Shown piece by piece: positions 1-64,000 of a stretch of 64,000 bases of DNA; the first letter of the stretch is position 1, and each line of letters opens with the position of its first letter. Source of the DNA: a virus. The translations under genes and the position numbers were made by a program. The notes under the pieces were generated by a model. It worked only from the letters and a program-made list of their open reading frames with translations, had not been told where the DNA came from and ran no database searches. Where the stretch lies: positions 99,760 to 163,759 of the IMG/VR virus record IMGVR_UViG_3300030419_007436; one strand, written 5' to 3'.

Positions 1-159
1 GCATGCTTCAACGAAACGCTGCTTGTTGAAACGAGGATTGGTTTCAGATAGTTTCTGTGCGAAGCTAACCGCAAGTTCTTGAATAACGCAGCGGTTCATC
101 GGAGATGTGCTGCTGGCTTTGAGTACGTCTGCAATAAGTTGAAAATCTTTACGAGTCAT
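1..159 (-). CDS. Small conserved phage protein (3' end outside window)
   Basis: Starts at the ATG at 159 and runs off the window, so only the first 53 codons are present. It begins MTRKDFQLIADVLK and continues with an NPRFNKQRFVEAC-like tail. This resembles a short family of unknown function seen in many phages (family recalled, not searched). An AAAGGA ribosome site lies just upstream, and the promoter at 191-219 reads straight into it. No function can be given. Confidence 0.8.
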   Translation of the reverse strand, partial: MTRKDFQLIADVLKASSTSPMNRCVIQELAVSFAQKLSETNPRFNKQRFVEAC

Positions 160-190
160 TTTGAATCCTTTTTTAATTTGTTATGTATGT

Positions 191-219
191 ATTATCTCAT
201 GAATTGCGGTGTTTGTCAA
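191..219 (-). promoter_or_regulatory. Sigma70-type promoter, early class
   Basis: TTGACA at 214-219, 17 bp spacer, GATAAT at 191-196 preceded by TGA (extended -10). It fires into the small gene at 1-159. Confidence 0.75.
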
Positions 220-227
220 GAAGTTTT

Positions 228-320
228 TTACTTTTTTTTATCTTTCAACAGTTCTGCTATCACAAAAAGGGCAGTCCAAACAAACAAAACTAACACTGTG
301 ATTTTATTGAGTCTGTCCAC
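228..320 (-). CDS. Micro membrane protein, 30 aa
   Basis: A GTG-start ORF with a strong GGAGG site six bases upstream. It encodes 30 residues: a short basic N-terminus (DRLNK), one hydrophobic stretch of about 17 residues (ITVLVLFVWTALFVIAEL) and a lysine tail. That is the layout of a single-pass small membrane protein. It overlaps the 3' end of the upstream gene (304-471), suggesting translational coupling. It resembles the 28-residue membrane ORF at 1520-1606. Function unknown; a chance ORF cannot be excluded, but the ribosome site argues against it. Confidence 0.5.
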   Translation of the reverse strand: MDRLNKITVLVLFVWTALFVIAELLKDKKK

Positions 321-471
321 CAATAACCTCCAAATACTCCGCACTGAGCCATATTGGTTCAGCATCACCAACCAGTAAGACTTGGGCATTGAAGTGGCCA
401 CCTCGCGTGACCAAGCCATACCTGCAAGTATCATGTCTGGTGGTATATTTTACCAAATCACCGGGCTGCAC
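304..471 (-). CDS. GDLV-family small protein, paralogue 1 (55 aa)
   Basis: GTG start at 471, embedded in the last codons of the upstream paralogue (458-643). The protein begins (V/M)QPGDLVKYT and ends near YLEVIGGQTQ. It belongs to a family of 55-70 residue proteins in this window with N-terminal M-[QEK]-x-GD-[LI]-V and usually C-terminal LE[LV]IS-type ends. The composition suggests a small beta-barrel (SH3-like) fold, but that is inference. Function unknown. Confidence 0.7.
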   Translation of the reverse strand: MQPGDLVKYTTRHDTCRYGLVTRGGHFNAQVLLVGDAEPIWLSAEYLEVIGGQTQ

Positions 472-643
472 TGATTAGCTCCAATTGGTGCTCTCGAAAG
501 AAGACCTCTGCATCCCAGCCATAACCTCTGCCCATAAGAACTTCGTAAATCACAGTCCATCGTCGAGAATGGTCTACTTTTGTGATGATGCCTGTAGGCT
601 TTCCATCAACAATTAATACTTTTACTAAATCACCGACTTGCAC
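458..643 (-). CDS. GDLV-family small protein, paralogue 2 (61 aa)
   Basis: GTG start at 643. The protein begins MQVGDLVKVLIVDGKPTGII and ends HQLELISAAR. Its last six codons and stop contain, in another frame, the start of the next paralogue (304-471). Its own start likewise lies inside the end of the paralogue at 630-797. GIITKVD is a recurring GI[VI]T-x-VD element of the family. Function unknown; translation is probably coupled along the array. Confidence 0.8.
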   Translation of the reverse strand: MQVGDLVKVLIVDGKPTGIITKVDHSRRWTVIYEVLMGRGYGWDAEVFFREHQLELISAAR

Positions 644-797
644 TTATCACCTTCAAATGTTTCTTTGCAAACAGTTCAACTTTGTTAGTGCCCAGCCATA
701 TCACTTCTGCGCTAATAGGAGTATACCAGCCAACAATAATTGCTGTCGGGCGTTGACCTTCTCCATATGTCCTCTCGACCAGATCACCGACTTGCAT
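630..797 (-). CDS. GDLV-family small protein, paralogue 3 (55 aa)
   Basis: I place the start at the ATG at 797, where MQVGDLVERT aligns with the other paralogues. An AAGGAG site lies about 13 bases upstream, inside the end of the MGYRSEV gene. Longer in-frame versions starting upstream would be shadows of that gene. It ends HLKVISASR, and the DNA coding ISASR-stop also encodes the start of the next family member. Function unknown. Confidence 0.75.
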   Translation of the reverse strand: MQVGDLVERTYGEGQRPTAIIVGWYTPISAEVIWLGTNKVELFAKKHLKVISASR

Positions 798-798
798 C

Positions 799-1182
799 TT
801 AATAACAAAGGCTCCTTTCCATGTGAATGTCGCCGTAGTGCAATTCTCCCCTGCTGTCGCAGTCGTCATACTCTTCACCTAGGCGGACAAAGCGCACATG
901 ATTGCCCTGCCACTCATTTTCTGGAAGTTCAAACCCTTCAATCCCATCACCTTCAGCCTCTTGAATAAATTCATTGATAGCTTGAATCTCTGGATAGCTA
1001 TCGTACCATTTTATACCTCCCCAAGTAACGAGCAACGTACCTTCATTGTTATAGTTCTGGTCAAGATGGTCATGATGTTTGAAAATTAATGAGCGTGTCT
1101 CTGGCTCTTTCGCCAAGACAGCAAGAAAATGTGGCATGATTTGTTTACTGATTGCTAACACTACTTCTGAACGATAACCCAT
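799..1182 (-). CDS. Conserved phage protein beginning MGYRSEV (127 aa)
   Basis: A soluble acidic protein with the N-terminus MGYRSEVVLAI, which I recognise from a family of about 120-130 residue phage proteins of unknown function. Aromatic and acidic blocks (WGGIKWYDSYPEI, RFVRLGEEYDDCDSRG) recur in that family. The start has a CGGAGAA ribosome site and follows a 140-base leader from the promoter at 1329-1357. It heads the transcript that includes three GDLV paralogues. Confidence 0.75.
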   Translation of the reverse strand: MGYRSEVVLAISKQIMPHFLAVLAKEPETRSLIFKHHDHLDQNYNNEGTLLVTWGGIKWYDSYPEIQAINEFIQEAEGDGIEGFELPENEWQGNHVRFVRLGEEYDDCDSRGELHYGDIHMERSLCY

Positions 1183-1328
1183 TTATTTTCTCCGTTGTTT
1201 GTGGGCTAATAAGATTGTTTTCTACACGTGCTGGGGGCGAGGTCAGCTTCTAGTCCTTCAACTGTGCGTTGTTGGCACGCCCTATGTTCACAATTTCATC
1301 TTCATGCTCCTCGACTGTTTCTATAGGT
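1183..1328 (-). promoter_or_regulatory. Long untranslated leader with a five-codon mini-ORF
   Basis: About 146 bases lie between the promoter -10 box (1329-1334) and the MGYRSEV start. I see no full gene. A GAGGAG site is followed by ATG and four more codons before TGA, which could be a leader peptide or a fossil. Most other early promoters here have leaders of only 10-40 bases, so this one is unusual. Confidence 0.3.
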
Positions 1329-1357
1329 ATTATCTCAAATATTGGGAGGTTTGTCAA
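1329..1357 (-). promoter_or_regulatory. Sigma70-type promoter, early class
   Basis: TTGACA at 1352-1357, 17 bp spacer, GATAAT at 1329-1334 with TGA before it. It lies immediately after the stop of the gene at 1359-1520 and drives the MGYRSEV/GDLV transcript. Confidence 0.75.
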
Positions 1358-1358
1358 G

Positions 1359-1520
1359 CTATTTCTTTGCTTTTTTTGCTTTTTTTGCTTTTTTTCGCCG
1401 TGGTTTTCCCCATGCGCTGATGGCTACATAATCTGGGCCACGCTCATCTTTGGGAAGCAGCGTAACGCCATTTTCCTTAATAAAATCATTGATTTGTAGC
1501 AATTCTTCTTCTCTCGTCAT
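1359..1520 (-). CDS. Small basic-tailed phage protein (53 aa)
   Basis: Start chosen at the ATG at 1520, which has an AAAAGGAG site; it overlaps the stop of the upstream micro-ORF as TAATG. The N-terminal half is acidic (TREEELLQINDFIKE) and likely helical. The C-terminus ends in an alanine-lysine repeat (three KKA units), which could bind nucleic acid or another polyanion. Function unknown. Confidence 0.65.
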   Translation of the reverse strand: MTREEELLQINDFIKENGVTLLPKDERGPDYVAISAWGKPRRKKAKKAKKAKK

Positions 1521-1606
1521 TATTTTCTCCTTTTTATCGACGATTCCTCGTTCCACACAAACAACACCAATCCCACGACTGGTATCAGTAGACCGAATAA
1601 TTCCAT
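1520..1606 (-). CDS. Micro membrane protein, 28 aa
   Basis: ATG at 1606 overlaps the stop of the upstream gene (TAATG), and its own stop overlaps the next start the same way. It encodes a single hydrophobic helix (LFGLLIPVVGLVLFVW) and a short charged tail (NEESSIKRRK). Translation would depend on coupling, since no good separate ribosome site is visible. It resembles the 30-residue protein at 228-320. Function unknown. Confidence 0.5.
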   Translation of the reverse strand: MELFGLLIPVVGLVLFVWNEESSIKRRK

Positions 1607-1863
1607 TAATCTTTTTTCTCGCACGCCATGCAGTGGCAACCGGGATTGGGACAGTTTTCTTTCATGCTGTCGCGCAACTCTGCTGACCACTCGAATGAAT
1701 CTTTGAAGTCGTCCCATGTTTCGTCAAAGATGTCCGGTGCATGCCGATAATCATCGACAAACTGGGTGATGACGTATTCTTCCAAGTCCTCGCGACTCCA
1801 ACCGCTAAGAATTTTAGATGCTAGTTCATATCTATTATTATCATTGTTGTCAGGATATGCCAT
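1606..1863 (-). CDS. Acidic hypothetical protein with C-terminal cysteine cluster (85 aa)
   Basis: ATG at 1863 overlaps the stop of the VWA gene (TAATG). The body is very acidic (EDLEEYVITQFVDDYR, FDETWDDFKDSFEW). It ends CPNPGCHCMACEKK, a Cys-x4-Cys-x-Cys-x2-Cys group that could bind a metal. Translational coupling to the VWA-metallopeptidase gene hints at a linked job, but nothing more can be said. Confidence 0.65.
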   Translation of the reverse strand: MAYPDNNDNNRYELASKILSGWSREDLEEYVITQFVDDYRHAPDIFDETWDDFKDSFEWSAELRDSMKENCPNPGCHCMACEKKD

Positions 1864-3077
1864 TAGTCTGTCCCCTCAATAGCCAAGACTCGTTCATTAG
1901 TTTTGAACCACGGGTGCCGTGCATAATATGCTGTAGTCATCCACATCCGTTGACACTTAGATGCTTTTGGCTTTGGTGCCATCATGTCAGTCAAGACAAT
2001 ATGCCCATCGAACCCATGCTTGTTCACATATGCAGTAGGAGCATCAAAGCAAGTTCCACCAGAGAGCACTCGCTCCCATTTTTTGTTCTCGCCTTTCTTC
2101 CAGTCGTAGACCTTATCTTCAAACACCTCTGTGTCGAACGGTACCACGGTAAACGAGGCCAGTTTAGCAAGTTTATTCAACTCGCCAAAGAACGCTGCAA
2201 GCATGCTATCGCTCACCGAACCTGATTGGTCAATGCTGATAGCAATGCGAGCCTGACGTGTTACTTTTTTGCCAGAGTGAATGTAGGCGTAGCGTTTGTT
2301 CAGTCGTTTGACCGTGCTGCGCTTAGATGCGCGCCGTGAGGTTTTGACGAAGTAGCGCAGAACCTTTTTCCAATCTACTTTGGTGGACAGCTTTTCAATA
2401 ATTTCACGCTTCACCGATGCACTGACGCTGCCCCATCCACTTCCTTGTTGCGCTTCTTTCGCTGCCTCTTTGATATGCTCTTTGACGCGCTCTTTCGCAA
2501 TCTCGCTGGTCGTGGTGTCTGTCTCACCCCACTCCTGATGGCTGTCTAAGCCATTGTCTTCTGGCAGCTTATTGTCATCACCCTCTTCGCCGCCGCCTTG
2601 ACTCTCGCCGCCTTTGTCTTTTTGTTTTTCTTCTTCTCGCTTTTGTTTAATAAGCCTCAAATATGCTTCGGCAGACAGGCCCGACTCAAACTCAGCGAAC
2701 GGACCTTTACCGGGAACACATGCGCTTTCAGGCAACCCACTGATGTGACTGTTGATTGAAAGGTCTGCCGCAATGTTCCAATCACGAGTCATGGCACCGT
2801 CAGGAAGACGGCTTGTCACGTGCTCGAAAATCAAGTGATAAAACTCGTGGATAAGAACAGCCTTGCGCTCTGCGTCAGTGAGTCCCTCAAAGAAATTGGG
2901 GTTATAGAACAACTCGTAGCGAGCCGTATCAGGATTAACACGCACACCAGCAGTGGGTACGGCAGTGCTTACGCATTTTGTAATACGACGCGAAAGGGAT
3001 GCAAAGAACGGCTCATCCATGAGTAGGCGAGCCGTGTGCATGTTCAAATCAAAACTTTTGTTTTTCGTGTTTTCCAT
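1863..3077 (-). CDS. VWA-domain protein with zinc metallopeptidase-like N-terminus
   Basis: The N-terminal part (about 1-150) holds HEFYH at 77-81 followed by EH, a zinc-binding HExxH pattern as in the putative metallopeptidase domain that pairs with VWA-like domains. A low-complexity KE/GGE linker spans roughly 145-190. The C-terminal part has a VWA-type fold with a MIDAS motif, DQSGSVS, near residue 285. The next gene upstream is a MoxR-type AAA+ ATPase, the usual partner of such proteins in bacteria. The pair may remodel or mature a protein complex; the target is unknown. It has its own promoter at 3084-3112. Confidence 0.8.
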   Translation of the reverse strand: MENTKNKSFDLNMHTARLLMDEPFFASLSRRITKCVSTAVPTAGVRVNPDTARYELFYNPNFFEGLTDAERKAVLIHEFYHLIFEHVTSRLPDGAMTRDWNIAADLSINSHISGLPESACVPGKGPFAEFESGLSAEAYLRLIKQKREEEKQKDKGGESQGGGEEGDDNKLPEDNGLDSHQEWGETDTTTSEIAKERVKEHIKEAAKEAQQGSGWGSVSASVKREIIEKLSTKVDWKKVLRYFVKTSRRASKRSTVKRLNKRYAYIHSGKKVTRQARIAISIDQSGSVSDSMLAAFFGELNKLAKLASFTVVPFDTEVFEDKVYDWKKGENKKWERVLSGGTCFDAPTAYVNKHGFDGHIVLTDMMAPKPKASKCQRMWMTTAYYARHPWFKTNERVLAIEGTD

Positions 3078-3083
3078 GCTATA

Positions 3084-3112
3084 ATTATCTCACACGTGAA
3101 CGAATTTGTCAA
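3084..3112 (-). promoter_or_regulatory. Sigma70-type promoter, early class
   Basis: TTGACA at 3107-3112, 17 bp spacer, GATAAT at 3084-3089 preceded by TGA. It lies between the terminator hairpin of the MoxR gene and the VWA gene it drives. Confidence 0.75.
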
Positions 3113-3151
3113 GAAAAAAGTGAAGCTCCACCCATTTTTTTTGGGTGGAGC
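3113..3151 (-). terminator. Hairpin terminator after MoxR-type gene
   Basis: A 10-bp perfect stem (GCTCCACCCA at 3125-3134 with TGGGTGGAGC at 3142-3151) is followed on the minus strand by TTCACTTTTTT. It sits just after the stop at 3160 and just before the next promoter, separating the two transcripts. Confidence 0.65.
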
Positions 3152-3159
3152 GTGTTTTA

Positions 3160-4242
3160 TTAGTCTGTCTGGTTGCCAGTCAGAATTTCAACGATGTAAG
3201 AAGAAACCTTTGTGCCGTTGTTGGCAGTGGCACTATGAAGCCCAGTGGTGTTCTCCAGTACATCGCCTTTGCCCACCAAGGTCCACAGCTTCATGAACGC
3301 CTCGGACGGAAGGGTCACTGAATAGTTCGCCAAGTTTTGAACTTGTTCCTTTGGAAGTACCGTGGCAAATGTGTCCTTTGCTTCCATCTTCTCGATGAGA
3401 GCACAGTGCTCATTCAAGTCAAAGTTGGTGGTAGCGTCCACATTACCTTCAACCAATACCTCTTCGACCGTCACGACTCGCTCATAATTCTTTACGAAGT
3501 CGTTGAAAGCCACCGCAGCCTCAAAACCAACAAAGGCTGTAGAAAGGTTGAAAAGAAGAGGCGAAGCCTCTTCCACTGCTTCTGCCTGCACCAAACAATC
3601 ATTCAGGCGTTTCCATGAGCGACGAGAGGGATAAACCTTGTTTGGCTCGAAATCATCTTTGTGGTCAAGATGGTTGCGGTTCTGATTAACAAAATCCCAG
3701 ACAATGCCATGCACGTTAGTTTTTGCCCAATCAAGCCAGTCTTCAACAGAAGGCTCAACATCGAAAACCGTGTAACGGTCAAGCTCCGCTGGGTCCATTT
3801 CATTGACCTGATATTGGTCCCCATGCTCTCCACCGTTCACAGCAGCAATAACAATAGTTTCCTCGTGCAGAACCCAGCCAGCAATTTTTCGGCTGTCGGT
3901 CAACTCAAAGATGCCCTGCCGTACCTCAGTTGTCGCACGGTCAACTTCATCCAAGAAGAGGACCACAGGCTCAGTACAAGCCTGAATTAGCCAAGAGAAA
4001 GGCCGGAAAACAGAAGCCTGTTCGCCATTGACTTCAACCAACTCAGGCGAAGGCATACCTAACAAATCACCCTCGGTCATCTGAGATGCACGACGCTCCA
4101 CGACAGGCAGACCCATGCTCTCGGCTACTTGATAAACAACCTCGGACTTGCCGACGCCGTGGCGACCACGGAGTAGGATGGGTTTGCGAACTGCGATGAC
4201 GTGGGGTGCACAGGAAAGAAATGTTTTGAAGTCGATTGCCAT
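3160..4242 (-). CDS. MoxR-type AAA+ ATPase
   Basis: Walker A GRHGVGKS at 26-33 and Walker B VVLFLDEVD at 93-101 define an AAA+ ATPase. The spacing and the DEVDRA and ELTD elements match the MoxR/RavA group. Length 360 fits a single AAA+ module with a helical C-terminus. MoxR proteins act as chaperone-like ATPases with VWA partners, and the next gene downstream encodes one. An AAAGGAG site precedes the ATG, and the promoter at 4281-4309 drives it. Confidence 0.85.
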   Translation of the reverse strand: MAIDFKTFLSCAPHVIAVRKPILLRGRHGVGKSEVVYQVAESMGLPVVERRASQMTEGDLLGMPSPELVEVNGEQASVFRPFSWLIQACTEPVVLFLDEVDRATTEVRQGIFELTDSRKIAGWVLHEETIVIAAVNGGEHGDQYQVNEMDPAELDRYTVFDVEPSVEDWLDWAKTNVHGIVWDFVNQNRNHLDHKDDFEPNKVYPSRRSWKRLNDCLVQAEAVEEASPLLFNLSTAFVGFEAAVAFNDFVKNYERVVTVEEVLVEGNVDATTNFDLNEHCALIEKMEAKDTFATVLPKEQVQNLANYSVTLPSEAFMKLWTLVGKGDVLENTTGLHSATANNGTKVSSYIVEILTGNQTD

Positions 4243-4280
4243 GTTTTAAGCTCCTTTGTTTTCCGACCTTTCTGTATATA

Positions 4281-4309
4281 ATTATCTCACAAGGAAAGGA
4301 AATTGTCAA
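4281..4309 (-). promoter_or_regulatory. Sigma70-type promoter, early class
   Basis: TTGACA at 4304-4309, 17 bp spacer, GATAAT at 4281-4286 preceded by TGA. It drives the MoxR-type ATPase gene. Confidence 0.75.
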
Positions 4310-4335
4310 GTGTTTTTTTGTTTTTTTTTGTTTTT

Positions 4336-4971
4336 TTAGTCCAAATAATAGCGAGAAACATACCAGTGACCATTAGCCCTCTGAAGGTCATCAATTTCAC
4401 TTAGGGTGCCTTTGTCACTGCTATCGAACCAGCCCTCTGGAATTCCAAAATCAACCGCACTAGAAGAAACTGGCCCAACCACTGAGAGAATATCGTTTGC
4501 AGAGGTACAGTATCCACCGTCACCTGTTTTCATCATTCGATAAAGAATAAAGTCGCGGTGGCCTCGATTTGGGAACTGTTCCAACAGAAACCCGTTGTCT
4601 ACTCGAATCTTTTGCCACTGGATCCGTTCCACCATCGCTGTCGAATCGCCGTGATTCCAATGGGTTACAGTAAAAAGTGCGCCCGGTGCAAGGCCCTGTT
4701 CTTGAAGATAATTATAGACTTGTGCACGCATGCGTATATTCTTTATCATTAGCCCTTCGCGGTCTTGTTTCAAAGCTGGGCATGTCCTGCGAGTGTGGCC
4801 GGTTTCCTCACAATAACCACATTTTCGACCTCGACTCTTGCGCTGTTGGTCACGGCGTGCTTCATAGCTGTCAGGGTTTCTCTGAATGTACTCCTTTCTG
4901 TCGGGGCATCCGTTTTTGTTGTGTCCCGTCTTGTAACACCAACTGCAAGTAACTGTATTGTTCCAACTCAA
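4336..4971 (-). CDS. Double CCHC zinc-knuckle protein (211 aa)
   Basis: Two zinc knuckles with the pattern C-x2-C-x4-H-x4-C are plain: CSWCYKTGHNKNGC near residues 9-22 and CGYCEETGHTRRTC near 52-65, separated by a basic linker. Such knuckles bind single-stranded nucleic acid in retroviral nucleocapsids and eukaryotic RNA-binding proteins. The remaining 140 residues form an unrecognised domain. The start is a TTG with an AAAGGAG site; no ATG fits. The promoter at 5002-5030 serves it. RNA or ssDNA binding is inference. Confidence 0.75.
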   Translation of the reverse strand: MSWNNTVTCSWCYKTGHNKNGCPDRKEYIQRNPDSYEARRDQQRKSRGRKCGYCEETGHTRRTCPALKQDREGLMIKNIRMRAQVYNYLQEQGLAPGALFTVTHWNHGDSTAMVERIQWQKIRVDNGFLLEQFPNRGHRDFILYRMMKTGDGGYCTSANDILSVVGPVSSSAVDFGIPEGWFDSSDKGTLSEIDDLQRANGHWYVSRYYLD

Positions 4972-5001
4972 TGTTTTCTCCTTTTCATTAAGTCCATGTG
5001 T

Positions 5002-5030
5002 ATTATCTCAAATATTTAGTGATTTGTCAA
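5002..5030 (-). promoter_or_regulatory. Sigma70-type promoter, early class
   Basis: TTGACA at 5025-5030, 17 bp spacer, GATAAT at 5002-5007 preceded by TGA. Upstream bases AACTTC are shared with the promoters at 191-219 and 5491-5519. Confidence 0.75.
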
Positions 5031-5036
5031 GAAGTT

Positions 5037-5333
5037 TTATGCGCCAATGTGCGAAGTGTCAGCGGTCCAGTCCACTTTTTTGACTGGCTCGCTCTCATGC
5101 AACTGTGTGGGTTCAATGCTGAAAAACTCTGTTTCACCACTGATTTCGGTCCATGCTTGCCAAAGTTCAACATCGGTCAAATCGTTGCAACTATTATCAC
5201 GCCAATCTTCTAAAGTTTCGCGCATGACACTAATGCACCACTTTTTTGCACCTTCTCTTGTGGTATGCGCTGTGGTGTCCAGACCATGCTTGTGATCGTG
5301 CATTGCAAGAAAAATTGTTTTTGATTGTGGCAT
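5037..5333 (-). CDS. Hypothetical protein (98 aa)
   Basis: I start it at the ATG at 5333 (MPQSKTIFLAMHDHKHG), which has a GGAG site within the end of the upstream 41-codon gene; a longer version would overlap that gene fully. The sequence includes HDHKHG near the N-terminus and a helical middle (KKWCISVMRETLEDWRDN). It looks like a soluble early protein. Function unknown. Confidence 0.6.
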   Translation of the reverse strand: MPQSKTIFLAMHDHKHGLDTTAHTTREGAKKWCISVMRETLEDWRDNSCNDLTDVELWQAWTEISGETEFFSIEPTQLHESEPVKKVDWTADTSHIGA

Positions 5334-5334
5334 A

Positions 5335-5460
5335 TTATTTACACTCCAACACGTCGTATTTACCAGTGAAAATGTTTTTGTCAATGACGGCATCGAGATT
5401 GTGTTTTTCGATATAATTCACGGCGTCTGTTACGAAAAGAAATGATGCTAGTGTTTTCAT
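5335..5460 (-). CDS. Short hypothetical protein (41 aa)
   Basis: ATG at 5460 has a strong AAAGGAG site and is the first start after the promoter at 5491-5519. It encodes 41 residues beginning MKTLASFLFVTDAVNYIEKH and ending KYDVLECK. Its stop is one base from the next start, so the two are co-translated. Function unknown. Confidence 0.6.
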   Translation of the reverse strand: MKTLASFLFVTDAVNYIEKHNLDAVIDKNIFTGKYDVLECK

Positions 5461-5490
5461 TTTGGCTCCTTTGCCATCGTTTCTATAAGT

Positions 5491-5519
5491 ATTATCTCAA
5501 ATTTTAAGGGAATTGTCAA
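5491..5519 (-). promoter_or_regulatory. Sigma70-type promoter, early class
   Basis: TTGACA at 5514-5519, 17 bp spacer, GATAAT at 5491-5496 preceded by TGA. It drives the two short genes at 5335-5460 and 5037-5333. Confidence 0.75.
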
Positions 5520-5539
5520 GAAGTTTTTTCACTTTTTTG

Positions 5540-6199
5540 CTAAAAAGGCACGTCGCTGTAAGTCTTTGTTTTCCGTTTCTTTTTAGAATTGGGCTTACAT
5601 TTTTTGATTTGACGTTCTTCAAAGACAAGAGGCATCGCGTCCCCATATGGCAAAACCTTATACTGCTTGCCGCCTTTCGCAGCCGAAACCACCTCGCTCA
5701 GTATTTCAAGCACCAAACAGGGTGTACCATCCAGCCGACGATTGGCGTATTCTAGCGCAGGTCCGCGGAGTACAACAGTCGAACCAACGGCGTAGAGAGG
5801 AGTCGCATGGAAAGTCTCCAGCACCTTTACGGCGTACTTGTTTTCACACATTTTTTTGTACGCTTGGCGAGTAGGAACAAATTCAGGATTTTCCAGCACT
5901 TTCATGGCCAAGCCAGTGAAATAGCCAGCATTTTTGTAATAGTGCGCGACAACGAGTGCCGACTCTCTGTATTGAGATTTGTAAAGTTGTGTCCAAGATT
6001 TAGCATCTTCAATAGCCTCTGGTGTGCATTTCACTTCGGACTTAGAAAAAATGTCAAGCTGCTTTTGAGACAAAGAGCCGCGGCGCGAAACCTGTTCTTG
6101 GATAGACTCCAAAAAACCTTTTTCCCAGTCGCTCAAAAGCGAACACTCAGCGTCTGTGTCTATGACATTTTGAATGCGAGCTAAAAGTTGTTCTTTCAA
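5540..6199 (-). CDS. Hypothetical protein with basic tail (219 aa)
   Basis: The N-terminal third has a pattern I have seen in phage and bacterial proteins of unknown role: LSDWEKGFLESI, then GSLSQKQLDIF. The middle is helical with aromatic residues. The C-terminus is strongly basic (KKCKPNSKKKRKTK), consistent with nucleic-acid binding. Its own promoter lies at 6229-6257. I cannot assign a function. Confidence 0.65.
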   Translation of the reverse strand: MKEQLLARIQNVIDTDAECSLLSDWEKGFLESIQEQVSRRGSLSQKQLDIFSKSEVKCTPEAIEDAKSWTQLYKSQYRESALVVAHYYKNAGYFTGLAMKVLENPEFVPTRQAYKKMCENKYAVKVLETFHATPLYAVGSTVVLRGPALEYANRRLDGTPCLVLEILSEVVSAAKGGKQYKVLPYGDAMPLVFEERQIKKCKPNSKKKRKTKTYSDVPF

Positions 6200-6228
6200 T
6201 GTGACGTTTCTCCATCGTGTTATAAGTA

Positions 6229-6257
6229 ATTATCCCACACAGTAAAGAAAAAGTCAA
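6229..6257 (-). promoter_or_regulatory. Sigma70-type promoter, early class
   Basis: TTGACT at 6252-6257 (one mismatch), 17 bp spacer, GATAAT at 6229-6234 preceded by TGG. It drives the 219-residue gene. Confidence 0.65.
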
Positions 6258-6283
6258 GAGAAAAATGAAAAAAAATGAAAAAA

Positions 6284-6472
6284 TTATGCCGGGGAGATAA
6301 CCTCAATAAATTCTCTACCCATTGGTGCTCTGTATCCTGTCAGTGGGCCGTTCAAGGATACCAGTGTCACGCAGTTTGGAAGCTCCGTTCCGCAGCTATG
6401 GGCGGTGAGCATCGCTATGATATAGACCCCTTTCCTTACGGGAAGTACCGTCACCAAATCACCGACTTGCAC
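6284..6472 (-). CDS. GDLV-family small protein, paralogue 4 (62 aa)
   Basis: GTG start at 6472, lying within the last codons of the upstream paralogue. It begins MQVGDLVTVLPVRKGVYIIA and ends EFIEVISPA. It is the last member of a three-gene nested array (6798 to 6284). Function unknown. Confidence 0.75.
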   Translation of the reverse strand: MQVGDLVTVLPVRKGVYIIAMLTAHSCGTELPNCVTLVSLNGPLTGYRAPMGREFIEVISPA

Positions 6473-6638
6473 TGATTACCTCCAAGTTGTCGCGATGATA
6501 CCAGTACGGCGCTTTATCGCGCTCAAGGGGAAATACGACTCCTATGAACGCACCCACATCAATTACAATTCCCATACCCTTCTTTTTCCACTGTGGGCCA
6601 AGATTCGCTCCATACCTCACTAAATCACCGACTTGCAC
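6459..6638 (-). CDS. GDLV-family small protein, paralogue 5 (59 aa)
   Basis: GTG at 6638 and TGA at 6459-6461 give 59 residues, from MQVGDLVRYGANLGPQ through GMGIVIDVG to NLEVISASR. Both ends are nested in neighbouring paralogues: the 14 bases at 6625-6638 are shared with the gene upstream and those at 6459-6472 with the gene downstream. The GIVIDVG block matches the GI[VI]T-x-VD element of the family. Confidence 0.75.
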   Translation of the reverse strand: MQVGDLVRYGANLGPQWKKKGMGIVIDVGAFIGVVFPLERDKAPYWYHRDNLEVISASR

Positions 6639-6798
6639 TGATTAGCTCCAAATTGCGCCGCTGAAACCACATGCTGTAGTCGGCACCGTTAAGCAGTGCG
6701 CGGATAGGGCCAATCGGGCGATTGTCCACTTCAGTTACAATTCCGTAATAAGCGCCACCATTTCCCCCAACATATTTAACTAAATCACCGACTTCCAT
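6625..6798 (-). CDS. GDLV-family small protein, paralogue 6 (57 aa)
   Basis: I choose the ATG at 6798 (MEVGDLVKYVGG), which aligns with the other members and has a GAGG site nearby; the upstream in-frame extension is hydrophobic and falls in AT-rich leader DNA. The protein carries GIVTEVD and ends RNLELISASR. It heads the three-gene nested array and follows the structured RNA at 6861-6976. Confidence 0.75.
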   Translation of the reverse strand: MEVGDLVKYVGGNGGAYYGIVTEVDNRPIGPIRALLNGADYSMWFQRRNLELISASR

Positions 6799-6860
6799 TG
6801 ATTGCCTCAAAAATAAAAATATTCTCACGTGTGTGTCTACAAAAATAAAAATAAATAAAA

Positions 6861-6976
6861 TATAGGCTGCGTGCGCTGTCTTCACCGTCGCTCGCTAGAC
6901 TCCTTTCCACTGGCTCTTGGCCTATCCTTCAGGAGAGTCATTGAAGGTCTGTGTTATCATGTAAACACAGCCTATA
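6861..6976 (-). ncRNA. Candidate structured RNA or cis-regulatory leader
   Basis: A GC-richer island in very AT-rich DNA is closed by a perfect 9-bp stem: TATAGGCTG (minus-strand 5' arm at 6968-6976) with CAGCCTATA (6861-6869). Inside, on the minus strand, are GTGTT/AACAC, CCTTCA/TGAAGG and GGC/GCC hairpins. The loop of the CCTTCA hairpin contains GACTC, which can pair with a downstream GAGTC as a pseudoknot. A strong promoter lies 65-90 bases upstream (7041-7069) and T-rich DNA follows. It is either a free small RNA or the leader of the GDLV array. I recognise no known family. Confidence 0.5.
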
Positions 6977-7040
6977 AAAAAAAATATTACTTACGTCGTC
7001 ACATCATCTTAGCACCTCCAAAAAAATACTCACTGTTGTT

Positions 7041-7069
7041 ATTAGAACAAAAAAAAATAATCTTGTCAA
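7041..7069 (-). promoter_or_regulatory. Sigma70-type promoter for the structured RNA
   Basis: TTGACA at 7064-7069, 17 bp spacer, TCTAAT at 7041-7046 with an extended TGT before it. The first feature downstream is the structured RNA at 6861-6976. Confidence 0.6.
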
Positions 7070-7102
7070 CAAAAAAAAATAAAAATACTTCAAATAAAAA
7101 TA

Positions 7103-7309
7103 TTAAACTCTTGAAACTAATTTTAATTCGGACGCGGGAGTCCAATCGACGCCATAGTGACCATCTTGGCTGCTGAACCAGCATACCTTCACTTGACCTA
7201 GTTTCCTATTATCATCCTTTTCTATTATAACCCCCAACCACAAGGGCATTTGTGCCGAAGTATTTTTTGAATAGGTGGGCACCCATGAAACAATATCTCC
7301 TAACTCCAT
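7103..7309 (-). CDS. GDLV-family small protein, divergent member (68 aa)
   Basis: Begins MELGDIVSWVPTY, carries LGVIIEKDD in place of GIVTEVD, and ends ELKLVSRV, so it is a longer and more diverged family member. It stands alone rather than nested. No ribosome site is visible before the ATG; the leader is almost pure A/T. Its stop is about 35 bases upstream of the promoter for the structured RNA. Function unknown. Confidence 0.65.
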   Translation of the reverse strand: MELGDIVSWVPTYSKNTSAQMPLWLGVIIEKDDNRKLGQVKVCWFSSQDGHYGVDWTPASELKLVSRV

Positions 7310-7328
7310 GAAATAAATATATATTTAA

Positions 7329-7925
7329 TCAAAAAATATCTTCATATGAAACAACGTTGACCAAATCAGCCATGTTGCTTGTATATTTTCCAACCAAGTC
7401 GGTGCGATTTCTTTCCTGAGCCTCTGCAATGTCCCATTTCAGTTGTTTGAAGGCCAGTTCGGCATTAATTAGATATTCAAATGTAGTTGTAATTGTGTTG
7501 ATTATTGCCGTAGTTATGGAGCGTGATTGTGAAGAAAAATATATTCTCTTTTTCTGTCGATTGATAAGGGCTACTTTTATTTCAACCGGTGCATCAGTGG
7601 GTCTTACCTTAAAGCTGCTAAACTTCACCTCCATTGAAAAGTCTTCAAACTGAAGGTGTCTTAAAGAAAAAAAATCTTTACAAAAAACAGATAACATAGA
7701 ATTAAAAAGAGCATCTACCATTCCAACTCCAGACCCCTCAATCTGTAAGTTGCCCCAATTATTAGAGAAAGCTAACATACACACCACAGTTGTTGTGTCT
7801 TTCTCTGCGCTCTCTGAAAGAGTAAAATCTTCAACTGACAATTTTATATATTTTTCACCCAGAGTCTCACAAACAATCTTGTGGCACTTCTTTTGAAAAA
7901 GTTCTTGAGGAAATGAATTTATCAT
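7329..7925 (-). CDS. Protein resembling the LeuA allosteric (dimerisation) domain
   Basis: 198 residues. The central part, IEGSGVGMVDALFNSM followed by a strand-rich stretch with TDAPVEIKVAL and SITTAIINTITTTFEYLIN, follows the layout of the regulatory domain of 2-isopropylmalate synthase (GxGPVDAxxxAL, then GxDAxxxVxV, then SxDxxxAxxxAxxxxLN). The catalytic barrel is absent. If the resemblance is real this is a stand-alone small-molecule-sensing or dimerising domain. The start overlaps the PAP2 gene by 59 bases and has no clear ribosome site, so the true start could be internal. Confidence 0.45.
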   Translation of the reverse strand: MINSFPQELFQKKCHKIVCETLGEKYIKLSVEDFTLSESAEKDTTTVVCMLAFSNNWGNLQIEGSGVGMVDALFNSMLSVFCKDFFSLRHLQFEDFSMEVKFSSFKVRPTDAPVEIKVALINRQKKRIYFSSQSRSITTAIINTITTTFEYLINAELAFKQLKWDIAEAQERNRTDLVGKYTSNMADLVNVVSYEDIF

Positions 7926-8556
7926 CTGTATTAATTAGTTTATTGGGACGCCCTACCACATATAATTTATAAACTAAGTAATAAATTAATGCTGCTAACA
8001 TCATACCAGAAAACACATCTACTATAAAGTGTTGTTTCAGAGTAAGGGTAGAAATAGACACCAGAGTGGCCCAAACTATGTAGGCATACTTCATTAAAGG
8101 ATTTTTTCGTATATACTCTGAAAGTGATACAAAAAATACTAGCAGCCAAGCAAATGTCACGTGCCCAGACGGGAAGGTGTTGTGGGGTCCGTCAATAGCA
8201 TGTGTAAGGTTTACGAGCCACCCTGATGTCGTAGAGGTATCTGCAATTGCTTCACGAGGATAAAAAGATGGGAATAGTACATAAAATAAGCACATTATCG
8301 CCCCTGAAGATATTATTGCAAATATCAGCCCCAAAAATACATTCCTTTTTTTAAACAAAAGGGTGCCTGTAAAAAAGATGACTGGAATTATGGTGTGATA
8401 TATCCAAATGAATTGGGGAATAAAAGGAATTTGAGTATCCACACTTGTCAACAAATCGTACTGACTTGCCCCGATTAATGATTGAATCAAAAAATATAAT
8501 GCCATATAAGGAAAAAACGCGAAAAAAAGATACCGAGCTTTAACCTTTGTTGACAT
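7867..8556 (-). CDS. PAP2-family membrane phosphatase
   Basis: About six hydrophobic segments. NTFPSGHVTFA near residue 126 is the PSGH active-site motif of type 2 phosphatidic acid phosphatases, and STLTLKQHFIVDV matches the following SxxxxxxHxxxD motif. The first PAP2 motif (KxxxxxxRP) is not obvious. Members dephosphorylate lipid phosphates or transfer lipid head groups at the membrane. It lies one gene from a fatty-acid hydroxylase-like protein. A strong GGAGG site precedes the ATG. Confidence 0.8.
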   Translation of the reverse strand: MSTKVKARYLFFAFFPYMALYFLIQSLIGASQYDLLTSVDTQIPFIPQFIWIYHTIIPVIFFTGTLLFKKRNVFLGLIFAIISSGAIMCLFYVLFPSFYPREAIADTSTTSGWLVNLTHAIDGPHNTFPSGHVTFAWLLVFFVSLSEYIRKNPLMKYAYIVWATLVSISTLTLKQHFIVDVFSGMMLAALIYYLVYKLYVVGRPNKLINTDDKFISSRTFSKEVPQDCL

Positions 8557-8688
8557 TCAGGCAGTCCTCCACATGCACTTATCCATTTAAAGAAAGTAAA
8601 AACAAAATTTAGGGGAAAGCGTGAAAAAAAATTCGCGCCTCTATAAATACATATAATTACAAAACAAAAAAAGAAAAAAATGTGTGAA

Positions 8689-8934
8689 TTATTTGAAAAC
8701 TTTTTCTCTTGCAGTTTTAAAAAGCTGGGGTAAAAAGGACTTTTTTAGTTGAAGGAGCCTTTCAAACTTGGCTTTCTCGCGGGCACTGGTGTAGAGCGCA
8801 GTTGGTTTGCGAATTTCACCATCTATCACCTGATCGTTAAAATCATAGAACTTTGATTTGACGTTTTTTTTAGGGGGCGCTGCGCTCGCCGTCAGCGAAA
8901 AAATAAAAATAGTTAGAGCTAAAAATAATTTCAT
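8689..8934 (-). CDS. Small secreted protein (81 aa)
   Basis: An N-terminal signal peptide (MKLFLALTIFIFSLTASAA) with an Ala-x-Ala cleavage site leaves a mature basic protein of about 62 residues. The mature part (YDFNDQVIDGEIRKPTALY, then ARE-K-rich helix) is vaguely like small periplasmic proteins of gliding delta-proteobacteria, but I would not rely on that. It overlaps the fatty-acid hydroxylase gene by 4 bases, so the two are translationally coupled. Function unknown. Confidence 0.65.
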   Translation of the reverse strand: MKLFLALTIFIFSLTASAAPPKKNVKSKFYDFNDQVIDGEIRKPTALYTSAREKAKFERLLQLKKSFLPQLFKTAREKVFK

Positions 8935-9404
8935 TTGGTTCTCCTAGTATTAAATAGTTTGTCCGGCCACTCAACGGTCACTCCATAGTTTGCGTCCTGA
9001 TTTTTTCCAGTGTGATGTTCGTAGTGCCAAGGAATATTTTTTTTAGCCCAAGCAACATCCAAGTGGGCGCGCCTATGATAATAAAAATATCTACCCGTAT
9101 AAAACAATAAACCAATGAAGAAATATGGAGCAACAAAAAAGAACGGTACATGAGCAGCCACAAGGAGTGTCAAAAATAATATCTCTTTTTTTACGCTGGG
9201 AGGGGGAGGAAATTTCCTATAATCTTCATCAAAATTATCATTTTTTCTGCATGTCTTGTGGTGAGAGTGCCAGTGGAAAGAAAAAATACTTTTTTTATTC
9301 TTTCCGAGGCCGTGCAAAATATATTTGTGTAAGAACCATTCCAAAAGGCCACTATAAATATATGCAACCATAAATGAAATAAAAATAAAGGAAAATTCAG
9401 GCAC
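8931..9404 (-). CDS. Fatty-acid hydroxylase / sterol desaturase superfamily protein
   Basis: Histidine boxes typical of the membrane di-iron superfamily are visible: HKYILH near 26-31, HWHSHH near 44-49, YYHRRAHLD in the middle, and WHYEHH followed by NYGVTVEWPDKLFNTR near the C-terminus. There are two or three hydrophobic segments. Known members hydroxylate fatty acids, sterols or carotenoids. The start is a GTG at 9404 without a ribosome site, right behind an AACTATTTATT element at 9407-9417, so the message may be nearly leaderless or the start may be further in. Confidence 0.75.
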   Translation of the reverse strand: MPEFSFIFISFMVAYIYSGLLEWFLHKYILHGLGKNKKSIFSFHWHSHHKTCRKNDNFDEDYRKFPPPPSVKKEILFLTLLVAAHVPFFFVAPYFFIGLLFYTGRYFYYHRRAHLDVAWAKKNIPWHYEHHTGKNQDANYGVTVEWPDKLFNTRRTK

Positions 9405-9406
9405 GC

Positions 9407-9417
9407 AATAAATAGTT
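9407..9417 (-). promoter_or_regulatory. Late-promoter-like element
   Basis: AACTATTTATT on the minus strand, directly before the fatty-acid hydroxylase start. Same motif as before several virion genes. Confidence 0.4.
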
Positions 9418-9427
9418 TTTTAAAAAA

Positions 9428-9745
9428 TTAATGCAATGATAACGAACAGTTTTCTTTCAATAGGTCTTCCTTCATCACTACCAAACTTTGAAACAAAACC
9501 GTGAAAGAGAGGGCTTCTTTCTCTGGAATTATGTAGGATTTAGTTTTTTTATCAAAAAGCCTCTCATCCATCATATCATTCAGAACATTTTCAAAGTGGC
9601 GGAGGCCAGCAAAGTACTCACACAAGATTGCTTTAGCCAAACTATTAATGTCTTTGAGATCCCCCTCAAAAAGCAATTGGGAAACAATCTTTCTGTCTCG
9701 CTCTATTTTAAAAATGTATCTTAGACAAGCATCTTCATCTAACAC
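9428..9745 (-). CDS. Hypothetical protein (about 105 aa)
   Basis: A helical, charged protein with blocks DEDACLRYIFKIERDRK and LAKAILCEYFAGLRHFENVL. I place the start at the GTG at 9745, just after the upstream stop and behind an AAGAAGAAGA purine run; a longer TTG version to 9808 would overlap the upstream gene by 58 bases. Function unknown. Confidence 0.5.
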   Translation of the reverse strand: MLDEDACLRYIFKIERDRKIVSQLLFEGDLKDINSLAKAILCEYFAGLRHFENVLNDMMDERLFDKKTKSYIIPEKEALSFTVLFQSLVVMKEDLLKENCSLSLH

Positions 9746-9750
9746 ATAAA

Positions 9751-10191
9751 TTATTTTCTTCTTCTTCTCTTGCAAGAATAATATACCTCTTTCTTGCCCT
9801 CTCTCCAAAATTTAGGGCTTTTTCTATCTTCTGTTACAAGCAACGCTTGAATTTGTTTCTGGCCATCTTTTTCTCTTATTTTAAAACTATAGGGCTTCGG
9901 TCTAAAAGACCCGTAAAGGGGCTTTCTGCGGCGCTTCTTGCCATATCTGCTCTTGGGCCTAGAATTAAGGAATCTGATGCAAGCAGCTACTATTTCTGCA
10001 AGTTCTAGGCCCTCCTTCTCCCACGCCTCGTAATCTACATCAAGATTTACGACCACAACCCAACAATCACGACCATATCCTTTGATGGGATAGTAACACG
10101 TCATGTATTGACCATACCTGTATTCAGATTCGTCAGTTGGGAACAGCGTCGATCTTTTCATTGGTATCAGTTTGCACGGAATTGTTTTCAT
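9751..10191 (-). CDS. Basic hypothetical protein (146 aa)
   Basis: The N-terminal half is mixed (YRYGQYMTCYYPIKGYGRD, then WVVVVNLDVDYEAW). The C-terminal half is strongly basic (RPKSRYGKKRRRKPLYG, SCKRRRRK), suggesting nucleic-acid or phosphate contacts. The ATG at 10191 overlaps the glutaredoxin gene by 59 bases; an internal ATG at 10161 is an alternative. Function unknown. Confidence 0.55.
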   Translation of the reverse strand: MKTIPCKLIPMKRSTLFPTDESEYRYGQYMTCYYPIKGYGRDCWVVVVNLDVDYEAWEKEGLELAEIVAACIRFLNSRPKSRYGKKRRRKPLYGSFRPKPYSFKIREKDGQKQIQALLVTEDRKSPKFWREGKKEVYYSCKRRRRK

Positions 10192-10453
10192 CTAAATCAC
10201 CTAAATGTTTTTCCAGATCGGTGTATCCACCAATCAAAGTAAAGCTCCCACGGGAAGTAATTTCAAACACAATGGGAACAGTGTCCCAACTGTGCTTTTC
10301 TTTCACTCTACCTAACTCTTCAAGATTTCCATCCATTACAAAGATATGATAAGGTAAAGATTTTTCAATTAATATTTCTTCAGCCTTTTTGCACCACGGA
10401 CAAGACGATTTTATCCAAAGCACATAGTGTTGTTCAGCCGAGGAGAAGTTCAT
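10133..10453 (-). CDS. Glutaredoxin
   Basis: CPWC at residues 18-21 is the dithiol active site, TVPIVFE supplies the cis-proline, and GGYTDLEKHL is the C-terminal GG-x-[TD]-D-L element of glutaredoxins. 106 residues, slightly longer than usual owing to an acidic, Asn/Thr-rich tail. Phage glutaredoxins commonly support ribonucleotide reductase; a class II reductase is encoded at 28809-30665. A strong AAGGGGGA site precedes the ATG. Confidence 0.9.
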   Translation of the reverse strand: MNFSSAEQHYVLWIKSSCPWCKKAEEILIEKSLPYHIFVMDGNLEELGRVKEKHSWDTVPIVFEITSRGSFTLIGGYTDLEKHLGDLDENNSVQTDTNEKIDAVPN

Positions 10454-10712
10454 TTTTATTCCCCCTTATTTTTTCTTGAATCGAAGAGGGGTCGCCCACC
10501 ACAATGAGTTCTGCGCCAGCTTGCCCCTTGTCAAGTACGACGCGAGTAAACCGATGAGAATCATCGAGACCAACGGGCATTGTCCCTTCGTTAAGTTTTC
10601 TCTTAACACTATCATCTTCACGTAGCGAAACCACGTGTTTAGGATTTACGAATACTTCCCTTAGTGTGTAGTTTTGAGTTGAACTTCTAAATACTTCTAC
10701 TAGTCTAACCAT
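10434..10712 (-). CDS. Conserved small phage protein (92 aa)
   Basis: Begins MVRLVEVFRSS, has LREVFVNPKHVVSLRED and RFTRVVLDKG, and ends in a charged helix. The strand pattern is vaguely like FlbD-type small proteins (strand, IxTIxE turn, strand), which is a weak inference. It overlaps both neighbours by 13-20 bases, indicating a tightly coupled operon. Function unknown. Confidence 0.6.
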   Translation of the reverse strand: MVRLVEVFRSSTQNYTLREVFVNPKHVVSLREDDSVKRKLNEGTMPVGLDDSHRFTRVVLDKGQAGAELIVVGDPSSIQEKIRGNKNELLLG

Positions 10713-10966
10713 TTTTCCTCCTGATAAGGCAATACATCATGCCGATTAATGTAAAACTTTTCGCCTCGATATAGAACCGGAAGCCACTCTTCCCGATCAT
10801 TTTCACAGTTTTCCAACAGCAACAGATTTTTTGGCGTAGTTAAATTTATGAAGCGCACGGGAGATGGACCAACATATGTTTGATTGGGGTTGACTTCCTG
10901 TACGCTTTCATCAAAATCCATCAAAGTTACGTGTGCTGGAACATAAACCAAATCACCCGCCTTCAT
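10700..10966 (-). CDS. GDLV-family-like protein (88 aa)
   Basis: Begins MKAGDLVYVPAHVTLMDF, sharing the GDLV start of the paralogue family, but it is longer and ends HDVLPYQEEKWLD rather than in ISASR. Likely a distant relative with an SH3-like barrel (inference). It overlaps its neighbours by about 13 bases on each side. Confidence 0.6.
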   Translation of the reverse strand: MKAGDLVYVPAHVTLMDFDESVQEVNPNQTYVGPSPVRFINLTTPKNLLLLENCENDREEWLPVLYRGEKFYINRHDVLPYQEEKWLD

Positions 10967-11336
10967 TTGTTTGTCCTTCCTGATGCATTTTTATAAATTC
11001 TTCCCAGGCACGTTGAGCGGCCTCATCAGACCCAAGATCGCCCTGTGGTGGTTGATGCTCTGTCAAAATTCCCTGTTGAGCCTGAAGTCGGGCTTGTTGA
11101 TAACCATTTAAAATATTTTGGCAATCGTACAGAGAAAAGGCCGCGGCAGACAGATTTTTTCTACATTCTTCAATTGCCTCGGATGCCTTTTTTTCATCTT
11201 CTTTTTGTAAGAGTTTTTGTACATCAGGAAATTTTTTATTAAGATTCTCAATATTTTCCTCTGTTTTTAATAAAAGTTCTTCAATCAACCCCCTCACTTC
11301 TGATAGGTCGACTGAATAAGTTACATTAACGCGCAT
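10953..11336 (-). CDS. Coiled-coil hypothetical protein (127 aa)
   Basis: Mostly predicted helix: LSEVRGLIEELLLKTEENIE, KLLQKEDEKKASEAIEE, with a Gln-rich, less ordered C-terminus. It is the first gene after the promoter at 11360-11387. It may scaffold or multimerise, but no function can be assigned. Confidence 0.6.
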   Translation of the reverse strand: MRVNVTYSVDLSEVRGLIEELLLKTEENIENLNKKFPDVQKLLQKEDEKKASEAIEECRKNLSAAAFSLYDCQNILNGYQQARLQAQQGILTEHQPPQGDLGSDEAAQRAWEEFIKMHQEGQTNEGG

Positions 11337-11359
11337 GAACGCCTCCTTCTATAAACTTA

Positions 11360-11387
11360 ATTATAACATGTTTAAACTATTTGTCAA
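11360..11387 (-). promoter_or_regulatory. Sigma70-type promoter
   Basis: TTGACA at 11382-11387, 16 bp spacer, TATAAT at 11360-11365 with extended TGT. It drives the 10.4-11.3 kb operon including glutaredoxin. Confidence 0.75.
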
Positions 11388-11392
11388 GAAAA

Positions 11393-11659
11393 TTAAAGTA
11401 GAATTTTATAAACGGTGGCGCAGGTGAGAGTGACTACGCTTGTTATTATAATCCAAATAAGGCGAGAGGAGGTTTCCTTCCAAGACTCTAGCTCACGAAG
11501 TCGAGCGTATAATCCCTGATCCGGGTTATATACGGCTTCCTTGATTTTTACAATATCGTCAGCCATTTCGTCCTGTTTATCTTTGACGGTATCTAATTTT
11601 TGCATTAGTTGATCAAACTTTCCGTTCATTTCTGCAAAAGCTACAGCATCGTCGCTCAT
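11393..11659 (-). CDS. Holin-accessory-like protein (coiled coil plus C-terminal membrane helix)
   Basis: 88 residues. An N-terminal coiled coil (MNGKFDQLMQKLDTVKDKQ, DDIVKIKEAV) is followed by a linker and a C-terminal membrane helix (LIWIIITSVVTLTCATVYKI). This layout matches XhlA-type haemolysin/holin accessory proteins of phages. The lysis enzymes lie 7-10 kb away, so the assignment rests on architecture only. It directly follows the groEL gene. Confidence 0.5.
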   Translation of the reverse strand: MSDDAVAFAEMNGKFDQLMQKLDTVKDKQDEMADDIVKIKEAVYNPDQGLYARLRELESWKETSSRLIWIIITSVVTLTCATVYKILL

Positions 11660-11683
11660 GAAAGTTTCCCCCTGTTAACATAA

Positions 11684-13258
11684 CTAGTTAGCACATTCGA
11701 TAATGGCATGATTAGTTGTGATTAAAGTGGACGCAACAGACGTTGCATTTTGTAGCGCACATCTTGTAACTTTTACTGGGTCAATAATCCCACTTTCCAC
11801 CAAATTTACCAGCTTCCCGGTATTAAAATCAATTCCCTTGTTTTCTTTTGACTTTTCCACCAAAGATAATAAAATATCAGGAGAATAGCCAGCGTTCTTT
11901 GCCATCTGTCTGAAAGGTTCTTTTACTGCCTCGCAAACTATCTGAACTCCCAGCTTTTGATCGTCATTATCTGTCGCGACTTTTAAATTTTTAGTAGCGC
12001 GTATAAGAGCCACACCTCCTCCTGAAACAACGCCCTCAAGCTGCGCGGCAGTTACCGCTTCGAGAGCATCTTCAATGCGGTGTTTTTTTTCTATCATTTC
12101 TACCTCGCTGGAGGCTCCCACTCGGATTATTGCAATACCGCTAGCAAGTCGAGTTATTCTTTCTTGTGCTTTCTCACATTCTTGCAAACTTTCCGTTTCT
12201 TTTATCTGAGCTTTTAGCAAATCAATTCTTTTTTCCACCTCATCGATGTCCCCGTTTCCACCTACTACAGTTGTAAGATTTTTAGAACTTTCAATTGATT
12301 TGGCGCGGCCAAAATGATTGAGTTTTATATCTTTTAATCTCAAATTGTTTTGTCTTGTAATGAAAGTCGCACCGACAGAAAGCGCCAAATCATTAAGAAT
12401 GCTTCGCCTTTCCTCTCCATATCTAGGCGCCTTAATCCCGGCGACGCGAAGAGTACCACGCATTGCATTCATAATTAACGCAGCAAGAGCCTGGCCTTCT
12501 ATATTTTCAGCCACGATAATAAAAGGGCGACTCTCGCGCGCCGCTATTTCTAGCGCAGGCATCATGTCCTCTACATTGTCAATGCTCTCGTCTGTGACCA
12601 TAATGAGGGGATCCTCGTAGCGCACGACACCTCTCTTTTCGTCAGTTACAAAGGCGCTAGCTAAATATCCAGAATCAAAGCGAAATCCCTCCACCAAGTC
12701 TAGACTAGTTTCAATTGATCGTGCCTCTTCGATTGTGATCGCTCCATCCTTGCCTGCAAGATCCACAGCTTTAGCAATTAAATTACCGATAAGGCTGTCA
12801 TTGTTAGCTGATATTTTTGCAATGTGGGCTATTTCCTCCTGAGACATTATGGGTTGTGCCAAAGACTTTAAATTCTCTACAATCTGCTTCAAAGCCTTAT
12901 CCATCCCTCTTTTTAGTTCTACTGGGGGCGCCCCGGCCATCAAATATTTTTGAGCCTGTGTTAAAATTGCGCGTGTTAAAACGGTAGATGTAGTGGTGCC
13001 GTCACCGGCCTCACTGTTAGTCCTTGATGCAGCCTGCTTGATAATTTCTGCACCTACATTTTCAAAAGGATCCTTTAGTTCCACAAATTTAGCTACCGTT
13101 ACTCCGTCTTTTGTAATTATTGGATTTTGCCCAGGTTGGTGTAGGATAACATTTCTTCCGCGCGGTCCAAGTGTAGAAGCCACGTTATCAGCCAGCGTAG
13201 CTGCTCCATTTAGAATTTTTTGTTGAAGATTTGTTCCCGATTCATACTGTCGCGACAT
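11684..13258 (-). CDS. groEL: Phage GroEL chaperonin
   Basis: 524 residues, close to the full bacterial length. It has TLGPRGRNV at 29-37, the ATP-site GDGTTT at 85-90, RIEDALEAVTAAQ with GVVSGGGVALIRA, and GIIDPVKVTR near the end. The C-terminal GGM repeats of bacterial GroEL are missing. Phage chaperonins fold capsid and other virion proteins, and a GroES-like partner is encoded 15 kb away (28229-28510) rather than next door. A TTGACA promoter precedes it. Confidence 0.95.
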   Translation of the reverse strand: MSRQYESGTNLQQKILNGAATLADNVASTLGPRGRNVILHQPGQNPIITKDGVTVAKFVELKDPFENVGAEIIKQAASRTNSEAGDGTTTSTVLTRAILTQAQKYLMAGAPPVELKRGMDKALKQIVENLKSLAQPIMSQEEIAHIAKISANNDSLIGNLIAKAVDLAGKDGAITIEEARSIETSLDLVEGFRFDSGYLASAFVTDEKRGVVRYEDPLIMVTDESIDNVEDMMPALEIAARESRPFIIVAENIEGQALAALIMNAMRGTLRVAGIKAPRYGEERRSILNDLALSVGATFITRQNNLRLKDIKLNHFGRAKSIESSKNLTTVVGGNGDIDEVEKRIDLLKAQIKETESLQECEKAQERITRLASGIAIIRVGASSEVEMIEKKHRIEDALEAVTAAQLEGVVSGGGVALIRATKNLKVATDNDDQKLGVQIVCEAVKEPFRQMAKNAGYSPDILLSLVEKSKENKGIDFNTGKLVNLVESGIIDPVKVTRCALQNATSVASTLITTNHAIIECAN

Positions 13259-13282
13259 AAGCCCTCCATGACTTGTCTTTAA

Positions 13283-13311
13283 AATATATTATATTATACA
13301 ATGATTGTCAA
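13283..13311 (-). promoter_or_regulatory. Sigma70-type promoter for groEL
   Basis: TTGACA at 13306-13311, 17 bp spacer, TATATT at 13283-13288. Two overlapping TATAAT sequences lie in the spacer at shorter distances, so the exact -10 is uncertain. Confidence 0.55.
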
Positions 13312-13312
13312 G

Positions 13313-14926
13313 TTATTTTTCAGATTTTATTTCTTCAGTTTTTGTTTCTATCTTTTGTGCAGCATTAATAGCTGTGTCTGCTTGTTCGTCAACAGCCAAA
13401 CCTCCCGCAAAATAAGCCTGAATATTGGTGGTAAGTACCTTCACGTTATTAAAAATATCAAACACCTTCTCATTGATTGCTGCTGTGACTCGGTTAAGAA
13501 CGTCTTGTACATTTGCAGCACCTACATGAATTGTGCCGATATACACGCTTTCTTGGCCTTCCGGTAATGCGCTTTCTGAATAGCTTCCAACTTGCTTGAC
13601 GTTTGTTTTATTTAATTTGAAGTCGTCCTTGAATAAGTACCCTCTACTATTTTTTAAGGCTCTTTTAAGAGTTTCAGTATCAGCAACTTGATAGAACTTA
13701 AGAGATTCCTCTGCACTCGCAAAATCCAGCTGGCCCAACGCTTCTTTTCTTCGGCTGCCAGCTTGAGAGCGATAGGCCCTGATTTGATTATTGATTGTGT
13801 TGAGTCCATCAATAATTTTTGGTACCATTTCCATAGAATATATACCTTCTCCGCCCTCTTCAGATACCGCGAGGTCAACTACAATATTTTTAAGAGGTCG
13901 TTGTACGAAAGCTGATCGTCCTGGTACCTTTTTACCCTTGACCGATGTGAAAATTGCCTCATTGTTGGCCCAATCAAGTGCTTGTAGTAACATCTCTGCC
14001 TTTTGTTCGTCTCCGATCAAATTCTTTACATTGTCAGAAAATAAAGATTCTAATTCTTCTGTAGAGACTCCCGCTGCCACCGCAGGCAGGTTTTCATTGT
14101 AATCCATCGACGGATTCTTAATAAATTCAACGGGTAATTCAATCAAGCGTAAATTCTGTGTAACTTTTGAGAGAAAAAGAATATTAACAACGTTGCTTAA
14201 ATTAAAATTAAACCTGTAAAAATCTAAGTGGCCTCTTTTCTCCAGTCCATCACCAGATAATGTTTTAGTCACTACTACATACTGCATCCCACGAGAGGCA
14301 TCACTAGTCAAGTCGTTAATTAGATCTGTATAGCTTCCTCCCACCTCCACGCTAGTTTCAGAATACAGTTTAAGACTGATGGGGGTACCATCAGCAGTTC
14401 TCAGGTCTGCAATTGTGCCTTCACCTGTTGGTACCTGCTGTCCTCCCAAGAGGACTGCCAAAAATGATTCAAAAGAAAATCCCGCAGAGGAAGCATTAAA
14501 ATTTGTAATGATTGTAGTGAGAGTTTTATAAAAAACCAAATAGGACATGACTCGTGAAATTGTTGCACCGGCATCTCCGTCAATCATTTGTGCGAAAGAT
14601 TCATCATCCCCCTCGTAAAATTCATTAAGAGACTTTAGCTTTCCCGGAAGGTCGGAGCCTTGAATATTGTTCAAGAAGTTTTGTAGTTGGGATCGCTGCT
14701 CCGATGGAATTTCGTGACCCTCTTCCGTGGTGCTCAGTTGTGACCATCCAATTTCAGAAACAGGCACATCTGGAATTGAGGCCCAGGATAGAGTTTGAGG
14801 ACCGGCGTCTTCATTGAGAAGACTCAACAAATTCATTTGTTCTTCGATTTTTTCTAAGAGAGCGCCAAATTCCAAGACGTGCTCTGGTGCGTGATAAGAA
14901 TCAACCAGCTTGTTTATATCAACCAT
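13313..14926 (-). CDS. Large uncharacterised protein (537 aa), possible nuclease-like core
   Basis: No family is certain. A block around residues 150-185 reads FSFESFLAVLLGG, then GTIADLR, then PISLKLYSE. An E, then D, then x-K in this order and spacing is compatible with a PD-(D/E)XK nuclease core, a weak inference. The C-terminal half is helical with charged repeats. The gene sits between ClpP and GroEL, so a virion-assembly or processing role is equally possible. Confidence 0.5.
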   Translation of the reverse strand: MVDINKLVDSYHAPEHVLEFGALLEKIEEQMNLLSLLNEDAGPQTLSWASIPDVPVSEIGWSQLSTTEEGHEIPSEQRSQLQNFLNNIQGSDLPGKLKSLNEFYEGDDESFAQMIDGDAGATISRVMSYLVFYKTLTTIITNFNASSAGFSFESFLAVLLGGQQVPTGEGTIADLRTADGTPISLKLYSETSVEVGGSYTDLINDLTSDASRGMQYVVVTKTLSGDGLEKRGHLDFYRFNFNLSNVVNILFLSKVTQNLRLIELPVEFIKNPSMDYNENLPAVAAGVSTEELESLFSDNVKNLIGDEQKAEMLLQALDWANNEAIFTSVKGKKVPGRSAFVQRPLKNIVVDLAVSEEGGEGIYSMEMVPKIIDGLNTINNQIRAYRSQAGSRRKEALGQLDFASAEESLKFYQVADTETLKRALKNSRGYLFKDDFKLNKTNVKQVGSYSESALPEGQESVYIGTIHVGAANVQDVLNRVTAAINEKVFDIFNNVKVLTTNIQAYFAGGLAVDEQADTAINAAQKIETKTEEIKSEK

Positions 14927-14964
14927 ACCTATAATTAGTTCTCCTAGGGCACATATACTATTAT

Positions 14965-15612
14965 TTAAACAATTATATCTGCGATACCATATTCCACCGC
15001 TTCTTTGGCGGTAAAATAAAAGTTAACTCTTTTGTCTAGCATCTTTTTTAATTGCCTTCTCGTTAGCTTGGTTTCTTTTATTAGTGTAGTACAGAGTTGC
15101 TCTTGGATCCAGCGCATTTCATTCATTTCATTTTCTAGATTGTGCAGCGCTCCCCACTGCTCCCCAACGGTACTATGAATCATGACACGACAGGATTTGC
15201 CAATCTTTCGTTTTCCCTTGGTGCCAGAAGCGAGCAACAAAACTCCTGCTGACATCACCTTCCCCAATCCATAGGTACAAATATCATAGTTTTCTCGCAT
15301 TTCTCTGATCACATCATATAAAGTAAACATGCCATAGGCGCAACCGCCCCACGTAGAAATATAAAAGTCCACTGGTTTATAAATTGTTTCTGCTACCGGC
15401 GAATCTGGGTTTGTAGGGTCTTCCAAAACTTCCTCTATCCCGGTTTTCTGAAGTTCTAATAAGGTGCATGCAATCTCTTCCACTTTATCCTCAGATAAGC
15501 TCCCAAACAGTTTGACTGAGCGTAACTTTGGCTGCTCTGAAGAGGTGTTGAGAAGAATTATTGGTGTCGTTTCTTCTTTTTTTTCTTCTTTTTCTTCTTC
15601 GCTGAACTTCAA
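14965..15612 (-). CDS. clpP: ClpP-family serine protease
   Basis: 215 residues with the ClpP fold signatures: FYISTWGGCAYGMFTLYD, Ser121 in VMSAGVLLLASG, His146 in RVMIHSTVGEQWG, and a candidate catalytic Asp193 before NFYFTAKEAVEYG. The N-terminus has an acidic lysine/glutamate extension absent from bacterial ClpP. No Clp ATPase is encoded in the window, so it may use a host unfoldase, act alone, or serve in virion maturation. It overlaps the upstream gene by 4 bases. Confidence 0.9.
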   Translation of the reverse strand: MKFSEEEKEEKKEETTPIILLNTSSEQPKLRSVKLFGSLSEDKVEEIACTLLELQKTGIEEVLEDPTNPDSPVAETIYKPVDFYISTWGGCAYGMFTLYDVIREMRENYDICTYGLGKVMSAGVLLLASGTKGKRKIGKSCRVMIHSTVGEQWGALHNLENEMNEMRWIQEQLCTTLIKETKLTRRQLKKMLDKRVNFYFTAKEAVEYGIADIIV

Positions 15613-15929
15613 AATCCGTTTCCTTGCCTTTCATCAGGAGTTGCACCAAGATCTGGGCTGCTAACATTTTTACTATGTAATAGAACCTGAATTATGTCGC
15701 CGCTCCACTTCAAGTCCAGCTTGTCTTGAATAAATAATCTAACCATATTCATACTTTTTTCTACCTCCTCTGGAGTTATCTTCTTTTCAAGAGCGTACCT
15801 TCTAATAGAATTAACAACAGTGTTCGCCAAGAACGCCTTATCGGCAATATATAAATTTTCTTCCTGTTTGACAGTACCCTCTTTTACAAACCATTCCAAT
15901 ACCTTATTCTTTGTCTTTGTTGTTTTCAT
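15609..15929 (-). CDS. Hypothetical protein (106 aa)
   Basis: A basic N-terminus (MKTTKTKNKVLEWFVKEG) is followed by a helical body (FLANTVVNSIRRYALEKKI) and a loose Gly/Ser-rich tail. ATGA overlap with the ClpP gene suggests coupled translation and possibly a linked role such as substrate delivery; that is only inferred from position. Confidence 0.6.
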   Translation of the reverse strand: MKTTKTKNKVLEWFVKEGTVKQEENLYIADKAFLANTVVNSIRRYALEKKITPEEVEKSMNMVRLFIQDKLDLKWSGDIIQVLLHSKNVSSPDLGATPDERQGNGF

Positions 15930-16293
15930 TGAGACGCCTCCTGTAATATTCGCTCAGTATATCCATACCTTCTTTCCAACTATCAAAAGACAGTTTAATA
16001 TAATTAGGTACAGTAGAATGAATATTTCTAATACAAGAGCCTTTAAAGTTTTCAAAGAATTGAACGTCGTCCAGTTTGCTTTTCTTTATTTGCTCGGGGT
16101 CAATATTAGACTCCAACATCGTTTTATATTTTAGTGATTTTATGAAAGATATATCCTCGGCTGCTGTGGCCAGCAGCCTCAATACATCATACTGAAGTGT
16201 CTGAAATACTATTGTTACTTGGGATATCCCAAATAACTTAGATAGGAGACGATAGCTTAAAGCTCCAAAAAGAAACCATAAGAATTCATACAT
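15904..16293 (-). CDS. Hypothetical membrane-anchored protein (129 aa)
   Basis: A hydrophobic N-terminus (MYEFLWFLFGALSYRLLS) probably anchors it in the membrane. The rest is helical and charged (VLRLLATAAEDISFIKSLKY, WKEGMDILSEYYRRRL). I have a sense of similar proteins in other large phages, but no known function. It overlaps the next gene by 26 bases. Confidence 0.6.
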   Translation of the reverse strand: MYEFLWFLFGALSYRLLSKLFGISQVTIVFQTLQYDVLRLLATAAEDISFIKSLKYKTMLESNIDPEQIKKSKLDDVQFFENFKGSCIRNIHSTVPNYIKLSFDSWKEGMDILSEYYRRRLNENNKDKE

Positions 16294-16310
16294 TTAAACC
16301 TCTTTGGTTG

Positions 16311-17351
16311 TTATTTGCGGTTTCTTCCAAGGCGGCGGCTGATTTTCTCGGCCAACACATTGGCCATATCATCTGCACGCTTTTCCTTAAGAATACGATT
16401 GCGCACTCGGGTGAAAACTGTTTCCAAAAGGGCATCTTCATCAAGATATTCTACCCCTTCAAGTTCAAGGTTCTCGTTGGTGGGCTTTTTCTTTCCCGCG
16501 CACTCAGCATCACGGACAACGCGCGTACTGTTGCCGTCTGGTACCACACAATTCCATTTGTCGCCGGTTTGCTCCCAGTGGGCTTTGCCGCCATGAACTT
16601 TGTCTTTGTAGCCACCGGTTTCGCTGAGCTTTTTCTTTCCCGCGCACTCAGCATCACGGACAACGCGCGTACTGTTGCCGTCTGGTACCACACAATTCCA
16701 TTTGTCGCCGGTTTGCTCCCAGTAGGCTTTGCCGCCATGAACTTTGTCTTTGTAGCCACCGGTTTCGCTGAGTTCCTCACCATGGCCGCCTGTCTCCATC
16801 AGCCGCTGCATTAGGCGATTATAAATACTTTCGGCCAACTCTTCTTCAGGCTCATCCTCGGGCCCAAGTTCGCCTTCAAGGTCGCCACCAGCTTCAAGGT
16901 CTTCTCCCTCTTCTTCGGGTTCCATTTCTCCAACCTCAATCTCTTCCGGCTCTGGCATTTCCTCAACTTGCATATCAACACCATGCTCTTCTGCAACATC
17001 TTTGATGGCGTCTAGCACATCTCTAGCAAACTCCTCAACGGAGCCCTCAAGTCCCTCTTCCTCGGGTGCATCCACTTCCATTTCTGCGCCCATAGGCTCT
17101 TCCATGGGGGCTTCTGCGCCTAATTCTGCTCCCTCTTCGGCTGCTGCTTCTAGGTCCTCTTCTTCTTGTTCTTTTAACGCTGGCGGGACTGCGCCCTCAT
17201 GATTTCCTGGGTTAAGATTCTTCTTACCCCATTTGCCCGGGCCGTGGCCATCGCCCTCGGCTAAAAAATCACCAGTCAAGACATCTGTACCGGCCAATTT
17301 CATAAAACGGCGAATGGTGCCTTCCTTTAACAAGTTCTTGTTATTGCTCAT
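16311..17351 (-). CDS. Acidic structural-type protein with a recent tandem repeat (346 aa)
   Basis: Start at ATG 17351 with an AAGGAG site. The N-terminus (NNKNLLKEGTIRRFMKLAG) is like those of several large-phage virion proteins. Residues about 75-190 are extremely acidic Glu/Ala/Gly/Pro sequence. A 48-residue unit (from LSETGGYKDK to AECAGKKK) occurs twice in tandem with one substitution, Tyr to His, in the DNA repeats at 16485-16772. Each unit has two cysteines and two tryptophans, like a small disulphide or carbohydrate-binding domain. An AACTATTTATT element lies 53 bases upstream. Function unknown. Confidence 0.6.
   Translation of the reverse strand: MSNNKNLLKEGTIRRFMKLAGTDVLTGDFLAEGDGHGPGKWGKKNLNPGNHEGAVPPALKEQEEEDLEAAAEEGAELGAEAPMEEPMGAEMEVDAPEEEGLEGSVEEFARDVLDAIKDVAEEHGVDMQVEEMPEPEEIEVGEMEPEEEGEDLEAGGDLEGELGPEDEPEEELAESIYNRLMQRLMETGGHGEELSETGGYKDKVHGGKAYWEQTGDKWNCVVPDGNSTRVVRDAECAGKKKLSETGGYKDKVHGGKAHWEQTGDKWNCVVPDGNSTRVVRDAECAGKKKPTNENLELEGVEYLDEDALLETVFTRVRNRILKEKRADDMANVLAEKISRRLGRNRK
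16485..16772. repeat. 144-bp tandem direct repeat, two copies
   Basis: Copies at 16485-16628 and 16629-16772 differ at only one base that I can see (gtggg versus gtagg, giving His versus Tyr). The unit is a whole number of codons, so the reading frame continues through both. Confidence 0.9.
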
Positions 17352-17403
17352 CGAATTTCTCCTTCCCTTATGATTATCTGCCAGCACTTCTGGCGCTTAC
17401 GTA

Positions 17404-17414
17404 AATAAATAGTT
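17404..17414 (-). promoter_or_regulatory. Late-promoter-like element
   Basis: AACTATTTATT on the minus strand, 53 bases before the start of the acidic repeat protein. Confidence 0.45.
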
Positions 17415-17652
17415 ACAAACCTTTTAAATGTCTGTTTTTTTGCAATTTTTGTAAGGCTTTATCTTGAATTTGTTTTACTCGAACAATACTCAAGTCCAAT
17501 CGCTTGGCCACTTCTTCCAATGTAAGCGTCTTGTGTTTTATTATTGATAAAAAGCTGCAATTTAAATCTTCTTTATATTCGATCCAACCGCGACACTCTT
17601 TTTCAGCGCATGTTTTACTCTCTAATACGCATTTCTGTAAACATTTTTTCAT
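17413..17652 (-). CDS. Sigma region 4-like mini-protein (79 aa)
   Basis: The C-terminal half, LTLEEVAKRLDLSIVRVKQI followed by QDKALQKLQK, matches the helix-turn-helix of sigma70 region 4, which binds the -35 element. There is no region 2 or 3. The N-terminal half holds five cysteines in a spacing that could form a metal site. A lone region 4 could compete with or replace host sigma at the polymerase flap, as T4 gp33 does structurally for late transcription. That role is inference. It overlaps its upstream neighbour by 4 bases. Confidence 0.65.
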   Translation of the reverse strand: MKKCLQKCVLESKTCAEKECRGWIEYKEDLNCSFLSIIKHKTLTLEEVAKRLDLSIVRVKQIQDKALQKLQKNRHLKGL

Positions 17653-17975
17653 AAATTTGGGTGCTCCTTTTCTAAAATGTCAAATATGTTTTCAATATCC
17701 TCAACATCCAAACCAAACTTTCTGACTGTTTCCTTCTGTTTTTTTACCATTTTTTTATTTTCATTTATTTTTGTTTTAGATGTTTGTTTTTTTTCTTTTA
17801 TTTCTTCAATAAAATTTATTATGTTTTCATTCTTTTCAATATAGCCTTGCACCACCTTATTAAAAAATTCCTTAATTTTAATATTATCGTAGTGAAGTCG
17901 TATTTTCAAATCAGCATGTAATTTTGTGCTACCTTCAAAGCAAATTTGCTTTTTGTCTATTCCATATTCAGACAT
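17649..17975 (-). CDS. Hypothetical lysine-rich protein (108 aa)
   Basis: The N-terminal part (FEGSTKLHADLKIRLHYDNI, then FFNKVVQGYIEKNENI) resembles a short conserved phage protein of unknown role. A lysine-rich central segment (KEKKQTSKTKINENKKMVKK) and acidic helical tail follow. Translationally coupled to the sigma-like gene (ATGA overlap), which makes a role in transcription worth considering. Confidence 0.6.
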   Translation of the reverse strand: MSEYGIDKKQICFEGSTKLHADLKIRLHYDNIKIKEFFNKVVQGYIEKNENIINFIEEIKEKKQTSKTKINENKKMVKKQKETVRKFGLDVEDIENIFDILEKEHPNL

Positions 17976-17978
17976 CCC

Positions 17979-19019
17979 TTACCTCTTTAATATATGAGTA
18001 TGGCTTTCTCCAAGCCCAGCACTTGTCTGGCGAACAAATGTGGCACGAGACTGAAGTTCTGAAATATTTCTACATCCAGAGTATGATAGACCACTCGCAA
18101 TGCCATTTTTTAAATCTTGAAGAATGTTTTTCACATCCCCTTTGTACGGAATGGTGGTTGATATTCCTTCATCAGAAGAGTGTTCTCCTCTCCAATCAAA
18201 CTGTGCTTCTTTGCTTGCCATCCCCCGATAAACTTTATTTTTAATACCTCTTGCAGTTTGAATTAATTCGCCGGGCGATTGATCTGTACCGGCTAGAACA
18301 GAGCCAAGCATTACAAAATCGGCTCCGGCGGCAATTGCCTTAACCATGTCTCCACTATTGCGCAAGCCACCGTCTGCGATGATCTTAGCCGCCCTGTCGG
18401 TTTTGGCACATTGAAATATTGTTTCAAGACCAGGGACGCCATGGCCCGTTTGTATTCGAGTGGAACAAATTGAACCTCCACCAATATTACATCTTATGCT
18501 ATCTGCACCCCAATCAGCCAAATCATTGAAAGCCTCTAAGGTTGCGACATTTCCTGCCATCACGTGCAACTTCTCATGAAATTCAGATTTTATTTTTTTA
18601 ATTGCGTTTTTTACTAGGGCGTGGTGTCCGTGCGCAACATCCACGCAAACAATGTTTGCCCCATTTTCGTATGCGAGGGCGGCACGCGTGATGAACTTGC
18701 CCGTAACTCCAATTGCGACAGCTATGTTCGGATCTCTCATTCCTTCTCTCAAATAAGAATCATGAAGTTCCCTTACCATAGTGGACATCTCATCAATAGT
18801 GTTGTACCGGTGAATAACACCTAGTGCGCCACACTGAGCCATCGAATAAGCCATTTCACTCTCCGTTACGGTGTCCATGGGAGCAGATATAATCGGCAAA
18901 CTCAATTTTATATTTTGATCTAAGTTACTGGTAAGATCGACCTCCTTTCTGCTAATAATGTCTGAATATTTCGGAACTAATAAAACATCATCGTATGTTA
19001 ATGCTTCTTTAAATTTCAT
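17979..19019 (-). CDS. IMP dehydrogenase / GMP reductase family protein
   Basis: 346 residues, a (beta/alpha)8 barrel without CBS domains. The N-terminus ([14 protein letters not shown]), SAPMDTVTE, the catalytic loop [17 protein letters not shown] and [20 protein letters not shown] are family hallmarks. The flap ([20 protein letters not shown]) lacks the Arg-Tyr pair of IMP dehydrogenase, and the length equals GMP reductase, so GMP-to-IMP reduction is slightly favoured. Either way it alters purine nucleotide pools during infection. Confidence 0.85.
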
Positions 19020-19031
19020 TTTAACCTCTTT

Positions 19032-19895
19032 TTATTTTTTATCACACACTTTTAATTTTTCAAACGCATCGGGGCCGCCAACCAACCAATTTCGGTCACA
19101 TTTCCGAATGCCTGTTTGATCGAGACCTTTGATGATTCCCTTGCTTGTCCACTGCCACGCCGACCATTCGCTCCAGCCGCAAAGGTCGTCAGGTTCATAG
19201 CGGCCACCTTGATCAAAGGGTTTTGTATAATCAGCCACCCATAAAGGATAATCTGTCAACCCCTCGACATTTCTACGGAGATAGCCTCTTACAAACCACT
19301 TTGCCGTGTATATTACAGCTTTTAAACCCGTCTCATTTTCTAATTCTTTTAACCATTCTAATGCCCACTGACGGTTATGCTCTGGGTCCTTCTTTTTACC
19401 TGCTTCTAGATCCAAAACTGGAAGCATATCCCCTTCCTTAATACCATCCGGGATACCTTTCAGAAAATTTTCAACTTCCAATTTAGGATCCTTGCTATCA
19501 GCACCTATATGGGGAGAAGGAAAGTGATAGGCGCCAATTGGAATCCCCTCGGCACGACAGCCTTCAAAATTATGCATTCTGGAAGAATCATGCCAGTCGC
19601 GACCTTGAGAAACTTTTGCCCACACAAACTCTACGTTTTTCCGATCAATATTTCCCCACGGAACATTGCCATTCCACCCACTAACGTCGATTCCAGCGTA
19701 TATGTCGATCCCTAATTGTTTTCTGGTGGCAGGGCCCACCACTCCATCAATATTGAGAGAATTCCAACGTTGATACTCTTGTACCGCTTTCTCTGTTTTT
19801 GGTCCAAAATCGCCATCGACCGCTAAATTGCCCAGTGTGCGCTGGATTCTTTTAACTTCTTGGCCTTTGGTGCCTTTCTTATAAAGTAAACTCAT
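19032..19895 (-). CDS. Endolysin: GH25 lysozyme with N-terminal peptidoglycan-binding domain
   Basis: Residues 1-65 form a peptidoglycan-binding domain (GTKGQEVKRIQRTLG, VDGDFGPKTEKAVQEYQ, DGVVGPATRKQLG). From about residue 68 a glycoside hydrolase family 25 domain follows: GIDVSGWNG, then YHFPSPHIG, then the catalytic LPVLDLEAG, then WSAWQWTSKG. It cleaves the glycan strand of peptidoglycan during lysis. No signal peptide is present, so a holin or similar would be needed for release. Confidence 0.9.
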   Translation of the reverse strand: MSLLYKKGTKGQEVKRIQRTLGNLAVDGDFGPKTEKAVQEYQRWNSLNIDGVVGPATRKQLGIDIYAGIDVSGWNGNVPWGNIDRKNVEFVWAKVSQGRDWHDSSRMHNFEGCRAEGIPIGAYHFPSPHIGADSKDPKLEVENFLKGIPDGIKEGDMLPVLDLEAGKKKDPEHNRQWALEWLKELENETGLKAVIYTAKWFVRGYLRRNVEGLTDYPLWVADYTKPFDQGGRYEPDDLCGWSEWSAWQWTSKGIIKGLDQTGIRKCDRNWLVGGPDAFEKLKVCDKK

Positions 19896-20182
19896 TTATC
19901 ATTTCTCCTTTTTTGTACTCTATCTTTGAGTTCTTCAACGAGCTTTGTAGCCCTCTCCCAACAAGGGGGGCAGTACAAATTAACTTTGTCTTCTTTTTCT
20001 CGCACCACAACCCTCCAACTAAATACTTGTTCTCTATTTTTTTTATCAAAGGGAGCCTCACACGTCATGCATTCGTCCGGAAGGTTGCCCATCAATTTAA
20101 CTTTTTTGGCCATTTCTTTTTCAGCCAACTTCTTTTTTCTAACAAGATTTTTTCTTTTTCCTTTTCGCGCCCAGGAACCCAT
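19892..20182 (-). CDS. Small basic protein with paired CxxC motifs (96 aa)
   Basis: The N-terminus is very basic (RKGKRKNLVRKKKLAEKEM). Two pairs, CMTC and CPPC, about 35 residues apart suggest a zinc-ribbon. The C-terminus is a charged helix. It could bind nucleic acid. It overlaps the endolysin gene by 4 bases, though nothing in it suggests a lytic role. Confidence 0.6.
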   Translation of the reverse strand: MGSWARKGKRKNLVRKKKLAEKEMAKKVKLMGNLPDECMTCEAPFDKKNREQVFSWRVVVREKEDKVNLYCPPCWERATKLVEELKDRVQKRRNDK

Positions 20183-20599
20183 CTATTCGCCCCCTCTATA
20201 ATCTTTGACGCCTTTGCCCTTCCATCTAGTATTACGACCTCTTACATCATAATGAACGAAACTGCGGTAAAGGCCCACGCCGCCCTTCTTTATTTTGCCT
20301 TCTTTGATCAGGGTGACAATGATTTTTCTTAATTCAACAGGCTTCATGCCCCTGACAACAATATCTGCGGCCTTTGCTTTCATGTGTTGAGACTTTCTCG
20401 CGCCACCAATCCTACGATTATATTTTGGGGTTCTATATCCCGAAATAATGTGCATTGGTTTTTTTATATAGTCCCGAATAATTTGTAGATTTTCAACCAA
20501 TTCTTTCAAATTATCCATATATTCATCTGGTACTTCTGTGCCGTCTCGGCATTTAAATTCAGACTTTTTAAAATTTTTACTTAGTTGATTACAACTCAT
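20183..20599 (-). CDS. M15-family peptidase (putative endolysin)
   Basis: Start at ATG 20599 with an AAGGAG site inside the end of the upstream gene. 138 residues with NFKKSEFKCRDG near the N-terminus, SGYRTPKYNRRIGG, and the zinc ligands in SQHMKAKAADI (HxxxxxxD pattern) and VHYDVRG (HxD). These are the signatures of the VanY/M15 peptidases that cut peptide cross-links in peptidoglycan. It complements the adjacent glycan-cutting GH25 enzyme. Confidence 0.85.
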   Translation of the reverse strand: MSCNQLSKNFKKSEFKCRDGTEVPDEYMDNLKELVENLQIIRDYIKKPMHIISGYRTPKYNRRIGGARKSQHMKAKAADIVVRGMKPVELRKIIVTLIKEGKIKKGGVGLYRSFVHYDVRGRNTRWKGKGVKDYRGGE

Positions 20600-21551
20600 T
20601 TTTATCTCCTTCTCCGCAACCGGATGTTTCAAAGTCATAAACCCACCCGAAGGAGCGGTCTCCAATCTCACTGTGCGTTACGTGTCTATTAAAAACTACA
20701 TGCCTTACGTTAGTTGGTGTTTTTTTAAATCTTTTCAAAAATCTTCTCATGTTGTTGTATGGTCTGTCCCATTTCCTCGTTAAAATAAGAAACTCTGTTC
20801 CCCATACGCGTGGATTAAAATACTTCCAAGTAATATCAAGCCATCGTCCATATGATGCGTCTGAAAAAATAACCTTTACTGATAAAGCTTTTGCGCTGTT
20901 GTGGAGCCAGTTTAAACCTCCAGATCTTGAAATAGACATGAGAGTGCTCCCGCCAGCGCTGTGACCTAACAATGTTATATCACCCAAAATATGTGGCGGC
21001 GAAACGGGGCACTGTTCTTTGTTGCATTTGGGGTGAAAGTGTTCACGCAGTATATCCCTAACTCCCCCCACGAACGTTCCGAAAGCTCCTTTCTTAGTAA
21101 AGACTCGGCCTTGCCGCGTTCTTGGCGTAGATGTGTTTTTAGACCACGGCATTTCCGGTATCACAATTACATAATTTTTTGTTGGATCGATTAGTGTGGT
21201 ATGTTCCAACACTCTCGTTCCAAAGTCCCTCTTTTTAAAGCCACCTAGGCCATGAAAGTAAAATATAATATCTATCGGCTGTTTAAAATTTGTACAAGTG
21301 GGGATAAAAACGATAGTGTCGCGTGCGTTGTTTTTATGCCTCCTGTCTATGTAGCCGTTGCCCTTCAGGGGACCAATATATGTTGTGCCTTTTATACTGT
21401 TGTCGTCTTTTGTTAGGTGTTCATAAACCTCAGTCCATGTCTTCACTGTGGGTTTATAAGCCCTAGATGCATGAACTGGGGTAAATGCATGTGAAAATCC
21501 AACAGGCATAATGATAGCGATCAAGACCACCAGTGTTCTTTTAAAACTCAT
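20589..21551 (-). CDS. Secreted alpha/beta hydrolase
   Basis: A signal peptide (KRTLVVLIAIIMPVGFSHA) precedes a 300-residue alpha/beta hydrolase. The oxyanion-hole strand FYFHGLGG and the nucleophile elbow GHSAGGS (Ser near residue 200) are clear; a His near the C-terminus in RHVTHSEIGD could complete the triad. Several cysteines suggest periplasmic disulphides. It overlaps the M15 peptidase gene by 11 bases. Its place among lysis genes suggests an outer-membrane or lipid-directed esterase, like LysB in concept; the substrate is unknown. Confidence 0.75.
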   Translation of the reverse strand: MSFKRTLVVLIAIIMPVGFSHAFTPVHASRAYKPTVKTWTEVYEHLTKDDNSIKGTTYIGPLKGNGYIDRRHKNNARDTIVFIPTCTNFKQPIDIIFYFHGLGGFKKRDFGTRVLEHTTLIDPTKNYVIVIPEMPWSKNTSTPRTRQGRVFTKKGAFGTFVGGVRDILREHFHPKCNKEQCPVSPPHILGDITLLGHSAGGSTLMSISRSGGLNWLHNSAKALSVKVIFSDASYGRWLDITWKYFNPRVWGTEFLILTRKWDRPYNNMRRFLKRFKKTPTNVRHVVFNRHVTHSEIGDRSFGWVYDFETSGCGEGDKNEL

Positions 21552-21556
21552 TACTT

Positions 21557-21646
21557 TTATTCCTTTTCAATAGGCTGCCCCAAGCTTATTGCAACCAATA
21601 TGGCAACACCAAACATTACTAAGTCCACCTTATCATAATAACTCAT
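21557..21646 (-). CDS. Micro membrane protein, 29 aa
   Basis: ATG at 21646 overlaps the dUTPase stop (TAATG) and has an AGGAGAAAG site. It encodes a short polar head (SYYDKVD), one hydrophobic helix (LVMFGVAILVAISLG) and a short tail. It directly precedes the secreted hydrolase and lysis genes, so a small holin-like or spanin-like role is possible but unproven. Confidence 0.5.
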   Translation of the reverse strand: MSYYDKVDLVMFGVAILVAISLGQPIEKE

Positions 21647-22116
21647 TATCTTTCTCCTGTCGACCCAAAGCCTCCAAGACCTCGGTCTGAGTAAAGATTC
21701 ATAAAATTATCAGTCTCTAGTTCTTCCACGCCGCAATGTATTACTGGTATTAAAACCGCTTGAGCAATCTTATCTCCTGGCTGTAAGTACTGAGTTTTTA
21801 ATCCAATGTTATGAAGATTCACATAAACTTCTCCATCATAGCCAGGGTCTACAACACAAGAACCCACAACCAACTGCCTCTTATATGCGATGCCAGACTT
21901 GTTTTTAATTTCCAACATATGACCATAAGGCACTTCTACTTTTAGTCCAGTAGGGATCAGTACGCTTTCTCGTGCGCCGATGGCTAACCCCTCTTCCTTC
22001 AACACACGAGCGCGTTCTCCGTTAGGGCAGTAAAATAAGTCCATCCCTGCATCCGTTTTGTGAGCACGATGCGGAGGGCGTGCATCAGGTCTAATTTTAT
22101 ATACTTTTAAGTTCAT
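21646..22116 (-). CDS. dut: dUTPase
   Basis: Trimeric dUTPase motifs are all present: DAGMDL near 24-29, the KSGIA segment, the GSCVVDPGYDGEV block with the catalytic region, and C-terminal RGLGGFGSTG that closes over the nucleotide. 156 residues, normal length. It hydrolyses dUTP to dUMP, keeping uracil out of DNA and feeding dTMP synthesis. It sits just downstream of the Pol III alpha gene. Confidence 0.95.
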   Translation of the reverse strand: MNLKVYKIRPDARPPHRAHKTDAGMDLFYCPNGERARVLKEEGLAIGARESVLIPTGLKVEVPYGHMLEIKNKSGIAYKRQLVVGSCVVDPGYDGEVYVNLHNIGLKTQYLQPGDKIAQAVLIPVIHCGVEELETDNFMNLYSDRGLGGFGSTGER

Positions 22117-22125
22117 GTTTCTCCT

Positions 22126-25100
22126 TTATGCTAACATTCTGAAATTGTATTTTATAGAGCGGGTACTAAAACCCCACTGATCATCATATTCTAGTTTGCT
22201 CATGTATGGGTGATTTATATATATTTCATCTCGCTCGGGGTTAACTCCCCAACACTTAATGGCGGTCACTGTTGATGTGTTATCAATCACTTTAACAATC
22301 CAATAGGTTTTACCATTTTTTGTCTTTTTTGGGATGATCTCTCTTGGTATAAACCATGCTACCCCCAGATCATTGTCCCATTCTCCAATGGGGGGCACTT
22401 TATAATAATCAAGTCGATTCATAACAGAATCATCTAGTACTAAATCCATGGGAAATATGCCAGTAAGAGACACAAGATTATTAATTTTTTCTTCATCGTT
22501 GAAATCTCCCTCCGGCTTAAATAAATCAATATTTTCCTCAAACTTTTTCAAATTCTTCGGCCTCTCAACAACCGCGGCTGACCAGAAGTGCTTAAGTCCT
22601 GTGAATCTATCATCCACCAAACTACTCAGCGCCCCAGATCGCACCAAGACATCCAGCGCCTTCTTGTTTAGTTTACTATAAAGAATGTTATCATTAAAGA
22701 GAAATTCTTCAGCACTTTTGAAAGGTCTGTTGTTAATAATTTGCTCGATTGCTTTTTCTCCTAATCCTTTCAAGGAGGTTAGGGGCTGTATAAGTGTTTT
22801 GTTGTCAGCGTCAATATCCCACACCACACCAGAATTATTAACATCCACTGGCTTAATTTTAAATTTAAACTTTTTTGCGAGATTTATTGCTCTCTCTTTC
22901 CTAGTTTCTGGCTCTTTGTCTAAAAACGCCGCCATCCATTCAGCAGGATAATAATTAAAAAGCCATGCGCATTGATAAGAAATTATAGAATATGAAACAG
23001 CGTGAGATTTGTTGAAACCGTAGCCAGAGAAATATTCAAACTTTTTCCACATTTTTTCTGCCCAGTTCTTGGACAACCCCTTTTCAACACACCCAGCAAC
23101 AAACTTAAGCTTTATTTGATTTTTTTGTTTAGCTGCCGAGCCGGTGCCTTTTTTTGTAAGAAGCTTACGAAGCTTATTGCCTTCATCCAAACTCAAATCT
23201 TTGCCGAGCTTGTGGGCCAACAGTGCAATTTGTTCTTGAAAAATTAAAAAACCATAGGTTTCTTCTGTAAGACTCTTGACATAATCATGTTCGTAAAGAA
23301 TATCTTCTGGGTTTTTTTTGGCCCTCACATAGAGTTTATCCACATCCGCGCCGAGGGGCCCCGGGCGATAAATCGAGGTGATGGCAGCAAGATCAATTAT
23401 GTTTCTAGGAAGCGCCTTTCTACAAAATTTTTGGGCGCCATTCTCTGTAAATTGGAATATTCCGGCCCACTTGCCTTTATGAAAAATGTTTTCGTAAACT
23501 TTCTGATCATTTAAGTCTATTTTTTCCGGATGTAAATGTTTGTCATAATAGTTTTTAATATCCCTGAAGGTGGGTGACTTCACACCATGATATCTCTTAA
23601 GAATGTGACCAACTGCCCCTTCGATCATCTTCAGCGTCGAAAGGCCAAGAATATCAAATTTAATAAAGCCCATGGGTTCTAAGTGTCTGACATTTTGACC
23701 CTCTGACCACGGAGTTTGAGTAACTCCACCACTATTGATTAGTGGCATGTACTTATTTAAATCTTCTCCGATAACAACGCCACCGGCATGCCGAGAAACA
23801 GAGCGCATCTGCCCATATAGTACATTAATATGGCTTGCCACGTGCGGGTGCTTGTTTAGAAAATTCTTAAGAGACTCCGAAAACTCCATAACTTCTTCAA
23901 AAGTTGGTGTATAAACTCCTGACTTAATGCCGTGCTTTTTCTTTGCTAGAGGTGTTGCCTCTTTGAGCATCCGAGAAGTAACAGCATTAACTTCCGTGAA
24001 TGGTATTTCATAAAACTTAGATATATCTTTTACAAGAGAACGAAGCTGCAAAGTGTTAAAATTTGAGATAGGTACAACCTTATCGCCTCCCCACTCATCA
24101 ATCAACATCTCTTTAAGAATCATGGGATCAGATACATCATAATCAATATCTGGGTAATCTTTTGCATCCGAACGCATAAAGCGAGAGAACAAAAGGTTAT
24201 ATTTGATGGGGTCAATCTGAGTTATCCCAAGCACATAGGCAACTAATGATCCGGCTGCAGAGCCGCGGCCCGGGCCTGTAAGCTGTACTGAGTTTGCCTT
24301 GTCGACTACCGCATTCATTGTGAGAAAATACTTACTAAATCCCCTCTCATCAATAATTTGTAACTCTTCCTTAAGTCTATCAGTATATTCTTCTGCTGTG
24401 TGCAAACTCAACGCCCTCAATCCTTCAAAGCAAAGCTGTGACAGCGCTTGTGAGGCCGTAAATCCGGCCGGTACAACAAAATCAGGGAGTCGCACCGTGT
24501 TATCCGGTAAAAACGATTCTATGCGCTCATGGGCAATTCTATGAGTTTCTGTTATAGATTTCATTACTAAATCATCATCATATTTAGCGCCGCATTCTTT
24601 TGAATATGTTTTATAAGACTCCCACATCTGATCGCCGTTTTTCGGATAGAGTTCATATCCAATATCTTCAACTCCAATCGGAAGCTCAGACGAAAGCCAT
24701 GAAGGTGTTGAACCTTTACCAAGCCACCCAAGGCGTTTATAAAGTTCTCTATCTTTCCATGCATTTTGCGAAGGATAGTGACTGTCCGCAGTAGAAATCA
24801 AACCAAACCCATACTTTTTAGATACTTGAATAATATATTTGTTTAACTCGTGTTGTTCGGGAATGTTATTCCACTGAAGCTCTCCATACCATCGATCACC
24901 GAATATGTCCATCATTTTCGTAGTGGTCTTGCTCATAGCATCTCGAATTTGTGAGGGGCCCTTATCTTTATTTTCCCAATAGTCTCCAGCGTAGACGCCT
25001 CCGAGGCATGCGCTGGCAGCAATAACACCTTCGTTGTATTTACGGAGGAGTTTGTAGTCTACCCTTGGAAAACGATAGAAGCTTTCTTTTGAAAAAGATT

Positions 25101-25548
25101 TAGAAACCATCTTAAAAATATTGTTTAGCCCCGTTTGATTTTGGGCCAAAAGAATTAGATGGCGTCGGCGGTTCAATATGTTTTTAACAGCAGTCTTCGA
25201 CGAACCTTCATCCTCAATCGTCGTAGCTGACCTAGAATCGTCCAGCGTGCGTTTAGCCTTTTTGTCTTCTTTTGCTTTTTCGTATTCTTGTTTCCACTCT
25301 GAAAGGCTCGGAAGAAAGTAGGCCTCCACTCCAAATATGGGCTTAAAATTCTTGCCTTCTTCTTGCATTTTTTTGGCGTGTAGCACCTGATATGCCATAC
25401 CATTCATATTACCATGGTCGGTTAAAGCAAGCGCATCGCATCCATTATTATAGGCGAAATCCATGTGTTCCTGTGGGTATCCCAATCCATCAAAAGGGCT
25501 TCCAACTCCACTGTGTGCATGTAAACCAACGAAAGGTATTTTACTCAT
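22126..25548 (-). CDS. dnaE: DNA polymerase III alpha subunit (family C)
   Basis: I choose the ATG at 25548, with GGAGAAG upstream, over a TTG four codons earlier. The N-terminal PHP domain is visible (FVGLHAHSGVGSPFDG, ALALTDHGNMNG). The polymerase core has GPGRGSAAGSLVAYVLGI, the catalytic PDIDYDVSD, and downstream YRPGPLGADVD and GYGFNKSHAVSYSI, typical of DnaE. At 1140 residues it is near full bacterial length. It is the only full-size replicative polymerase in the window; a short family A polymerase lies at 40822-42006. Confidence 0.95.
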   Translation of the reverse strand: MSKIPFVGLHAHSGVGSPFDGLGYPQEHMDFAYNNGCDALALTDHGNMNGMAYQVLHAKKMQEEGKNFKPIFGVEAYFLPSLSEWKQEYEKAKEDKKAKRTLDDSRSATTIEDEGSSKTAVKNILNRRRHLILLAQNQTGLNNIFKMVSKSFSKESFYRFPRVDYKLLRKYNEGVIAASACLGGVYAGDYWENKDKGPSQIRDAMSKTTTKMMDIFGDRWYGELQWNNIPEQHELNKYIIQVSKKYGFGLISTADSHYPSQNAWKDRELYKRLGWLGKGSTPSWLSSELPIGVEDIGYELYPKNGDQMWESYKTYSKECGAKYDDDLVMKSITETHRIAHERIESFLPDNTVRLPDFVVPAGFTASQALSQLCFEGLRALSLHTAEEYTDRLKEELQIIDERGFSKYFLTMNAVVDKANSVQLTGPGRGSAAGSLVAYVLGITQIDPIKYNLLFSRFMRSDAKDYPDIDYDVSDPMILKEMLIDEWGGDKVVPISNFNTLQLRSLVKDISKFYEIPFTEVNAVTSRMLKEATPLAKKKHGIKSGVYTPTFEEVMEFSESLKNFLNKHPHVASHINVLYGQMRSVSRHAGGVVIGEDLNKYMPLINSGGVTQTPWSEGQNVRHLEPMGFIKFDILGLSTLKMIEGAVGHILKRYHGVKSPTFRDIKNYYDKHLHPEKIDLNDQKVYENIFHKGKWAGIFQFTENGAQKFCRKALPRNIIDLAAITSIYRPGPLGADVDKLYVRAKKNPEDILYEHDYVKSLTEETYGFLIFQEQIALLAHKLGKDLSLDEGNKLRKLLTKKGTGSAAKQKNQIKLKFVAGCVEKGLSKNWAEKMWKKFEYFSGYGFNKSHAVSYSIISYQCAWLFNYYPAEWMAAFLDKEPETRKERAINLAKKFKFKIKPVDVNNSGVVWDIDADNKTLIQPLTSLKGLGEKAIEQIINNRPFKSAEEFLFNDNILYSKLNKKALDVLVRSGALSSLVDDRFTGLKHFWSAAVVERPKNLKKFEENIDLFKPEGDFNDEEKINNLVSLTGIFPMDLVLDDSVMNRLDYYKVPPIGEWDNDLGVAWFIPREIIPKKTKNGKTYWIVKVIDNTSTVTAIKCWGVNPERDEIYINHPYMSKLEYDDQWGFSTRSIKYNFRMLA

Positions 25549-26422
25549 TATCTTCTCCAATCATATTCCACTCATGATATCCTAACATACTCTTAGGGGG
25601 CTTGTCAAGTTTTTTGCCACTCCCTAAATATTTTTTTAAATTGTCCCAATTGTCTATTTTGTAATACCAAGGTACCTCAACCTTTGTATCTTTTATTTTA
25701 ACATTTTTAAATATCTTGTCAAGTTTAAAATGGCGGCCCGACCATCTTTCTTCAATAGGAATTCTTTTTTTTGCGTCATAATCATTAAATTGGCCTGTTC
25801 CTTGTTCCCTTATTACACGACGGGCTTCCTTGAAATCTTCTGAGTCGAATGTAAAAGCCAAATACTCATCATTTCTCACGTCTTTTCCATCGTACGAAAG
25901 ATAAAATCCTTTTTTATTTGAAATTTTACTCCTATGCGGGATGATAACTTCGGGGTCATACACACCATATGGAAAACATGCATAATATTTATCAGGTATC
26001 ACCCATTTACTTATTGTGCGACTCAACCAGTAAGCTGTTAAAGCACCATATAATACACTCCAACCAAGAGAATCTCTTTTGTCTCTATCTTTTTGGTGTA
26101 TGGGCACATAGTATATGGGTATTACTCTTTCATGTTCCTTTGGAAATGTTTTTCTTGTGAGGTTGTGTCGAAGAGGATCCTGAACATAATCCCCCAGGCG
26201 GTACCTTATGAGGGGTTGCATATCGTCATGACAAACAATCCAAATTGTTTCACAACCTGCGCATGCACACTCCCAAACTGCGCGTTCGACCGCCAAGTAA
26301 TTTTTTCCAATTGGTTGTAGACAATCGTGCCACGGGAAGCCAAAATCTAATTTTTGACCCGCAACAGGTATAATACCCGCCAAATGAAAACTGTTTATTA
26401 GCTGTGGACCTTTTTCTATCAT
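25541..26422 (-). CDS. Nucleotidyltransferase-like protein (GT-A fold)
   Basis: The N-terminus (GIIPVAGQKLDFGFPWHD, LQPIGKNYLAVERAV, GCETIWIVCHDDM) follows the pattern of sugar-1-phosphate nucleotidyltransferases: GxIPAxGxxxRxxPxxxxxLxPIxxxPxxxxxVxxxxxxGxxxIxxV. The signature arginine is not obvious, so activity is uncertain. The remaining 180 residues are unrecognised. If active, it could convert a sugar phosphate such as mannose-1-phosphate to a nucleotide sugar. It overlaps Pol III alpha by 8 bases. Confidence 0.6.
   Translation of the reverse strand: MIEKGPQLINSFHLAGIIPVAGQKLDFGFPWHDCLQPIGKNYLAVERAVWECACAGCETIWIVCHDDMQPLIRYRLGDYVQDPLRHNLTRKTFPKEHERVIPIYYVPIHQKDRDKRDSLGWSVLYGALTAYWLSRTISKWVIPDKYYACFPYGVYDPEVIIPHRSKISNKKGFYLSYDGKDVRNDEYLAFTFDSEDFKEARRVIREQGTGQFNDYDAKKRIPIEERWSGRHFKLDKIFKNVKIKDTKVEVPWYYKIDNWDNLKKYLGSGKKLDKPPKSMLGYHEWNMIGEDNE
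25579..25608 (-). promoter_or_regulatory. Possible internal promoter for Pol III alpha
   Basis: TTGACA at 25603-25608, 18 bp spacer, TAGGAT at 25579-25584 with extended TGT, inside the 3' end of the nucleotidyltransferase gene and 31 bases before the polymerase start. Confidence 0.35.
25695..25722 (-). promoter_or_regulatory. Possible internal promoter
   Basis: TTGACA at 25717-25722, 16 bp spacer, TAAAAT at 25695-25700 with TGT before it, inside the nucleotidyltransferase gene. Confidence 0.3.
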
Positions 26423-27147
26423 TTAAACTTTATTTTCTTAGTGTCTTCATAAGTGTGCATATATGCTTTTCTTATTTCGCGGCGGTCAACCTCTAATTTT
26501 AAAGCATATTGGTTGTTTCCCCCACACTTTGTCCCCTTCAATCCCTTTTCCCTCAGAAGATGAGTTACTTTAAATCTGGCGTATGTGTCAGAATATTCAA
26601 AATCATTTAACTGCTCTTTTTTTAAAAAAGATATAGAAACTAAGTCCTTTCTATTTGGATGATGGCCATCCATTCTTTCTGACGGGTAAAAGTATATTTT
26701 ATTTACAAATAAATCATCAGTGTCAATAGTTTCACAACGATGTGTTTCACACGAGCGAGCAATCATCCAGTCAAGAACAACGAAGGTGTCATTCTCTTTT
26801 TTTGGAAGTGGAAGTCCCTCCACATTCTCATCGTCGAAAACAAAAAGCTTTTCATAGACAAACTTCACGATGCGCGCATTTTCAGTACTCACCACAACTT
26901 CCTCTTCCTTTATTCTAACCTGACGTGTTTTGTGCCCTAACAAATTTAATCCCCGCAGGGATAGATAATAAAACAGGTCAAACCATATTTTTATTGCGCT
27001 CTCGCCATTTACCTCTTCAAATCGATGAGGAAGATTAATTTTATTTATTATTATAGGGAGTGATTTTTTTTTGGAATATTTTAAAGCGTCTAGAGTGCCA
27101 CCAAGTACAATTTCTTTATATTCATATTTTGGTATTTTAATTAACAC
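26419..27147 (-). CDS. Hypothetical protein linked to the nucleotidyltransferase (242 aa)
   Basis: The N-terminus (EIVLGGTLDALKYSKKKSLP, then IIINKINLPHRFEE) looks like a Rossmann-type opening and resembles a conserved phage protein whose function I do not know. A GTG start without a clear ribosome site is used. It overlaps the nucleotidyltransferase gene by 4 bases, which suggests the two proteins act together. Confidence 0.55.
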   Translation of the reverse strand: MLIKIPKYEYKEIVLGGTLDALKYSKKKSLPIIINKINLPHRFEEVNGESAIKIWFDLFYYLSLRGLNLLGHKTRQVRIKEEEVVVSTENARIVKFVYEKLFVFDDENVEGLPLPKKENDTFVVLDWMIARSCETHRCETIDTDDLFVNKIYFYPSERMDGHHPNRKDLVSISFLKKEQLNDFEYSDTYARFKVTHLLREKGLKGTKCGGNNQYALKLEVDRREIRKAYMHTYEDTKKIKFK

Positions 27148-27161
27148 TTATTAAAACTATT

Positions 27162-27455
27162 TTATTTGGCCTTTTGGACCTCGTTGTGCCACCCTCTTAA
27201 AGGCATCAGCTTAGTTGTTCCTGTGCATTCGGCGCGATTCGGCTTCCCTTTGATTATTCTTTCCCAAGACGACCACTTGGGGAGAATTGTTCTTCTTACA
27301 CAGGTCTCGAAACTTTCAATTACATTTGTTTCTTTAACAAAATGTTCTCCCCATTCTGTAATCTCTTTATTTTCATTTAAATGATTAATATATGAGTCGT
27401 CCACCAGGGGGGAAGTTAGTGATAATAAAAAAGATATCACAATTGTTTTTAACAT
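27162..27455 (-). CDS. Small secreted protein (97 aa)
   Basis: The hydrophobic N-terminus (LKTIVISFLLSLTSPL) is a likely signal peptide. The mature part has two cysteines (ETCVRRTILPKW, AECTGTTKLMPLRGW) that could form a disulphide in the periplasm. An AAGAAGGA site precedes the ATG. Function unknown. Confidence 0.6.
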   Translation of the reverse strand: MLKTIVISFLLSLTSPLVDDSYINHLNENKEITEWGEHFVKETNVIESFETCVRRTILPKWSSWERIIKGKPNRAECTGTTKLMPLRGWHNEVQKAK

Positions 27456-27510
27456 ACTATTTTTTCCTTCTTAAGTTTTTTATATGGCTCGGTATTTTCT
27501 TGAAGCCTTT

Positions 27511-28248
27511 TTACCACTCCAGTCCTTTTCTACTTTTCATCATTGCCTCAATCCAAGATTTCGGCTGCGATGTTTTTCTCCCTTCCTTTAGCTGGAAGTG
27601 TTTACCGCTTGCCCTCGACCAAAAATCTGAATCTTCTGAAACCGTGTCTACGCTTGTCCAGGGTCCAGCCCATGCGTCCTTTATTTGGTTTCCGTTTTTA
27701 TCATAGGCATTAATAATTTTAAATTCATTGCCTCGGGAGGTCGTTGCGCTTTCGCCAAATATAAAAGCCTCTTGATCGTATTTTCGAGACATTTCGGCGC
27801 CAAAGTCAAACAAGGCCTCTGGGGTGCTTTCCTCCAAGTCGGCGCCGCGGCCATGTGTTGTAACAAGTAGACTATTTTCAATTACATGTACCGGCTCTTC
27901 TAATTCAACTTCAATTTCTTCGCCGGTTTCGGGATCAACTTCTGTTTTAGTGGTTTCCTTGAAGCCACCCTTAAGTTCTGTAAAGGGAAATCCAGCTGTC
28001 GCGAAATCTTGTTTCATTTGTTGGTACATTCTCCTGTTCTGTGCCGTACTTCTTTCGTGCCGGTCGGAAGACATAATAACAAAAGGATTTCCCCCTTCAA
28101 TATGATCTCTCACACGATTATAAGAACTCATCTCCTTAAGGGTAGATCTCTCTTCAACGGCCTCCTTGACTATTTCATAGACAGCCTCCTTTGTGAGAGA
28201 TGCAGCTTTCAAAATATCCTTTATATTTTTAGTAAGATCCATACACAT
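27511..28248 (-). CDS. DUF3293-like protein (245 aa)
   Basis: After a helical N-terminus, the region FVIMSSDRHERSTAQNRRMY, then ENSLLVTTHGRG and LFDFGAEMSRKYDQEAFIFG matches what I recall of DUF3293 proteins (an NxxRxxxL element followed by a strand-rich core). Function of that family is unknown. Two ATG codons three residues apart could serve as start behind GGAG. Confidence 0.5.
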   Translation of the reverse strand: MCMDLTKNIKDILKAASLTKEAVYEIVKEAVEERSTLKEMSSYNRVRDHIEGGNPFVIMSSDRHERSTAQNRRMYQQMKQDFATAGFPFTELKGGFKETTKTEVDPETGEEIEVELEEPVHVIENSLLVTTHGRGADLEESTPEALFDFGAEMSRKYDQEAFIFGESATTSRGNEFKIINAYDKNGNQIKDAWAGPWTSVDTVSEDSDFWSRASGKHFQLKEGRKTSQPKSWIEAMMKSRKGLEW

Positions 28249-28510
28249 AGTTCTCCAATACTAAGTAGTATTTTTCTTTCCCAAGAGAGACTTTTTGAAC
28301 CATACCTTCTTCAACTACAACATTTTTTCCCACAATCTTTTCATTAATTTTTTCACAGTCTTGCGCTCTCCCAACCACTTTATATACGCCATGGACAGAT
28401 TGTTTTTTTAATTTATAATCTTCAGGAACAAGAACTAGAGATCCTTCCTCCTTTTCTTCTTCTATTTCAACTTCTTCTAGTACCAAGTGTCGATTAAGTG
28501 GATTAAGCAT
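28229..28510 (-). CDS. GroES-like co-chaperonin
   Basis: Start at ATG 28510 with a TTGGAG site. 93 residues: LNPLNRHLVLEEVEIEEEK matches the first strand and the start of the mobile-loop region of GroES, GSLVLVPEDY is the loop, then GVYKVVG, GKNVVVEEGMV and YYLVLENYVYG follow the beta-barrel order of GroES and T4 gp31. It would pair with the GroEL at 11684-13258. The sequence is diverged, so the call is by pattern and length. Confidence 0.65.
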   Translation of the reverse strand: MLNPLNRHLVLEEVEIEEEKEEGSLVLVPEDYKLKKQSVHGVYKVVGRAQDCEKINEKIVGKNVVVEEGMVQKVSLGKEKYYLVLENYVYGSY

Positions 28511-28796
28511 CTTTTTCTCCAAACTTTCTTTCAATTGCATCGAAAATATCATTTAAATCATCCATGTCAGCACCCTTTTCATAAAGACGATATGCCTTAA
28601 CAGCAGCCCAAATATCGTCCTTTGTCAACCACCCATTTTCAATATATTCTTTACGCAATTCTCTCTTTTGTTCCTTATAGGGCTCTATTGCCTCTTCAAT
28701 TGCCAATGTGGATTTAAGATAATTAATTACATAATTTTCTTTTTTTTCTTCTTGGGTTAAATTTTCTTCAACCAATTTTAGCGCTTTCTTACTCAT
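28503..28796 (-). CDS. Charged helical hypothetical protein (97 aa)
   Basis: Almost wholly helical and charged (LVEENLTQEEKKENYVINYL, then YKEQKRELRKEYIENG). A similar short protein seems common in large phages, but I know no function. It lies between the ribonucleotide reductase and the GroES-like gene, overlapping the latter by 8 bases. Confidence 0.6.
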   Translation of the reverse strand: MSKKALKLVEENLTQEEKKENYVINYLKSTLAIEEAIEPYKEQKRELRKEYIENGWLTKDDIWAAVKAYRLYEKGADMDDLNDIFDAIERKFGEKDA

Positions 28797-28808
28797 ATAT
28801 TCTCCTTT

Positions 28809-30665
28809 TTATTTTATTTCACAGGCGCCGCCAGCACATGCCAGTTCGCCAGTTAAATTAGTATTATCTTCGCTTTCTACGATTTTTGTTACGTCAATCG
28901 ATTTTAATGTTTTAACAAGATTTTCATATTCTTCCTTGGTACAATCTTCAAATGGGGCCTGCTTGTAGCTACCCCCATCATATGGGAGCGCACTGAGGCC
29001 ATTATAATATTTTCTGTTCTCCCACATCCAATCTCGTACCTCTTCCCATTCATTTTCTTCTATACTTATTGTAGCAGAAACGTTATGAGAATTTTGCCCT
29101 CTTTTATGTCCATTGCCCACCCATTCGCGACTTACTTTTTTTACACGATCTAAAAGATCCAGGGCCGATTCATGCCTAGTTATCGCATTTGATGGTGCCT
29201 TTTGAGGTACGCTGATCACCGCAGTGTCATGCGGCCTAAAATATTCATCTTCCACCATGGACGGATGGCTTTTTAGTAAATAGGAATATATAGCCTCATT
29301 TTTTCCCACTCTCATTCTTCTAATATAATAATTATTATGCCATGCGTGGATGCCACTGGACGTCCCTAACGTTAATGAGGTCGTACCTGCGGGTTTTACA
29401 CATGTAGTTCTTCTCGCAGGTTTAATCCCAATTAGTTCAGCGACGCGTATGTTCTCATCTTTAACAATTTTTGCAGCCTGATTCATGTCTAATTTTAAAA
29501 CGTTTCCAGAAGCAATCCCGGTCATGCTTACTCCAATGAGTGCGTCCTTTTCTGTGTTTCTGCGCCAAATATCTCTTAAATAGTGAAAATCGGTGTAGCT
29601 GGCCTGAAGTGTTGAAATTAACGTTGCCGCCTTGGCCCGGGCGTTATATTCTTCCTGACTTTCTAGATCGCCAGCATTTATCTCTGTCAGGTTACAAAAT
29701 TGATAGGGTCGCAAGCCAATCTCACAACAAGGGTTGGTACCCCAATCCTTATCGTTTGTAAAATAAAAGCCGGGTTCTCCCGCTCCTGAAGCGCGTATTC
29801 TTTCCCAAAGTTCATTAAAATATTCCTTAGTAATTCTATGTCTCATCAGCATAACTGAATTGTTTGCGCGGCCTCTTTGGGGATTTTTTTCCCACCAATT
29901 GCCTGTCTTTGCGGCAATCATTTCATCATCATCGGCACTAAACAAGGATATCAAGGCGGCCCGTCGAATACCACCAGCTAATACGGCGTCTGCTATGTGA
30001 CAAATAATATCATGAACCTCTATTGTTTGAAGTTTATCACCATTGTCCTTTTGATTGAGAATTCCCTCAACTTTCACTAAACATTCGCGCAGAGGTTGTG
30101 GGCCTGGTGCCTTCCCGCCGGAAGTTAAAAGGCGGGCGCCTTTCGGGCGAATGTCACTGTAGTCAAATCTAATCTTAGAGCCACCCTTAAAATAACTTCT
30201 CATTAAAATTTTAATTGCATCTGACCACCCCTCAATTGAATCTGCGATTAAGTATCTCCTGCTACGCTTTTCGTTGGGTCTTTGAATTTCCGGTAGCGCA
30301 TCAACATGATGATATTGTACGCTATAGCCTACGCCGGTACCACCTAAAAGCAAAAACATTGTTTCACTAAAGGCGCGCCAATCATCAATAGGCAAATAAG
30401 CACAATTAAATATACGATTTGGAGCAACCTCAATCGGCTTTCCACCAAACTGCATAGAGCGCATAGAAGGAAGTACCTTCTTTTTATATACATATTCATA
30501 AGCATTCTCAATTTCACTCTTCATGTTCGGGTGCTTTTTAAGATGCATCTTCTTGTTTCTTGTAACCAACTCATCCCATGTTTCCCTGCGGTCTTTTTCA
30601 GGGAGATAGCGCGCATATTTCATATGCACCGCTATGTCCGATAAAACTTGTTTTTCTACTTCCAT
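28809..30665 (-). CDS. nrdJ: Class II (adenosylcobalamin-dependent) ribonucleotide reductase
   Basis: 618 residues, the size of monomeric RtpR-type reductases. VLPSMRSMQFGG, LLLGGTGVGYSVQ, AGGIRRAALISLFS, the active-site NPCCEIGL (usually NPCGEI), CVKPAGTTSLTLGTSSG and a C-terminal redox pair CAGGAC identify it. It makes deoxynucleotides using coenzyme B12 and needs no small subunit. Electrons may come from the phage glutaredoxin or host thioredoxin. The gene is next to the replicative helicase. Confidence 0.9.
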   Translation of the reverse strand: MEVEKQVLSDIAVHMKYARYLPEKDRRETWDELVTRNKKMHLKKHPNMKSEIENAYEYVYKKKVLPSMRSMQFGGKPIEVAPNRIFNCAYLPIDDWRAFSETMFLLLGGTGVGYSVQYHHVDALPEIQRPNEKRSRRYLIADSIEGWSDAIKILMRSYFKGGSKIRFDYSDIRPKGARLLTSGGKAPGPQPLRECLVKVEGILNQKDNGDKLQTIEVHDIICHIADAVLAGGIRRAALISLFSADDDEMIAAKTGNWWEKNPQRGRANNSVMLMRHRITKEYFNELWERIRASGAGEPGFYFTNDKDWGTNPCCEIGLRPYQFCNLTEINAGDLESQEEYNARAKAATLISTLQASYTDFHYLRDIWRRNTEKDALIGVSMTGIASGNVLKLDMNQAAKIVKDENIRVAELIGIKPARRTTCVKPAGTTSLTLGTSSGIHAWHNNYYIRRMRVGKNEAIYSYLLKSHPSMVEDEYFRPHDTAVISVPQKAPSNAITRHESALDLLDRVKKVSREWVGNGHKRGQNSHNVSATISIEENEWEEVRDWMWENRKYYNGLSALPYDGGSYKQAPFEDCTKEEYENLVKTLKSIDVTKIVESEDNTNLTGELACAGGACEIK

Positions 30666-30668
30666 TAT

Positions 30669-32036
30669 TTATTTGCCCCTTTGTTTTCTATAATTTTTGT
30701 ATTTTTCTTTGAGCGTTTCCTCTTGGCGCTTCACCTCACTCTTTTTAATCTCCCCGTAAGTTTCAATTTGAGGGAGAACATCTATCTTCACATTTGCCGT
30801 GTCCATGAAAATAGGGTAAACCAACCCGTCCGGACCATTTCGGTTTTTAGCGACAAATATTCTCCCACTGTTACTATTCTTGTGTTGAATTGTTCGAGAA
30901 ATAGAAAATATAAAATCTGCTACGAAACATTTGTTAAATGCTTCGGATATGGCCTCCATTGTAATGACTTCGGCGTTTAAACCTGATCTGTTTGTTTGAG
31001 AAGCGGTCCAAATCGGACACTCGAACTCCTGAGCTATACTTCTTAGCTCTTCATAAATAGATTCCAATTGATGTCTTTTCTCATCATTTTTTGATTTTGA
31101 TCGTAATAAATCTGCATAATCTACAATAATCATTTCTGGAAATATTTCACGCTGACGTAACTTCTCTAAATGATTACGAAGTGTAGAAACACCAGCCGAT
31201 TTAGTAGGATATTCTTTTACAATTAATTGTCCCTTTAAATCTTTAATTTCTTCATAAATCTCATCTTTTTTATTAAAAACCTCTCTTAGAGGAATGCCAG
31301 TGATACAACTATCATATCTAGATGCAACAACAGTGTCTGCTAGTTCTAAAGTATAGTGAATAACTGTTTTATTTTCTTTAACCGCTTGGGCACCAAGATG
31401 TACAAGAGCCATAGATTTTCCGGCGCCGGTGGGGGCAATTACAACCCCCAATTCGCCGCGGCCTAACCCCCCTTTGTTAAGGTCGTCGATAATTTTCCAC
31501 CCTGTAGTCACTGGATTTCTTGTTTTTAGCTCAAACCGCTTTTCGAAATCTTTAATATAATGATAGCCATTATCAGAATTGTTACCAAGCTTCATTGCTT
31601 CGTTGATCAACTTTTGAATATCTTCAAAAGATGATCGTTTAAGCAGGGGTACCGACTTCAATATAGCACCTTTCAGAACTTGTTTTTTACAAAAATCAAT
31701 CGCAGTGTCCTTTATATATTCTGCGTCCTGTACATCTGTTTTTTTCATTCTAGCAAAAAAATCACGGACTTGCTTCTGAACCAATTCATTCTCTTCTGAA
31801 ATTTCTGCGCGCAAGATCGTGGTCATAATAGAATCCGATGGTTGCATGCCATATTTATCTTTATAACTAAAAATGCGCTTGACAAAGGTTTGTAAGTAAT
31901 TAAATTCAAGAAAATTAACATCCAGCACTTCTTTGATTTGATCTGCAAATGACCGATCAAATAGAATTAACTGACACATATTTTCTTGAAATGATTTCCC
32001 AAATTGAGAAAAATCTTCTTTTTCGTTGTAAATCAA
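30669..32036 (-). CDS. dnaB: DnaB-type replicative helicase
   Basis: 455 residues with an N-terminal helical domain and a RecA-like C-terminal ATPase. Walker A APTGAGKS near residue 204, Walker B MIIVDYADLL, the sensor WTASQTNR and an arginine-finger region later in the domain match DnaB/gp41 helicases. It unwinds the fork ahead of the polymerase. A TTGACA promoter at 32058-32087 sits directly before it. No primase gene is visible nearby. Confidence 0.9.
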   Translation of the reverse strand: MIYNEKEDFSQFGKSFQENMCQLILFDRSFADQIKEVLDVNFLEFNYLQTFVKRIFSYKDKYGMQPSDSIMTTILRAEISEENELVQKQVRDFFARMKKTDVQDAEYIKDTAIDFCKKQVLKGAILKSVPLLKRSSFEDIQKLINEAMKLGNNSDNGYHYIKDFEKRFELKTRNPVTTGWKIIDDLNKGGLGRGELGVVIAPTGAGKSMALVHLGAQAVKENKTVIHYTLELADTVVASRYDSCITGIPLREVFNKKDEIYEEIKDLKGQLIVKEYPTKSAGVSTLRNHLEKLRQREIFPEMIIVDYADLLRSKSKNDEKRHQLESIYEELRSIAQEFECPIWTASQTNRSGLNAEVITMEAISEAFNKCFVADFIFSISRTIQHKNSNSGRIFVAKNRNGPDGLVYPIFMDTANVKIDVLPQIETYGEIKKSEVKRQEETLKEKYKNYRKQRGK

Positions 32037-32057
32037 AGAAACGACCTCCAGGTTTTT

Positions 32058-32087
32058 ATTCTACAACAATTATTTCCCTTTTGTCAA
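32058..32087 (-). promoter_or_regulatory. Sigma70-type promoter for the helicase
   Basis: TTGACA at 32082-32087, 18 bp spacer, TAGAAT at 32058-32063. Confidence 0.55.
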
Positions 32088-32098
32088 GGGATAATATT

Positions 32099-32440
32099 TT
32101 ATTTCCAAAGTATTTGTATTGCTACAATTGCCACAGACAATATTAAACAAGACATAGTTTTAGCAGTAAATATACTCTCTTTTAAAAGAGCATATGTAAA
32201 AAAAGCAAAAACAACATTGGATGCCCCAAATCCTATTAGTTTTGATGTCCACAGCTTTCCGCTATCTTCCACAACAAACCTAATGGCGTACCAAAAACAA
32301 AGGCCCATTGGTATTGCAAAAATGACATTAGATAATATTGGCCGATCTTTCCACCATTCCCACACAAACTGAGAATTAAACTGAAACCACGCCAGCACAT
32401 TACCCACAACAAATAACAATATTCCTATTAAAGTATTCAT
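32099..32440 (-). CDS. Small multi-pass membrane protein, EamA/SMR-like (113 aa)
   Basis: Four hydrophobic segments: MNTLIGILLFVVGNVLAWFQ, then NVIFAIPMGLCFWYAIRFVV, then IGFGASNVVFAFFTYALL, then MSCLILSVAIVAIQILW. The pattern, with a charged FVWEWWKD loop and KES before the last helix, is shared with small membrane proteins of marine myoviruses that look like a half transporter. I place the start at the ATG at 32440; substrate and role are unknown. Confidence 0.65.
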   Translation of the reverse strand: MNTLIGILLFVVGNVLAWFQFNSQFVWEWWKDRPILSNVIFAIPMGLCFWYAIRFVVEDSGKLWTSKLIGFGASNVVFAFFTYALLKESIFTAKTMSCLILSVAIVAIQILWK

Positions 32441-32500
32441 CTCTTTAAGCCTTTTGTCTTTTGTGGGGCACCTGTTGCCCGTGCCCCCCTGCGGCATTTA

Positions 32501-32644
32501 TTATTTATTAATAAATTTTTCTTGGGCAACTGAAATTTTACGCTCCATTTCTTGTAAGCGCTGTTCATGTTTCAGTAAACCATAAACAAAAAGTCCTAGG
32601 GCGCCTAAGCCCAAAAAGGCTGTTGTCCATACACTAGTAAACAT
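32501..32644 (-). CDS. Small membrane-anchored coiled-coil protein (47 aa)
   Basis: ATG at 32644 with a very strong AAAAGGAGG site. An N-terminal membrane helix (VWTTAFLGLGALGLFVYGLL) is followed by a charged helix (KHEQRLQEMERKISVAQEKF). The layout recalls the inner-membrane half of a spanin, or a small anchor. Function unknown. Confidence 0.65.
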   Translation of the reverse strand: MFTSVWTTAFLGLGALGLFVYGLLKHEQRLQEMERKISVAQEKFINK

Positions 32645-32663
32645 ATTTTCCTCCTTTTTAAAG

Positions 32664-32736
32664 TACTCCCGGTAGGACTTGAACCTACGACCTGGCGGTT
32701 ATGAGCCGCTTGCTCTACCAACTGAGCTACGGGAGT
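32664..32736 (-). tRNA. tRNA with CAT anticodon (Met)
   Basis: Acceptor ACTCCCG/CGGGAGT, D-arm GCTC/GAGC, anticodon loop CTCATAA (anticodon CAT) and T-arm GTAGG TTCAAGT CCTAC are all present. CCA is not encoded. It reads as elongator Met; a lysidine-modified Ile tRNA cannot be excluded from sequence. Confidence 0.95.
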
Positions 32737-32741
32737 ATAAA

Positions 32742-32951
32742 TTATGCCTCTTTTTTTAATTCATATATACGCGGTGGACTTTCAGAATATGATGCAGTTA
32801 CATAAAACTGGTATCTACTATTTACCACCTTCTGTGTACCCACGCTTATGTTTTTGCACTCACAGTGTACAGTCTCGCTATCTTCATGTATGTCTTGTTT
32901 CCTAAAGACTGAGTTGCATTCGAGACATTCTATGAGCAAATAATTTTCCAT
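32742..32951 (-). CDS. Small zinc-ribbon-like protein (69 aa)
   Basis: CLEC near residues 9-12 and CECK near 30-33 form a two-part cysteine site typical of tiny zinc-ribbons found in phages. The remainder is strand-rich (SRYQFYVTASYSESPPRIY). It overlaps the phosphomannomutase gene by about 22 bases. Function unknown. Confidence 0.65.
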   Translation of the reverse strand: MENYLLIECLECNSVFRKQDIHEDSETVHCECKNISVGTQKVVNSRYQFYVTASYSESPPRIYELKKEA

Positions 32952-33634
32952 GTGTCCTTATAACCAGATACATTATATACTGTGTGTCCAGAGTCTGTCA
33001 AGGCTTTTGCTAAAGAAAAATCATTACCGCCTGGAAGTGTTCGATCTCCAAAGAAAAAATAGTTTCCCTTTGGTATGTTTTTTAAAACTTGTGATTTATC
33101 CCATCCTTGAGGATATATATCGATGCTGATTTCACCGCCAATGGCCGCCTCAAGTTCCTCAAAGTTCTCATTAATCTCTCTAGCATATTTAAGACGTTCA
33201 TTTTTTTCTTGATCATATTCATAATATGCATTGCGTGCAGCGTGCGATGCGTTTCTTCCCACAACTGAAAAATTAATCATTCCGATGCGTCGCTCGATAT
33301 GATTTCCAGTCCTCAAGGCATATTCCGACTGATTTAAGCACTCCTCCAAATAGCACAACAAGGCTTCCGAAGGTTCGAACACTCTACAATTAATGTTATG
33401 TCCTCCAACATGAAAGGTGTTACCCATGCAACCAAAAACACCACTAACACTTTGCAAAATATCCTGGGGTATTTGTTCTTCTAATTTTTCATAATCACTT
33501 CCAGAGACAAAATAAACTTTCTTATCAACAATCCAGTCTTTAAAAAAAGAATAAAATTCTTCTGTCATTTTTTGCCTAGGGGGAGTCAATGTGCCGTCCA
33601 CATCAAATAAATATATATCGTCAACTAGTTCCAC
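32930..33634 (-). CDS. Eukaryotic-type phosphomannomutase (HAD fold)
   Basis: I prefer the GTG at 33634, with AGGG eight bases upstream, over one at 33643. FDVDGTLTPPRQK is the catalytic HAD motif I. FVSGSDYEKLEEQI, INFSVVGRNAS, ISIDIYPQGWDKSQVL and FFGDRTLPGGND match eukaryotic PMM1/PMM2 almost motif for motif. This enzyme interconverts mannose-6-phosphate and mannose-1-phosphate. Bacteria normally use an unrelated alpha-D-phosphohexomutase for that step. A mannose-6-phosphate isomerase-like cupin lies 1.4 kb upstream (34996-35349). Confidence 0.85.
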   Translation of the reverse strand: MELVDDIYLFDVDGTLTPPRQKMTEEFYSFFKDWIVDKKVYFVSGSDYEKLEEQIPQDILQSVSGVFGCMGNTFHVGGHNINCRVFEPSEALLCYLEECLNQSEYALRTGNHIERRIGMINFSVVGRNASHAARNAYYEYDQEKNERLKYAREINENFEELEAAIGGEISIDIYPQGWDKSQVLKNIPKGNYFFFGDRTLPGGNDFSLAKALTDSGHTVYNVSGYKDTWKIICS

Positions 33635-33747
33635 AATAACCACCCTACAGCGCAGCCAACCGTGAGGCCAAAAAGAAGCAACGAAATAAACTGCCCCACA
33701 TAATATCGCCGCTCTGCTTTTTCAATTTCATCAAATAAATCTCTCAT
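33625..33747 (-). CDS. Micro membrane protein, 40 aa
   Basis: ATG at 33747 with an AAAAGGAGAAG site. A charged N-terminus (RDLFDEIEKAERRYY) leads into one membrane helix (VGQFISLLLFGLTVGCAVGWLL). It overlaps the phosphomannomutase start, suggesting coupled translation. Function unknown. Confidence 0.6.
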   Translation of the reverse strand: MRDLFDEIEKAERRYYVGQFISLLLFGLTVGCAVGWLLWN

Positions 33748-33763
33748 CACTTCTCCTTTTTAG

Positions 33764-33953
33764 AACCAGGGGGCGGAATTGAACCACCTACCTCCGCTTC
33801 GTCCATAGATCCACTCTGCATAAGTGTTTCCGCCTTAGACCCCATCGCCACTAATTCCGGCAGGGGCGATTTTCCCCGGTTGCTCCGGTGTGTGGATCTT
33901 CGGTTTCCTACTTTATATAAACGGGCGGCGCTCTTCCGGTGAGCTACCCTGGT
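33764..33953 (-). ncRNA. tRNA-like RNA interrupted by a ~115-base structured insert
   Basis: The 5' part has acceptor ACCAGGG and a good D-arm GCTC-ACCGGAA-GAGC. The 3' part has T-arm GGTGG TTCAATT CCGCC and acceptor CCCTGGT, complementary over all 7 bp. Between them, CCGC and GCGG can form most of an anticodon stem, and inside it lies an insert closed by an 8-bp stem, AGATCCAC/GTGGATCT, holding an ATCGCC/GGCGAT hairpin. The total is 190 nt. Options are a tRNA with a small or degenerate intron, a tmRNA-like relic, or a new tRNA-mimic. The anticodon cannot be read. It is five bases from tRNA-Leu. Confidence 0.55.
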
Positions 33954-33958
33954 ATATG

Positions 33959-34042
33959 TAGCTGAAGAGGGATTCGAACCCTCACACCCGTTACGGATAA
34001 CGGATTTTAAGTCCGTTGTGTCTACCATTCCACCATTCAGCC
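33959..34042 (-). tRNA. tRNA-Leu (TAA)
   Basis: 84 nt with the long variable arm of a class II tRNA. Acceptor GGCTGAA/TTCAGCT, anticodon stem ACGGA/TCCGT with loop CTTAAAA (anticodon TAA), T-arm GAGGG TTCGAAT CCCTC. CCA is not encoded. Confidence 0.95.
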
Positions 34043-34048
34043 AAGTTT

Positions 34049-34285
34049 TTAATAATCATTTTCGTGCTTCATTTTTCTATAGCCAACTACATCCATAGCG
34101 AATGGATCAACATCTGATGAGCGGCGATTTCCCCGAAGCTTTTGTTCCGCTGCCTCGCGCTCTAAAGCTTTTGAGGCACGTTGGACAACGCTTTCGAGCA
34201 CGCTAATACCAGGATCGATTTTAGTGCCCATTCTGCAATAGTAATCAACCAAATCAATCAATATTTCTTTTGTTTCGTCGTTCAT
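34049..34285 (-). CDS. Hypothetical protein (78 aa)
   Basis: Helical N-terminus (MNDETKEILIDLVDYYCRMG), then LESVVQRASKALEREAAEQK and a basic segment (LRGNRRSSDVD). An AAGGAG site precedes the ATG. It lies between two tRNA genes. Function unknown. Confidence 0.6.
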   Translation of the reverse strand: MNDETKEILIDLVDYYCRMGTKIDPGISVLESVVQRASKALEREAAEQKLRGNRRSSDVDPFAMDVVGYRKMKHENDY

Positions 34286-34305
34286 TTATTCTCCTTAAAT
34301 AATAG

Positions 34306-34379
34306 TACCCTCGACAGGATTCGAACCTGTGACTCTCGGCTTAGAAGGCCGATGCTCTATCCAACTGAGCTACGAGGGC
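34306..34379 (-). tRNA. tRNA-Arg (TCT)
   Basis: 74 nt. Acceptor GCCCTCG/CGAGGGT, D-arm GCTC/GAGC, anticodon stem TCGGC/GCCGA with loop CTTCTAA (anticodon TCT), T-arm ACAGG TTCGAAT CCTGT. CCA is not encoded. TCT reads AGA, a codon favoured in AT-rich phage genes. Confidence 0.95.
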
Positions 34380-34386
34380 AGTCACT

Positions 34387-34893
34387 CTACCAGTTAACAC
34401 CGCTGGAAACACCCATGCGCCAATATCCATTCACATCAGGGATGTATGTCACGTGTACTGGAATACTAAAAATTCCCACTTGTTCGGTATATCCCATGGC
34501 TGCGATCACATGTACATAATTGTCTTCTTCGGCCGGATCAAAAGCTGCAATATTTGCGCCTAAAGCCAACTGTAAACGATCAGCGAATTCAAACCCAACA
34601 AGCAAACTAGCCGATGGCGCAAAAATACTTTGATCTAGACCAACAACAGAAACGTTTTGCACAAACAACACATCTAGCCATTCTCCGCCATCGAGAGTTT
34701 GTTGAAATTCGAAGCCAAGCAAGAGCATGTGAGAACTGTGTAGTTTATCTAAATCTCCCCCTTTGTTTAGATAGGCGTAGCCAAAACGAACACCGTTGCG
34801 GACTTTCCAATCATCTTCCGCAGTTTGTTTTTCAGCGAGTGCTGGGGTGGTTAAAATAACTACCAAAAAACACAATAATACTTTCTTTAACAT
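34387..34893 (-). CDS. Secreted beta-barrel-like (outer-membrane) protein
   Basis: A signal peptide (KKVLLCFLVVILTTPALA) is followed by alternating hydrophobic and polar strands: VRFGYAYLNKGGDL, HMLLLGFEFQQTLDG, ASLLVGFEFADRLQLALGAN, VHVIAAMGYTEQ, ending WRMGVSSGVNW with a terminal aromatic residue. This is the pattern of small outer-membrane barrels. A phage-made surface protein could block superinfection or alter the envelope; that is inference. Confidence 0.65.
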   Translation of the reverse strand: MLKKVLLCFLVVILTTPALAEKQTAEDDWKVRNGVRFGYAYLNKGGDLDKLHSSHMLLLGFEFQQTLDGGEWLDVLFVQNVSVVGLDQSIFAPSASLLVGFEFADRLQLALGANIAAFDPAEEDNYVHVIAAMGYTEQVGIFSIPVHVTYIPDVNGYWRMGVSSGVNW

Positions 34894-34995
34894 ATTTTTC
34901 TCCTTTTTTCTATTTTTAATATGTATGATAATTCTTCCAGAACCTATTGTATCAGGCCACGAGGTACCTTTTCATCTGTGTATCATTTTATAAGT

Positions 34996-35349
34996 TTATT
35001 TTTCTTCGCGGCCGTAATCGTCTTGAAGGCGTACGACGTCATCCAATTCGGGGGTGGAGACTTCAATCAGAGTACAGCCGATTGATGGTGCAACAAAACG
35101 ATGAATTGTTTGAGGTGTGACGTGATATGATGCACCTGTTCCCAAAAGTAGCCTTTCCATATTGTTCTCATCTCCAATCTCTAGCACCAACTCACCTTTG
35201 AGGACATATATTGTTTCATCCTTTACTTCGTGGTATTGTCTAGAAAGCCTCTCTCCTGCGTTTATGACAAGTAATTTGCCCACATATTTATCACACTCGG
35301 CCCAAATTTCCTCATGGCCCCAAGGTTTTTCTACTTTACGTTTTTTCAT
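34996..35349 (-). CDS. Cupin, mannose-6-phosphate isomerase type II-like
   Basis: I start at the ATG at 35349 (MKKRKVEKPWGHEEIWAE). The single cupin domain has VEKPWGHEEIW, INAGERLSRQYHEVKDE (metal-binding His and Glu), VLKGELVLEIG, and HRFVAPSIGCTLIEVSTPE. This matches the C-terminal isomerase domain of bifunctional PMI/GMP proteins, which interconverts fructose-6-phosphate and mannose-6-phosphate. With the nearby phosphomannomutase it suggests a mannose pathway. Confidence 0.75.
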   Translation of the reverse strand: MKKRKVEKPWGHEEIWAECDKYVGKLLVINAGERLSRQYHEVKDETIYVLKGELVLEIGDENNMERLLLGTGASYHVTPQTIHRFVAPSIGCTLIEVSTPELDDVVRLQDDYGREEK

Positions 35350-35350
35350 A

Positions 35351-35629
35351 TTAATAACAAATGTCTCCCAGGTATTCCCAACCACAGTAGTAATAGTCAT
35401 AGCACCAAGCTTCTTCACAAAACCAACGGCCATCCCAATATTCTTCATAACAACAAGAGCCATCACAGTAAGACGCCCAAAGTAGGTCGTGGGGACTCGG
35501 TTCACAAACTTGTGATTCTAGAACAACAGACGGAGGTTCTACAACAATTGCGGTGCGGCCGGGCGTAGATCGAACTTCGCAGGCCGTAACTCCCACTAAC
35601 AAAAACAATAGACTAATAAATTTTTTCAT
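35351..35629 (-). CDS. Cysteine- and tyrosine-rich lipoprotein (92 aa)
   Basis: The signal sequence KKFISLLFLLVGVTAC ends in a lipobox, so the first cysteine is probably lipidated. The mature protein carries nine more cysteines and many Tyr/Trp residues toward its C-terminus (CDGSCCYEEYW, CYDYYYCGWEYLGDICY). It should sit in the host envelope, stabilised by disulphides. Superinfection exclusion is a common job for phage lipoproteins but is not shown here. It overlaps the RNase H gene by 4 bases. Confidence 0.7.
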   Translation of the reverse strand: MKKFISLLFLLVGVTACEVRSTPGRTAIVVEPPSVVLESQVCEPSPHDLLWASYCDGSCCYEEYWDGRWFCEEAWCYDYYYCGWEYLGDICY

Positions 35630-36588
35630 TCTTTTTCTCCATTTATAATCTTTTTAAATACAATAAGCAAATCCAGCCAACTGGTTTTTCCAATTCCGTC
35701 TTCTAACATCATACCATCTGTAGATGTTTTGTCAAGTGTTAATTCGGAATTTCTAACAGTATACTTAATTTCTGTCTTAGTTTGCACAGAAATGCTAGGA
35801 CTATACAATTGCATCAGCTGATAATTTTCTCTAATAATATCTTCGCTTTCCGCAATATTTTGATATGCTTTAAGTTTGGAATTTGTGTTGGTACAATAAT
35901 CAGACACCTCACCAATAGTATATGTTTTTTCTTCAACTAAGAATGGCAGTCTTTTTGCAATTGTGGGGAGGCCGATCCCTTTGACGCCCCCTAGATTATC
36001 ACTCTTATCCCCAACGATGGCACGAGCGAGTGCAAAATTTGTTGGATGGATACCAAACTTTTCTATAATAGCATTTTTATTAAGAACCTCTTGCTGTGTA
36101 GGGCGCAATACAACTGTTTCGTCATCGAGTAGTTGGAAGAAGTCTTTATCGCTCGAAACAATAACTTTTTGCCAACCATTAAAGTCTGGAAGTTGTGCTA
36201 CAAATGAAATAACATCATCAGCTTCCACACCGTTCGATACTAGTTGTATCACCGGAAAGTTGTTTAGATACTCCATTGTTCGTAACTGTTGCCAAACTTT
36301 ATTTTGAAGCTCTTCTTCTTGTGTCAGATTTTTAATATCACGGTTGAGACGCAAGGGCTTACGACCCTCCTTATAATTTTTATTTACAAGCTTGCGCCTT
36401 CTGCTTCCTCCTTTGCCATCCCAGCAGATTACAATTTTGTCGGGCTTAACTTCTCGACAAAGTTTTTGTAGTATTTTGAGAAACCCAACGGTCCCACCAA
36501 TTGGATCTCCATTGGGTGATAATGTTGGGTTAACTATATAGGCTCTCAAAAATTGATTGAGGGCATCAATTATCATTAAACGTTTCAA
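35626..36588 (-). CDS. 5'-3' exonuclease / RNase H (FEN family)
   Basis: 320 residues with the acidic metal-binding sites of FEN nucleases: MIIDALNQFLRAY, VICWDGKGGSRRRKLV, GVEADDVISFVA, VSSDKDFFQLL and GDKSDNLGGVKGIGLPTIAK (the helix-hairpin-helix). It corresponds to T4 RNase H, which removes RNA primers from Okazaki fragments. Its neighbours are recombination and replication genes. Confidence 0.9.
   Translation of the reverse strand: MKRLMIIDALNQFLRAYIVNPTLSPNGDPIGGTVGFLKILQKLCREVKPDKIVICWDGKGGSRRRKLVNKNYKEGRKPLRLNRDIKNLTQEEELQNKVWQQLRTMEYLNNFPVIQLVSNGVEADDVISFVAQLPDFNGWQKVIVSSDKDFFQLLDDETVVLRPTQQEVLNKNAIIEKFGIHPTNFALARAIVGDKSDNLGGVKGIGLPTIAKRLPFLVEEKTYTIGEVSDYCTNTNSKLKAYQNIAESEDIIRENYQLMQLYSPSISVQTKTEIKYTVRNSELTLDKTSTDGMMLEDGIGKTSWLDLLIVFKKIINGEKE
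35708..35735 (-). promoter_or_regulatory. Possible internal promoter for the lipoprotein
   Basis: TTGACA at 35730-35735, 16 bp spacer, TATGAT at 35708-35713 with extended TGG, inside the 3' end of the RNase H gene and about 80 bases before the lipoprotein start. Confidence 0.4.
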
Positions 36589-36591
36589 TTT

Positions 36592-36972
36592 TTATTCCTT
36601 GTTCTGAGGTTCCGGAAAGCCGGGATTGCGAGGTGCGGGAGGTGAAATAACGTTATTATCGCCATAGAGGTGCCGACTAATCTCATCAATTTCTCGCTGT
36701 CGTGCACGATCTGCATCGGTAAGATTCTTCTCATATTCTTCTTCTGCGTCTAATATTTTTTGTAATTCTTCATCACTTAGATATTTTGATGTATTGTGGT
36801 ATGACACTGACATCTCAATTTTCTTAAATTCTTGTTCCTGTCGATCAGGATGCGGGGGTGCTTCCCACAAAAAAAGTGAAGATAAAATAATAGAGAAATG
36901 AAGGGCCGTGGCCACCGCAATAGAGGCAAACAAGTGAATATTGAATAGATGTTTGTATTTTTTGAAATTCAT
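36592..36972 (-). CDS. Single-pass membrane protein with proline-rich tail (126 aa)
   Basis: I start at the ATG at 36972 (AGGAG upstream). A basic start and one membrane helix (HLFASIAVATALHFSIILSS) are followed by a charged coiled-coil (LSDEELQKILDAEEEYEKNL) and a Pro-rich end (SPPAPRNPGFPEPQ). Topology suggests a periplasmic tail. Function unknown; a TATAAT promoter lies directly upstream. Confidence 0.6.
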   Translation of the reverse strand: MNFKKYKHLFNIHLFASIAVATALHFSIILSSLFLWEAPPHPDRQEQEFKKIEMSVSYHNTSKYLSDEELQKILDAEEEYEKNLTDADRARQREIDEISRHLYGDNNVISPPAPRNPGFPEPQNKE

Positions 36973-37001
36973 ATTTTCTCCTAACAATCAATTACCTATT
37001 C

Positions 37002-37029
37002 ATTATAGCATCTCATTTTTAAAATGCAA
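37002..37029 (-). promoter_or_regulatory. Sigma70-type promoter with extended -10
   Basis: TTGCAT at 37024-37029, 16 bp spacer, TATAAT at 37002-37007 preceded by TGC. It drives the membrane protein and RNase H genes. Confidence 0.6.
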
Positions 37030-37040
37030 GGAAAAAATGT

Positions 37041-37877
37041 TTATTTTTTGCGTCGTTTGGCAGCGGCAGCTTTTGTGCATTTGAGCCATGCGCGGAATTT
37101 CTTTCGGCGTTCATCATCGACCGGTCGTTGAGGCCAACCCTTACCAAGCGGTGGGCGTGGACCACAGCCCCCTTCGGCGTTAGTGCCGGGGGTACCCTCG
37201 TCATCAAGATCTATGGGCTTAAACTCCAACTCCTCGTATTCCGGTTTGCGGTCGAGATACAACAAGTCTTCGTCTTCTTCTTCAGGTTCGGGGTCAAAAT
37301 AATCACTCACGTCAGACCAGAGTTTCCACGGGCGCATGGAGATGGGTCCATACAGGCGGCCAATCTGGGTCGACTTCGGCCTATGACAGCCGTTGTTGCT
37401 CAGCCAAGTGACAAACTCCCCCATAGTCATGTAATCATTCATTTTTTTTGAAGGGTCTATTACCCACCAAACGGACTGGGGGCCCTTGGACGCCTCCGCC
37501 GTGTTTTTCTTAGAATATTCTGGCCAAATCGGAACCGGAATGGCGCGTTTCCCGTCGTCTGTCATATAATTCGAGCTAGAAAAAGTAGAAGGCATTCTCG
37601 GAATTCTGCATCTCCCAAGTTGTTCGAGGAGTGCTTTCTTGATTTCTTTCTTGATTTCTTCTTTGTGCATTCCGGGCTTTTTTGCCACTTCTTTGACACA
37701 CTTCTCAAAACGTTTTTTCTCAGCGTCGGACCATTCACTTCTTTTTGAAGTGCCAGCAGTCTTTGCTATTGAAGAAGTGCAAACAGCATAGGCGTTTCCA
37801 TCCTTCCCTTCGTCTAAAAGTGTTTTCTTTATTTCTTCGCGGATAAGTTCTTGCAGGAATGATTTAGTTAATTTCAT
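37041..37877 (-). CDS. Uncharacterised protein with EEIKK-type N-terminal motif (278 aa)
   Basis: The N-terminus (KLTKSFLQELIREEIKKTLL) belongs to a short motif, I/L-T-K-x2-L-x2-I-I/R-x-E-E, common at the starts of virion proteins in marine phages; a second EEIKK motif occurs near residue 75. The middle is Trp/Pro-rich, then very acidic (EPEEEDEDLLYLD), and the end is basic with cysteines. It looks like a structural or packaged protein. An AACTATTTAG element lies 22 bases upstream. Confidence 0.5.
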   Translation of the reverse strand: MKLTKSFLQELIREEIKKTLLDEGKDGNAYAVCTSSIAKTAGTSKRSEWSDAEKKRFEKCVKEVAKKPGMHKEEIKKEIKKALLEQLGRCRIPRMPSTFSSSNYMTDDGKRAIPVPIWPEYSKKNTAEASKGPQSVWWVIDPSKKMNDYMTMGEFVTWLSNNGCHRPKSTQIGRLYGPISMRPWKLWSDVSDYFDPEPEEEDEDLLYLDRKPEYEELEFKPIDLDDEGTPGTNAEGGCGPRPPLGKGWPQRPVDDERRKKFRAWLKCTKAAAAKRRKK

Positions 37878-37898
37878 GAAAGGTTTCTCCTAACATAA

Positions 37899-37908
37899 CT
37901 AAATAGTT
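37899..37908 (-). promoter_or_regulatory. Late-promoter-like element
   Basis: AACTATTTAG on the minus strand, 22 bases before the start at 37877. Confidence 0.45.
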
Positions 37909-37914
37909 TATAAG

Positions 37915-39021
37915 TTAAGATTGTTCCTCATAAAAGTCTTCTGAGTTTCCAGTGCGATCATCAAATTTCATTATAATTTCTTCGTCCATAATTGTAAGCA
38001 CTCGATTTCTGAATTTTTCGCCTTGCAATTTTTCAATCCATTTTGCAGCTTGAAATTTTTCGCAGGTACCGTCCTCATAACATAATTCATACCAAGCCCC
38101 AGCTTGTTTAAGTGAGTCTGCGCTCTTGATTGCTTCCAGCCAACTTTCTTCATCTTGTACTCCAATCTCATCACCCCACAGGATTTTAAAAGCACATTGT
38201 CGACCTTGTGTCCCAAAGCGAGATTTTTCTAGTTTTACCTTTACTTCAGAGCCAATTCTAAATCCCTTATCATCCAAAACAAAAGAAGCCTTTGCTTTGC
38301 GTCCTGTAAGCCACACACGCAACGAATAGGCGTAAATCATAGCTTTACCCCCTGGAGTCATATAAGGCGTTGTAAGGGCCTCTGAAGGGCTCCTAGTGAT
38401 ATTAGTTTTAAGCTGATTCAAAACCAAAAACGTTGACTGTGTGTTAGCAATCGGAACAGTCAATTTTGACATTCCCTTTGCAAGGATGCGCGCCTTTACT
38501 GCCATTGATGAGAGAGGATTAAAGTCGCCTTCCACATCTGAAACAGACGGTGTAAGAGCAAGCGAGTCCCAAATAAAAAGCATTCTGTTTTCATTGGATC
38601 CCAGTAGTTCCTCTATTGTTTCTAATACAAATTCCACAGAACTAGCTTGCACATATAACAAGTTGTCAACAACACAGCCAGCCTTTTTAAGAAAGGATGG
38701 GTCAATTGCCGATTCTGAATCAAAATAAACCACGTCAATGCCCATCTTTTGCGCATTGGCGGCCACCTGTGCTGCCATGTAAGACTTGCCAGTGGATTCT
38801 AAACCGGCGATCTCTGTTATTTTTCCCACGGGAATGCCAGCAAGCTGGCCGCGGCAGATAATGCTGTCAAGCCAGCGGGAACCCGTAGGAATCCAATCTT
38901 TAACTTGAGTAGGGTTGTCTTTTGTTAAATCGTGAGCAACGCTCATGCCAGCCTTTTTATTAATGAGCTTTCGCATATCTTCGATAGAAAGCTTTCCTGT
39001 TTTTGTTTTAGTTTTTGCCAT
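37915..39021 (-). CDS. uvsX: UvsX/RecA recombinase
   Basis: 368 residues. Walker A GLESTGKS near residue 74, the DSESAIDPSF region, Walker B MLFIWDSLALTPS, and the DNA-binding loop region FLVLNQLKTNITRSP...TPGGKAM match RecA/UvsX. It forms filaments on ssDNA and drives strand exchange for recombination-dependent replication and repair. It follows the ssDNA-binding protein gene, as expected for partners. Confidence 0.95.
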   Translation of the reverse strand: MAKTKTKTGKLSIEDMRKLINKKAGMSVAHDLTKDNPTQVKDWIPTGSRWLDSIICRGQLAGIPVGKITEIAGLESTGKSYMAAQVAANAQKMGIDVVYFDSESAIDPSFLKKAGCVVDNLLYVQASSVEFVLETIEELLGSNENRMLFIWDSLALTPSVSDVEGDFNPLSSMAVKARILAKGMSKLTVPIANTQSTFLVLNQLKTNITRSPSEALTTPYMTPGGKAMIYAYSLRVWLTGRKAKASFVLDDKGFRIGSEVKVKLEKSRFGTQGRQCAFKILWGDEIGVQDEESWLEAIKSADSLKQAGAWYELCYEDGTCEKFQAAKWIEKLQGEKFRNRVLTIMDEEIIMKFDDRTGNSEDFYEEQS

Positions 39022-39104
39022 AATATTCCTTTAAAAAGTACACTCTATTATTATACCGAAAATGGTATACCATACACGACACTCCATGCTTTTTCCTTTC
39101 TCTA

Positions 39105-39132
39105 TTAAAAATGGGGGGCCCGAAGGCCCCCC
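39105..39132 (-). terminator. Rho-independent terminator after the SSB gene
   Basis: Perfect 8-bp GC stem GGGGGGCC/GGCCCCCC (39113-39120 and 39125-39132) with a TTCG tetraloop, followed on the minus strand by ATTTTTAATA. It directly follows the SSB stop at 39139. Confidence 0.9.
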
Positions 39133-39138
39133 GTGCCT

Positions 39139-39900
39139 CTAACCACCGAGGAGGTCAGCAAAAGCTTGATCAACAGAAGAGGGGGCACTAGAGGCCGCCT
39201 CGTTGTTATATTTGGTGGTTTCAGCGGAATTGTCTTCAGGGTCGGAATCGCCCAAAAGAAATTCATCTAGCATACCTTGAACCTCTACGGTTGTTTTACG
39301 GCTACTAGCAAAGACCTCATCAAAATCTGGAATTGTATCCAAAAGTTCACGACATCTTTCTGGCTCGGGACAAAGAGGGGAACTTCGCCGCCGAGGGGTA
39401 AGTTGAGTGACTGGGAAAGAAGCCCCTGCGGGCTTTCCGTAGGCAAGAGTTAAGTCGGTTCCTGTTTCTGGGTCGGTAATGTCTCCATATTCAGGATTTA
39501 AAACAAGATTAAGAAGTGTCTCATAAACCTGCTTACCAAAGCCCCAGACGCGCACACCTTTGTCTTCTTCGCCGCGGACAACCACGGGTGCAAAGAATCG
39601 TTGGCGAGCGGAAAGCTTTTTTGCCATACGCTTGCTATCTTCTGTGCCTTCTTGCCAAAGTTGGCGTACAAAAGAATCTAGTGGACAATCCTCTCCAAAA
39701 TTTCTTTTAGGACTCAAAAATCCCGGATTGTCTCCAACATTATAGTGGAACCAATAATCCTTAAATGGATCACCGTCCGACGTGGGAACAATACGAATAG
39801 TCTGTTCGCCATCTTGAGGGCGCCAAAAACGATTGTTGCCGTTGCCCTTATTTTCTAGAGCGGTTTTGCGCTCTCGCATTTTCTTTAAATCAATACCCAT
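39139..39900 (-). CDS. T4 gp32-like single-stranded DNA-binding protein
   Basis: 253 residues. The core pattern (FWRPQDGEQTIRIVPTSDGD, DYWFHYNVG, CPLDSFVRQLWQEGT, RQRFFAPVVVRGEEDKGVRV) and the long acidic, flexible C-terminus ending AFADLLGG match gp32-type SSBs, including an N-terminal LKKMRERK cooperativity region. It coats ssDNA and recruits replication and recombination partners. Promoter and strong terminator make it a separate, highly expressed unit. Confidence 0.9.
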   Translation of the reverse strand: MGIDLKKMRERKTALENKGNGNNRFWRPQDGEQTIRIVPTSDGDPFKDYWFHYNVGDNPGFLSPKRNFGEDCPLDSFVRQLWQEGTEDSKRMAKKLSARQRFFAPVVVRGEEDKGVRVWGFGKQVYETLLNLVLNPEYGDITDPETGTDLTLAYGKPAGASFPVTQLTPRRRSSPLCPEPERCRELLDTIPDFDEVFASSRKTTVEVQGMLDEFLLGDSDPEDNSAETTKYNNEAASSAPSSVDQAFADLLGG

Positions 39901-39952
39901 TATTTTCTCCTTTTAAAGTCAACGTGATAACTCTCTCACGCTGCTAGTTAGT

Positions 39953-39981
39953 ATTTTATTATAAGTCAATTTCTTTGTCAA
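39953..39981 (-). promoter_or_regulatory. Sigma70-type promoter for the SSB gene
   Basis: TTGACA at 39976-39981, 17 bp spacer, TAAAAT at 39953-39958, overlapping the stop of the tubulin-like gene. Confidence 0.6.
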
Positions 39982-40825
39982 GTCTAAAATTATTATTTTG
40001 TACCAGAGAACTACTCGACGTACCATAGACGTAAGGAATGTCATAGTTGGTCGAATATACTCCATAACTGATTTTCATCTTATCATACGGTCTCAAATTT
40101 TTAAGTTGATCTGTAATCTTTTTCAAAAGAGTTCCATCAGTTTGTAGCATTTTTTCAGGCACTCCATAATAATACCTTTTTTCACGAGGCATGTCAAGAT
40201 TAAAAAACATTTTTTCTTCACTTGTTTCGTAATTTAATATGCTAAATGTTGATATTCGTGCGACGTCGATTGGTTCACTAAAGGTCTGCATCTCTGCGTC
40301 GGAGTTGCTGAAAACGCTTATCATGTGAAAAGTTGATGCCACCAATTCATTTATTTTATCATAATATTCTCTAAGAGGCACGTCTCCTATTATCTTTTCC
40401 ATTTGTACGTTGTCTACTAAATAAGCCCTTTTAAATAAGTCAGATCGCGCATATTCTTGTAAAATATGGAAAATAACATTGTCATTCAACAATTTTTTCT
40501 GAGATAACAATGATCGATCTGGGCGTATGTATAAAACCTCTATACTGCACTTATTCTTTATCTGTTCCAATATACGCAATGAAGCTGCTGATATGTGTCC
40601 GCAACTAGTGATAAACAACACATCTCCCTTTACGTGTTTTAAGAAATTTTTTAAATTTGGACATTTCTTTTCGTATTCTTCTGGATTTTTAAATTTAGGG
40701 AAGGGGTAACAGCGAGTAGCTTTTTTAATTTCTGAATCTATCTTGTAAATCTTGTATTGCGAATAAGTTGAAAACTTATCTGCAATGCTGCACCCAGCAG
40801 ATCCTAAACCAATAATTGTTTTCAA
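39959..40825 (-). CDS. Divergent tubulin/FtsZ-like protein
   Basis: The N-terminus MKTIIGLGSAGCSIADKF aligns with the FtsZ opening (IxVxGxGGxGxNxV). FITSCGHISAASLRILEQI, then SIEVLYIRPD, corresponds to the tubulin signature region followed by the strand of the GTPase core, and LVDNVQMEKIIGDVPLREYY to the IPND and helix H7 region. The GGGTGTG phosphate loop is replaced by SCGHISAAS, so GTP hydrolysis is doubtful. Phage tubulins (PhuZ) position DNA in some large phages. The call is by pattern only. It is coupled (4-base overlap) to the family A polymerase. Confidence 0.5.
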   Translation of the reverse strand: MKTIIGLGSAGCSIADKFSTYSQYKIYKIDSEIKKATRCYPFPKFKNPEEYEKKCPNLKNFLKHVKGDVLFITSCGHISAASLRILEQIKNKCSIEVLYIRPDRSLLSQKKLLNDNVIFHILQEYARSDLFKRAYLVDNVQMEKIIGDVPLREYYDKINELVASTFHMISVFSNSDAEMQTFSEPIDVARISTFSILNYETSEEKMFFNLDMPREKRYYYGVPEKMLQTDGTLLKKITDQLKNLRPYDKMKISYGVYSTNYDIPYVYGTSSSSLVQNNNFRLDKEIDL

Positions 40826-42006
40826 TTTACATTTATCCTTTTCATTTCCCCAAAATTCCTGCCACCGTGTGAATTAACTTTAAAGGTTCCCAGTTCTGTG
40901 TTTGCAAATATGCCTTTAATTTCATTAATGAAGTGCTCATCTTCCTCGTGTAAATCAATAACTAAAGAGTCATGTAAACAAAAAGCTATTTTAGACTTTT
41001 TATCCCTTAAAAAATCTCCCACTTTTATCATTTGTCTCAAAAATAAATCGGCGGCCGTTGATTGAACAATATAATTTAAAGCATGATGTTTATCTGCTTC
41101 TATTATTCTCCCAAAGTGTGTTTTAACATGTGTACCATCCCAATATCTTTTTAATACGTCTGTGCGGTTATAAACATTACTGGTTGCAACATCTTTTGAC
41201 GACGGGTTATAAAGCCATGCAAATATTCTCTTTTTGGCAGATTCGCGGCTGCCGGTGTTTCCATAAATATTTTTTAAATTCCAATCATGAATATCCTCTT
41301 TCGGCTGTTCTCTTTCGGAAAGACTTAAAAGCACACGAAGTTCTGCTGCGTTATAATCAAGCTCCAAGAACCACTTATTATTAGGTTTTATAATTTTTCT
41401 GTAACTTTTATCCATCGTCAAAATAGGAAACTCTCTAGCTGCAAGCCTTCCTGTTTTTGTCCCGCGCATGTCATATATTATATATGGAGAAGTTCTTTTC
41501 ATTTTTCTGATAAACTGTCTTACTTTAAACTCATGGCGCCGTTTTTTTAAAGGTGTCATATCTATATTCAATTTTGTATTCTTTATTTCTGTAAGGACTC
41601 TTGCAACGCCAACCACATAATCATAATTCGCAGGTTTACTACAGGTTTGAAATACATAATTGCATATTTTATTTTTAATCTCTCCATATTTTATCAAAAC
41701 GTGAGGGGGCATTAAATCAAAAAAACAATGGTCATTTAAATTTAACTTTGCTTCATTTGTTGCTCGATGGAAGGCCTTTAATTTCTGATTTACGGCCTCC
41801 CACTCTTTTCTTAGGTAGGGTGGACACACCTCATCTAAAGTTTTACCTTCACAATAATACTTGGCATATTCAACTTTTTTATCGCAAAGAGACTCAGAAT
41901 AAGCCCAAGTCTTTGTAAGGTTGTTGGGAAGTTTCTTTAGGTATAATTTATTTTTTGCATATACCGCAATACAATCTTTTTTATCATCAAATGTTTGAAA
42001 AATCAT
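40822..42006 (-). CDS. Short family A DNA polymerase
   Basis: 394 residues, polymerase part only. Motif A FLELDYNAAELRVLLSL, motif B SRESAKKRIFAWLYNP and motif C AFCLHDSLVIDL are present, preceded by TGRLAAREFPILTM. No 3'-5' exonuclease domain is encoded. Motif C has HDS instead of the usual HDE, so one acidic residue is missing. It may be a specialised repair or accessory polymerase alongside the full-length Pol III alpha. Confidence 0.85.
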   Translation of the reverse strand: MIFQTFDDKKDCIAVYAKNKLYLKKLPNNLTKTWAYSESLCDKKVEYAKYYCEGKTLDEVCPPYLRKEWEAVNQKLKAFHRATNEAKLNLNDHCFFDLMPPHVLIKYGEIKNKICNYVFQTCSKPANYDYVVGVARVLTEIKNTKLNIDMTPLKKRRHEFKVRQFIRKMKRTSPYIIYDMRGTKTGRLAAREFPILTMDKSYRKIIKPNNKWFLELDYNAAELRVLLSLSEREQPKEDIHDWNLKNIYGNTGSRESAKKRIFAWLYNPSSKDVATSNVYNRTDVLKRYWDGTHVKTHFGRIIEADKHHALNYIVQSTAADLFLRQMIKVGDFLRDKKSKIAFCLHDSLVIDLHEEDEHFINEIKGIFANTELGTFKVNSHGGRNFGEMKRINVN

Positions 42007-42023
42007 TCGGGCTCACTAAACTT

Positions 42024-43397
42024 CTATTCCTCTCCGACAAAGCCTTCTTTTTGCCATGCCATAGCTTTCTGCCAATTAGTCGACTTAATCATATTATCAG
42101 ATCCCATATAAGAATACAAGCCAGAATTTGTACTTTTTCCAAAATATTTTATTTTTTGAGGAGAGCCTGGGTTCTTAGTTCCGGTGTATACACGCGATTG
42201 TTTAGTTAAATCCTCAATGATATCAACAGCTTTATAAATGCCATAAGTATCGTTGGCTGCTAATATTTTTTTTGTCCATAAATTAATTTTTCTGTTGCTA
42301 TAGCCTAATTTGCTCTCAGCTACACGTATCTTAAAATAATGAGGAAGGAAAAAAGAATTTGGAAAATTCATCTGAAACTGTTTATCATAATCTGTGGAAA
42401 TAATATCTCTGCTGCTCTCCTTATAGATTGTTTTATATACGTTGTTTCCTACATCATTCCAAAGCGCTTTTATACAATTTCTAACTTTATATTCTGTGCC
42501 CCAATTGGAGGTGTCGGGATCTAACAATAGCATTTGATAGCCGTTCCACATCCTAGTTTTAAAATCTTCATAAGAGTAATACTCGGCCTTATAAAAATAA
42601 TCCTCGAAGACTGAATTATTTTTTATAGAAGTTCCAAAAGCTGTCATATATTTTTCCATGGTCTTATGTCCTAAATTTGCAGCGATGCGCCATGGAACAT
42701 TTTTATCAATGAAAAATCCATAACCCGAAACGATTTGTATATAATGCTCAAAGGACGTTTTAGAAATAAAATTTTCATATTTAAGCGCATCTTTGTCACA
42801 CGGCCCTTCCTGTAAATCGATTATTAAGCCGCTGATCGAGTTTGGACAGTCGGTGGACATGATATATCCAGTTTTTGTAATCGCAAACTGGTCTGACATC
42901 AACTTAGAAAATTTTACGAATTCTTCTACAAAATCATCGAATTTTTTAATTTTTCTATTAACGCGTGGGGAGCGAAGAACATAATCATTCGCGAATGTAT
43001 TATAAATATTTCCTACAAAATGATCTTGATAAAGCTTATGAAAATTTCTTCTAGCAGCTTTGGGAGAAAAATCCGACATTAAGTCCCTAAAATAAGGATC
43101 CTTAGAAACAATAATAGTGTGTATATATTTTTGAAGATCTGTGAAGGCCGCGGCGACAAAATCATGAACCAGAAGCAAGCCGTTGCCAGGGATCTGCACC
43201 ATATCAGCTTCGGAAGGATATACCGCGTTTCCATGTATATCCACTTTTCCGTAATACGGCTTTTCATATATCATATCTAAAGGAACTGCATCAATTGGAT
43301 AAATAAATGAAGCATTTTTATACCTTAAGCGATGTTCAAATAAATCAGGATTTCTTAATTCATTTGAACCTTCAGGTGGGGGATTAATAAAGCCCAT
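42024..43397 (-). CDS. Probable virion structural protein (457 aa)
   Basis: No domain recognised. It is rich in aromatic and charged residues (SFIYPIDAVPLDMIYEKPYY, GYGFFIDKNVPWRIAANLG) without signal or membrane segments. It lies directly after the baseplate-type genes and before the replication block, and an AAGGAGG site precedes the ATG. A baseplate or tail role is inferred from position only. Confidence 0.5.
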   Translation of the reverse strand: MGFINPPPEGSNELRNPDLFEHRLRYKNASFIYPIDAVPLDMIYEKPYYGKVDIHGNAVYPSEADMVQIPGNGLLLVHDFVAAAFTDLQKYIHTIIVSKDPYFRDLMSDFSPKAARRNFHKLYQDHFVGNIYNTFANDYVLRSPRVNRKIKKFDDFVEEFVKFSKLMSDQFAITKTGYIMSTDCPNSISGLIIDLQEGPCDKDALKYENFISKTSFEHYIQIVSGYGFFIDKNVPWRIAANLGHKTMEKYMTAFGTSIKNNSVFEDYFYKAEYYSYEDFKTRMWNGYQMLLLDPDTSNWGTEYKVRNCIKALWNDVGNNVYKTIYKESSRDIISTDYDKQFQMNFPNSFFLPHYFKIRVAESKLGYSNRKINLWTKKILAANDTYGIYKAVDIIEDLTKQSRVYTGTKNPGSPQKIKYFGKSTNSGLYSYMGSDNMIKSTNWQKAMAWQKEGFVGEE

Positions 43398-43442
43398 AAC
43401 TTTAAAGCTGCCTCCTTAATATAATTAGTGTTCCTAATAGTT

Positions 43443-46316
43443 TTAACCTATCATGTTTTCAGGAGGAATCCCGGGCGCGCCACCCAATTTAGCAGCTTTA
43501 ACGGCTTGCTCTGCGCTATCGACTTCTGCTACTGCCGACACCTTGTAAGCAATTGCCTTTCGATCCTCGGCACTCATTGTACGCAAGGGTCTGATGGGAT
43601 CTGCTGGTATATTTTTTAATTCTTCAATTGCTATATCGGAGACATTCAAAACAGCGTCAATTGTAGTTTCCCAGCCGCTGGGGCCGATAGTGCTCTCAAC
43701 TGATGTTATAAAATAATAACCGCCATTTAAAATCTTTTCTGTTCTAAAATGGCCACCACTAATTAAATCAGTATTTACGTATATCATTTGCCCAATATAG
43801 AAAAAAGGATTTCCCACCAAACTAAGCGTGACGCTGTATTTTGAAGGTTTGATTATCCCTTCTGCAGAAACGTCCCCTCCAGCTTGTGAATTTCTCCAAA
43901 GTGCTGTTGAAAACAAACTGTTATTTGCCTCTTGGAATTGTATGTTTTTTAACATGCCTCGGTTGGGACCTCCAACAAAAAAGTGAAATATACCTTGTTT
44001 TTGGTCCGCGTCTCTTCTTCCTAGGTGAACAGATTTTACAGTGGGATCGAGAGGGTTAGATTTTTGAGCATGAAATAAAAATGTACTTGCTATCTGATTT
44101 GCTGGCTGTCTTTGTAATACATTAAAATCCTGCTTTATTTTATTTAAATCTATAACTGCATTTGTATGTACTGGTTCAGGAGTTGCAGATTTCATTTTAG
44201 ACTCTATATATTTTTTTGGAAGATCCAATGCTGTGATATCAAGCTTAAAATTTACAGGGGCGCGCGGATTAACCTTTGCGTTGGTGGCGGCCCGGCCAAA
44301 GGTAGCAGTTGCTTTGTCCATAATAAATTTTGTTAAATCAAACATAAATTCTATCAATGGGTAGGTGGGGCGACCGGAGCCGACAATCTTCTGTGATACA
44401 AACCTATTAAATAAATCCAGGGAAATTGGCACGTTATATAAACTTTGTCTTATGGGGTTCATGGCGCCCGGGGGCTTAAGCTCATATTCTCCCATAATTA
44501 TCCTAAAGTTAGGGGATAATTCTTCGATACTGTCTCCAAAGCCACCTTGTTCGAATATAGCAGTTAAAAGATCTCCCAGCAAGAAAAACATAACTTTTTC
44601 TCCGCCTTCGTAGGCTTGATTTTCATCGTTAAACAAGAACGATTCCATCTCACTCTTTGTAGTTTGTGCCTGGGAAGTGGGGGATTTGGATTCCTCTATC
44701 TTTTTAGCGGCCTGTTTGCCAACCTCTTTAACTTTTTTTGCCGCCTTTTTGGTTTTTGAATTTGAATCGCGGAGAAAATTGCCAAGCGCTTCGAATGCCA
44801 CATTTCCTTTTGTTGGGAACCAAGCCACTCTATCCGTATCTACCAAGTGTTTGACGTATCCAAAAACATGTTTTGCCTTGACACTTTTTTCAATCGTTTT
44901 TATTTTATTTCGAATTTCTTTTATTTCCCCTTTTAGTCTTTCTTTTTCAGATGCGATTTTTTCTTGCTTTCCTTTGTTTTGTTCGCTCCATTTTGTTAGG
45001 GCGTCATTAGCCGCTTTTTGCACCTTCTCAAAATCCTTTACACTACCGCCTGCCTTTATAGCATTTTGCGCGGTGGCCATCTTACTTTTCAGTTGAGACC
45101 CTTTGGGTAATACTGAAGATGCAGCGGTGTAGCTAGCAGTTAATTTATTTCTAGCTTCATCAGGAAAAGTCTTTTTATCTCCCACGCTGTCTTGTTTCCC
45201 GTCAAGCTCCTGTTTCATTTCTTCTAAGAGGGCAAAATATTGTTGAATTTTAACCGAGTCTTTAAGAAATTTAGCGGCGCCATTGGTAAAAGATTTGTCG
45301 GCCGCCCCTAATTCATCCTGTAATCTACTTAAAATGTTTTTGTTTTTCGTTAAAGAAGAATTTGCCCCCACATTATACCTGTTTAAAAGATTAGCTGCTG
45401 TGCTACCAAAGCTAGATTCTAGGGCGCCCTTGTATTCAGCAGTTATAGTGACAGAACCATCTTCGTTAAAATCCATATTATGTGTAAACATGTCCCCAAT
45501 AAAATTAATCTTGGAGTTTTTTACAGCCTCTATAAAGCTCGGATCAAGATTTTTGTTTTTTTCATTTGTAGACCACCCAACTCTCAGGCGTATTCTAAAA
45601 GCAGAAGCTGATGGAGAGAATTTTGTTTCTTTTTTCTTACCCTTTAGAGTAGGAGGATAGCGGATTAAATCAGAATAGCTCACTACGGCACCCGAACCTC
45701 CTTCTACGGCGCGCGCAATCGGTGCAAATAAAGTGCGTACATCATTAAAATGATATTTAATTGTTACATGCATTATACTAGCCTGGACCGGATTCTTTGA
45801 CCGGCCATCCATCTTCATTGTAACCTCTTGAATTCCAGCGTCTCGTCCCCTGAAAAGAGTGCCTGGATTTTTAAAAGAGTCCTCCCATTGTGCATACTCC
45901 GAGAAAGCTTGGAAGGGGAAGAGCACCTCTTTTTGGTCTTTGTTTTTTAATAAATAAATTTTATAAAGTTCAATCTGTGGCACGAGTTGGCCAAAGTCAA
46001 TTGGTCTCCCATCAAAAAAAGACATAACAGAATCATTAACAGTGAGACGATTAACAACAGCATCGCTGTTGTCCGACATTCTTAACAACTTTATATATTT
46101 ACTTGGATTTCTTTTTTCTACGAGAGGGGCGGCTAAAAGGTTGGAATAGCTCATCAGATAAAGCTGTTTCCACCACGTTTCTTTAATGGGCACATCTATA
46201 AAAAGTTTACTATTACCCTGCCCACTACCTTCCGAGGTCTTTTTGCCGTCGACACTGGTGCCTTTTTGGCCAGCTGATTGAGATCTCGCTTGTACTTCTT
46301 GTTCGCCGTTGCTCAT
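43443..46316 (-). CDS. Large baseplate/tail structural protein (957 aa)
   Basis: After a Ser/Gly/Gln-rich N-terminus, a strand-rich first third (VMSFFDGRPIDFGQLVPQIE, FRIRLRVGWSTNEKN) is followed by a long charged coiled-coil (residues about 340-530, many Lys/Glu) and a second globular part (FDLTKFIMDKATATFG, FHFFVGGPNRGM). Size and position between a LysM wedge protein and another structural gene point to a baseplate or tail component. The exact T4 counterpart is not clear. Confidence 0.6.
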   Translation of the reverse strand: MSNGEQEVQARSQSAGQKGTSVDGKKTSEGSGQGNSKLFIDVPIKETWWKQLYLMSYSNLLAAPLVEKRNPSKYIKLLRMSDNSDAVVNRLTVNDSVMSFFDGRPIDFGQLVPQIELYKIYLLKNKDQKEVLFPFQAFSEYAQWEDSFKNPGTLFRGRDAGIQEVTMKMDGRSKNPVQASIMHVTIKYHFNDVRTLFAPIARAVEGGSGAVVSYSDLIRYPPTLKGKKKETKFSPSASAFRIRLRVGWSTNEKNKNLDPSFIEAVKNSKINFIGDMFTHNMDFNEDGSVTITAEYKGALESSFGSTAANLLNRYNVGANSSLTKNKNILSRLQDELGAADKSFTNGAAKFLKDSVKIQQYFALLEEMKQELDGKQDSVGDKKTFPDEARNKLTASYTAASSVLPKGSQLKSKMATAQNAIKAGGSVKDFEKVQKAANDALTKWSEQNKGKQEKIASEKERLKGEIKEIRNKIKTIEKSVKAKHVFGYVKHLVDTDRVAWFPTKGNVAFEALGNFLRDSNSKTKKAAKKVKEVGKQAAKKIEESKSPTSQAQTTKSEMESFLFNDENQAYEGGEKVMFFLLGDLLTAIFEQGGFGDSIEELSPNFRIIMGEYELKPPGAMNPIRQSLYNVPISLDLFNRFVSQKIVGSGRPTYPLIEFMFDLTKFIMDKATATFGRAATNAKVNPRAPVNFKLDITALDLPKKYIESKMKSATPEPVHTNAVIDLNKIKQDFNVLQRQPANQIASTFLFHAQKSNPLDPTVKSVHLGRRDADQKQGIFHFFVGGPNRGMLKNIQFQEANNSLFSTALWRNSQAGGDVSAEGIIKPSKYSVTLSLVGNPFFYIGQMIYVNTDLISGGHFRTEKILNGGYYFITSVESTIGPSGWETTIDAVLNVSDIAIEELKNIPADPIRPLRTMSAEDRKAIAYKVSAVAEVDSAEQAVKAAKLGGAPGIPPENMIG

Positions 46317-46330
46317 ATAAGTTTTACGCC

Positions 46331-46675
46331 CTACCTAAAATAATCTAAAACAACCTCTAAAGGTCTAGGAATCATGATTAAATCACCCGCCTTAAAATCT
46401 GATTCTAATGGAACCTGATTGAACCATGGAATAATCCACCACAGGGACGAATCCCCATAATATTTATGCGCTAATTTATAAAAGCGCACTCCGGGGCCCC
46501 AATATTCTTTGTCTATTTGCAGGCGCGCCAAAACATCATCTGGGGGGTATTCATAGTGAGCGGTTGTAAGCTGATCAATATACCCCACTTTGCGTGCACT
46601 AAATTGTTTTATATATTCTGCCTTCGCATTTCTAAAAATAGATCTTCGGTGATTTCTCGAATAATTAAATGCCAT
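46331..46675 (-). CDS. gp53/LysM-type baseplate wedge protein (114 aa)
   Basis: The C-terminal half, FYKLAHKYYGDSSLWWIIPW followed by NQVP, FKAGDLIMIPRP, is a LysM-like fold as in T4 gp53 and related tail proteins. The N-terminus is basic. These small proteins sit in the baseplate wedge. Its neighbours are both tail genes. Confidence 0.75.
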   Translation of the reverse strand: MAFNYSRNHRRSIFRNAKAEYIKQFSARKVGYIDQLTTAHYEYPPDDVLARLQIDKEYWGPGVRFYKLAHKYYGDSSLWWIIPWFNQVPLESDFKAGDLIMIPRPLEVVLDYFR

Positions 46676-46677
46676 TA

Positions 46678-47559
46678 CTAATTCCCCAATACTTTCTTGC
46701 TTGCGGCGCCAGACACTTTAGCGATGGCGCCCGTCGACGAATTCGCCTTTTCAGTGGGCGTTTTGGGTGCTGTAGCCGGTTTCTCTACAGCCTCCCCTTT
46801 TGCAGCAGCTTGCTGGGCGTTTCCTGTTACACCCCCGCCGCTTCCATTGGCGCTTCCTGGTTTGGTGGCGTGCGCATCAAAGTTGCCTGCATTATAAGGA
46901 AAGTTAGAGCCGTAACCTCCAGGGCTGAAAGCACTGTCATACCAGCCAACTAATTTATCATGAATAACTTGAAATTGAAAGCTCACTTTAATTTCCCTGG
47001 GGACAACTCTGTATCTCGGCTCCCCAGCTTTTCCCATTTTCTTTTTCAAAGGGGCCATGGCCGCGTTTCTAGGAATTTCACCTAACTCGTGTGAAAAATT
47101 TTCTATCACGCCAGTTAAACCACCTTCGCTGCCCAATATTTCTCCTGTGGGTTCAAAACTGCCCACGTAGTTGCCATAAGTTATTTTAAAAAATGGAGGT
47201 GACTTTAAAATTGCAAGCGGTGTATGTTGATTGGCGGCAACATTTTGATAAGCTGGGTATAAAAGCTGTGTTAAAAGATTAAGGTTTCGTATGTTATTAA
47301 CAACGCCGAGTGGGCCATCTAACATATGGTGCGCTTGGCATGAAAATTGTATACTCATAGTTCTCGACGTATTCTGGTAAGTGAGAATGGGATCCATACG
47401 TCCATACACAGCCTCGGAGTTATAATGTGGAGAAAAATTTTGGCTCATTTGAAGATTTTCAACCGGTATCGCAATTGGAGGTAAATCGACGTGAAGTGCT
47501 TCAAACCAAAACATCTTGTAAGATGCTTGCCGACCACTAACCTGTTGTTTAAAAGTCAT
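46678..47559 (-). CDS. Baseplate or tail-end structural protein (293 aa)
   Basis: The first 200 residues are strand-rich (NFSPHYNSEAVYGRMDPILT, then SIQFSCQAHHM, and FKITYGNYVGSF), like tail-tube-related baseplate proteins. The C-terminal 70 residues are Ala/Gly/Lys low complexity. It lies between the tape measure and the LysM protein, the place of gp48/gp54-type tube-initiation proteins in T4-like phages; that is inferred from order. Confidence 0.6.
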   Translation of the reverse strand: MTFKQQVSGRQASYKMFWFEALHVDLPPIAIPVENLQMSQNFSPHYNSEAVYGRMDPILTYQNTSRTMSIQFSCQAHHMLDGPLGVVNNIRNLNLLTQLLYPAYQNVAANQHTPLAILKSPPFFKITYGNYVGSFEPTGEILGSEGGLTGVIENFSHELGEIPRNAAMAPLKKKMGKAGEPRYRVVPREIKVSFQFQVIHDKLVGWYDSAFSPGGYGSNFPYNAGNFDAHATKPGSANGSGGGVTGNAQQAAAKGEAVEKPATAPKTPTEKANSSTGAIAKVSGAASKKVLGN

Positions 47560-47580
47560 TTATCTTCTCCTTAACTCTCA

Positions 47581-49785
47581 TTAGCTCGGTACAACCGCAT
47601 TTGCCGGATTGGATGCTTGCAAAGCAGCGGAAACTTGCTTGCCATTTAAGAGGAACGTAAACCTTGCGCCTTGCAGCCCCTTAACAACTGCGTTGGCAAC
47701 CAATTCCGCGTTGTTATTGTTGGCTTTTGCTTGATCATTTTTGTCTTTTTTCGTTTTGGTTTTATCGTCGCGGCGTTCAATAGGGGGCGCGACTCCGGCC
47801 TTTTCAAATTCCTCGCGCATCGATGGGGGCGCCTTTACTTTGCTCTTGTACCTCCGATTCATTTCATTCAGTTTCTCTTTATCCCCGAGCATTTCATCCA
47901 ATTTCATATCTGCCACTACTGCGGGTATGAATCCAATGGTTTTTGCCGCCAAAAGAAATTTTCCACCGTCCTTAACTAATTCGCCCCACCTTCCAGAAGC
48001 AATTGCATCATTTAACTTCCGCAGTTTTTCATTAGCATGCTCAAGTCCCGTGACAAGAATGGGCCCAATTACCTTTTTCAATTGTACTCCCATATTTTGA
48101 ATTGTTTTTGAAACATTGCGGGCGCCCGTGTCAATAGTATTAAAGGCACCTTCAACAGTCACTGCAGCATTTGCCGACTCTGTAATTTGTTTTTGAAAAG
48201 AGGTTGCATTTTTTGCTGCCCCTTTTGCCATATTATCGTATTCTACTTTGCCTTCTTTCATTCTTGTTAGTGTTTCTTCAATATCCTCTGGGCTAGCCAT
48301 AAAGAGTCTGGCAGTTTTCTCCACATCAAGGCCAACCTGATCGGCAATTGCCTTTTTGGTAAATCGATCCAATTGATCAAAAGATTTGCCGCTCTTTAAG
48401 ACTGAATCTCTAAGCATCTCGACCCTTTCCGCCTCATTCGCGTTAACCAAATCGAGAGTATTAAGATAGGGGCCACCAAGCATAGCATTTAATTCACCAA
48501 CAGAATCGGCAGCTTGGCCCATATCATCAAACTTGGCTGTCATGCCCAACAATTCTTCGGTTTTAACGCCAGTCACAGCTGCGACTGCGGCTAGCTTTGT
48601 GAATTGTCTTGTGGCGCTTTTCAGCCCATATGCCGCCAACGAACTCATGGCGTTATTCAGGTCTTTTCCTATTTGATCAGGAAGTTGTCCCGTGCCGCGA
48701 GCAACTTGCAGTATCACCTGTCCAAATTTCTTGAACTTTTTCTCGATGTCATCCTTCTTATAAGTTTTGGCTATAGTTTCCAAGGCCCCTGCCATGGTGT
48801 CAATGTTTAGCCCCGCTGCTTTAAACTTCAAAGACATATCCGCTATAACGTCTGCTTGGGCCCGAGTTTTAGGAGTGTTCTTTGCCATTAAAGTGCCGAA
48901 GGCGCGCGAGGTTGTAAATAAATTTTGATATCCTTCAACAATATCTTGAACTCCAAATCCTAAATCTCGATTTGCTCTATGCAGCTGTATTATTCTTTCT
49001 GAAAAAGTAGCTACCCCTTTAATGTTCTTTCGCACTGCAGCGTCACCGTCTTCATAATGGCCGATCAGTCTTGTGAAACTATTAACTTGTTCATCAATTA
49101 GTTTTATCTGATCATAACCTTGTTGGGCCAATTGGCCGCCGAAACCTAACGCAGCTGCAGCCGCGGCCGCGTTCGTGGCAAAACCGCCCCCAGCTGCTCC
49201 GGTGGGCTTGTCTTTATCGGGGAGAATATTTTTCTTCGTGCTTGATTTGGTCTTTGTAGGCGATGGACTCGCAGTTACCATTTGTGCTGCAGCCCGCTGA
49301 AGGGCTCCTGCCAGCCCACCGGCTCCACCACTGGGTGCACCGGACGTTTTTTTACCAGCAGAATTTAATTTTGCAGCTACGCTTTTATTTTGTCTGTCTG
49401 TTACTTTTTCTTGTTTAATTAATAGTTTTAGTTTTTCTTTAGCTGCAGCCAAAGCTTGTTCCGTGGCCTTGGCTTGTTGACTACTGGCGTCTCCCTGTTG
49501 TTTTTGTAGGGCCTGAAGGGTTGACAGAAGTGGAATGAGGGCTTTTGTCGTTTCTAATTCTTGATTTTTGTTATCAAGAAGTTTGCCATATGTATCAGTC
49601 ATGGCCTTTTGAATAGCCTCGAACTCATCAACACCAGCTTTTAAATTTTTAAAGAATGATTTAGCAGCTTGATCAGCTTGATTTGCCTTAGATAAAACCT
49701 GATCAAGGGCTGTCTCAAACGCATCGAGGTCGGCACCGGTTAAGCTTTCTATTAGATCTTTAATTTTGCTTGGAATATCTGCCAA
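47581..49785 (-). CDS. Tape measure protein (734 aa)
   Basis: Mostly helical and Ala/Lys/Gln-rich, with coiled-coil N-terminal part (FETALDQVLSKANQADQAAK, QQKATEQALAAAKEKLKLL) and an Ala/Gly-rich central segment. The middle and later parts (LLGMTAKFDDMGQAADSVGE, LNAMLGG) resemble tape measure proteins of other tailed phages. It sets tail length and is ejected with DNA. An AACTATTTATAA element lies about 37 bases upstream. Confidence 0.75.
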   Translation of the reverse strand: MADIPSKIKDLIESLTGADLDAFETALDQVLSKANQADQAAKSFFKNLKAGVDEFEAIQKAMTDTYGKLLDNKNQELETTKALIPLLSTLQALQKQQGDASSQQAKATEQALAAAKEKLKLLIKQEKVTDRQNKSVAAKLNSAGKKTSGAPSGGAGGLAGALQRAAAQMVTASPSPTKTKSSTKKNILPDKDKPTGAAGGGFATNAAAAAAALGFGGQLAQQGYDQIKLIDEQVNSFTRLIGHYEDGDAAVRKNIKGVATFSERIIQLHRANRDLGFGVQDIVEGYQNLFTTSRAFGTLMAKNTPKTRAQADVIADMSLKFKAAGLNIDTMAGALETIAKTYKKDDIEKKFKKFGQVILQVARGTGQLPDQIGKDLNNAMSSLAAYGLKSATRQFTKLAAVAAVTGVKTEELLGMTAKFDDMGQAADSVGELNAMLGGPYLNTLDLVNANEAERVEMLRDSVLKSGKSFDQLDRFTKKAIADQVGLDVEKTARLFMASPEDIEETLTRMKEGKVEYDNMAKGAAKNATSFQKQITESANAAVTVEGAFNTIDTGARNVSKTIQNMGVQLKKVIGPILVTGLEHANEKLRKLNDAIASGRWGELVKDGGKFLLAAKTIGFIPAVVADMKLDEMLGDKEKLNEMNRRYKSKVKAPPSMREEFEKAGVAPPIERRDDKTKTKKDKNDQAKANNNNAELVANAVVKGLQGARFTFLLNGKQVSAALQASNPANAVVPS

Positions 49786-49821
49786 CGGAAATAGCCCTCT
49801 TTATTAAATGGTATTTTACTC

Positions 49822-49833
49822 TTATAAATAGTT
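49822..49833 (-). promoter_or_regulatory. Late-promoter-like element
   Basis: AACTATTTATAA on the minus strand, 37 bases before the tape measure start. Confidence 0.5.
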
Positions 49834-49861
49834 AAAAGGAGAGTTTTTAACTTGATCGAAG

Positions 49862-50044
49862 TTATTTGTATGCTTCTCTTTCCGCCTCTTTTTGATCCAT
49901 CAGTTTTTGAAAAAACCAACCTCGGAGACCAACAGGAAGATTATAAAGTTCTACCAACGACCAGTTACCATAATATTTCATATAAAAAAACTGTTCATAT
50001 ACAGACTCTGTATACTCATGACTTAGGCCAAAAAAAGTCAGCAC
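49862..50044 (-). CDS. Small tail-assembly protein (60 aa)
   Basis: GTG start with GGAGG nine bases upstream, overlapping the end of the gp26-like gene. Aromatic-rich: YEQFFYMKYYGNWSLVELYN, then LPVGLRGWFFQKLMDQ. Short proteins of this look are common between hub and tape measure genes in large myoviruses and may be tail chaperones. Function not proven. Confidence 0.65.
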   Translation of the reverse strand: MLTFFGLSHEYTESVYEQFFYMKYYGNWSLVELYNLPVGLRGWFFQKLMDQKEAEREAYK

Positions 50045-50873
50045 TGAGGGGAACCTCCAAGGTCCCCTCGTGGTCGCAGTTGGTGCATTGAAAGGTGTGT
50101 TTTAAATCTATAGTGGGTACGAGCCCGTCATAAATTTTTCTTAAGTAGCGTCCGTGCAGTGCGGGTAGATTATTAATAAAACCGTTTAAAGAGTTCATAT
50201 CGCTGATACCATTAACACTTATAATAATAGCTCTCAAAAAGTCTGTTACGGCTGTCTGGGGGAGGTTTCTTTTTTTCTTGTGTTCCTCTATTTTGGTAAG
50301 ACTGTTTTCATCATGGCCCGTGAGTAGCCTCACCTCTACAACATAATCTGTTTTTGGGAGAGATATTAAAAAAGTATTTTGATCAGTTGTCTGAACATTG
50401 TTTTCTTCCAAATACTCGTCCGAAGCGCTTTGGACCCCCAGCGCGGTAAGATCAAAGCCGTAGTCTTGTTCTGTGTTGCAATCGGGACATGTCACGACTG
50501 TTTCATAAATGGCACCATATCCGTGAGATCGCGCTGCGATAAGTAGGGCATTTTTATCCCCTAATAGAAGATCATCCACTTTAATTTGTTTGTCGACAAT
50601 GATGCTCTCTAATAGTCTCTGAATAGCGAGGCCGCTTTGCAACAATGCAGTAGAAGTAAGAATGTCTTCTTCTTTGGTTGTCATATGTTTTACCTCAAGT
50701 ACACTTTTATTGTGCAGTGGGTGCCCCGGTACATAATATTTTCCTTGACTTGGAAGTTCCACAAATTCTGTGGGAGATATAAAGTTTAATGGAGGAGGAG
50801 AGACCTCCTGTGGTGGTGTGTTAGGGACGTCCGGTACCATCCCAAGTCTGTCTTCGTTAGATCTTGAATTCAT
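50016..50873 (-). CDS. gp26-like baseplate hub protein (285 aa)
   Basis: The N-terminal FVELPSQGKYYVPGHPLHNK, followed by VKHMTTKEEDILTS, is a strong signature of the T4 gp26 baseplate hub family. A zinc site is formed by CPDC near residue 130 and CTNC near 262. This protein helps assemble the central hub of the baseplate. Confidence 0.85.
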   Translation of the reverse strand: MNSRSNEDRLGMVPDVPNTPPQEVSPPPLNFISPTEFVELPSQGKYYVPGHPLHNKSVLEVKHMTTKEEDILTSTALLQSGLAIQRLLESIIVDKQIKVDDLLLGDKNALLIAARSHGYGAIYETVVTCPDCNTEQDYGFDLTALGVQSASDEYLEENNVQTTDQNTFLISLPKTDYVVEVRLLTGHDENSLTKIEEHKKKRNLPQTAVTDFLRAIIISVNGISDMNSLNGFINNLPALHGRYLRKIYDGLVPTIDLKHTFQCTNCDHEGTLEVPLSADFFWPKS

Positions 50874-50927
50874 AAAAAACCTCTTTTTCTATATTATATT
50901 ATTTGTATATCAAAATTTTAATCAAAA

Positions 50928-51740
50928 TTATCCAGTTTTTATATCAGATGTGCTGTTTATTTTTGGATTAAATTGTGTATTCTTTGGTACGCCAAGCCAG
51001 CCGCCGAGGCCACCTGACCACCAATCGTGAGCTTTTGTTAGTTTATCAGTCCAGTCGGTACCTACATTTTTCTCTATTGAATCAACCCTGCTTGTGAGTT
51101 GTCTCTGGCCCCAATTCTGGTCATAATAAAAATTCTTATAACTAAAAGTCAAATCAATAGTTGCAAACTGATTTCCATCATAATCAACATCAGAAAACTC
51201 AACCGAAGTAAGAAGAGGGTACCATATTTCCCATGCTCCGTGTTCTTCCCCTTTGTGGTTTATTTCTAATATATAGAACAAACGAGGGTAAGCGCGATAT
51301 GTACCTATTAGCTTATTATAAAGAGGTGACGGCTTGTTGCCCTCTTCGGTGGAAGCCGCTTCATGCTCGAATTTCATTGTTTTCTGAGTCATGGCTAGGG
51401 ATGCATTAATTGCAGCGGCTGTATCGGCGCCTGATCGGTGGCCACCAACATCTACTAGTGTCACTCTAAGATCTTTTGTAGTAAATCCCTGGTCTGGATA
51501 ATCAACTTTCGCAAAGTCACCAGATCTCAATTGATATTCTGAAGTTGTGGTACCAATCTCTGTATATCCGGGCCGACTGAAACTTTTAACTAAATAAGGT
51601 TGTAGTGCTGAGTTTCCTTCCCCTCCAAAGATGGCATCAGGGAAAATTAAAAGCGCTTCTGCAACACGTTTTGGTCTTGATTGAGAATTCGACCAAAATT
51701 GAAAAGATTTCGGTGAGAAGAGTGTCCATCCGAGCTTCAT
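50928..51740 (-). CDS. Tail tube protein, gp19-like, long form (270 aa)
   Basis: Strand pattern with KSFSRPGYTEIGTTTSEY, DLRVTLVDVGGH and YNKLIGTYRAYPRLFYILEI, then VEFSDVDYDGNQFATIDLTF near the C-terminus, typical of gp19-type tube subunits, which end with xTxxxY/FxxAxY. A C-terminal extension with WWSGGLGGWLG is extra. Two adjacent tube-like genes suggest a main subunit and a tail-end variant. Confidence 0.65.
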   Translation of the reverse strand: MKLGWTLFSPKSFQFWSNSQSRPKRVAEALLIFPDAIFGGEGNSALQPYLVKSFSRPGYTEIGTTTSEYQLRSGDFAKVDYPDQGFTTKDLRVTLVDVGGHRSGADTAAAINASLAMTQKTMKFEHEAASTEEGNKPSPLYNKLIGTYRAYPRLFYILEINHKGEEHGAWEIWYPLLTSVEFSDVDYDGNQFATIDLTFSYKNFYYDQNWGQRQLTSRVDSIEKNVGTDWTDKLTKAHDWWSGGLGGWLGVPKNTQFNPKINSTSDIKTG

Positions 51741-51769
51741 GTAATCAAATTCTCCTTAGTATAGTTAAG

Positions 51770-52384
51770 CTACCCGCCAACCATTCCAAGTTCTTTTTGA
51801 TAATTAGAAATGACACCAGCCTGATTTTGGCCGTTAACCATAATCTCTTGGGCTGGCTCGCCCGGGCCTTGCGGTGCACCTTCATATTCAGCCCAATCGT
51901 ACCTAAAAGTCATTGAAATATTTAGCATATTTTCGTCTTCATAACTAAGGGAACCAAAATTAGCCGCCTCAATCCATGCATTTCTCAAAGTCCACTTTTC
52001 GATTGCATTTCCTCTTCCATCTAATTGCTGAATCTGGGGGGCCCCAAGGGCGGCGACCGCATCGGCTTTACTAAAAGATCGTTCAGCATCACCTTGTGTG
52101 CCTGGAAGTGCATATCCAGAAGCCTGTAATACTTTAGCAATTACTGCAGATGCATCTGGAAATACAGGATCTACAAGTGTAACCTCTATTTCAGACCAAG
52201 TTATTCTGCCGGGATAATAAAAAGTGTGCGACACAAATTGGTGCGCAATGTTGCTCACAGTAAAAGAGGGCTTTGCCGCAGTTTTAATCACATACGTTGG
52301 AATTTGATTCAATACCAAAATCCATCGGAAACTTCTTTTTGGATCTACAGTTGTTGAACTCCAAAACTGATCTTTTTTAACCAT
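51770..52384 (-). CDS. Tail tube protein, gp19-like (204 aa)
   Basis: Shorter tube-type protein: FRWILVLNQIPTYVIKTAAK, FTVSNIAHQFVSHTFYYPG, WSEIEVTLVDPVFPDAS and FGSLSYEDENMLNISMTFRY. These match gp19 tail tube subunits in order and length. It directly follows the tail sheath gene, as gp19 follows gp18 in T4. An AACTATTTA-like variant (CTCTATTTAAT) occurs about 27 bases upstream. Confidence 0.8.
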   Translation of the reverse strand: MVKKDQFWSSTTVDPKRSFRWILVLNQIPTYVIKTAAKPSFTVSNIAHQFVSHTFYYPGRITWSEIEVTLVDPVFPDASAVIAKVLQASGYALPGTQGDAERSFSKADAVAALGAPQIQQLDGRGNAIEKWTLRNAWIEAANFGSLSYEDENMLNISMTFRYDWAEYEGAPQGPGEPAQEIMVNGQNQAGVISNYQKELGMVGG

Positions 52385-52434
52385 TTATTTTAGTTCTCCT
52401 ATTCTCTATTATTAAATAGAGTTAAATTAAATTT

Positions 52435-55400
52435 TTAATCCTCAAAAGATGCACCCGAATCCGTAATAATAAAATCAATCGCAATATATTCAATTGCACG
52501 TGCAGGTTTAACAAATATTTTTGCATATAAAATGTTTCTGTCAATGAGGTCCGGAGTTGTGGTAGTCTCATCCAAAACAACCTTGTAATCCGTAACACCT
52601 AAGCCTGCTTTTACATCTGCCAAGAAGGGTTCAACCTTAGATTTAAAGCGTGCCCATGTGACTTTAACATTTTGATCGAATAATATTGTCGCAGCAAATC
52701 TAGAAATTTGTTTTTTCAAGAATATTGCCAATCTGCGCACATTGATTCTATCTAAAGCCGACTGCGAAACTTGCATAGTTTTTTGACCGAAGATAACGAT
52801 ACCCTCTGCCGGGAAAGATGCAATCGGATTAATTTGATTTTCATAAAGCCTATCCCGCTGTTTCACTGTAAGTTTTTCTTCCACACCCACAACTGGAATT
52901 CCACCAGCTTGATTTACGCTTAAACCGCCTCTTGTGAAGCCTGCAGGCGCAAACCAAAGTTGAGAATTTGCCTCTCCATATCCCATAGCACCGAGAGCAA
53001 CAACTGAAGGCGGCACCCATAATGTCGCTCCATTTACGGTGTCTCTTACTTGTACCCACGGATAATAAGCGCATGCATAGCTGCTGTTAACTTGAAGAGT
53101 GTTATCTTTGTTATCAATTACAGTCTCTACATCGCCTTTTCTGTCGGCGCGTGAATTACCATTTTCATGTGCTGGTGTGTAACCGCCTTTTAAGTCAAGG
53201 ATTGCGAGGGCGTCGCCGCGGCGCTCACAAGTATCAACAATTTTAGTAGAAAGAGACGCATCAGTTAAACCAGGCATTGTCAATAAATTGTATTCAACAA
53301 CTTCAGGATCCCGAAGTGAATCAATGGCGACGGCAACAGAGTTCCAGGAAGCCAAAGACGCTGCCTTTCCTCCGGCGACGACGGCGGATGCATTACCCAA
53401 ATCAGTATTATTAAAGAAATCACTTTCGGTAATATTGAGGCCATCACTTCCGCCATGGAGACAAGTAGTAAACTGATTCCAGCCTGCTGTAGAACGCCCA
53501 TAACTATTACCAGGATTAATAACATTCTGATAACTTCCAGACGCTGGTCCTTTTTTAACACCAGTTGCTGATAGTTGTCCCGATGCAGTATGGGCCGTAT
53601 AAGAATATCCGCCAGCGCGAGAGCCAGATTCATAAACCGCCTGGGTGCCGTACCCATCATTGTCATGCTGACTTGTGATATTTACATTTCTCACATCATC
53701 TAAAGAAAAGACCCATGAGGCTTCTGTAACATCCGTAACTGCTGACCAACTCTCAATGTCCTGTGCCTTAGTGCGAAGTACATCATAAACACTAGCATCA
53801 AATCTCTCAGAATTATAAGTTGTATCAACACCAAAGTAAGCATCTTTTGGATCATTCAGGGCGCCCTCAGAAGATTTCTTTCGTAGGCGGAGCGCTGGGA
53901 ATTTAAATCGTGCGTTTACCATAGTGCCAGTAGGTCCACCGCCGCCATCGTAGCCGCCGCTGAGCCAAGTACTTCCCGTGTGGAAAGTGCCTTGATCTGG
54001 GACAGCTATTGGACTAACGCTTCCCGACTCCACGAAGGCGCCTGTGCTGCTGGCCACACCACTGCTCCAGTTATAATCTGCCAAAATACCTTCTACGTGA
54101 GTGGTGCCTGACACTGCCATTCCCACATAACGAGGTGGCCCAAACACACCATAAGGCAAGTACTTAACATTTGTGCTACCCCGATCAACCGACGTGTTCA
54201 TTTCAACATAGATATAATCGGACGCGTTATTAAACTCGCCATATGTTCTATATCTTCTATCATTATCGTCCCATTGGGTGAATTTATTACCAATCTTTCG
54301 AGCAACATAATCATCAGACGCGGGATTCAAATTACAATTGTTAAATTGCTCCAAAACAACCGGGTCTGAATCCTTATCTTTAATATCTCTTATCAGGACA
54401 TCAAATGATCCGTAAGGATTAACAGTGTCGAGGGGGCTCGCCGCTTTAATATTTTTAACACTAATTTTAATTTTGCGCTGTGTTTCTTCCCCCAGTTCTC
54501 TGGAACAAAACCGAAACAGCTTTTGCATCTGATCTGGGTTATAGTTAGAAAATTCACTCGACATATCTTGTGAAATATACCAGCCGGTTTTTGCGAATTG
54601 TTTGCTTGGGCTTTTTGTGCTGCTCATCCTAAAGTCGCCACCATCGTAGGTGGAACCATCCGGACTTGCTAGGCGCAAAATAACACCATAACAATCATTC
54701 GGACTAGAACCAGAAATGCCAGTGAGCGCTGCGCCCGAGCCGACGTCGCCATGCTCAAAACCTCTGCGTAGGTGTCCTTCAAAAGTTTCACCTAGGAAAT
54801 AATTAAGTGTCGTGTCTCCGGAGGGAGTTAAGCTGCTGTTTGTTTGAATTGGGTTTGTGTTAAAAACCTTCCGAATAAATTTTGGAGAATCCGGGTCGAA
54901 ATTAAACGCAGTATCTATAACAACATCACTAGTGTTTGCCTCATAAATTACAACCTTAAACGTTGGACCACCTTCAGCTGCCTCAATGAAGGCTCCGAGG
55001 GAGGCTGTATATTGCTGGGCGCCGCCGATCATGGAGCCTGCACTACCAGTATTTGCGGGGGTACCAGAAAGAGCTATAGCACCATTATTTAAATACCAGA
55101 CCGCAGCTAGCGTACCGGTGGCGGCATCTATCGTTGGCCAACCATCTTGGTCACTCATCTTTGAGCCAGTTAAAATGTGTTTTCCTCCCTCTACAACAAA
55201 AAGACCATAGGCCCCGCCATTGGTGGTGAAAACATCAGTACTTTCATGTTTTGAAGTCGCCCAACCGGCGTAGCCTTCGCCCTCGGTGGCTTGTGAATTT
55301 GTTTGTCCAAGTAATCTTACAACAGTAACAGGAGAATTGTTTCTGAGCCAAGCCTGGGCTGCATATGCAGCGTATGTAGGCGCAGTATAATTCCCGTATC

Positions 55401-55617
55401 TGAAGACGTCACCGCCTTTTCCTCCCGGGGTTGGGTTCCCAAAAACGTTAATAAATTCTTCAAATGAATCAACCTGTATAGGTTTAAGGGCTGGACCCTG
55501 TGTTGTTCTACCGATTATTGCAGGTCCTATTCCCGCAGGAAGTCTCGGGATCTGGGAGTTATCAATTTCATTGATAAAAACTCCCGGTGACATAAACTTA
55601 AATTTCTTGTAAGACAT
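52435..55617 (-). CDS. Contractile tail sheath protein, gp18-like (1060 aa)
   Basis: N-terminal SPGVFINEIDNSQIP and GPAIIGRTTQGPALKP with SFEEFINVFG are sheath signatures. The C-terminal part (FPAEGIVIFGQKTM, NVRRLAIFLKKQISRFA, VKAGLGVTDYKVV) is the conserved sheath core. It is larger than T4 gp18 (659 aa), with about 400 extra residues in the middle that probably form surface domains. Expression may start from the element at 55656-55665. Confidence 0.9.
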   Translation of the reverse strand: MSYKKFKFMSPGVFINEIDNSQIPRLPAGIGPAIIGRTTQGPALKPIQVDSFEEFINVFGNPTPGGKGGDVFRYGNYTAPTYAAYAAQAWLRNNSPVTVVRLLGQTNSQATEGEGYAGWATSKHESTDVFTTNGGAYGLFVVEGGKHILTGSKMSDQDGWPTIDAATGTLAAVWYLNNGAIALSGTPANTGSAGSMIGGAQQYTASLGAFIEAAEGGPTFKVVIYEANTSDVVIDTAFNFDPDSPKFIRKVFNTNPIQTNSSLTPSGDTTLNYFLGETFEGHLRRGFEHGDVGSGAALTGISGSSPNDCYGVILRLASPDGSTYDGGDFRMSSTKSPSKQFAKTGWYISQDMSSEFSNYNPDQMQKLFRFCSRELGEETQRKIKISVKNIKAASPLDTVNPYGSFDVLIRDIKDKDSDPVVLEQFNNCNLNPASDDYVARKIGNKFTQWDDNDRRYRTYGEFNNASDYIYVEMNTSVDRGSTNVKYLPYGVFGPPRYVGMAVSGTTHVEGILADYNWSSGVASSTGAFVESGSVSPIAVPDQGTFHTGSTWLSGGYDGGGGPTGTMVNARFKFPALRLRKKSSEGALNDPKDAYFGVDTTYNSERFDASVYDVLRTKAQDIESWSAVTDVTEASWVFSLDDVRNVNITSQHDNDGYGTQAVYESGSRAGGYSYTAHTASGQLSATGVKKGPASGSYQNVINPGNSYGRSTAGWNQFTTCLHGGSDGLNITESDFFNNTDLGNASAVVAGGKAASLASWNSVAVAIDSLRDPEVVEYNLLTMPGLTDASLSTKIVDTCERRGDALAILDLKGGYTPAHENGNSRADRKGDVETVIDNKDNTLQVNSSYACAYYPWVQVRDTVNGATLWVPPSVVALGAMGYGEANSQLWFAPAGFTRGGLSVNQAGGIPVVGVEEKLTVKQRDRLYENQINPIASFPAEGIVIFGQKTMQVSQSALDRINVRRLAIFLKKQISRFAATILFDQNVKVTWARFKSKVEPFLADVKAGLGVTDYKVVLDETTTTPDLIDRNILYAKIFVKPARAIEYIAIDFIITDSGASFED

Positions 55618-55655
55618 CTATTGTTCTCCTTCACGTGAGCATCACTATTTCTCTT

Positions 55656-55665
55656 AGTAAATAGT
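55656..55665 (-). promoter_or_regulatory. Late-promoter-like element
   Basis: ACTATTTACT on the minus strand, 39 bases before the tail sheath start. Confidence 0.45.
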
Positions 55666-55696
55666 AATAAAATAAGGCAAAAACCTTTTTATAATC

Positions 55697-56602
55697 TCAA
55701 TCTCTATAAAATCCACTATTTGGGTCAAATTCTTGTTTATCGCCAAAAATAACTCTTTCGCGAGGGATTTTAACTTCAACCGCATTTTCACGTCGAATAA
55801 TCTTAGGTCTTTCTTGATTTTTGCCCTCTCCAATTATATATCCCAATACCTCAAAGGAAGCTTTTGTTTGAAATATTCTTTCTTCCTGGTCATATGAAGA
55901 TAAATTGTTTTCTGGATTTAATTCTGATCTCAGAAAAGTTTCATAAGTGTGGCCGTCGCGCTCTATAAGAAAAGAGTTGATATGACCGCCTAGTGTTACA
56001 AAAGGTTGCAACATCTGGTTCATATGTTGTTGATAGTTTGCTTGTAGCGTAACAACATAATTAATTGTTACATAAACTGGCTGTGGTACGCTTAGGGTCT
56101 CAACAACAACCTTTTTATTCTTTTTTTCTACCAAGGGGTAGTACGATTGGCGACCCGGAGTTCTCCGTGCATTTTCAAACTTTTTTCTATTATCTGCAAC
56201 GGCAAAATTATTTGTTTTATCTTCCACAATTCTCCGCGATACAATAATGCGGCCGCCCCTGTTTGGGTCAGTCATTAATGGGGGCGCCCCGAAAAACTTA
56301 CCTTTTTTACCTAAATCCTTTGAAACTGAAGTTTTTTCAATACTCACGATAGGATATATTAAAGTTCCGTCTAAATCAAACATTTCTTTATTGTTCTTGG
56401 AAAAAAAAGATCTTTCAGGGGAAGACCAGATTATAGGTACGCGGCGCCAGCCTTTGTTTGTTTCGGTTCGTATTTGCATTATATCATTCACAAAATCGTA
56501 AAACGCATAATCAATCGTTTCAAAATTGGACGGATTGATTAAGACTTCATCGTATATTTTATTTGTGTCTTCTAGATATTTTGAGTCAGAATCAGCTGGC
56601 AT
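55697..56602 (-). CDS. Tail completion / sheath stabiliser-like protein (301 aa)
   Basis: I start at the ATG at 56602 (MPADSDSKYLED), which has GGGAGGG upstream inside the neck gene. The middle VTINYVVTLQANYQQHMNQM, then LQPFVTLGG, resembles gp15/gp3-type tail completion proteins, which cap the tail tube and sheath. Position between the neck genes and the sheath gene agrees with this. The C-terminus is charged. Confidence 0.65.
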   Translation of the reverse strand: MPADSDSKYLEDTNKIYDEVLINPSNFETIDYAFYDFVNDIMQIRTETNKGWRRVPIIWSSPERSFFSKNNKEMFDLDGTLIYPIVSIEKTSVSKDLGKKGKFFGAPPLMTDPNRGGRIIVSRRIVEDKTNNFAVADNRKKFENARRTPGRQSYYPLVEKKNKKVVVETLSVPQPVYVTINYVVTLQANYQQHMNQMLQPFVTLGGHINSFLIERDGHTYETFLRSELNPENNLSSYDQEERIFQTKASFEVLGYIIGEGKNQERPKIIRRENAVEVKIPRERVIFGDKQEFDPNSGFYRD

Positions 56603-57104
56603 CAAATGTACCCTCCCTGGCCTTAACACACTTAGCCTGAGCTTCAAATATGCGCTCCCAGCCAGCCCAACCTTGGCCAAATATTTGCTTTGGATAATCT
56701 ATAGTCATAATTTCGAAATAATCATTTCCATATAGAATAAAGTCACCCTCCCTTATGTATAAATCTTGATCTTCTGTTAGTCTTCTTCTGTGAAATTTAA
56801 CATTTAACGAAAGTCTCTTATCAATACCCAAGCTAGAAACGGTGGTTGTATAACCTTCCCATTCTATAAGGGCATGGATTCTAACAGGAGGTAGAAAATT
56901 CTTTTTTATAGCTTCACCGTATAAAGGATGAAAATTGGTCGTTTGTACACTTATTGGGTAATAAATTATTTCCTGCCCGACGACCCTTTCAATTAATTCG
57001 TCATTGACTTGTTTTACTAAGTCGCGTTCTTTTTCGCCCAAAAATAAAGGAGGCGGTGGGGATTCAGGTTGAGACCACTTATTTTTATCGGTTGCTTCAG
57101 CCAC
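56592..57104 (-). CDS. Neck protein, gp14-like (170 aa)
   Basis: The pattern LFLGEKERDLVKQVNDELIE, then GQEIIYYPISVQTTNFHPLYG and GDFILYGNDYFEIMTI is shared with neck/head-completion proteins of T4-like marine phages. It would join the head to the tail with the gp13-like protein encoded just upstream. It is shorter than T4 gp14 (256 aa). Confidence 0.7.
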   Translation of the reverse strand: MAEATDKNKWSQPESPPPPLFLGEKERDLVKQVNDELIERVVGQEIIYYPISVQTTNFHPLYGEAIKKNFLPPVRIHALIEWEGYTTTVSSLGIDKRLSLNVKFHRRRLTEDQDLYIREGDFILYGNDYFEIMTIDYPKQIFGQGWAGWERIFEAQAKCVKAREGTFDAS

Positions 57105-57110
57105 TCTTCA

Positions 57111-58409
57111 TTACCCCACAAATACCTTTAAAGGTATCATTTTATTAATTGTATTCACTGACTCCATCATTGCAGCGTCGCCTTCCATAAGTTTAGAGTA
57201 AGTTAGCTCGTCTAAGGTTGTTTTTAGCTCTTCGCGCAACTTTTCTTGTTCGGAGGTTGCTTGCGATAAAAGTGCGGGCCCGTCTAAGGTCACGGCGTCT
57301 CCTGGTATCGGTATTGTTGTAAATTTGCTCCTAATATTTCCTAATGTTTCTTTTGATAGGGCCAATGCAAAACGGCGGATCCACTGTTTTCCGATAGCGT
57401 TAATGTTTCCATATGGAAGATTTTCAAAAGGAACTGTGTTTAAATTGTTTATTCCCTCGGTGGAAGTATCTCCCCCTCTATTTTCTGTATCTCCTTTTTC
57501 CCACGGCTCTGATTCAACAAAAAATTCCATCCAATATTCTTTGGGGCTTGTCTCTACTATTTTAGGAAATATTCTTAATCTATTATTTTTAATTTCATAT
57601 GAATAATGACTGTTTCTGGTGTATATTGCATCTTCAAATGCCATAGATTGGGCCTTATTTTGCCAAGCTGGAATTATTTCAAAAGTAGAGTCGTCTGCCC
57701 ACTGGCCATAACTTGCAAGGTTGCCGACCGTGTTAAGACCACCATAATATCCATAGAATCGCCACATAGATTGGGGTGTTTTATAATAAACCCTTGTAAT
57801 GTTAATTCTTCTATCTTCAACTTTTCCATAAAAAGACAGCGATGAATCTGTAGCTGCGGAAGAAGATATAATCTGTTGTAAATCGAAATCCTGTGTACCT
57901 TTAGAACCACTAAAAGACGCTGAGTATATTGTAACTTCTCCACCGAAGCCAATTTCGGTGGAAACGCCATATCCCACTCTTCTAGAATATGCAAACTCAA
58001 ATCTAGGATATTTAAGATTTACATTTGTGCCGACAAGAGACGAGCCGGATTGCAGCTGCCCATCGTGGTCAAAAGTGCCAGTAGAAGCGCCCAATAAATC
58101 AGATAAAGAGTTTTTAGCTTGATGGATATTAAGAATATATGAATATTCTAACACAGCCTCTTCATAGGCCGCAAATATGCTTCCGCTAGTGAGTTCAATA
58201 TCTAATACGTCGCCGCCTAGTTTTTTATATGTATATGAAACTTGTTCTGCTGCTCCAGAACAAAAATATTGAGAATACAGGCCAGAATTGGAATCGGAAT
58301 AAAGCCCTAGGGGTATTTGAGCGTTATTTTCAACATCAGAAGGCGAACTTCCACTTGAAAGAACAACTGTGCTTGTTTCAGAAACTGGCTTTAGGACGGG
58401 TACTGACAT
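57111..58409 (-). CDS. Neck protein, gp13-like (432 aa)
   Basis: The C-terminal half carries the conserved gp13 block: FENLPYGNINAIGKQWIRRF, then ALSKETLGNIRSKFTTIPIP, then GDAVTLDGPALLSQA. The N-terminal half is strand-rich and Ser/Gly-rich with no recognised domain; the protein is longer than T4 gp13 (309 aa). It forms the head-to-tail connector below the portal. An AACTATTTATAT element and a GGAGGAG site lie directly upstream. Confidence 0.8.
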   Translation of the reverse strand: MSVPVLKPVSETSTVVLSSGSSPSDVENNAQIPLGLYSDSNSGLYSQYFCSGAAEQVSYTYKKLGGDVLDIELTSGSIFAAYEEAVLEYSYILNIHQAKNSLSDLLGASTGTFDHDGQLQSGSSLVGTNVNLKYPRFEFAYSRRVGYGVSTEIGFGGEVTIYSASFSGSKGTQDFDLQQIISSSAATDSSLSFYGKVEDRRINITRVYYKTPQSMWRFYGYYGGLNTVGNLASYGQWADDSTFEIIPAWQNKAQSMAFEDAIYTRNSHYSYEIKNNRLRIFPKIVETSPKEYWMEFFVESEPWEKGDTENRGGDTSTEGINNLNTVPFENLPYGNINAIGKQWIRRFALALSKETLGNIRSKFTTIPIPGDAVTLDGPALLSQATSEQEKLREELKTTLDELTYSKLMEGDAAMMESVNTINKMIPLKVFVG

Positions 58410-58426
58410 TCATTTAGATCTCCTCC

Positions 58427-58438
58427 ATATAAATAGTT
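58427..58438 (-). promoter_or_regulatory. Late-promoter-like element
   Basis: AACTATTTATAT on the minus strand, 18 bases before the gp13-like start. Confidence 0.5.
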
Positions 58439-58484
58439 TGGGTGAGAACAAAAGGCTAAATGTTATTTTTGATGTCCTTTAGAT

Positions 58485-58652
58485 TTATTTTACACGTGGC
58501 ATTTTTGACGAAGCTTTCTTGGGTGCGTCTTCCGTCTTCGGCTCCGGGGCAACGGTTGTTTCAACAGCCTCTTCCACAACTTCAGGGGCGCTGGCTTTTG
58601 CCGCTTCTTCTTGTTTTTTTCTTGCAAGTAATCTTTTTTGTTTAGGTTTCAT
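58485..58652 (-). CDS. Small basic-acidic phage protein (55 aa)
   Basis: ATG at 58652 with AAGGAGG eight bases upstream. It begins MKPKQKRLLARKKQEEAA and continues with an Ala/Glu/Pro-rich tail ending SSKMPRVK. A similar short protein is often found next to capsid genes in T4-like marine phages, possibly a decoration or scaffold piece. Function unknown. Confidence 0.6.
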   Translation of the reverse strand: MKPKQKRLLARKKQEEAAKASAPEVVEEAVETTVAPEPKTEDAPKKASSKMPRVK

Positions 58653-58668
58653 AGTGTATACCTCCTTC

Positions 58669-58679
58669 AATAAATAGTA
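58669..58679 (-). promoter_or_regulatory. Late-promoter-like element
   Basis: TACTATTTATT on the minus strand, 17 bases before the 55-residue gene downstream of the capsid gene. Confidence 0.5.
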
Positions 58680-58772
58680 TTTAAAAAATTTAAAATCTCA
58701 AAAAATTGGCCCCGACAAAATTTGGCAAACGCTGTTTTTTAGACTCATTTAGTTTTGAGAAAATTTTATAAC

Positions 58773-58810
58773 AATAAAAAACCCCGGGAATCAAAAAGAA
58801 ACCCGGGGTT
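58773..58810 (-). terminator. Terminator after the major capsid gene
   Basis: A 9-bp stem AACCCCGGG/CCCGGGGTT (58780-58788 and 58802-58810) is followed on the minus strand by TTTTTTATTG. It lies 23 bases after the capsid stop. Confidence 0.85.
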
Positions 58811-58832
58811 AAAACTAAACTACAGTTTTATC

Positions 58833-60653
58833 TTAGCTTCCGCTTTCACCCAAAAGTCCTCGCACAACGACGAGACCATAAAGGTCAGGACGTACCATCT
58901 TCTTAGCGTAGCGGGTCATGACACCCTTACGTGGCACGAAATCTTCCGTACCAAAGATAGTGGGAGTAACTTGCAGTGGCACATAAGGAGCATATACATA
59001 GCCACTCTCAAGGAAGCTATTGCCTTTGCGCCCAACAAGAATAAGGTTACGTGGGAAGTAAGGATCGACGAAAACGTCAAATTTCTTACTCAAGTTACCA
59101 ACCTTTTCTGCACCTGCAACACCTTTGTTGTCATCATGAGTAACACTAGCTCGGAAGCCAGCTGTAAACTCAAGAATATTGGCAACTTCAGGTGATGTGA
59201 CGAGGAAGTTTGCACCGCCTCGAAGTGTTTTACGGTGAATCTGAGCAGAGACATCATTGACTGTCTCAATGAGTGTTTCATACCACTCAGAAACGGTACC
59301 AGTGAAGTCTGGAGCAAGCGCACTAGCGCCGACTTCCACACCGGTAGTCCGATTAACAAACAAGCCAGGGGATCGCGACCAGTAATATGTACCAGCCGTT
59401 GCACCAGTGACGAGATCATTAAGAATCTCACGATCAATTTCAAGAGCAATTTGCTCAGAAAGAATTGATGTAAGCTCAACCTCTGCGTCCAAGTTATGAT
59501 AAGCGTTAAGATCCTGACCAAGTTCAGGGGTCCATTTTGCTTTCAATTTCTTGGTGATTGCGGTCACTGATTGTGAATCAACCTTAAGATCAATCTCAGG
59601 GATTGCTTCACTCTCTTCAAGTCCCCACGGATCGGTACCGACAACGGCACCAAGTGCGTTACCAGAACCCGCTGCGGGAGTACCGCCGAAGTTGTCTGTA
59701 ATTGGATACTGATATGCGTCTCCAGCATTCATAGACGTTGCAAGTTCGGTTGCGGTTGCAGTGCCATCAATAGAGGCAGCAACAACATAAAGAGCGGTAC
59801 TGGACCGGTCATTTTTATACCCACCTGCACCATCAGAACCAGAAAATTTCGTCAATCGACGAATCATGGTCTGACCAGACGCGAACACACCAAAACCAGC
59901 AGACGAACTACAACCGAACATGACAAGATTGTCCTTGTTGATTGAAGACGCACCGAAAGCTTGGCTACCTGTAATGTTATAAACACTAATTGCAAGAGTG
60001 GTTGTACCAGAAACAAATGCAGGGTCAAATTCACAAATATCACGGATCACATTATCTCCAAATCCACCGTGACTACCCAGGTCGACCGTTGAACTATCTC
60101 CGATCTTTTCGCCATCCCACGTACCACTAGCCATAGGGCTGCCGAGGAATGTTCCATCTTCCGATCCTGTCGGAGAGGAATATGCATTGTTTAAGCTATA
60201 AAAACTCTTCTCAGCGTTGAGGCCACCAAGGTCAACACCATCGGTGATACCCTGACCTACGACTCCTCCGCCGTATAATGAATCTCCTTGGGCCCAACTC
60301 AACTGCGGGTTCGCACTTGAAACTTGGAAATCCAAGAAGAAGATAAGGCCAGATGGCAAACTCATGGGCTGAACACTAACTAATTCGTTAGCAATCAATC
60401 CACCGAAAACACGGCGCACAATAGGAAATGCGACGGCTGCAAAGCCTTCAACGTCTCCACCAGCCATTGTGCTAGCTTCTCGCAAAAGCTCTTTAGCTTG
60501 ATTCTCAAGCAATCGAGCCATGCCCTGTTTTGCGCTTTCATCTGCCAAGCCTTCTAAAAGTCCGGTTTTGCCCCACTTGTTGAGTAAAGCAGCACCTTCT
60601 TTTTTCATATCGCGATTAACGATACCTTCTGTTAATTTTTGAAGTACTGACAT
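58833..60653 (-). CDS. Major capsid protein, gp23-like (606 aa)
   Basis: N-terminal ESAKQGMARLLENQAKELLR, then FAAVAFPIVRRVFGGLIANE, LVSVQPMSLPSGLIFFLDFQ and C-terminal FVTSPEVANILE-like sequence with FDVFVDPYFPRNLILVGRKG, and YVPLQVTPTIFGTEDFVPRKG are gp23 hallmarks. It is larger than T4 gp23 (521 aa), with a Ser/Gly/Thr-rich insertion around residues 150-330. It forms the head shell. A scaffold gene precedes it and a strong terminator follows. Confidence 0.9.
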   Translation of the reverse strand: MSVLQKLTEGIVNRDMKKEGAALLNKWGKTGLLEGLADESAKQGMARLLENQAKELLREASTMAGGDVEGFAAVAFPIVRRVFGGLIANELVSVQPMSLPSGLIFFLDFQVSSANPQLSWAQGDSLYGGGVVGQGITDGVDLGGLNAEKSFYSLNNAYSSPTGSEDGTFLGSPMASGTWDGEKIGDSSTVDLGSHGGFGDNVIRDICEFDPAFVSGTTTLAISVYNITGSQAFGASSINKDNLVMFGCSSSAGFGVFASGQTMIRRLTKFSGSDGAGGYKNDRSSTALYVVAASIDGTATATELATSMNAGDAYQYPITDNFGGTPAAGSGNALGAVVGTDPWGLEESEAIPEIDLKVDSQSVTAITKKLKAKWTPELGQDLNAYHNLDAEVELTSILSEQIALEIDREILNDLVTGATAGTYYWSRSPGLFVNRTTGVEVGASALAPDFTGTVSEWYETLIETVNDVSAQIHRKTLRGGANFLVTSPEVANILEFTAGFRASVTHDDNKGVAGAEKVGNLSKKFDVFVDPYFPRNLILVGRKGNSFLESGYVYAPYVPLQVTPTIFGTEDFVPRKGVMTRYAKKMVRPDLYGLVVVRGLLGESGS

Positions 60654-60682
60654 TTTAACTTTTCCTCCTTTTTAATAATAAA

Positions 60683-61957
60683 TTAATCTGTCTTAATTCC
60701 AGCAAGAGCTTTCATTCTTGCCATAAGGGGGTCAACCCTTTTTTCCTCTTTGCGAGGAAGAAAAGCTGAAGAACGTTTTGTCACGACTTCGTTCAGTGAT
60801 TTTGGCTTAAGCGTCGATGCGCTGCTGCCCACTGCACTTTGAAGAGTTTCATATATAATTTTTGCTTCTTCAACTGTTTTTGCATTATTAATAGATTCGA
60901 CAATTCTATCTTTTTGTCGCTCATTCAAGGAGACACTATTTAAAACGCGATTCTGATACAGCAATTTAGCATTTGAAAGATTAACCTTTTCAACATGCTC
61001 TTTTAATTGCTGTATATATGTTCTGTATTTATTGTTTTGCTCATTAAGTTGTTTTACTTTATTATTGAGCGTTTTATGTTCTTTGATTAAAACTTTATCT
61101 CTTCTGGTTTGAGACTCATCAAGTTGTTTCGTTTCTTTTTTACACTTAGCTTCTGCAGCCTCTAGATCCTTTTTATCAGATGAGGATTCGTGGCCGCCTT
61201 CTTTTGTTTTTTTAAAGGCTTTGCGGAGGCGCGCCGCTTTCTCACAGGCAGTCTCGGTGTCGACAGCTTTTGGGCCATCATCGGCTTCTTGGAGGTCTTC
61301 GGATTCTTCTGCCAATATCTCCCGGATCATATCAGCGAGAGATTCTTCCATTGTTAGGCCGGTTCCTTCTTTGGGCGGAGGATCGTGAGGGCCCTCATTC
61401 GGATCTCGATTATAATAGCCAGCCTCTTCTAGTGGATCTTCATCCTCCTCAAAAAGACCAAATTCTTCTTCAAGGTGCTCTTCTTCTTCCAAAAAAGATT
61501 CTTCTAGCTCATATTCCTCATCCAATAATTCTCTCTTCATTTCGTCTAACTCCTTTGTGACCGTTTCCTCAAGCCTATTAAGATCTATGCTGACATATTC
61601 TCTAGTAGATGTTGTGGCTGCGCTTGGCACTTGTTCAGCGACAAAGGCGGCGCCAGCTTTTTTCAATGGATCAACCTCAATATCAATTTCGCCAGCTGGC
61701 GGGGCAGCTAGAAGGCTTGTAGGAGAGGCCGTTGGCGTATAGGGATCGACGGGAGTCATAGAAGGTAGATCTCCCCCCATAAGAGGATCAAAATCTTCAA
61801 ATCCAGTACCTATTAAATCATCCTGTTCCAATATTCTATCAACCGCTTCTTTAATATCGGAAGAAAAGTGTTCAATTATTTTTTCTTCTGCGCTTTGGCG
61901 TGCGGCCTCTTTTAATGCGGTGGCATCTACGATAGCCTGCTCTAACATGTTAGACAT
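60683..61957 (-). CDS. Prohead core scaffold protein, gp22-like (424 aa)
   Basis: MLEQAIVDATALKEAARQSA at the N-terminus, a very acidic middle (EEEEHLEEEFGLFEEDEDPL) and a C-terminal coiled-coil (NNKVKQLNEQNNKYRTYIQQ, then KLLYQNRVLNSVSLNERQK) match the scaffold proteins of T4-like marine phages. The layout and its place directly before the capsid gene fit an internal core that is degraded during maturation. Confidence 0.8.
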   Translation of the reverse strand: MSNMLEQAIVDATALKEAARQSAEEKIIEHFSSDIKEAVDRILEQDDLIGTGFEDFDPLMGGDLPSMTPVDPYTPTASPTSLLAAPPAGEIDIEVDPLKKAGAAFVAEQVPSAATTSTREYVSIDLNRLEETVTKELDEMKRELLDEEYELEESFLEEEEHLEEEFGLFEEDEDPLEEAGYYNRDPNEGPHDPPPKEGTGLTMEESLADMIREILAEESEDLQEADDGPKAVDTETACEKAARLRKAFKKTKEGGHESSSDKKDLEAAEAKCKKETKQLDESQTRRDKVLIKEHKTLNNKVKQLNEQNNKYRTYIQQLKEHVEKVNLSNAKLLYQNRVLNSVSLNERQKDRIVESINNAKTVEEAKIIYETLQSAVGSSASTLKPKSLNEVVTKRSSAFLPRKEEKRVDPLMARMKALAGIKTD

Positions 61958-61990
61958 TTATATGCTCCTTTAATAAAGAAATTTCCTCAA

Positions 61991-62002
61991 AAATAAGTAG
62001 TA
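61991..62002 (-). promoter_or_regulatory. Weak late-promoter-like element
   Basis: TACTACTTATTT on the minus strand, a one-base variant of the AACTATTTAT motif, 34 bases before the scaffold start. Confidence 0.3.
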
Positions 62003-62027
62003 TACAAAAACTTTAAATGCCTTAATA

Positions 62028-62061
62028 AAGAAAAAAAGGGAAGGTCAAAATTGACCTTCCC
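62028..62061 (-). terminator. Terminator after the fibre-like gene
   Basis: An 11-bp stem GGGAAGGTCAA/TTGACCTTCCC (62038-62048 and 62051-62061) is followed on the minus strand by TTTTTTTCTTTATT, 22 bases after the stop at 62084. Confidence 0.9.
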
Positions 62062-62083
62062 TCCTCATAAGTCCTAGAAATGA

Positions 62084-63532
62084 TTAGAATCCATCATTTC
62101 CCGGTCCATACTCACCTTCGCTTAACTCTTCCATAAGAATCTTAAACCTCTTTCCTGAAGAATTGTGTCGGACAGTTAGATAGTTAGCTTCCTCTATCAC
62201 CGACCAGTCTCCACGCTCATTCTTAAGGTGGAGGTCGCCCGTGTACACGTTGGTTGCGTATACAGCGTTAAATTTGCCTTGCGAAGAACCAATATCAACA
62301 CCGTCGGAACCCTCTGCGGTGTAAAGGCCTTTGCTTAATTCAATACCTTCTTCGCCGTTTGTGGTGTTGAAGGTTAAATAAGTGTTGCTTCCCTCTTTAA
62401 TAGCGAGACCTGCAGAATTGTTATCTATAATCTCAATCGTTGTTGCTGCTGCATCGACAACAATATTACCGCCCTGAACATAAAGATCATCAGCAATAAC
62501 AACGTTACCATCGGCAACGTGCAGCGCTGTGGCGCCGTTTGTACCAGTAATTGCAAGCTTAACTTCTGCTGCTTCCCAAACTAGTTTGTCGCCTGCAGTC
62601 TCACTATACAAAGTAACATCTGAACCGGCTGCGTCATAGCCCATAACAACTGCACCATTGGTTTGTAGTGTTTGAAACTGACCAAAGTTACCGCTGACAC
62701 CAGCACTACTAGTCATAGCGAGACTAACATTAAGGGTGTCAGAAATTAACACATCACCATCTGCGACGTGCAACGCTACGCTACCATTGGTACCGGTAAT
62801 TGCAAGTTTAACCTCTGCCGCTTCCCAGACCATCTTGTCGCCTGAAGTTTCACTGTATAAGGTGACGTCCGAACCCATTGCATCATAGCCCATAACAACC
62901 GCGCCGTTCGTCTGCAACGTTTGAAACTGACCAATGTTACCACTAACACCGTACGTACTAGTTACGGCAGTACTAACATTAAGAGTATCGGCAATTAACA
63001 CATCACCATCTGCGACATGCAAAGCCACTTTGCCATTGGTACCGGTAATTCCCAGCTTAACCTCGGCATCTTCCCATTTCATGTAGTCGCCTGAAGTGTC
63101 GCTGTAGAAAATGACGTCATGTCCAGTTCCGTTAGAACCTACTGTAAAGGCTCCCCCGACAGTCATTCCTTGACCGTTTGTAGTTAGAGTTGTTCCAGGT
63201 TCGTCAATTTCTTTGTCATCCCCGTTGCAAGCCATAATGACACCTGCAGTCGTGAATGTAGAACCGGCTACAACATCACCACCTGCAGCTAGCTGGGTCC
63301 AGTTTCCGGGGCTTTGCTGATTAGCGTAATGCAAAGTTCTATTGTGTTGAGTACTACCACTCCACATAAGGCCCCAACTTGACGAAACGCCATGTTGGCC
63401 GCTGGTACCTGTGCCAATAGAAATTAAATTGACATATTGATCATAATGAGTATCTCCAACAGACCCCGAAGTACCAGTCATGTACATCTGTTGGTTTAGT
63501 CTTAGTCCTTTTGCTCCTGCTTCTCCTGACAT
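62084..63532 (-). CDS. Fibre-like repeat protein (482 aa)
   Basis: After a Ser/Gly/Thr-rich N-terminus, an 83-residue unit beginning GSDVTLYSETSGDKMVWEAA and containing VKLAITGTNG, ALHVADGDVLI and GQFQTLQTNGAVVMGYDA occurs twice in full and once in part. The C-terminus has VYTGDLHLKNERGDW, VIEEANYLTVRHNSSGKRFK and MEEL, a capping module shared with the next gene upstream. This is typical of tail fibres or other elongated surface proteins. Confidence 0.65.
   Translation of the reverse strand: MSGEAGAKGLRLNQQMYMTGTSGSVGDTHYDQYVNLISIGTGTSGQHGVSSSWGLMWSGSTQHNRTLHYANQQSPGNWTQLAAGGDVVAGSTFTTAGVIMACNGDDKEIDEPGTTLTTNGQGMTVGGAFTVGSNGTGHDVIFYSDTSGDYMKWEDAEVKLGITGTNGKVALHVADGDVLIADTLNVSTAVTSTYGVSGNIGQFQTLQTNGAVVMGYDAMGSDVTLYSETSGDKMVWEAAEVKLAITGTNGSVALHVADGDVLISDTLNVSLAMTSSAGVSGNFGQFQTLQTNGAVVMGYDAAGSDVTLYSETAGDKLVWEAAEVKLAITGTNGATALHVADGNVVIADDLYVQGGNIVVDAAATTIEIIDNNSAGLAIKEGSNTYLTFNTTNGEEGIELSKGLYTAEGSDGVDIGSSQGKFNAVYATNVYTGDLHLKNERGDWSVIEEANYLTVRHNSSGKRFKILMEELSEGEYGPGNDGF
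62627..63124. repeat. Two full 249-bp coding repeats in the fibre-like gene
   Basis: Units at 62876-63124 and 62627-62875 encode 83 residues each and are in perfect register; a third, partial unit starts at 62626. The DNA has diverged but the protein repeats remain about 85% similar by eye. Confidence 0.8.
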
Positions 63533-63651
63533 TTTTGTTTTCCTCCTCTTTAAACGTTTAAATTTACAAAAATGTACAAAATATATTTGTACCGCACATA
63601 ATAGAGCACACGCGTCACACTCTATTACTATACAATACTATATAGAAAGAT
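63533..63651 (-). promoter_or_regulatory. Intergenic region with palindromes before the fibre-like gene
   Basis: It contains TTTAAACGTTTAAA (63549-63562), GTACAAA-5-TTTGTAC (63574-63592) and an AATAGAG/CTCTATT inverted repeat. A GAGGAGG site precedes the start at 63532. The palindromes could be operators or processing hairpins; no standard promoter is obvious. Confidence 0.35.
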
Positions 63652-64000
63652 CTAGCCTATTTCTTCCATAACTAATTTATAAATTTTGCCTGTCTTATTA
63701 TTACGTAGGGTTAGGAAGGACTCTTCCTCAATGACAGTCCAGTCGCCTTTGTGATTCTTCAAGTGAAGGTCTCCAGTGTAGATATTTTGAGTATAAATAT
63801 TTTGCCACCTGTTATTAGATGCGCCTAGATCATGAGTGTTGGCGGCGCCGGGGACAGCATCGCCCGTTACAGTGAGGGTACTTCCATCAAAAGTGAGATT
63901 TTCTTCCCCGTTAATAACAGTTGTTCCCGCGCTTGTAATTATACGATTGTTGGACGTGTTTGTGTAGCTTGAGACGGCGCCAGCGGAGGATCCAAACTCA
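63652..64000 (-). CDS. Fibre-like protein, C-terminal part (5' end outside window)
   Basis: 116 codons open at 64000 and ending TAG at 63652-63654. The C-terminal module (IYTGDLHLKNHKGDW, VIEEESFLTLRNNKTGKIYK, LVMEEIG) is the same as in the gene at 62084-63532. The part before it is Thr/Asn/Gly-rich strand sequence with THDLGASNNRWQNIY, as in many phage fibre proteins. A paralogous pair of surface proteins is likely. Confidence 0.75.
   Translation of the reverse strand, partial: EFGSSAGAVSSYTNTSNNRIITSAGTTVINGEENLTFDGSTLTVTGDAVPGAANTHDLGASNNRWQNIYTQNIYTGDLHLKNHKGDWTVIEEESFLTLRNNKTGKIYKLVMEEIG

Follow-up and report, generated by a model that had tools for sequence, protein, structure and literature searches.

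What is a tRNA-like RNA that has a complete cloverleaf and, in place of its anticodon loop, a long structured domain? The usual view of phage tRNA arrays is that they help translation, and the element considered here, which default tRNA finders skip, sits in such an array. It lies in a 64,000-nucleotide stretch of DNA (the window: positions 99,760 to 163,759 of IMG/VR virus record IMGVR_UViG_3300030419_007436, which has 190,629 bases). The source is a large tailed phage, as judged from its major head protein, tail sheath, UvsX-like recombinase, DnaB-like helicase and ribonucleotide reductase. A preliminary description had offered three readings of the locus: an unusual minimal intron, a relic, or a tRNA mimic.

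The cloverleaf, its relatives and its setting

The whole RNA spans 33764..33953 (190 nt, 5′ end at 33953; 196.4 bits with covariance model R1) on the minus strand, as do all of its parts given below. The acceptor is a 7-bp stem of ACCAGGG (33947..33953) and CCCTGGT (33765..33771) that is 100% paired in all nine distinct sequences of the element, with three pairs changed on both sides; position 73 is a T (33764) and CCA is not encoded. The D-arm, GCTC-ACCGGAA-GAGC (33930..33944), is paired in 9/9 and invariant, and the T-arm, GGTGG-TTCAATT-CCGCC (33772..33788), has a 5-bp stem that is 97.8% paired, again with three pairs changed on both sides. Acceptor, D-arm GCTC/GAGC, T-arm loop TTCAATT and the length of 190 nt had all been picked out in the preliminary description, and all are found, on the minus strand. 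The anticodon stem that it gave as CCGC/GCGG is also present, but with a length of 5 bp: CCGCC (33924..33928) faces AGCGG (33794..33798), with one C-A mismatch in the window, and the stem reads CCGCC/GGCGG in the related locus L075 (95.6% paired over the nine sequences, three pairs changed on both sides). The anticodon loop itself is absent, and a structured domain takes its place.

Neither default ARAGORN nor a standard Rfam search of the window reported the element; ARAGORN with introns allowed places it at 33763-33953. The folding energy of the window copy relative to shuffles (z = -1.15) is by itself uninformative. In a MAFFT alignment of the nine sequences, 98.1% of the cloverleaf cells are paired, with nine double-sided pair changes, and none of 500 shuffles scored as high; slid controls gave less than 50% pairing. 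When the acceptor, anticodon and T stems are combined with one hairpin of the insert (CACY/RGUG, described below), 99.0% of cells are paired, with 12 double-sided changes and again 0/500 shuffles as high. The element is real and conserved, far above chance. As read from the sequences, L092 lacks the residues for the contact between D-loop (GG) and T-loop (C56), and their presence in L090 is doubtful, so that the L-shape may not matter in every member.

Relatives were found by two routes. First, among 80 related loci retrieved by way of the neighbouring recombinase, four hold the same RNA at full length. Second, scanning IMG/VR for motifs that contained no tRNA sequence added six further contigs. 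The element is present in 11 IMG/VR contigs including the window, as nine distinct sequences of 178-193 nt, and all insert copies found lie within a tRNA body. Copies score 157-208 bits with the covariance model, which the sequences used for building it match by construction, yet these had been found and aligned before the model existed. The bodies are closest to one another (best 0.81-0.93, whereas normal tRNAs from the fetched loci reach at most 0.72) and therefore make up one family. An exact-motif scan of 84,980 bacterial and archaeal genomes gave six pattern hits, all by chance, though distant copies could escape it; no relative of the insert was found in isolated phages and plasmids. Collection type and gene content suggest that the carriers are marine phages.

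The array in the window runs, on the minus strand, tRNA-Arg (TCT; 34305..34379), tRNA-Leu (TAA; 33958..34042), element, tRNA-Met (CAT; 32663..32736). The Leu gene is directly upstream of the element, and the two are probably co-transcribed. The window element has no evident promoter nearby, and its transcription therefore probably comes in from upstream. L075, L089 and L076 each have a perfect (12/12) sigma-70 promoter (TTGACA-17/18-TATAAT) whose end is 22 nt upstream of the element, and L040 has an 11/12 promoter ahead of the Leu tRNA-element pair; scores like these were reached 0 to 3 times in 500 shuffles. Four of the five carrier records searched hold 3-8 ordinary tRNAs, and some also have a tmRNA of their own.

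Several other features were observed in these genomes. The window has a GroEL-like chaperonin gene (11684-13258) and an IMP dehydrogenase-like gene (17979-19019; PHROG “dehydrogenase” match). Among related phages, L031:5934-5982 and L034:6929-6977 each hold, just upstream of tRNA-Leu, a 49-nt tRNA-like gene in which acceptor and T-arm are present and the anticodon arm is missing; L013:15342, L046:5988 and L060:13808 are 5′ tRNA halves that end near the anticodon (GCGGCTTATAAGAGGAAA or similar), the 3′ half being absent. Directly downstream of the element in L091 (about 4300-4448, minus strand) is a GC-rich stretch with repeated hairpin-like words and no Rfam match.

Structure and history of the insert domain

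The insert that replaces the anticodon loop occupies 33799..33923 in the window. It had been put at 115 bases; the insert is there, but 125 nt separate the two strands of the anticodon stem, of which about 114 nt are shared with relatives (roughly 113-127 nt across the family) and 11, CGTTTATATAA (33913-33923), are private to the window. The shared part begins with a conserved segment, AGTAGGAAACC (33902..33912), whose first eight bases are invariant in 9/9. A closing stem follows: AGATCC (33894..33899) pairs with GGATCT (33807..33812), and all 6 bp are paired in 9/9 and scarcely vary (AGRUCC/GGAUCU across the family). The preliminary description had drawn an 8-bp stem here, AGATCCAC/GTGGATCT, reaching 33892. 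The match exists, but only the six pairs hold in every sequence; the inner two are broken in L092 and compete with the separately supported hairpin CACY/RGUG. Covariation in the acceptor and in the 8-bp stem had been set beforehand as a test, and the acceptor does have double-sided changes; the 8-bp stem varies too little for covariation to be informative.

The CACY/RGUG hairpin is CACT-TATGCAG-AGTG in the window (33812..33826, the last base shared with the closing stem). Among relatives it takes the forms CACU/AGUG, CACC/GGUG and CGUU/AACG, with three pairs changed on both sides, and in L075 it is extended to CACUG/CAGUG. An inner stem joins CCGG (33885..33888) to CCGG (33857..33860); it reads CCGG/CCGG, ACGG/CCGU or ACCAG/CUGGU in the three insert types (below), in an alignment made by eye that leaves it weaker than the other stems. 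A possible hairpin, GGGG-AAAATCG-CCCC (33863..33877), keeps 3 bp in 9/9 as invariant bases and competes with a pairing AUCGCC/GGCGAU. The conserved core, AATTAGTGGCGATGGGGTCTAAGGCGGAAA (33827..33856), contains AGTGGC, invariant in 9/9; for the core as AGTGGCGATNGGGTC, the possible pairings are AGRUCC/GGGUCU (91.7% paired) and AUCGCC/GGCGAU (88.7%), neither with a compensatory change. Coding by a 93-aa open reading frame at 33747-34028 was considered and rejected, its frame not being kept among homologues; since the length differences among homologues are not divisible by three, the element is not coding. Complementarity between the insert and the rest of the phage genome amounts to 11-nt chance matches.

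The inserts are of three types: A (window, L090, L091 and L092), B (L040 with its near-copies L038 and L084, L076 and L087) and C (L075 and L089). Between the window and L090, the insert is 95% identical and the body 75%; the corresponding values are 90% and 82% for L092, 86% and 82% for L091, and, between L040 and L076, 94% and 75%. The window and L075 have the opposite pattern (insert 75%, body 93%). In this comparison of nine sequences in three groups, then, the insert is often better conserved than the tRNA body, and the domain is under strong constraint. No window proteins are detectable in the 14 kb around L092, and the only window-protein matches around L091 are two distant ones (IMP dehydrogenase-like, 44%; another, 30%); because so little or nothing else is shared, insert conservation in these loci does not come from recent common descent of whole phages. 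Monophyly of type A is rejected by the alignment of the bodies (p-AU 0.010), in an exploratory test of 67 columns with the group picked post hoc. Insert and body would thus seem to have had partly different histories. Given that the bodies of the elements are closest to each other, one ancestral cassette with later exchange is favoured over repeated insertion into different tRNAs.

These patterns bear directly on one of the earlier readings, that of a relic (a decayed tRNA gene into which something was inserted by accident). Truncated tRNAs do occur in related phages, but this element is common to 11 contigs, its helices have compensatory changes and its constrained insert is often more conserved than its body, which contradicts that reading and makes it very improbable.

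Decoding tRNA, intron or scaffold

All four helices of a decoding tRNA (7-bp acceptor, D-, anticodon and T-stems) are present, three of them with compensatory changes. Its other feature, a 7-nt anticodon loop with U33, is absent from the element as it stands. Could splicing restore it? All removals between homologous alignment columns were enumerated, and at least 4/5 stem pairs, a 7-nt loop and U33 were required. The best homologous splice pair serves three of the nine sequences, and no single homologous splice does better. In L075, L076, L087 and L090, some splice pair gives U33 and a 5-bp stem; the window, L040, L038, L091 and L092 have no splice solution whatever. Anticodons proposed by ARAGORN differ between homologues (on spliced models, the program accepts loops too readily to discriminate). 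Searched by itself with the insert in place, L091 exceeds the gathering score of the Rfam tRNA model (RF00005), at 36.1 bits against 29, but it is not listed in the default search of whole loci; the window, L040 and L075 stay below that score. Comparative evidence of this kind indicates that the element is neither a decoding tRNA nor an ordinary intron.

The main rival to a scaffold is a new and very small class of self-splicing or self-cleaving intron (about 110-130 nt) in the anticodon loop, whose removal would leave a working tRNA. The insert sits exactly where tRNA introns sit and is more conserved than the body; its tree differs from that of the body, as might be expected of a mobile intron; the carriers include phages with little gene content in common; and in four loci some splice pair does produce U33 and a stem of 5 bp. 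This reading nevertheless has to accommodate the five sequences with no solution, a homologous splice pair that works in at most 3/9 and anticodons that are inconsistent between homologues. Four members were searched for a group I core (RF00028; P3-P8 with the P7 G-site) at E up to 10 and gave no match; the preliminary description likewise saw no conserved P7 sequences. An uninterrupted allele was found neither among the tRNAs of the fetched loci (with any acceptor) nor by a pattern scan of IMG/VR with the acceptor and D-stem of the window, where the single match was an unrelated tRNA-Met with CCA. An intron of the archaeal type would need a tRNA splicing endonuclease and the ligase RtcB; RtcB, RNA ligase and tRNA endonuclease are missing from five carrier records in searches whose controls worked, although the host could supply them. 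A new intron class is therefore judged unlikely, and the minimal intron proposed earlier, with neither a group I core nor a common splice pair nor an uninterrupted form, is not supported.

Alternatively, the cloverleaf itself could be what works: a tRNA mimic might titrate tRNA-binding enzymes or act as bait for a host defence that cuts tRNAs, the insert serving to block decoding or to stabilise the RNA. Maintenance of the cloverleaf helices by compensatory changes would be expected of such a molecule, and the 3-8 ordinary tRNAs in four of five searched carriers, with a tmRNA in some, are also consistent with it. Conservation of the insert, often above that of the body, is unexpected for filler, however, and two members, L092 and possibly L090, no longer have the residues for contact between D-loop and T-loop. 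A working cloverleaf is thus quite unlikely. Among the readings offered earlier the mimic came nearest; conservation of the insert, though, points to the insert as the functional part, with the tRNA as its frame.

The explanation favoured here, with moderate confidence, is accordingly a scaffold: the element is not spliced to a tRNA, and the insert is the working part, displayed on the tRNA. The alignment shows a family in which the cloverleaf and one insert hairpin are kept by compensatory changes and in which no common splice yields a canonical loop. Such an element would be transcribed with, or like, the phage tRNAs, and host RNase P and 3′ processing would trim it as they do a tRNA. The full-length 178-193-nt molecule would then persist as a stable RNA, with the cloverleaf providing tRNA-type processing and stability. 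The insert probably binds a host or phage factor, which could be a protein, an RNA or a ribosomal site, and once bound it may act as a decoy or regulator.

If this is correct, distant phage lineages would share a new design for a stable RNA regulator or decoy, a conserved domain carried by a natural tRNA, and the conserved insert offers pull-down and structural studies a well-defined object. Should the element be spliced instead, phage tRNAs would harbour a new class of very small introns. Chances seem slightly better than even for a broader statement that spans both outcomes: that the element is either a natural tRNA-scaffolded effector RNA device, passing between distant phages and acting on a host target, or the smallest class of self-splicing tRNA intron yet seen and among the first in phage tRNAs.

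Comparison with known RNA families

The element has the same general plan as tmRNA (RF00023): tRNA-like ends with an acceptor and a T-arm, and a long structured domain at the place of the anticodon arm. It differs in having an intact D-stem and anticodon stem and about half the length, and the tmRNA model gives no full match at the element. The pair C3-G70 is present in 9/9, and the alanine identity pair of tmRNA, G3-U70, is absent. A tmRNA-type tag frame was also looked for; frames and stops are not common to the homologues, whose lengths differ by non-multiples of three. Two of the genomes moreover already have a separate full tmRNA (cut-off 47 bits): that of the window phage, G000, scores 107 bits with RF00023 and lies outside the window (G000:C1:63659-64094, equivalent to L111:3659-4094, minus strand), and that of carrier G001 scores 103.9 bits. 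A miniature tmRNA-like RNA, despite the common plan, is hence hardly credible. The tmRNA of G000 has an apparent classical-looking resume frame, ANDNVEFDYALAA-stop, after its first tRNA-like part (by reading; ARAGORN chose another frame), and full tmRNA matches are found in related or carrier records G001, G005, G006 and G007.

Group I introns of the Anabaena tRNA-Leu and Azoarcus tRNA-Ile type, which are about 200-250 nt long, resemble the element in being inserted in an anticodon loop. The element has no group I match and no common splice junction, and it is clearly shorter. All phage group I introns observed up to 2014 were in protein-coding genes (review PMC3984707).

Phages also have other small RNAs near their tRNAs. 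T4 species 1 RNA (rnaC) is a small stable RNA in a phage tRNA array with a T-arm and an acceptor-like end, but it differs from the element in size and fold and does not have a complete cloverleaf. On the T4 array, model R1 matches ordinary tRNAs only, and rnaC and rnaD are not matched. The fold of T4 rnaC (L106:909-1047) is far more stable than those of its shuffles (z -4.57), and the RNA has a perfect T-arm with an acceptor-like stem at its end; neither RNAC nor RNAD has a known role (PMC3014915; PMC9697503). GOLLD and ROOL, phage ncRNAs near tRNA islands, are alike in setting only. tRNAs can occur in the GOLLD linker, and GOLLD is far larger, with many members of more than 800 nt (PMC12286853). 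There, a tRNA lies inside an ncRNA; here, a domain lies inside a tRNA. The window and carrier loci L087, L090, L091 and L092 gave no Rfam match to GOLLD or ROOL. Rfam searches of four members at E up to 10 gave, besides tRNA, chance matches; YrlA, at E 0.56, was set aside as a tRNA-like resemblance.

Decoding tRNA, group I intron, tmRNA, T4 rnaC and rnaD, and GOLLD and ROOL each fail to match the element in a defining feature, and the element is therefore probably a new kind of phage ncRNA, with no described family matched among Rfam models and in the open-access literature; if any tRNA-like ncRNA is counted as one kind, it would be a variation within that kind. A parallel to the favoured scaffold reading is a laboratory method, in which a foreign RNA is placed on the anticodon stem of an engineered tRNA for stable expression. 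PMC3753655 comes from a group using this engineered tRNA scaffold. That scaffold is a laboratory construct, and the phage element would be its natural counterpart.
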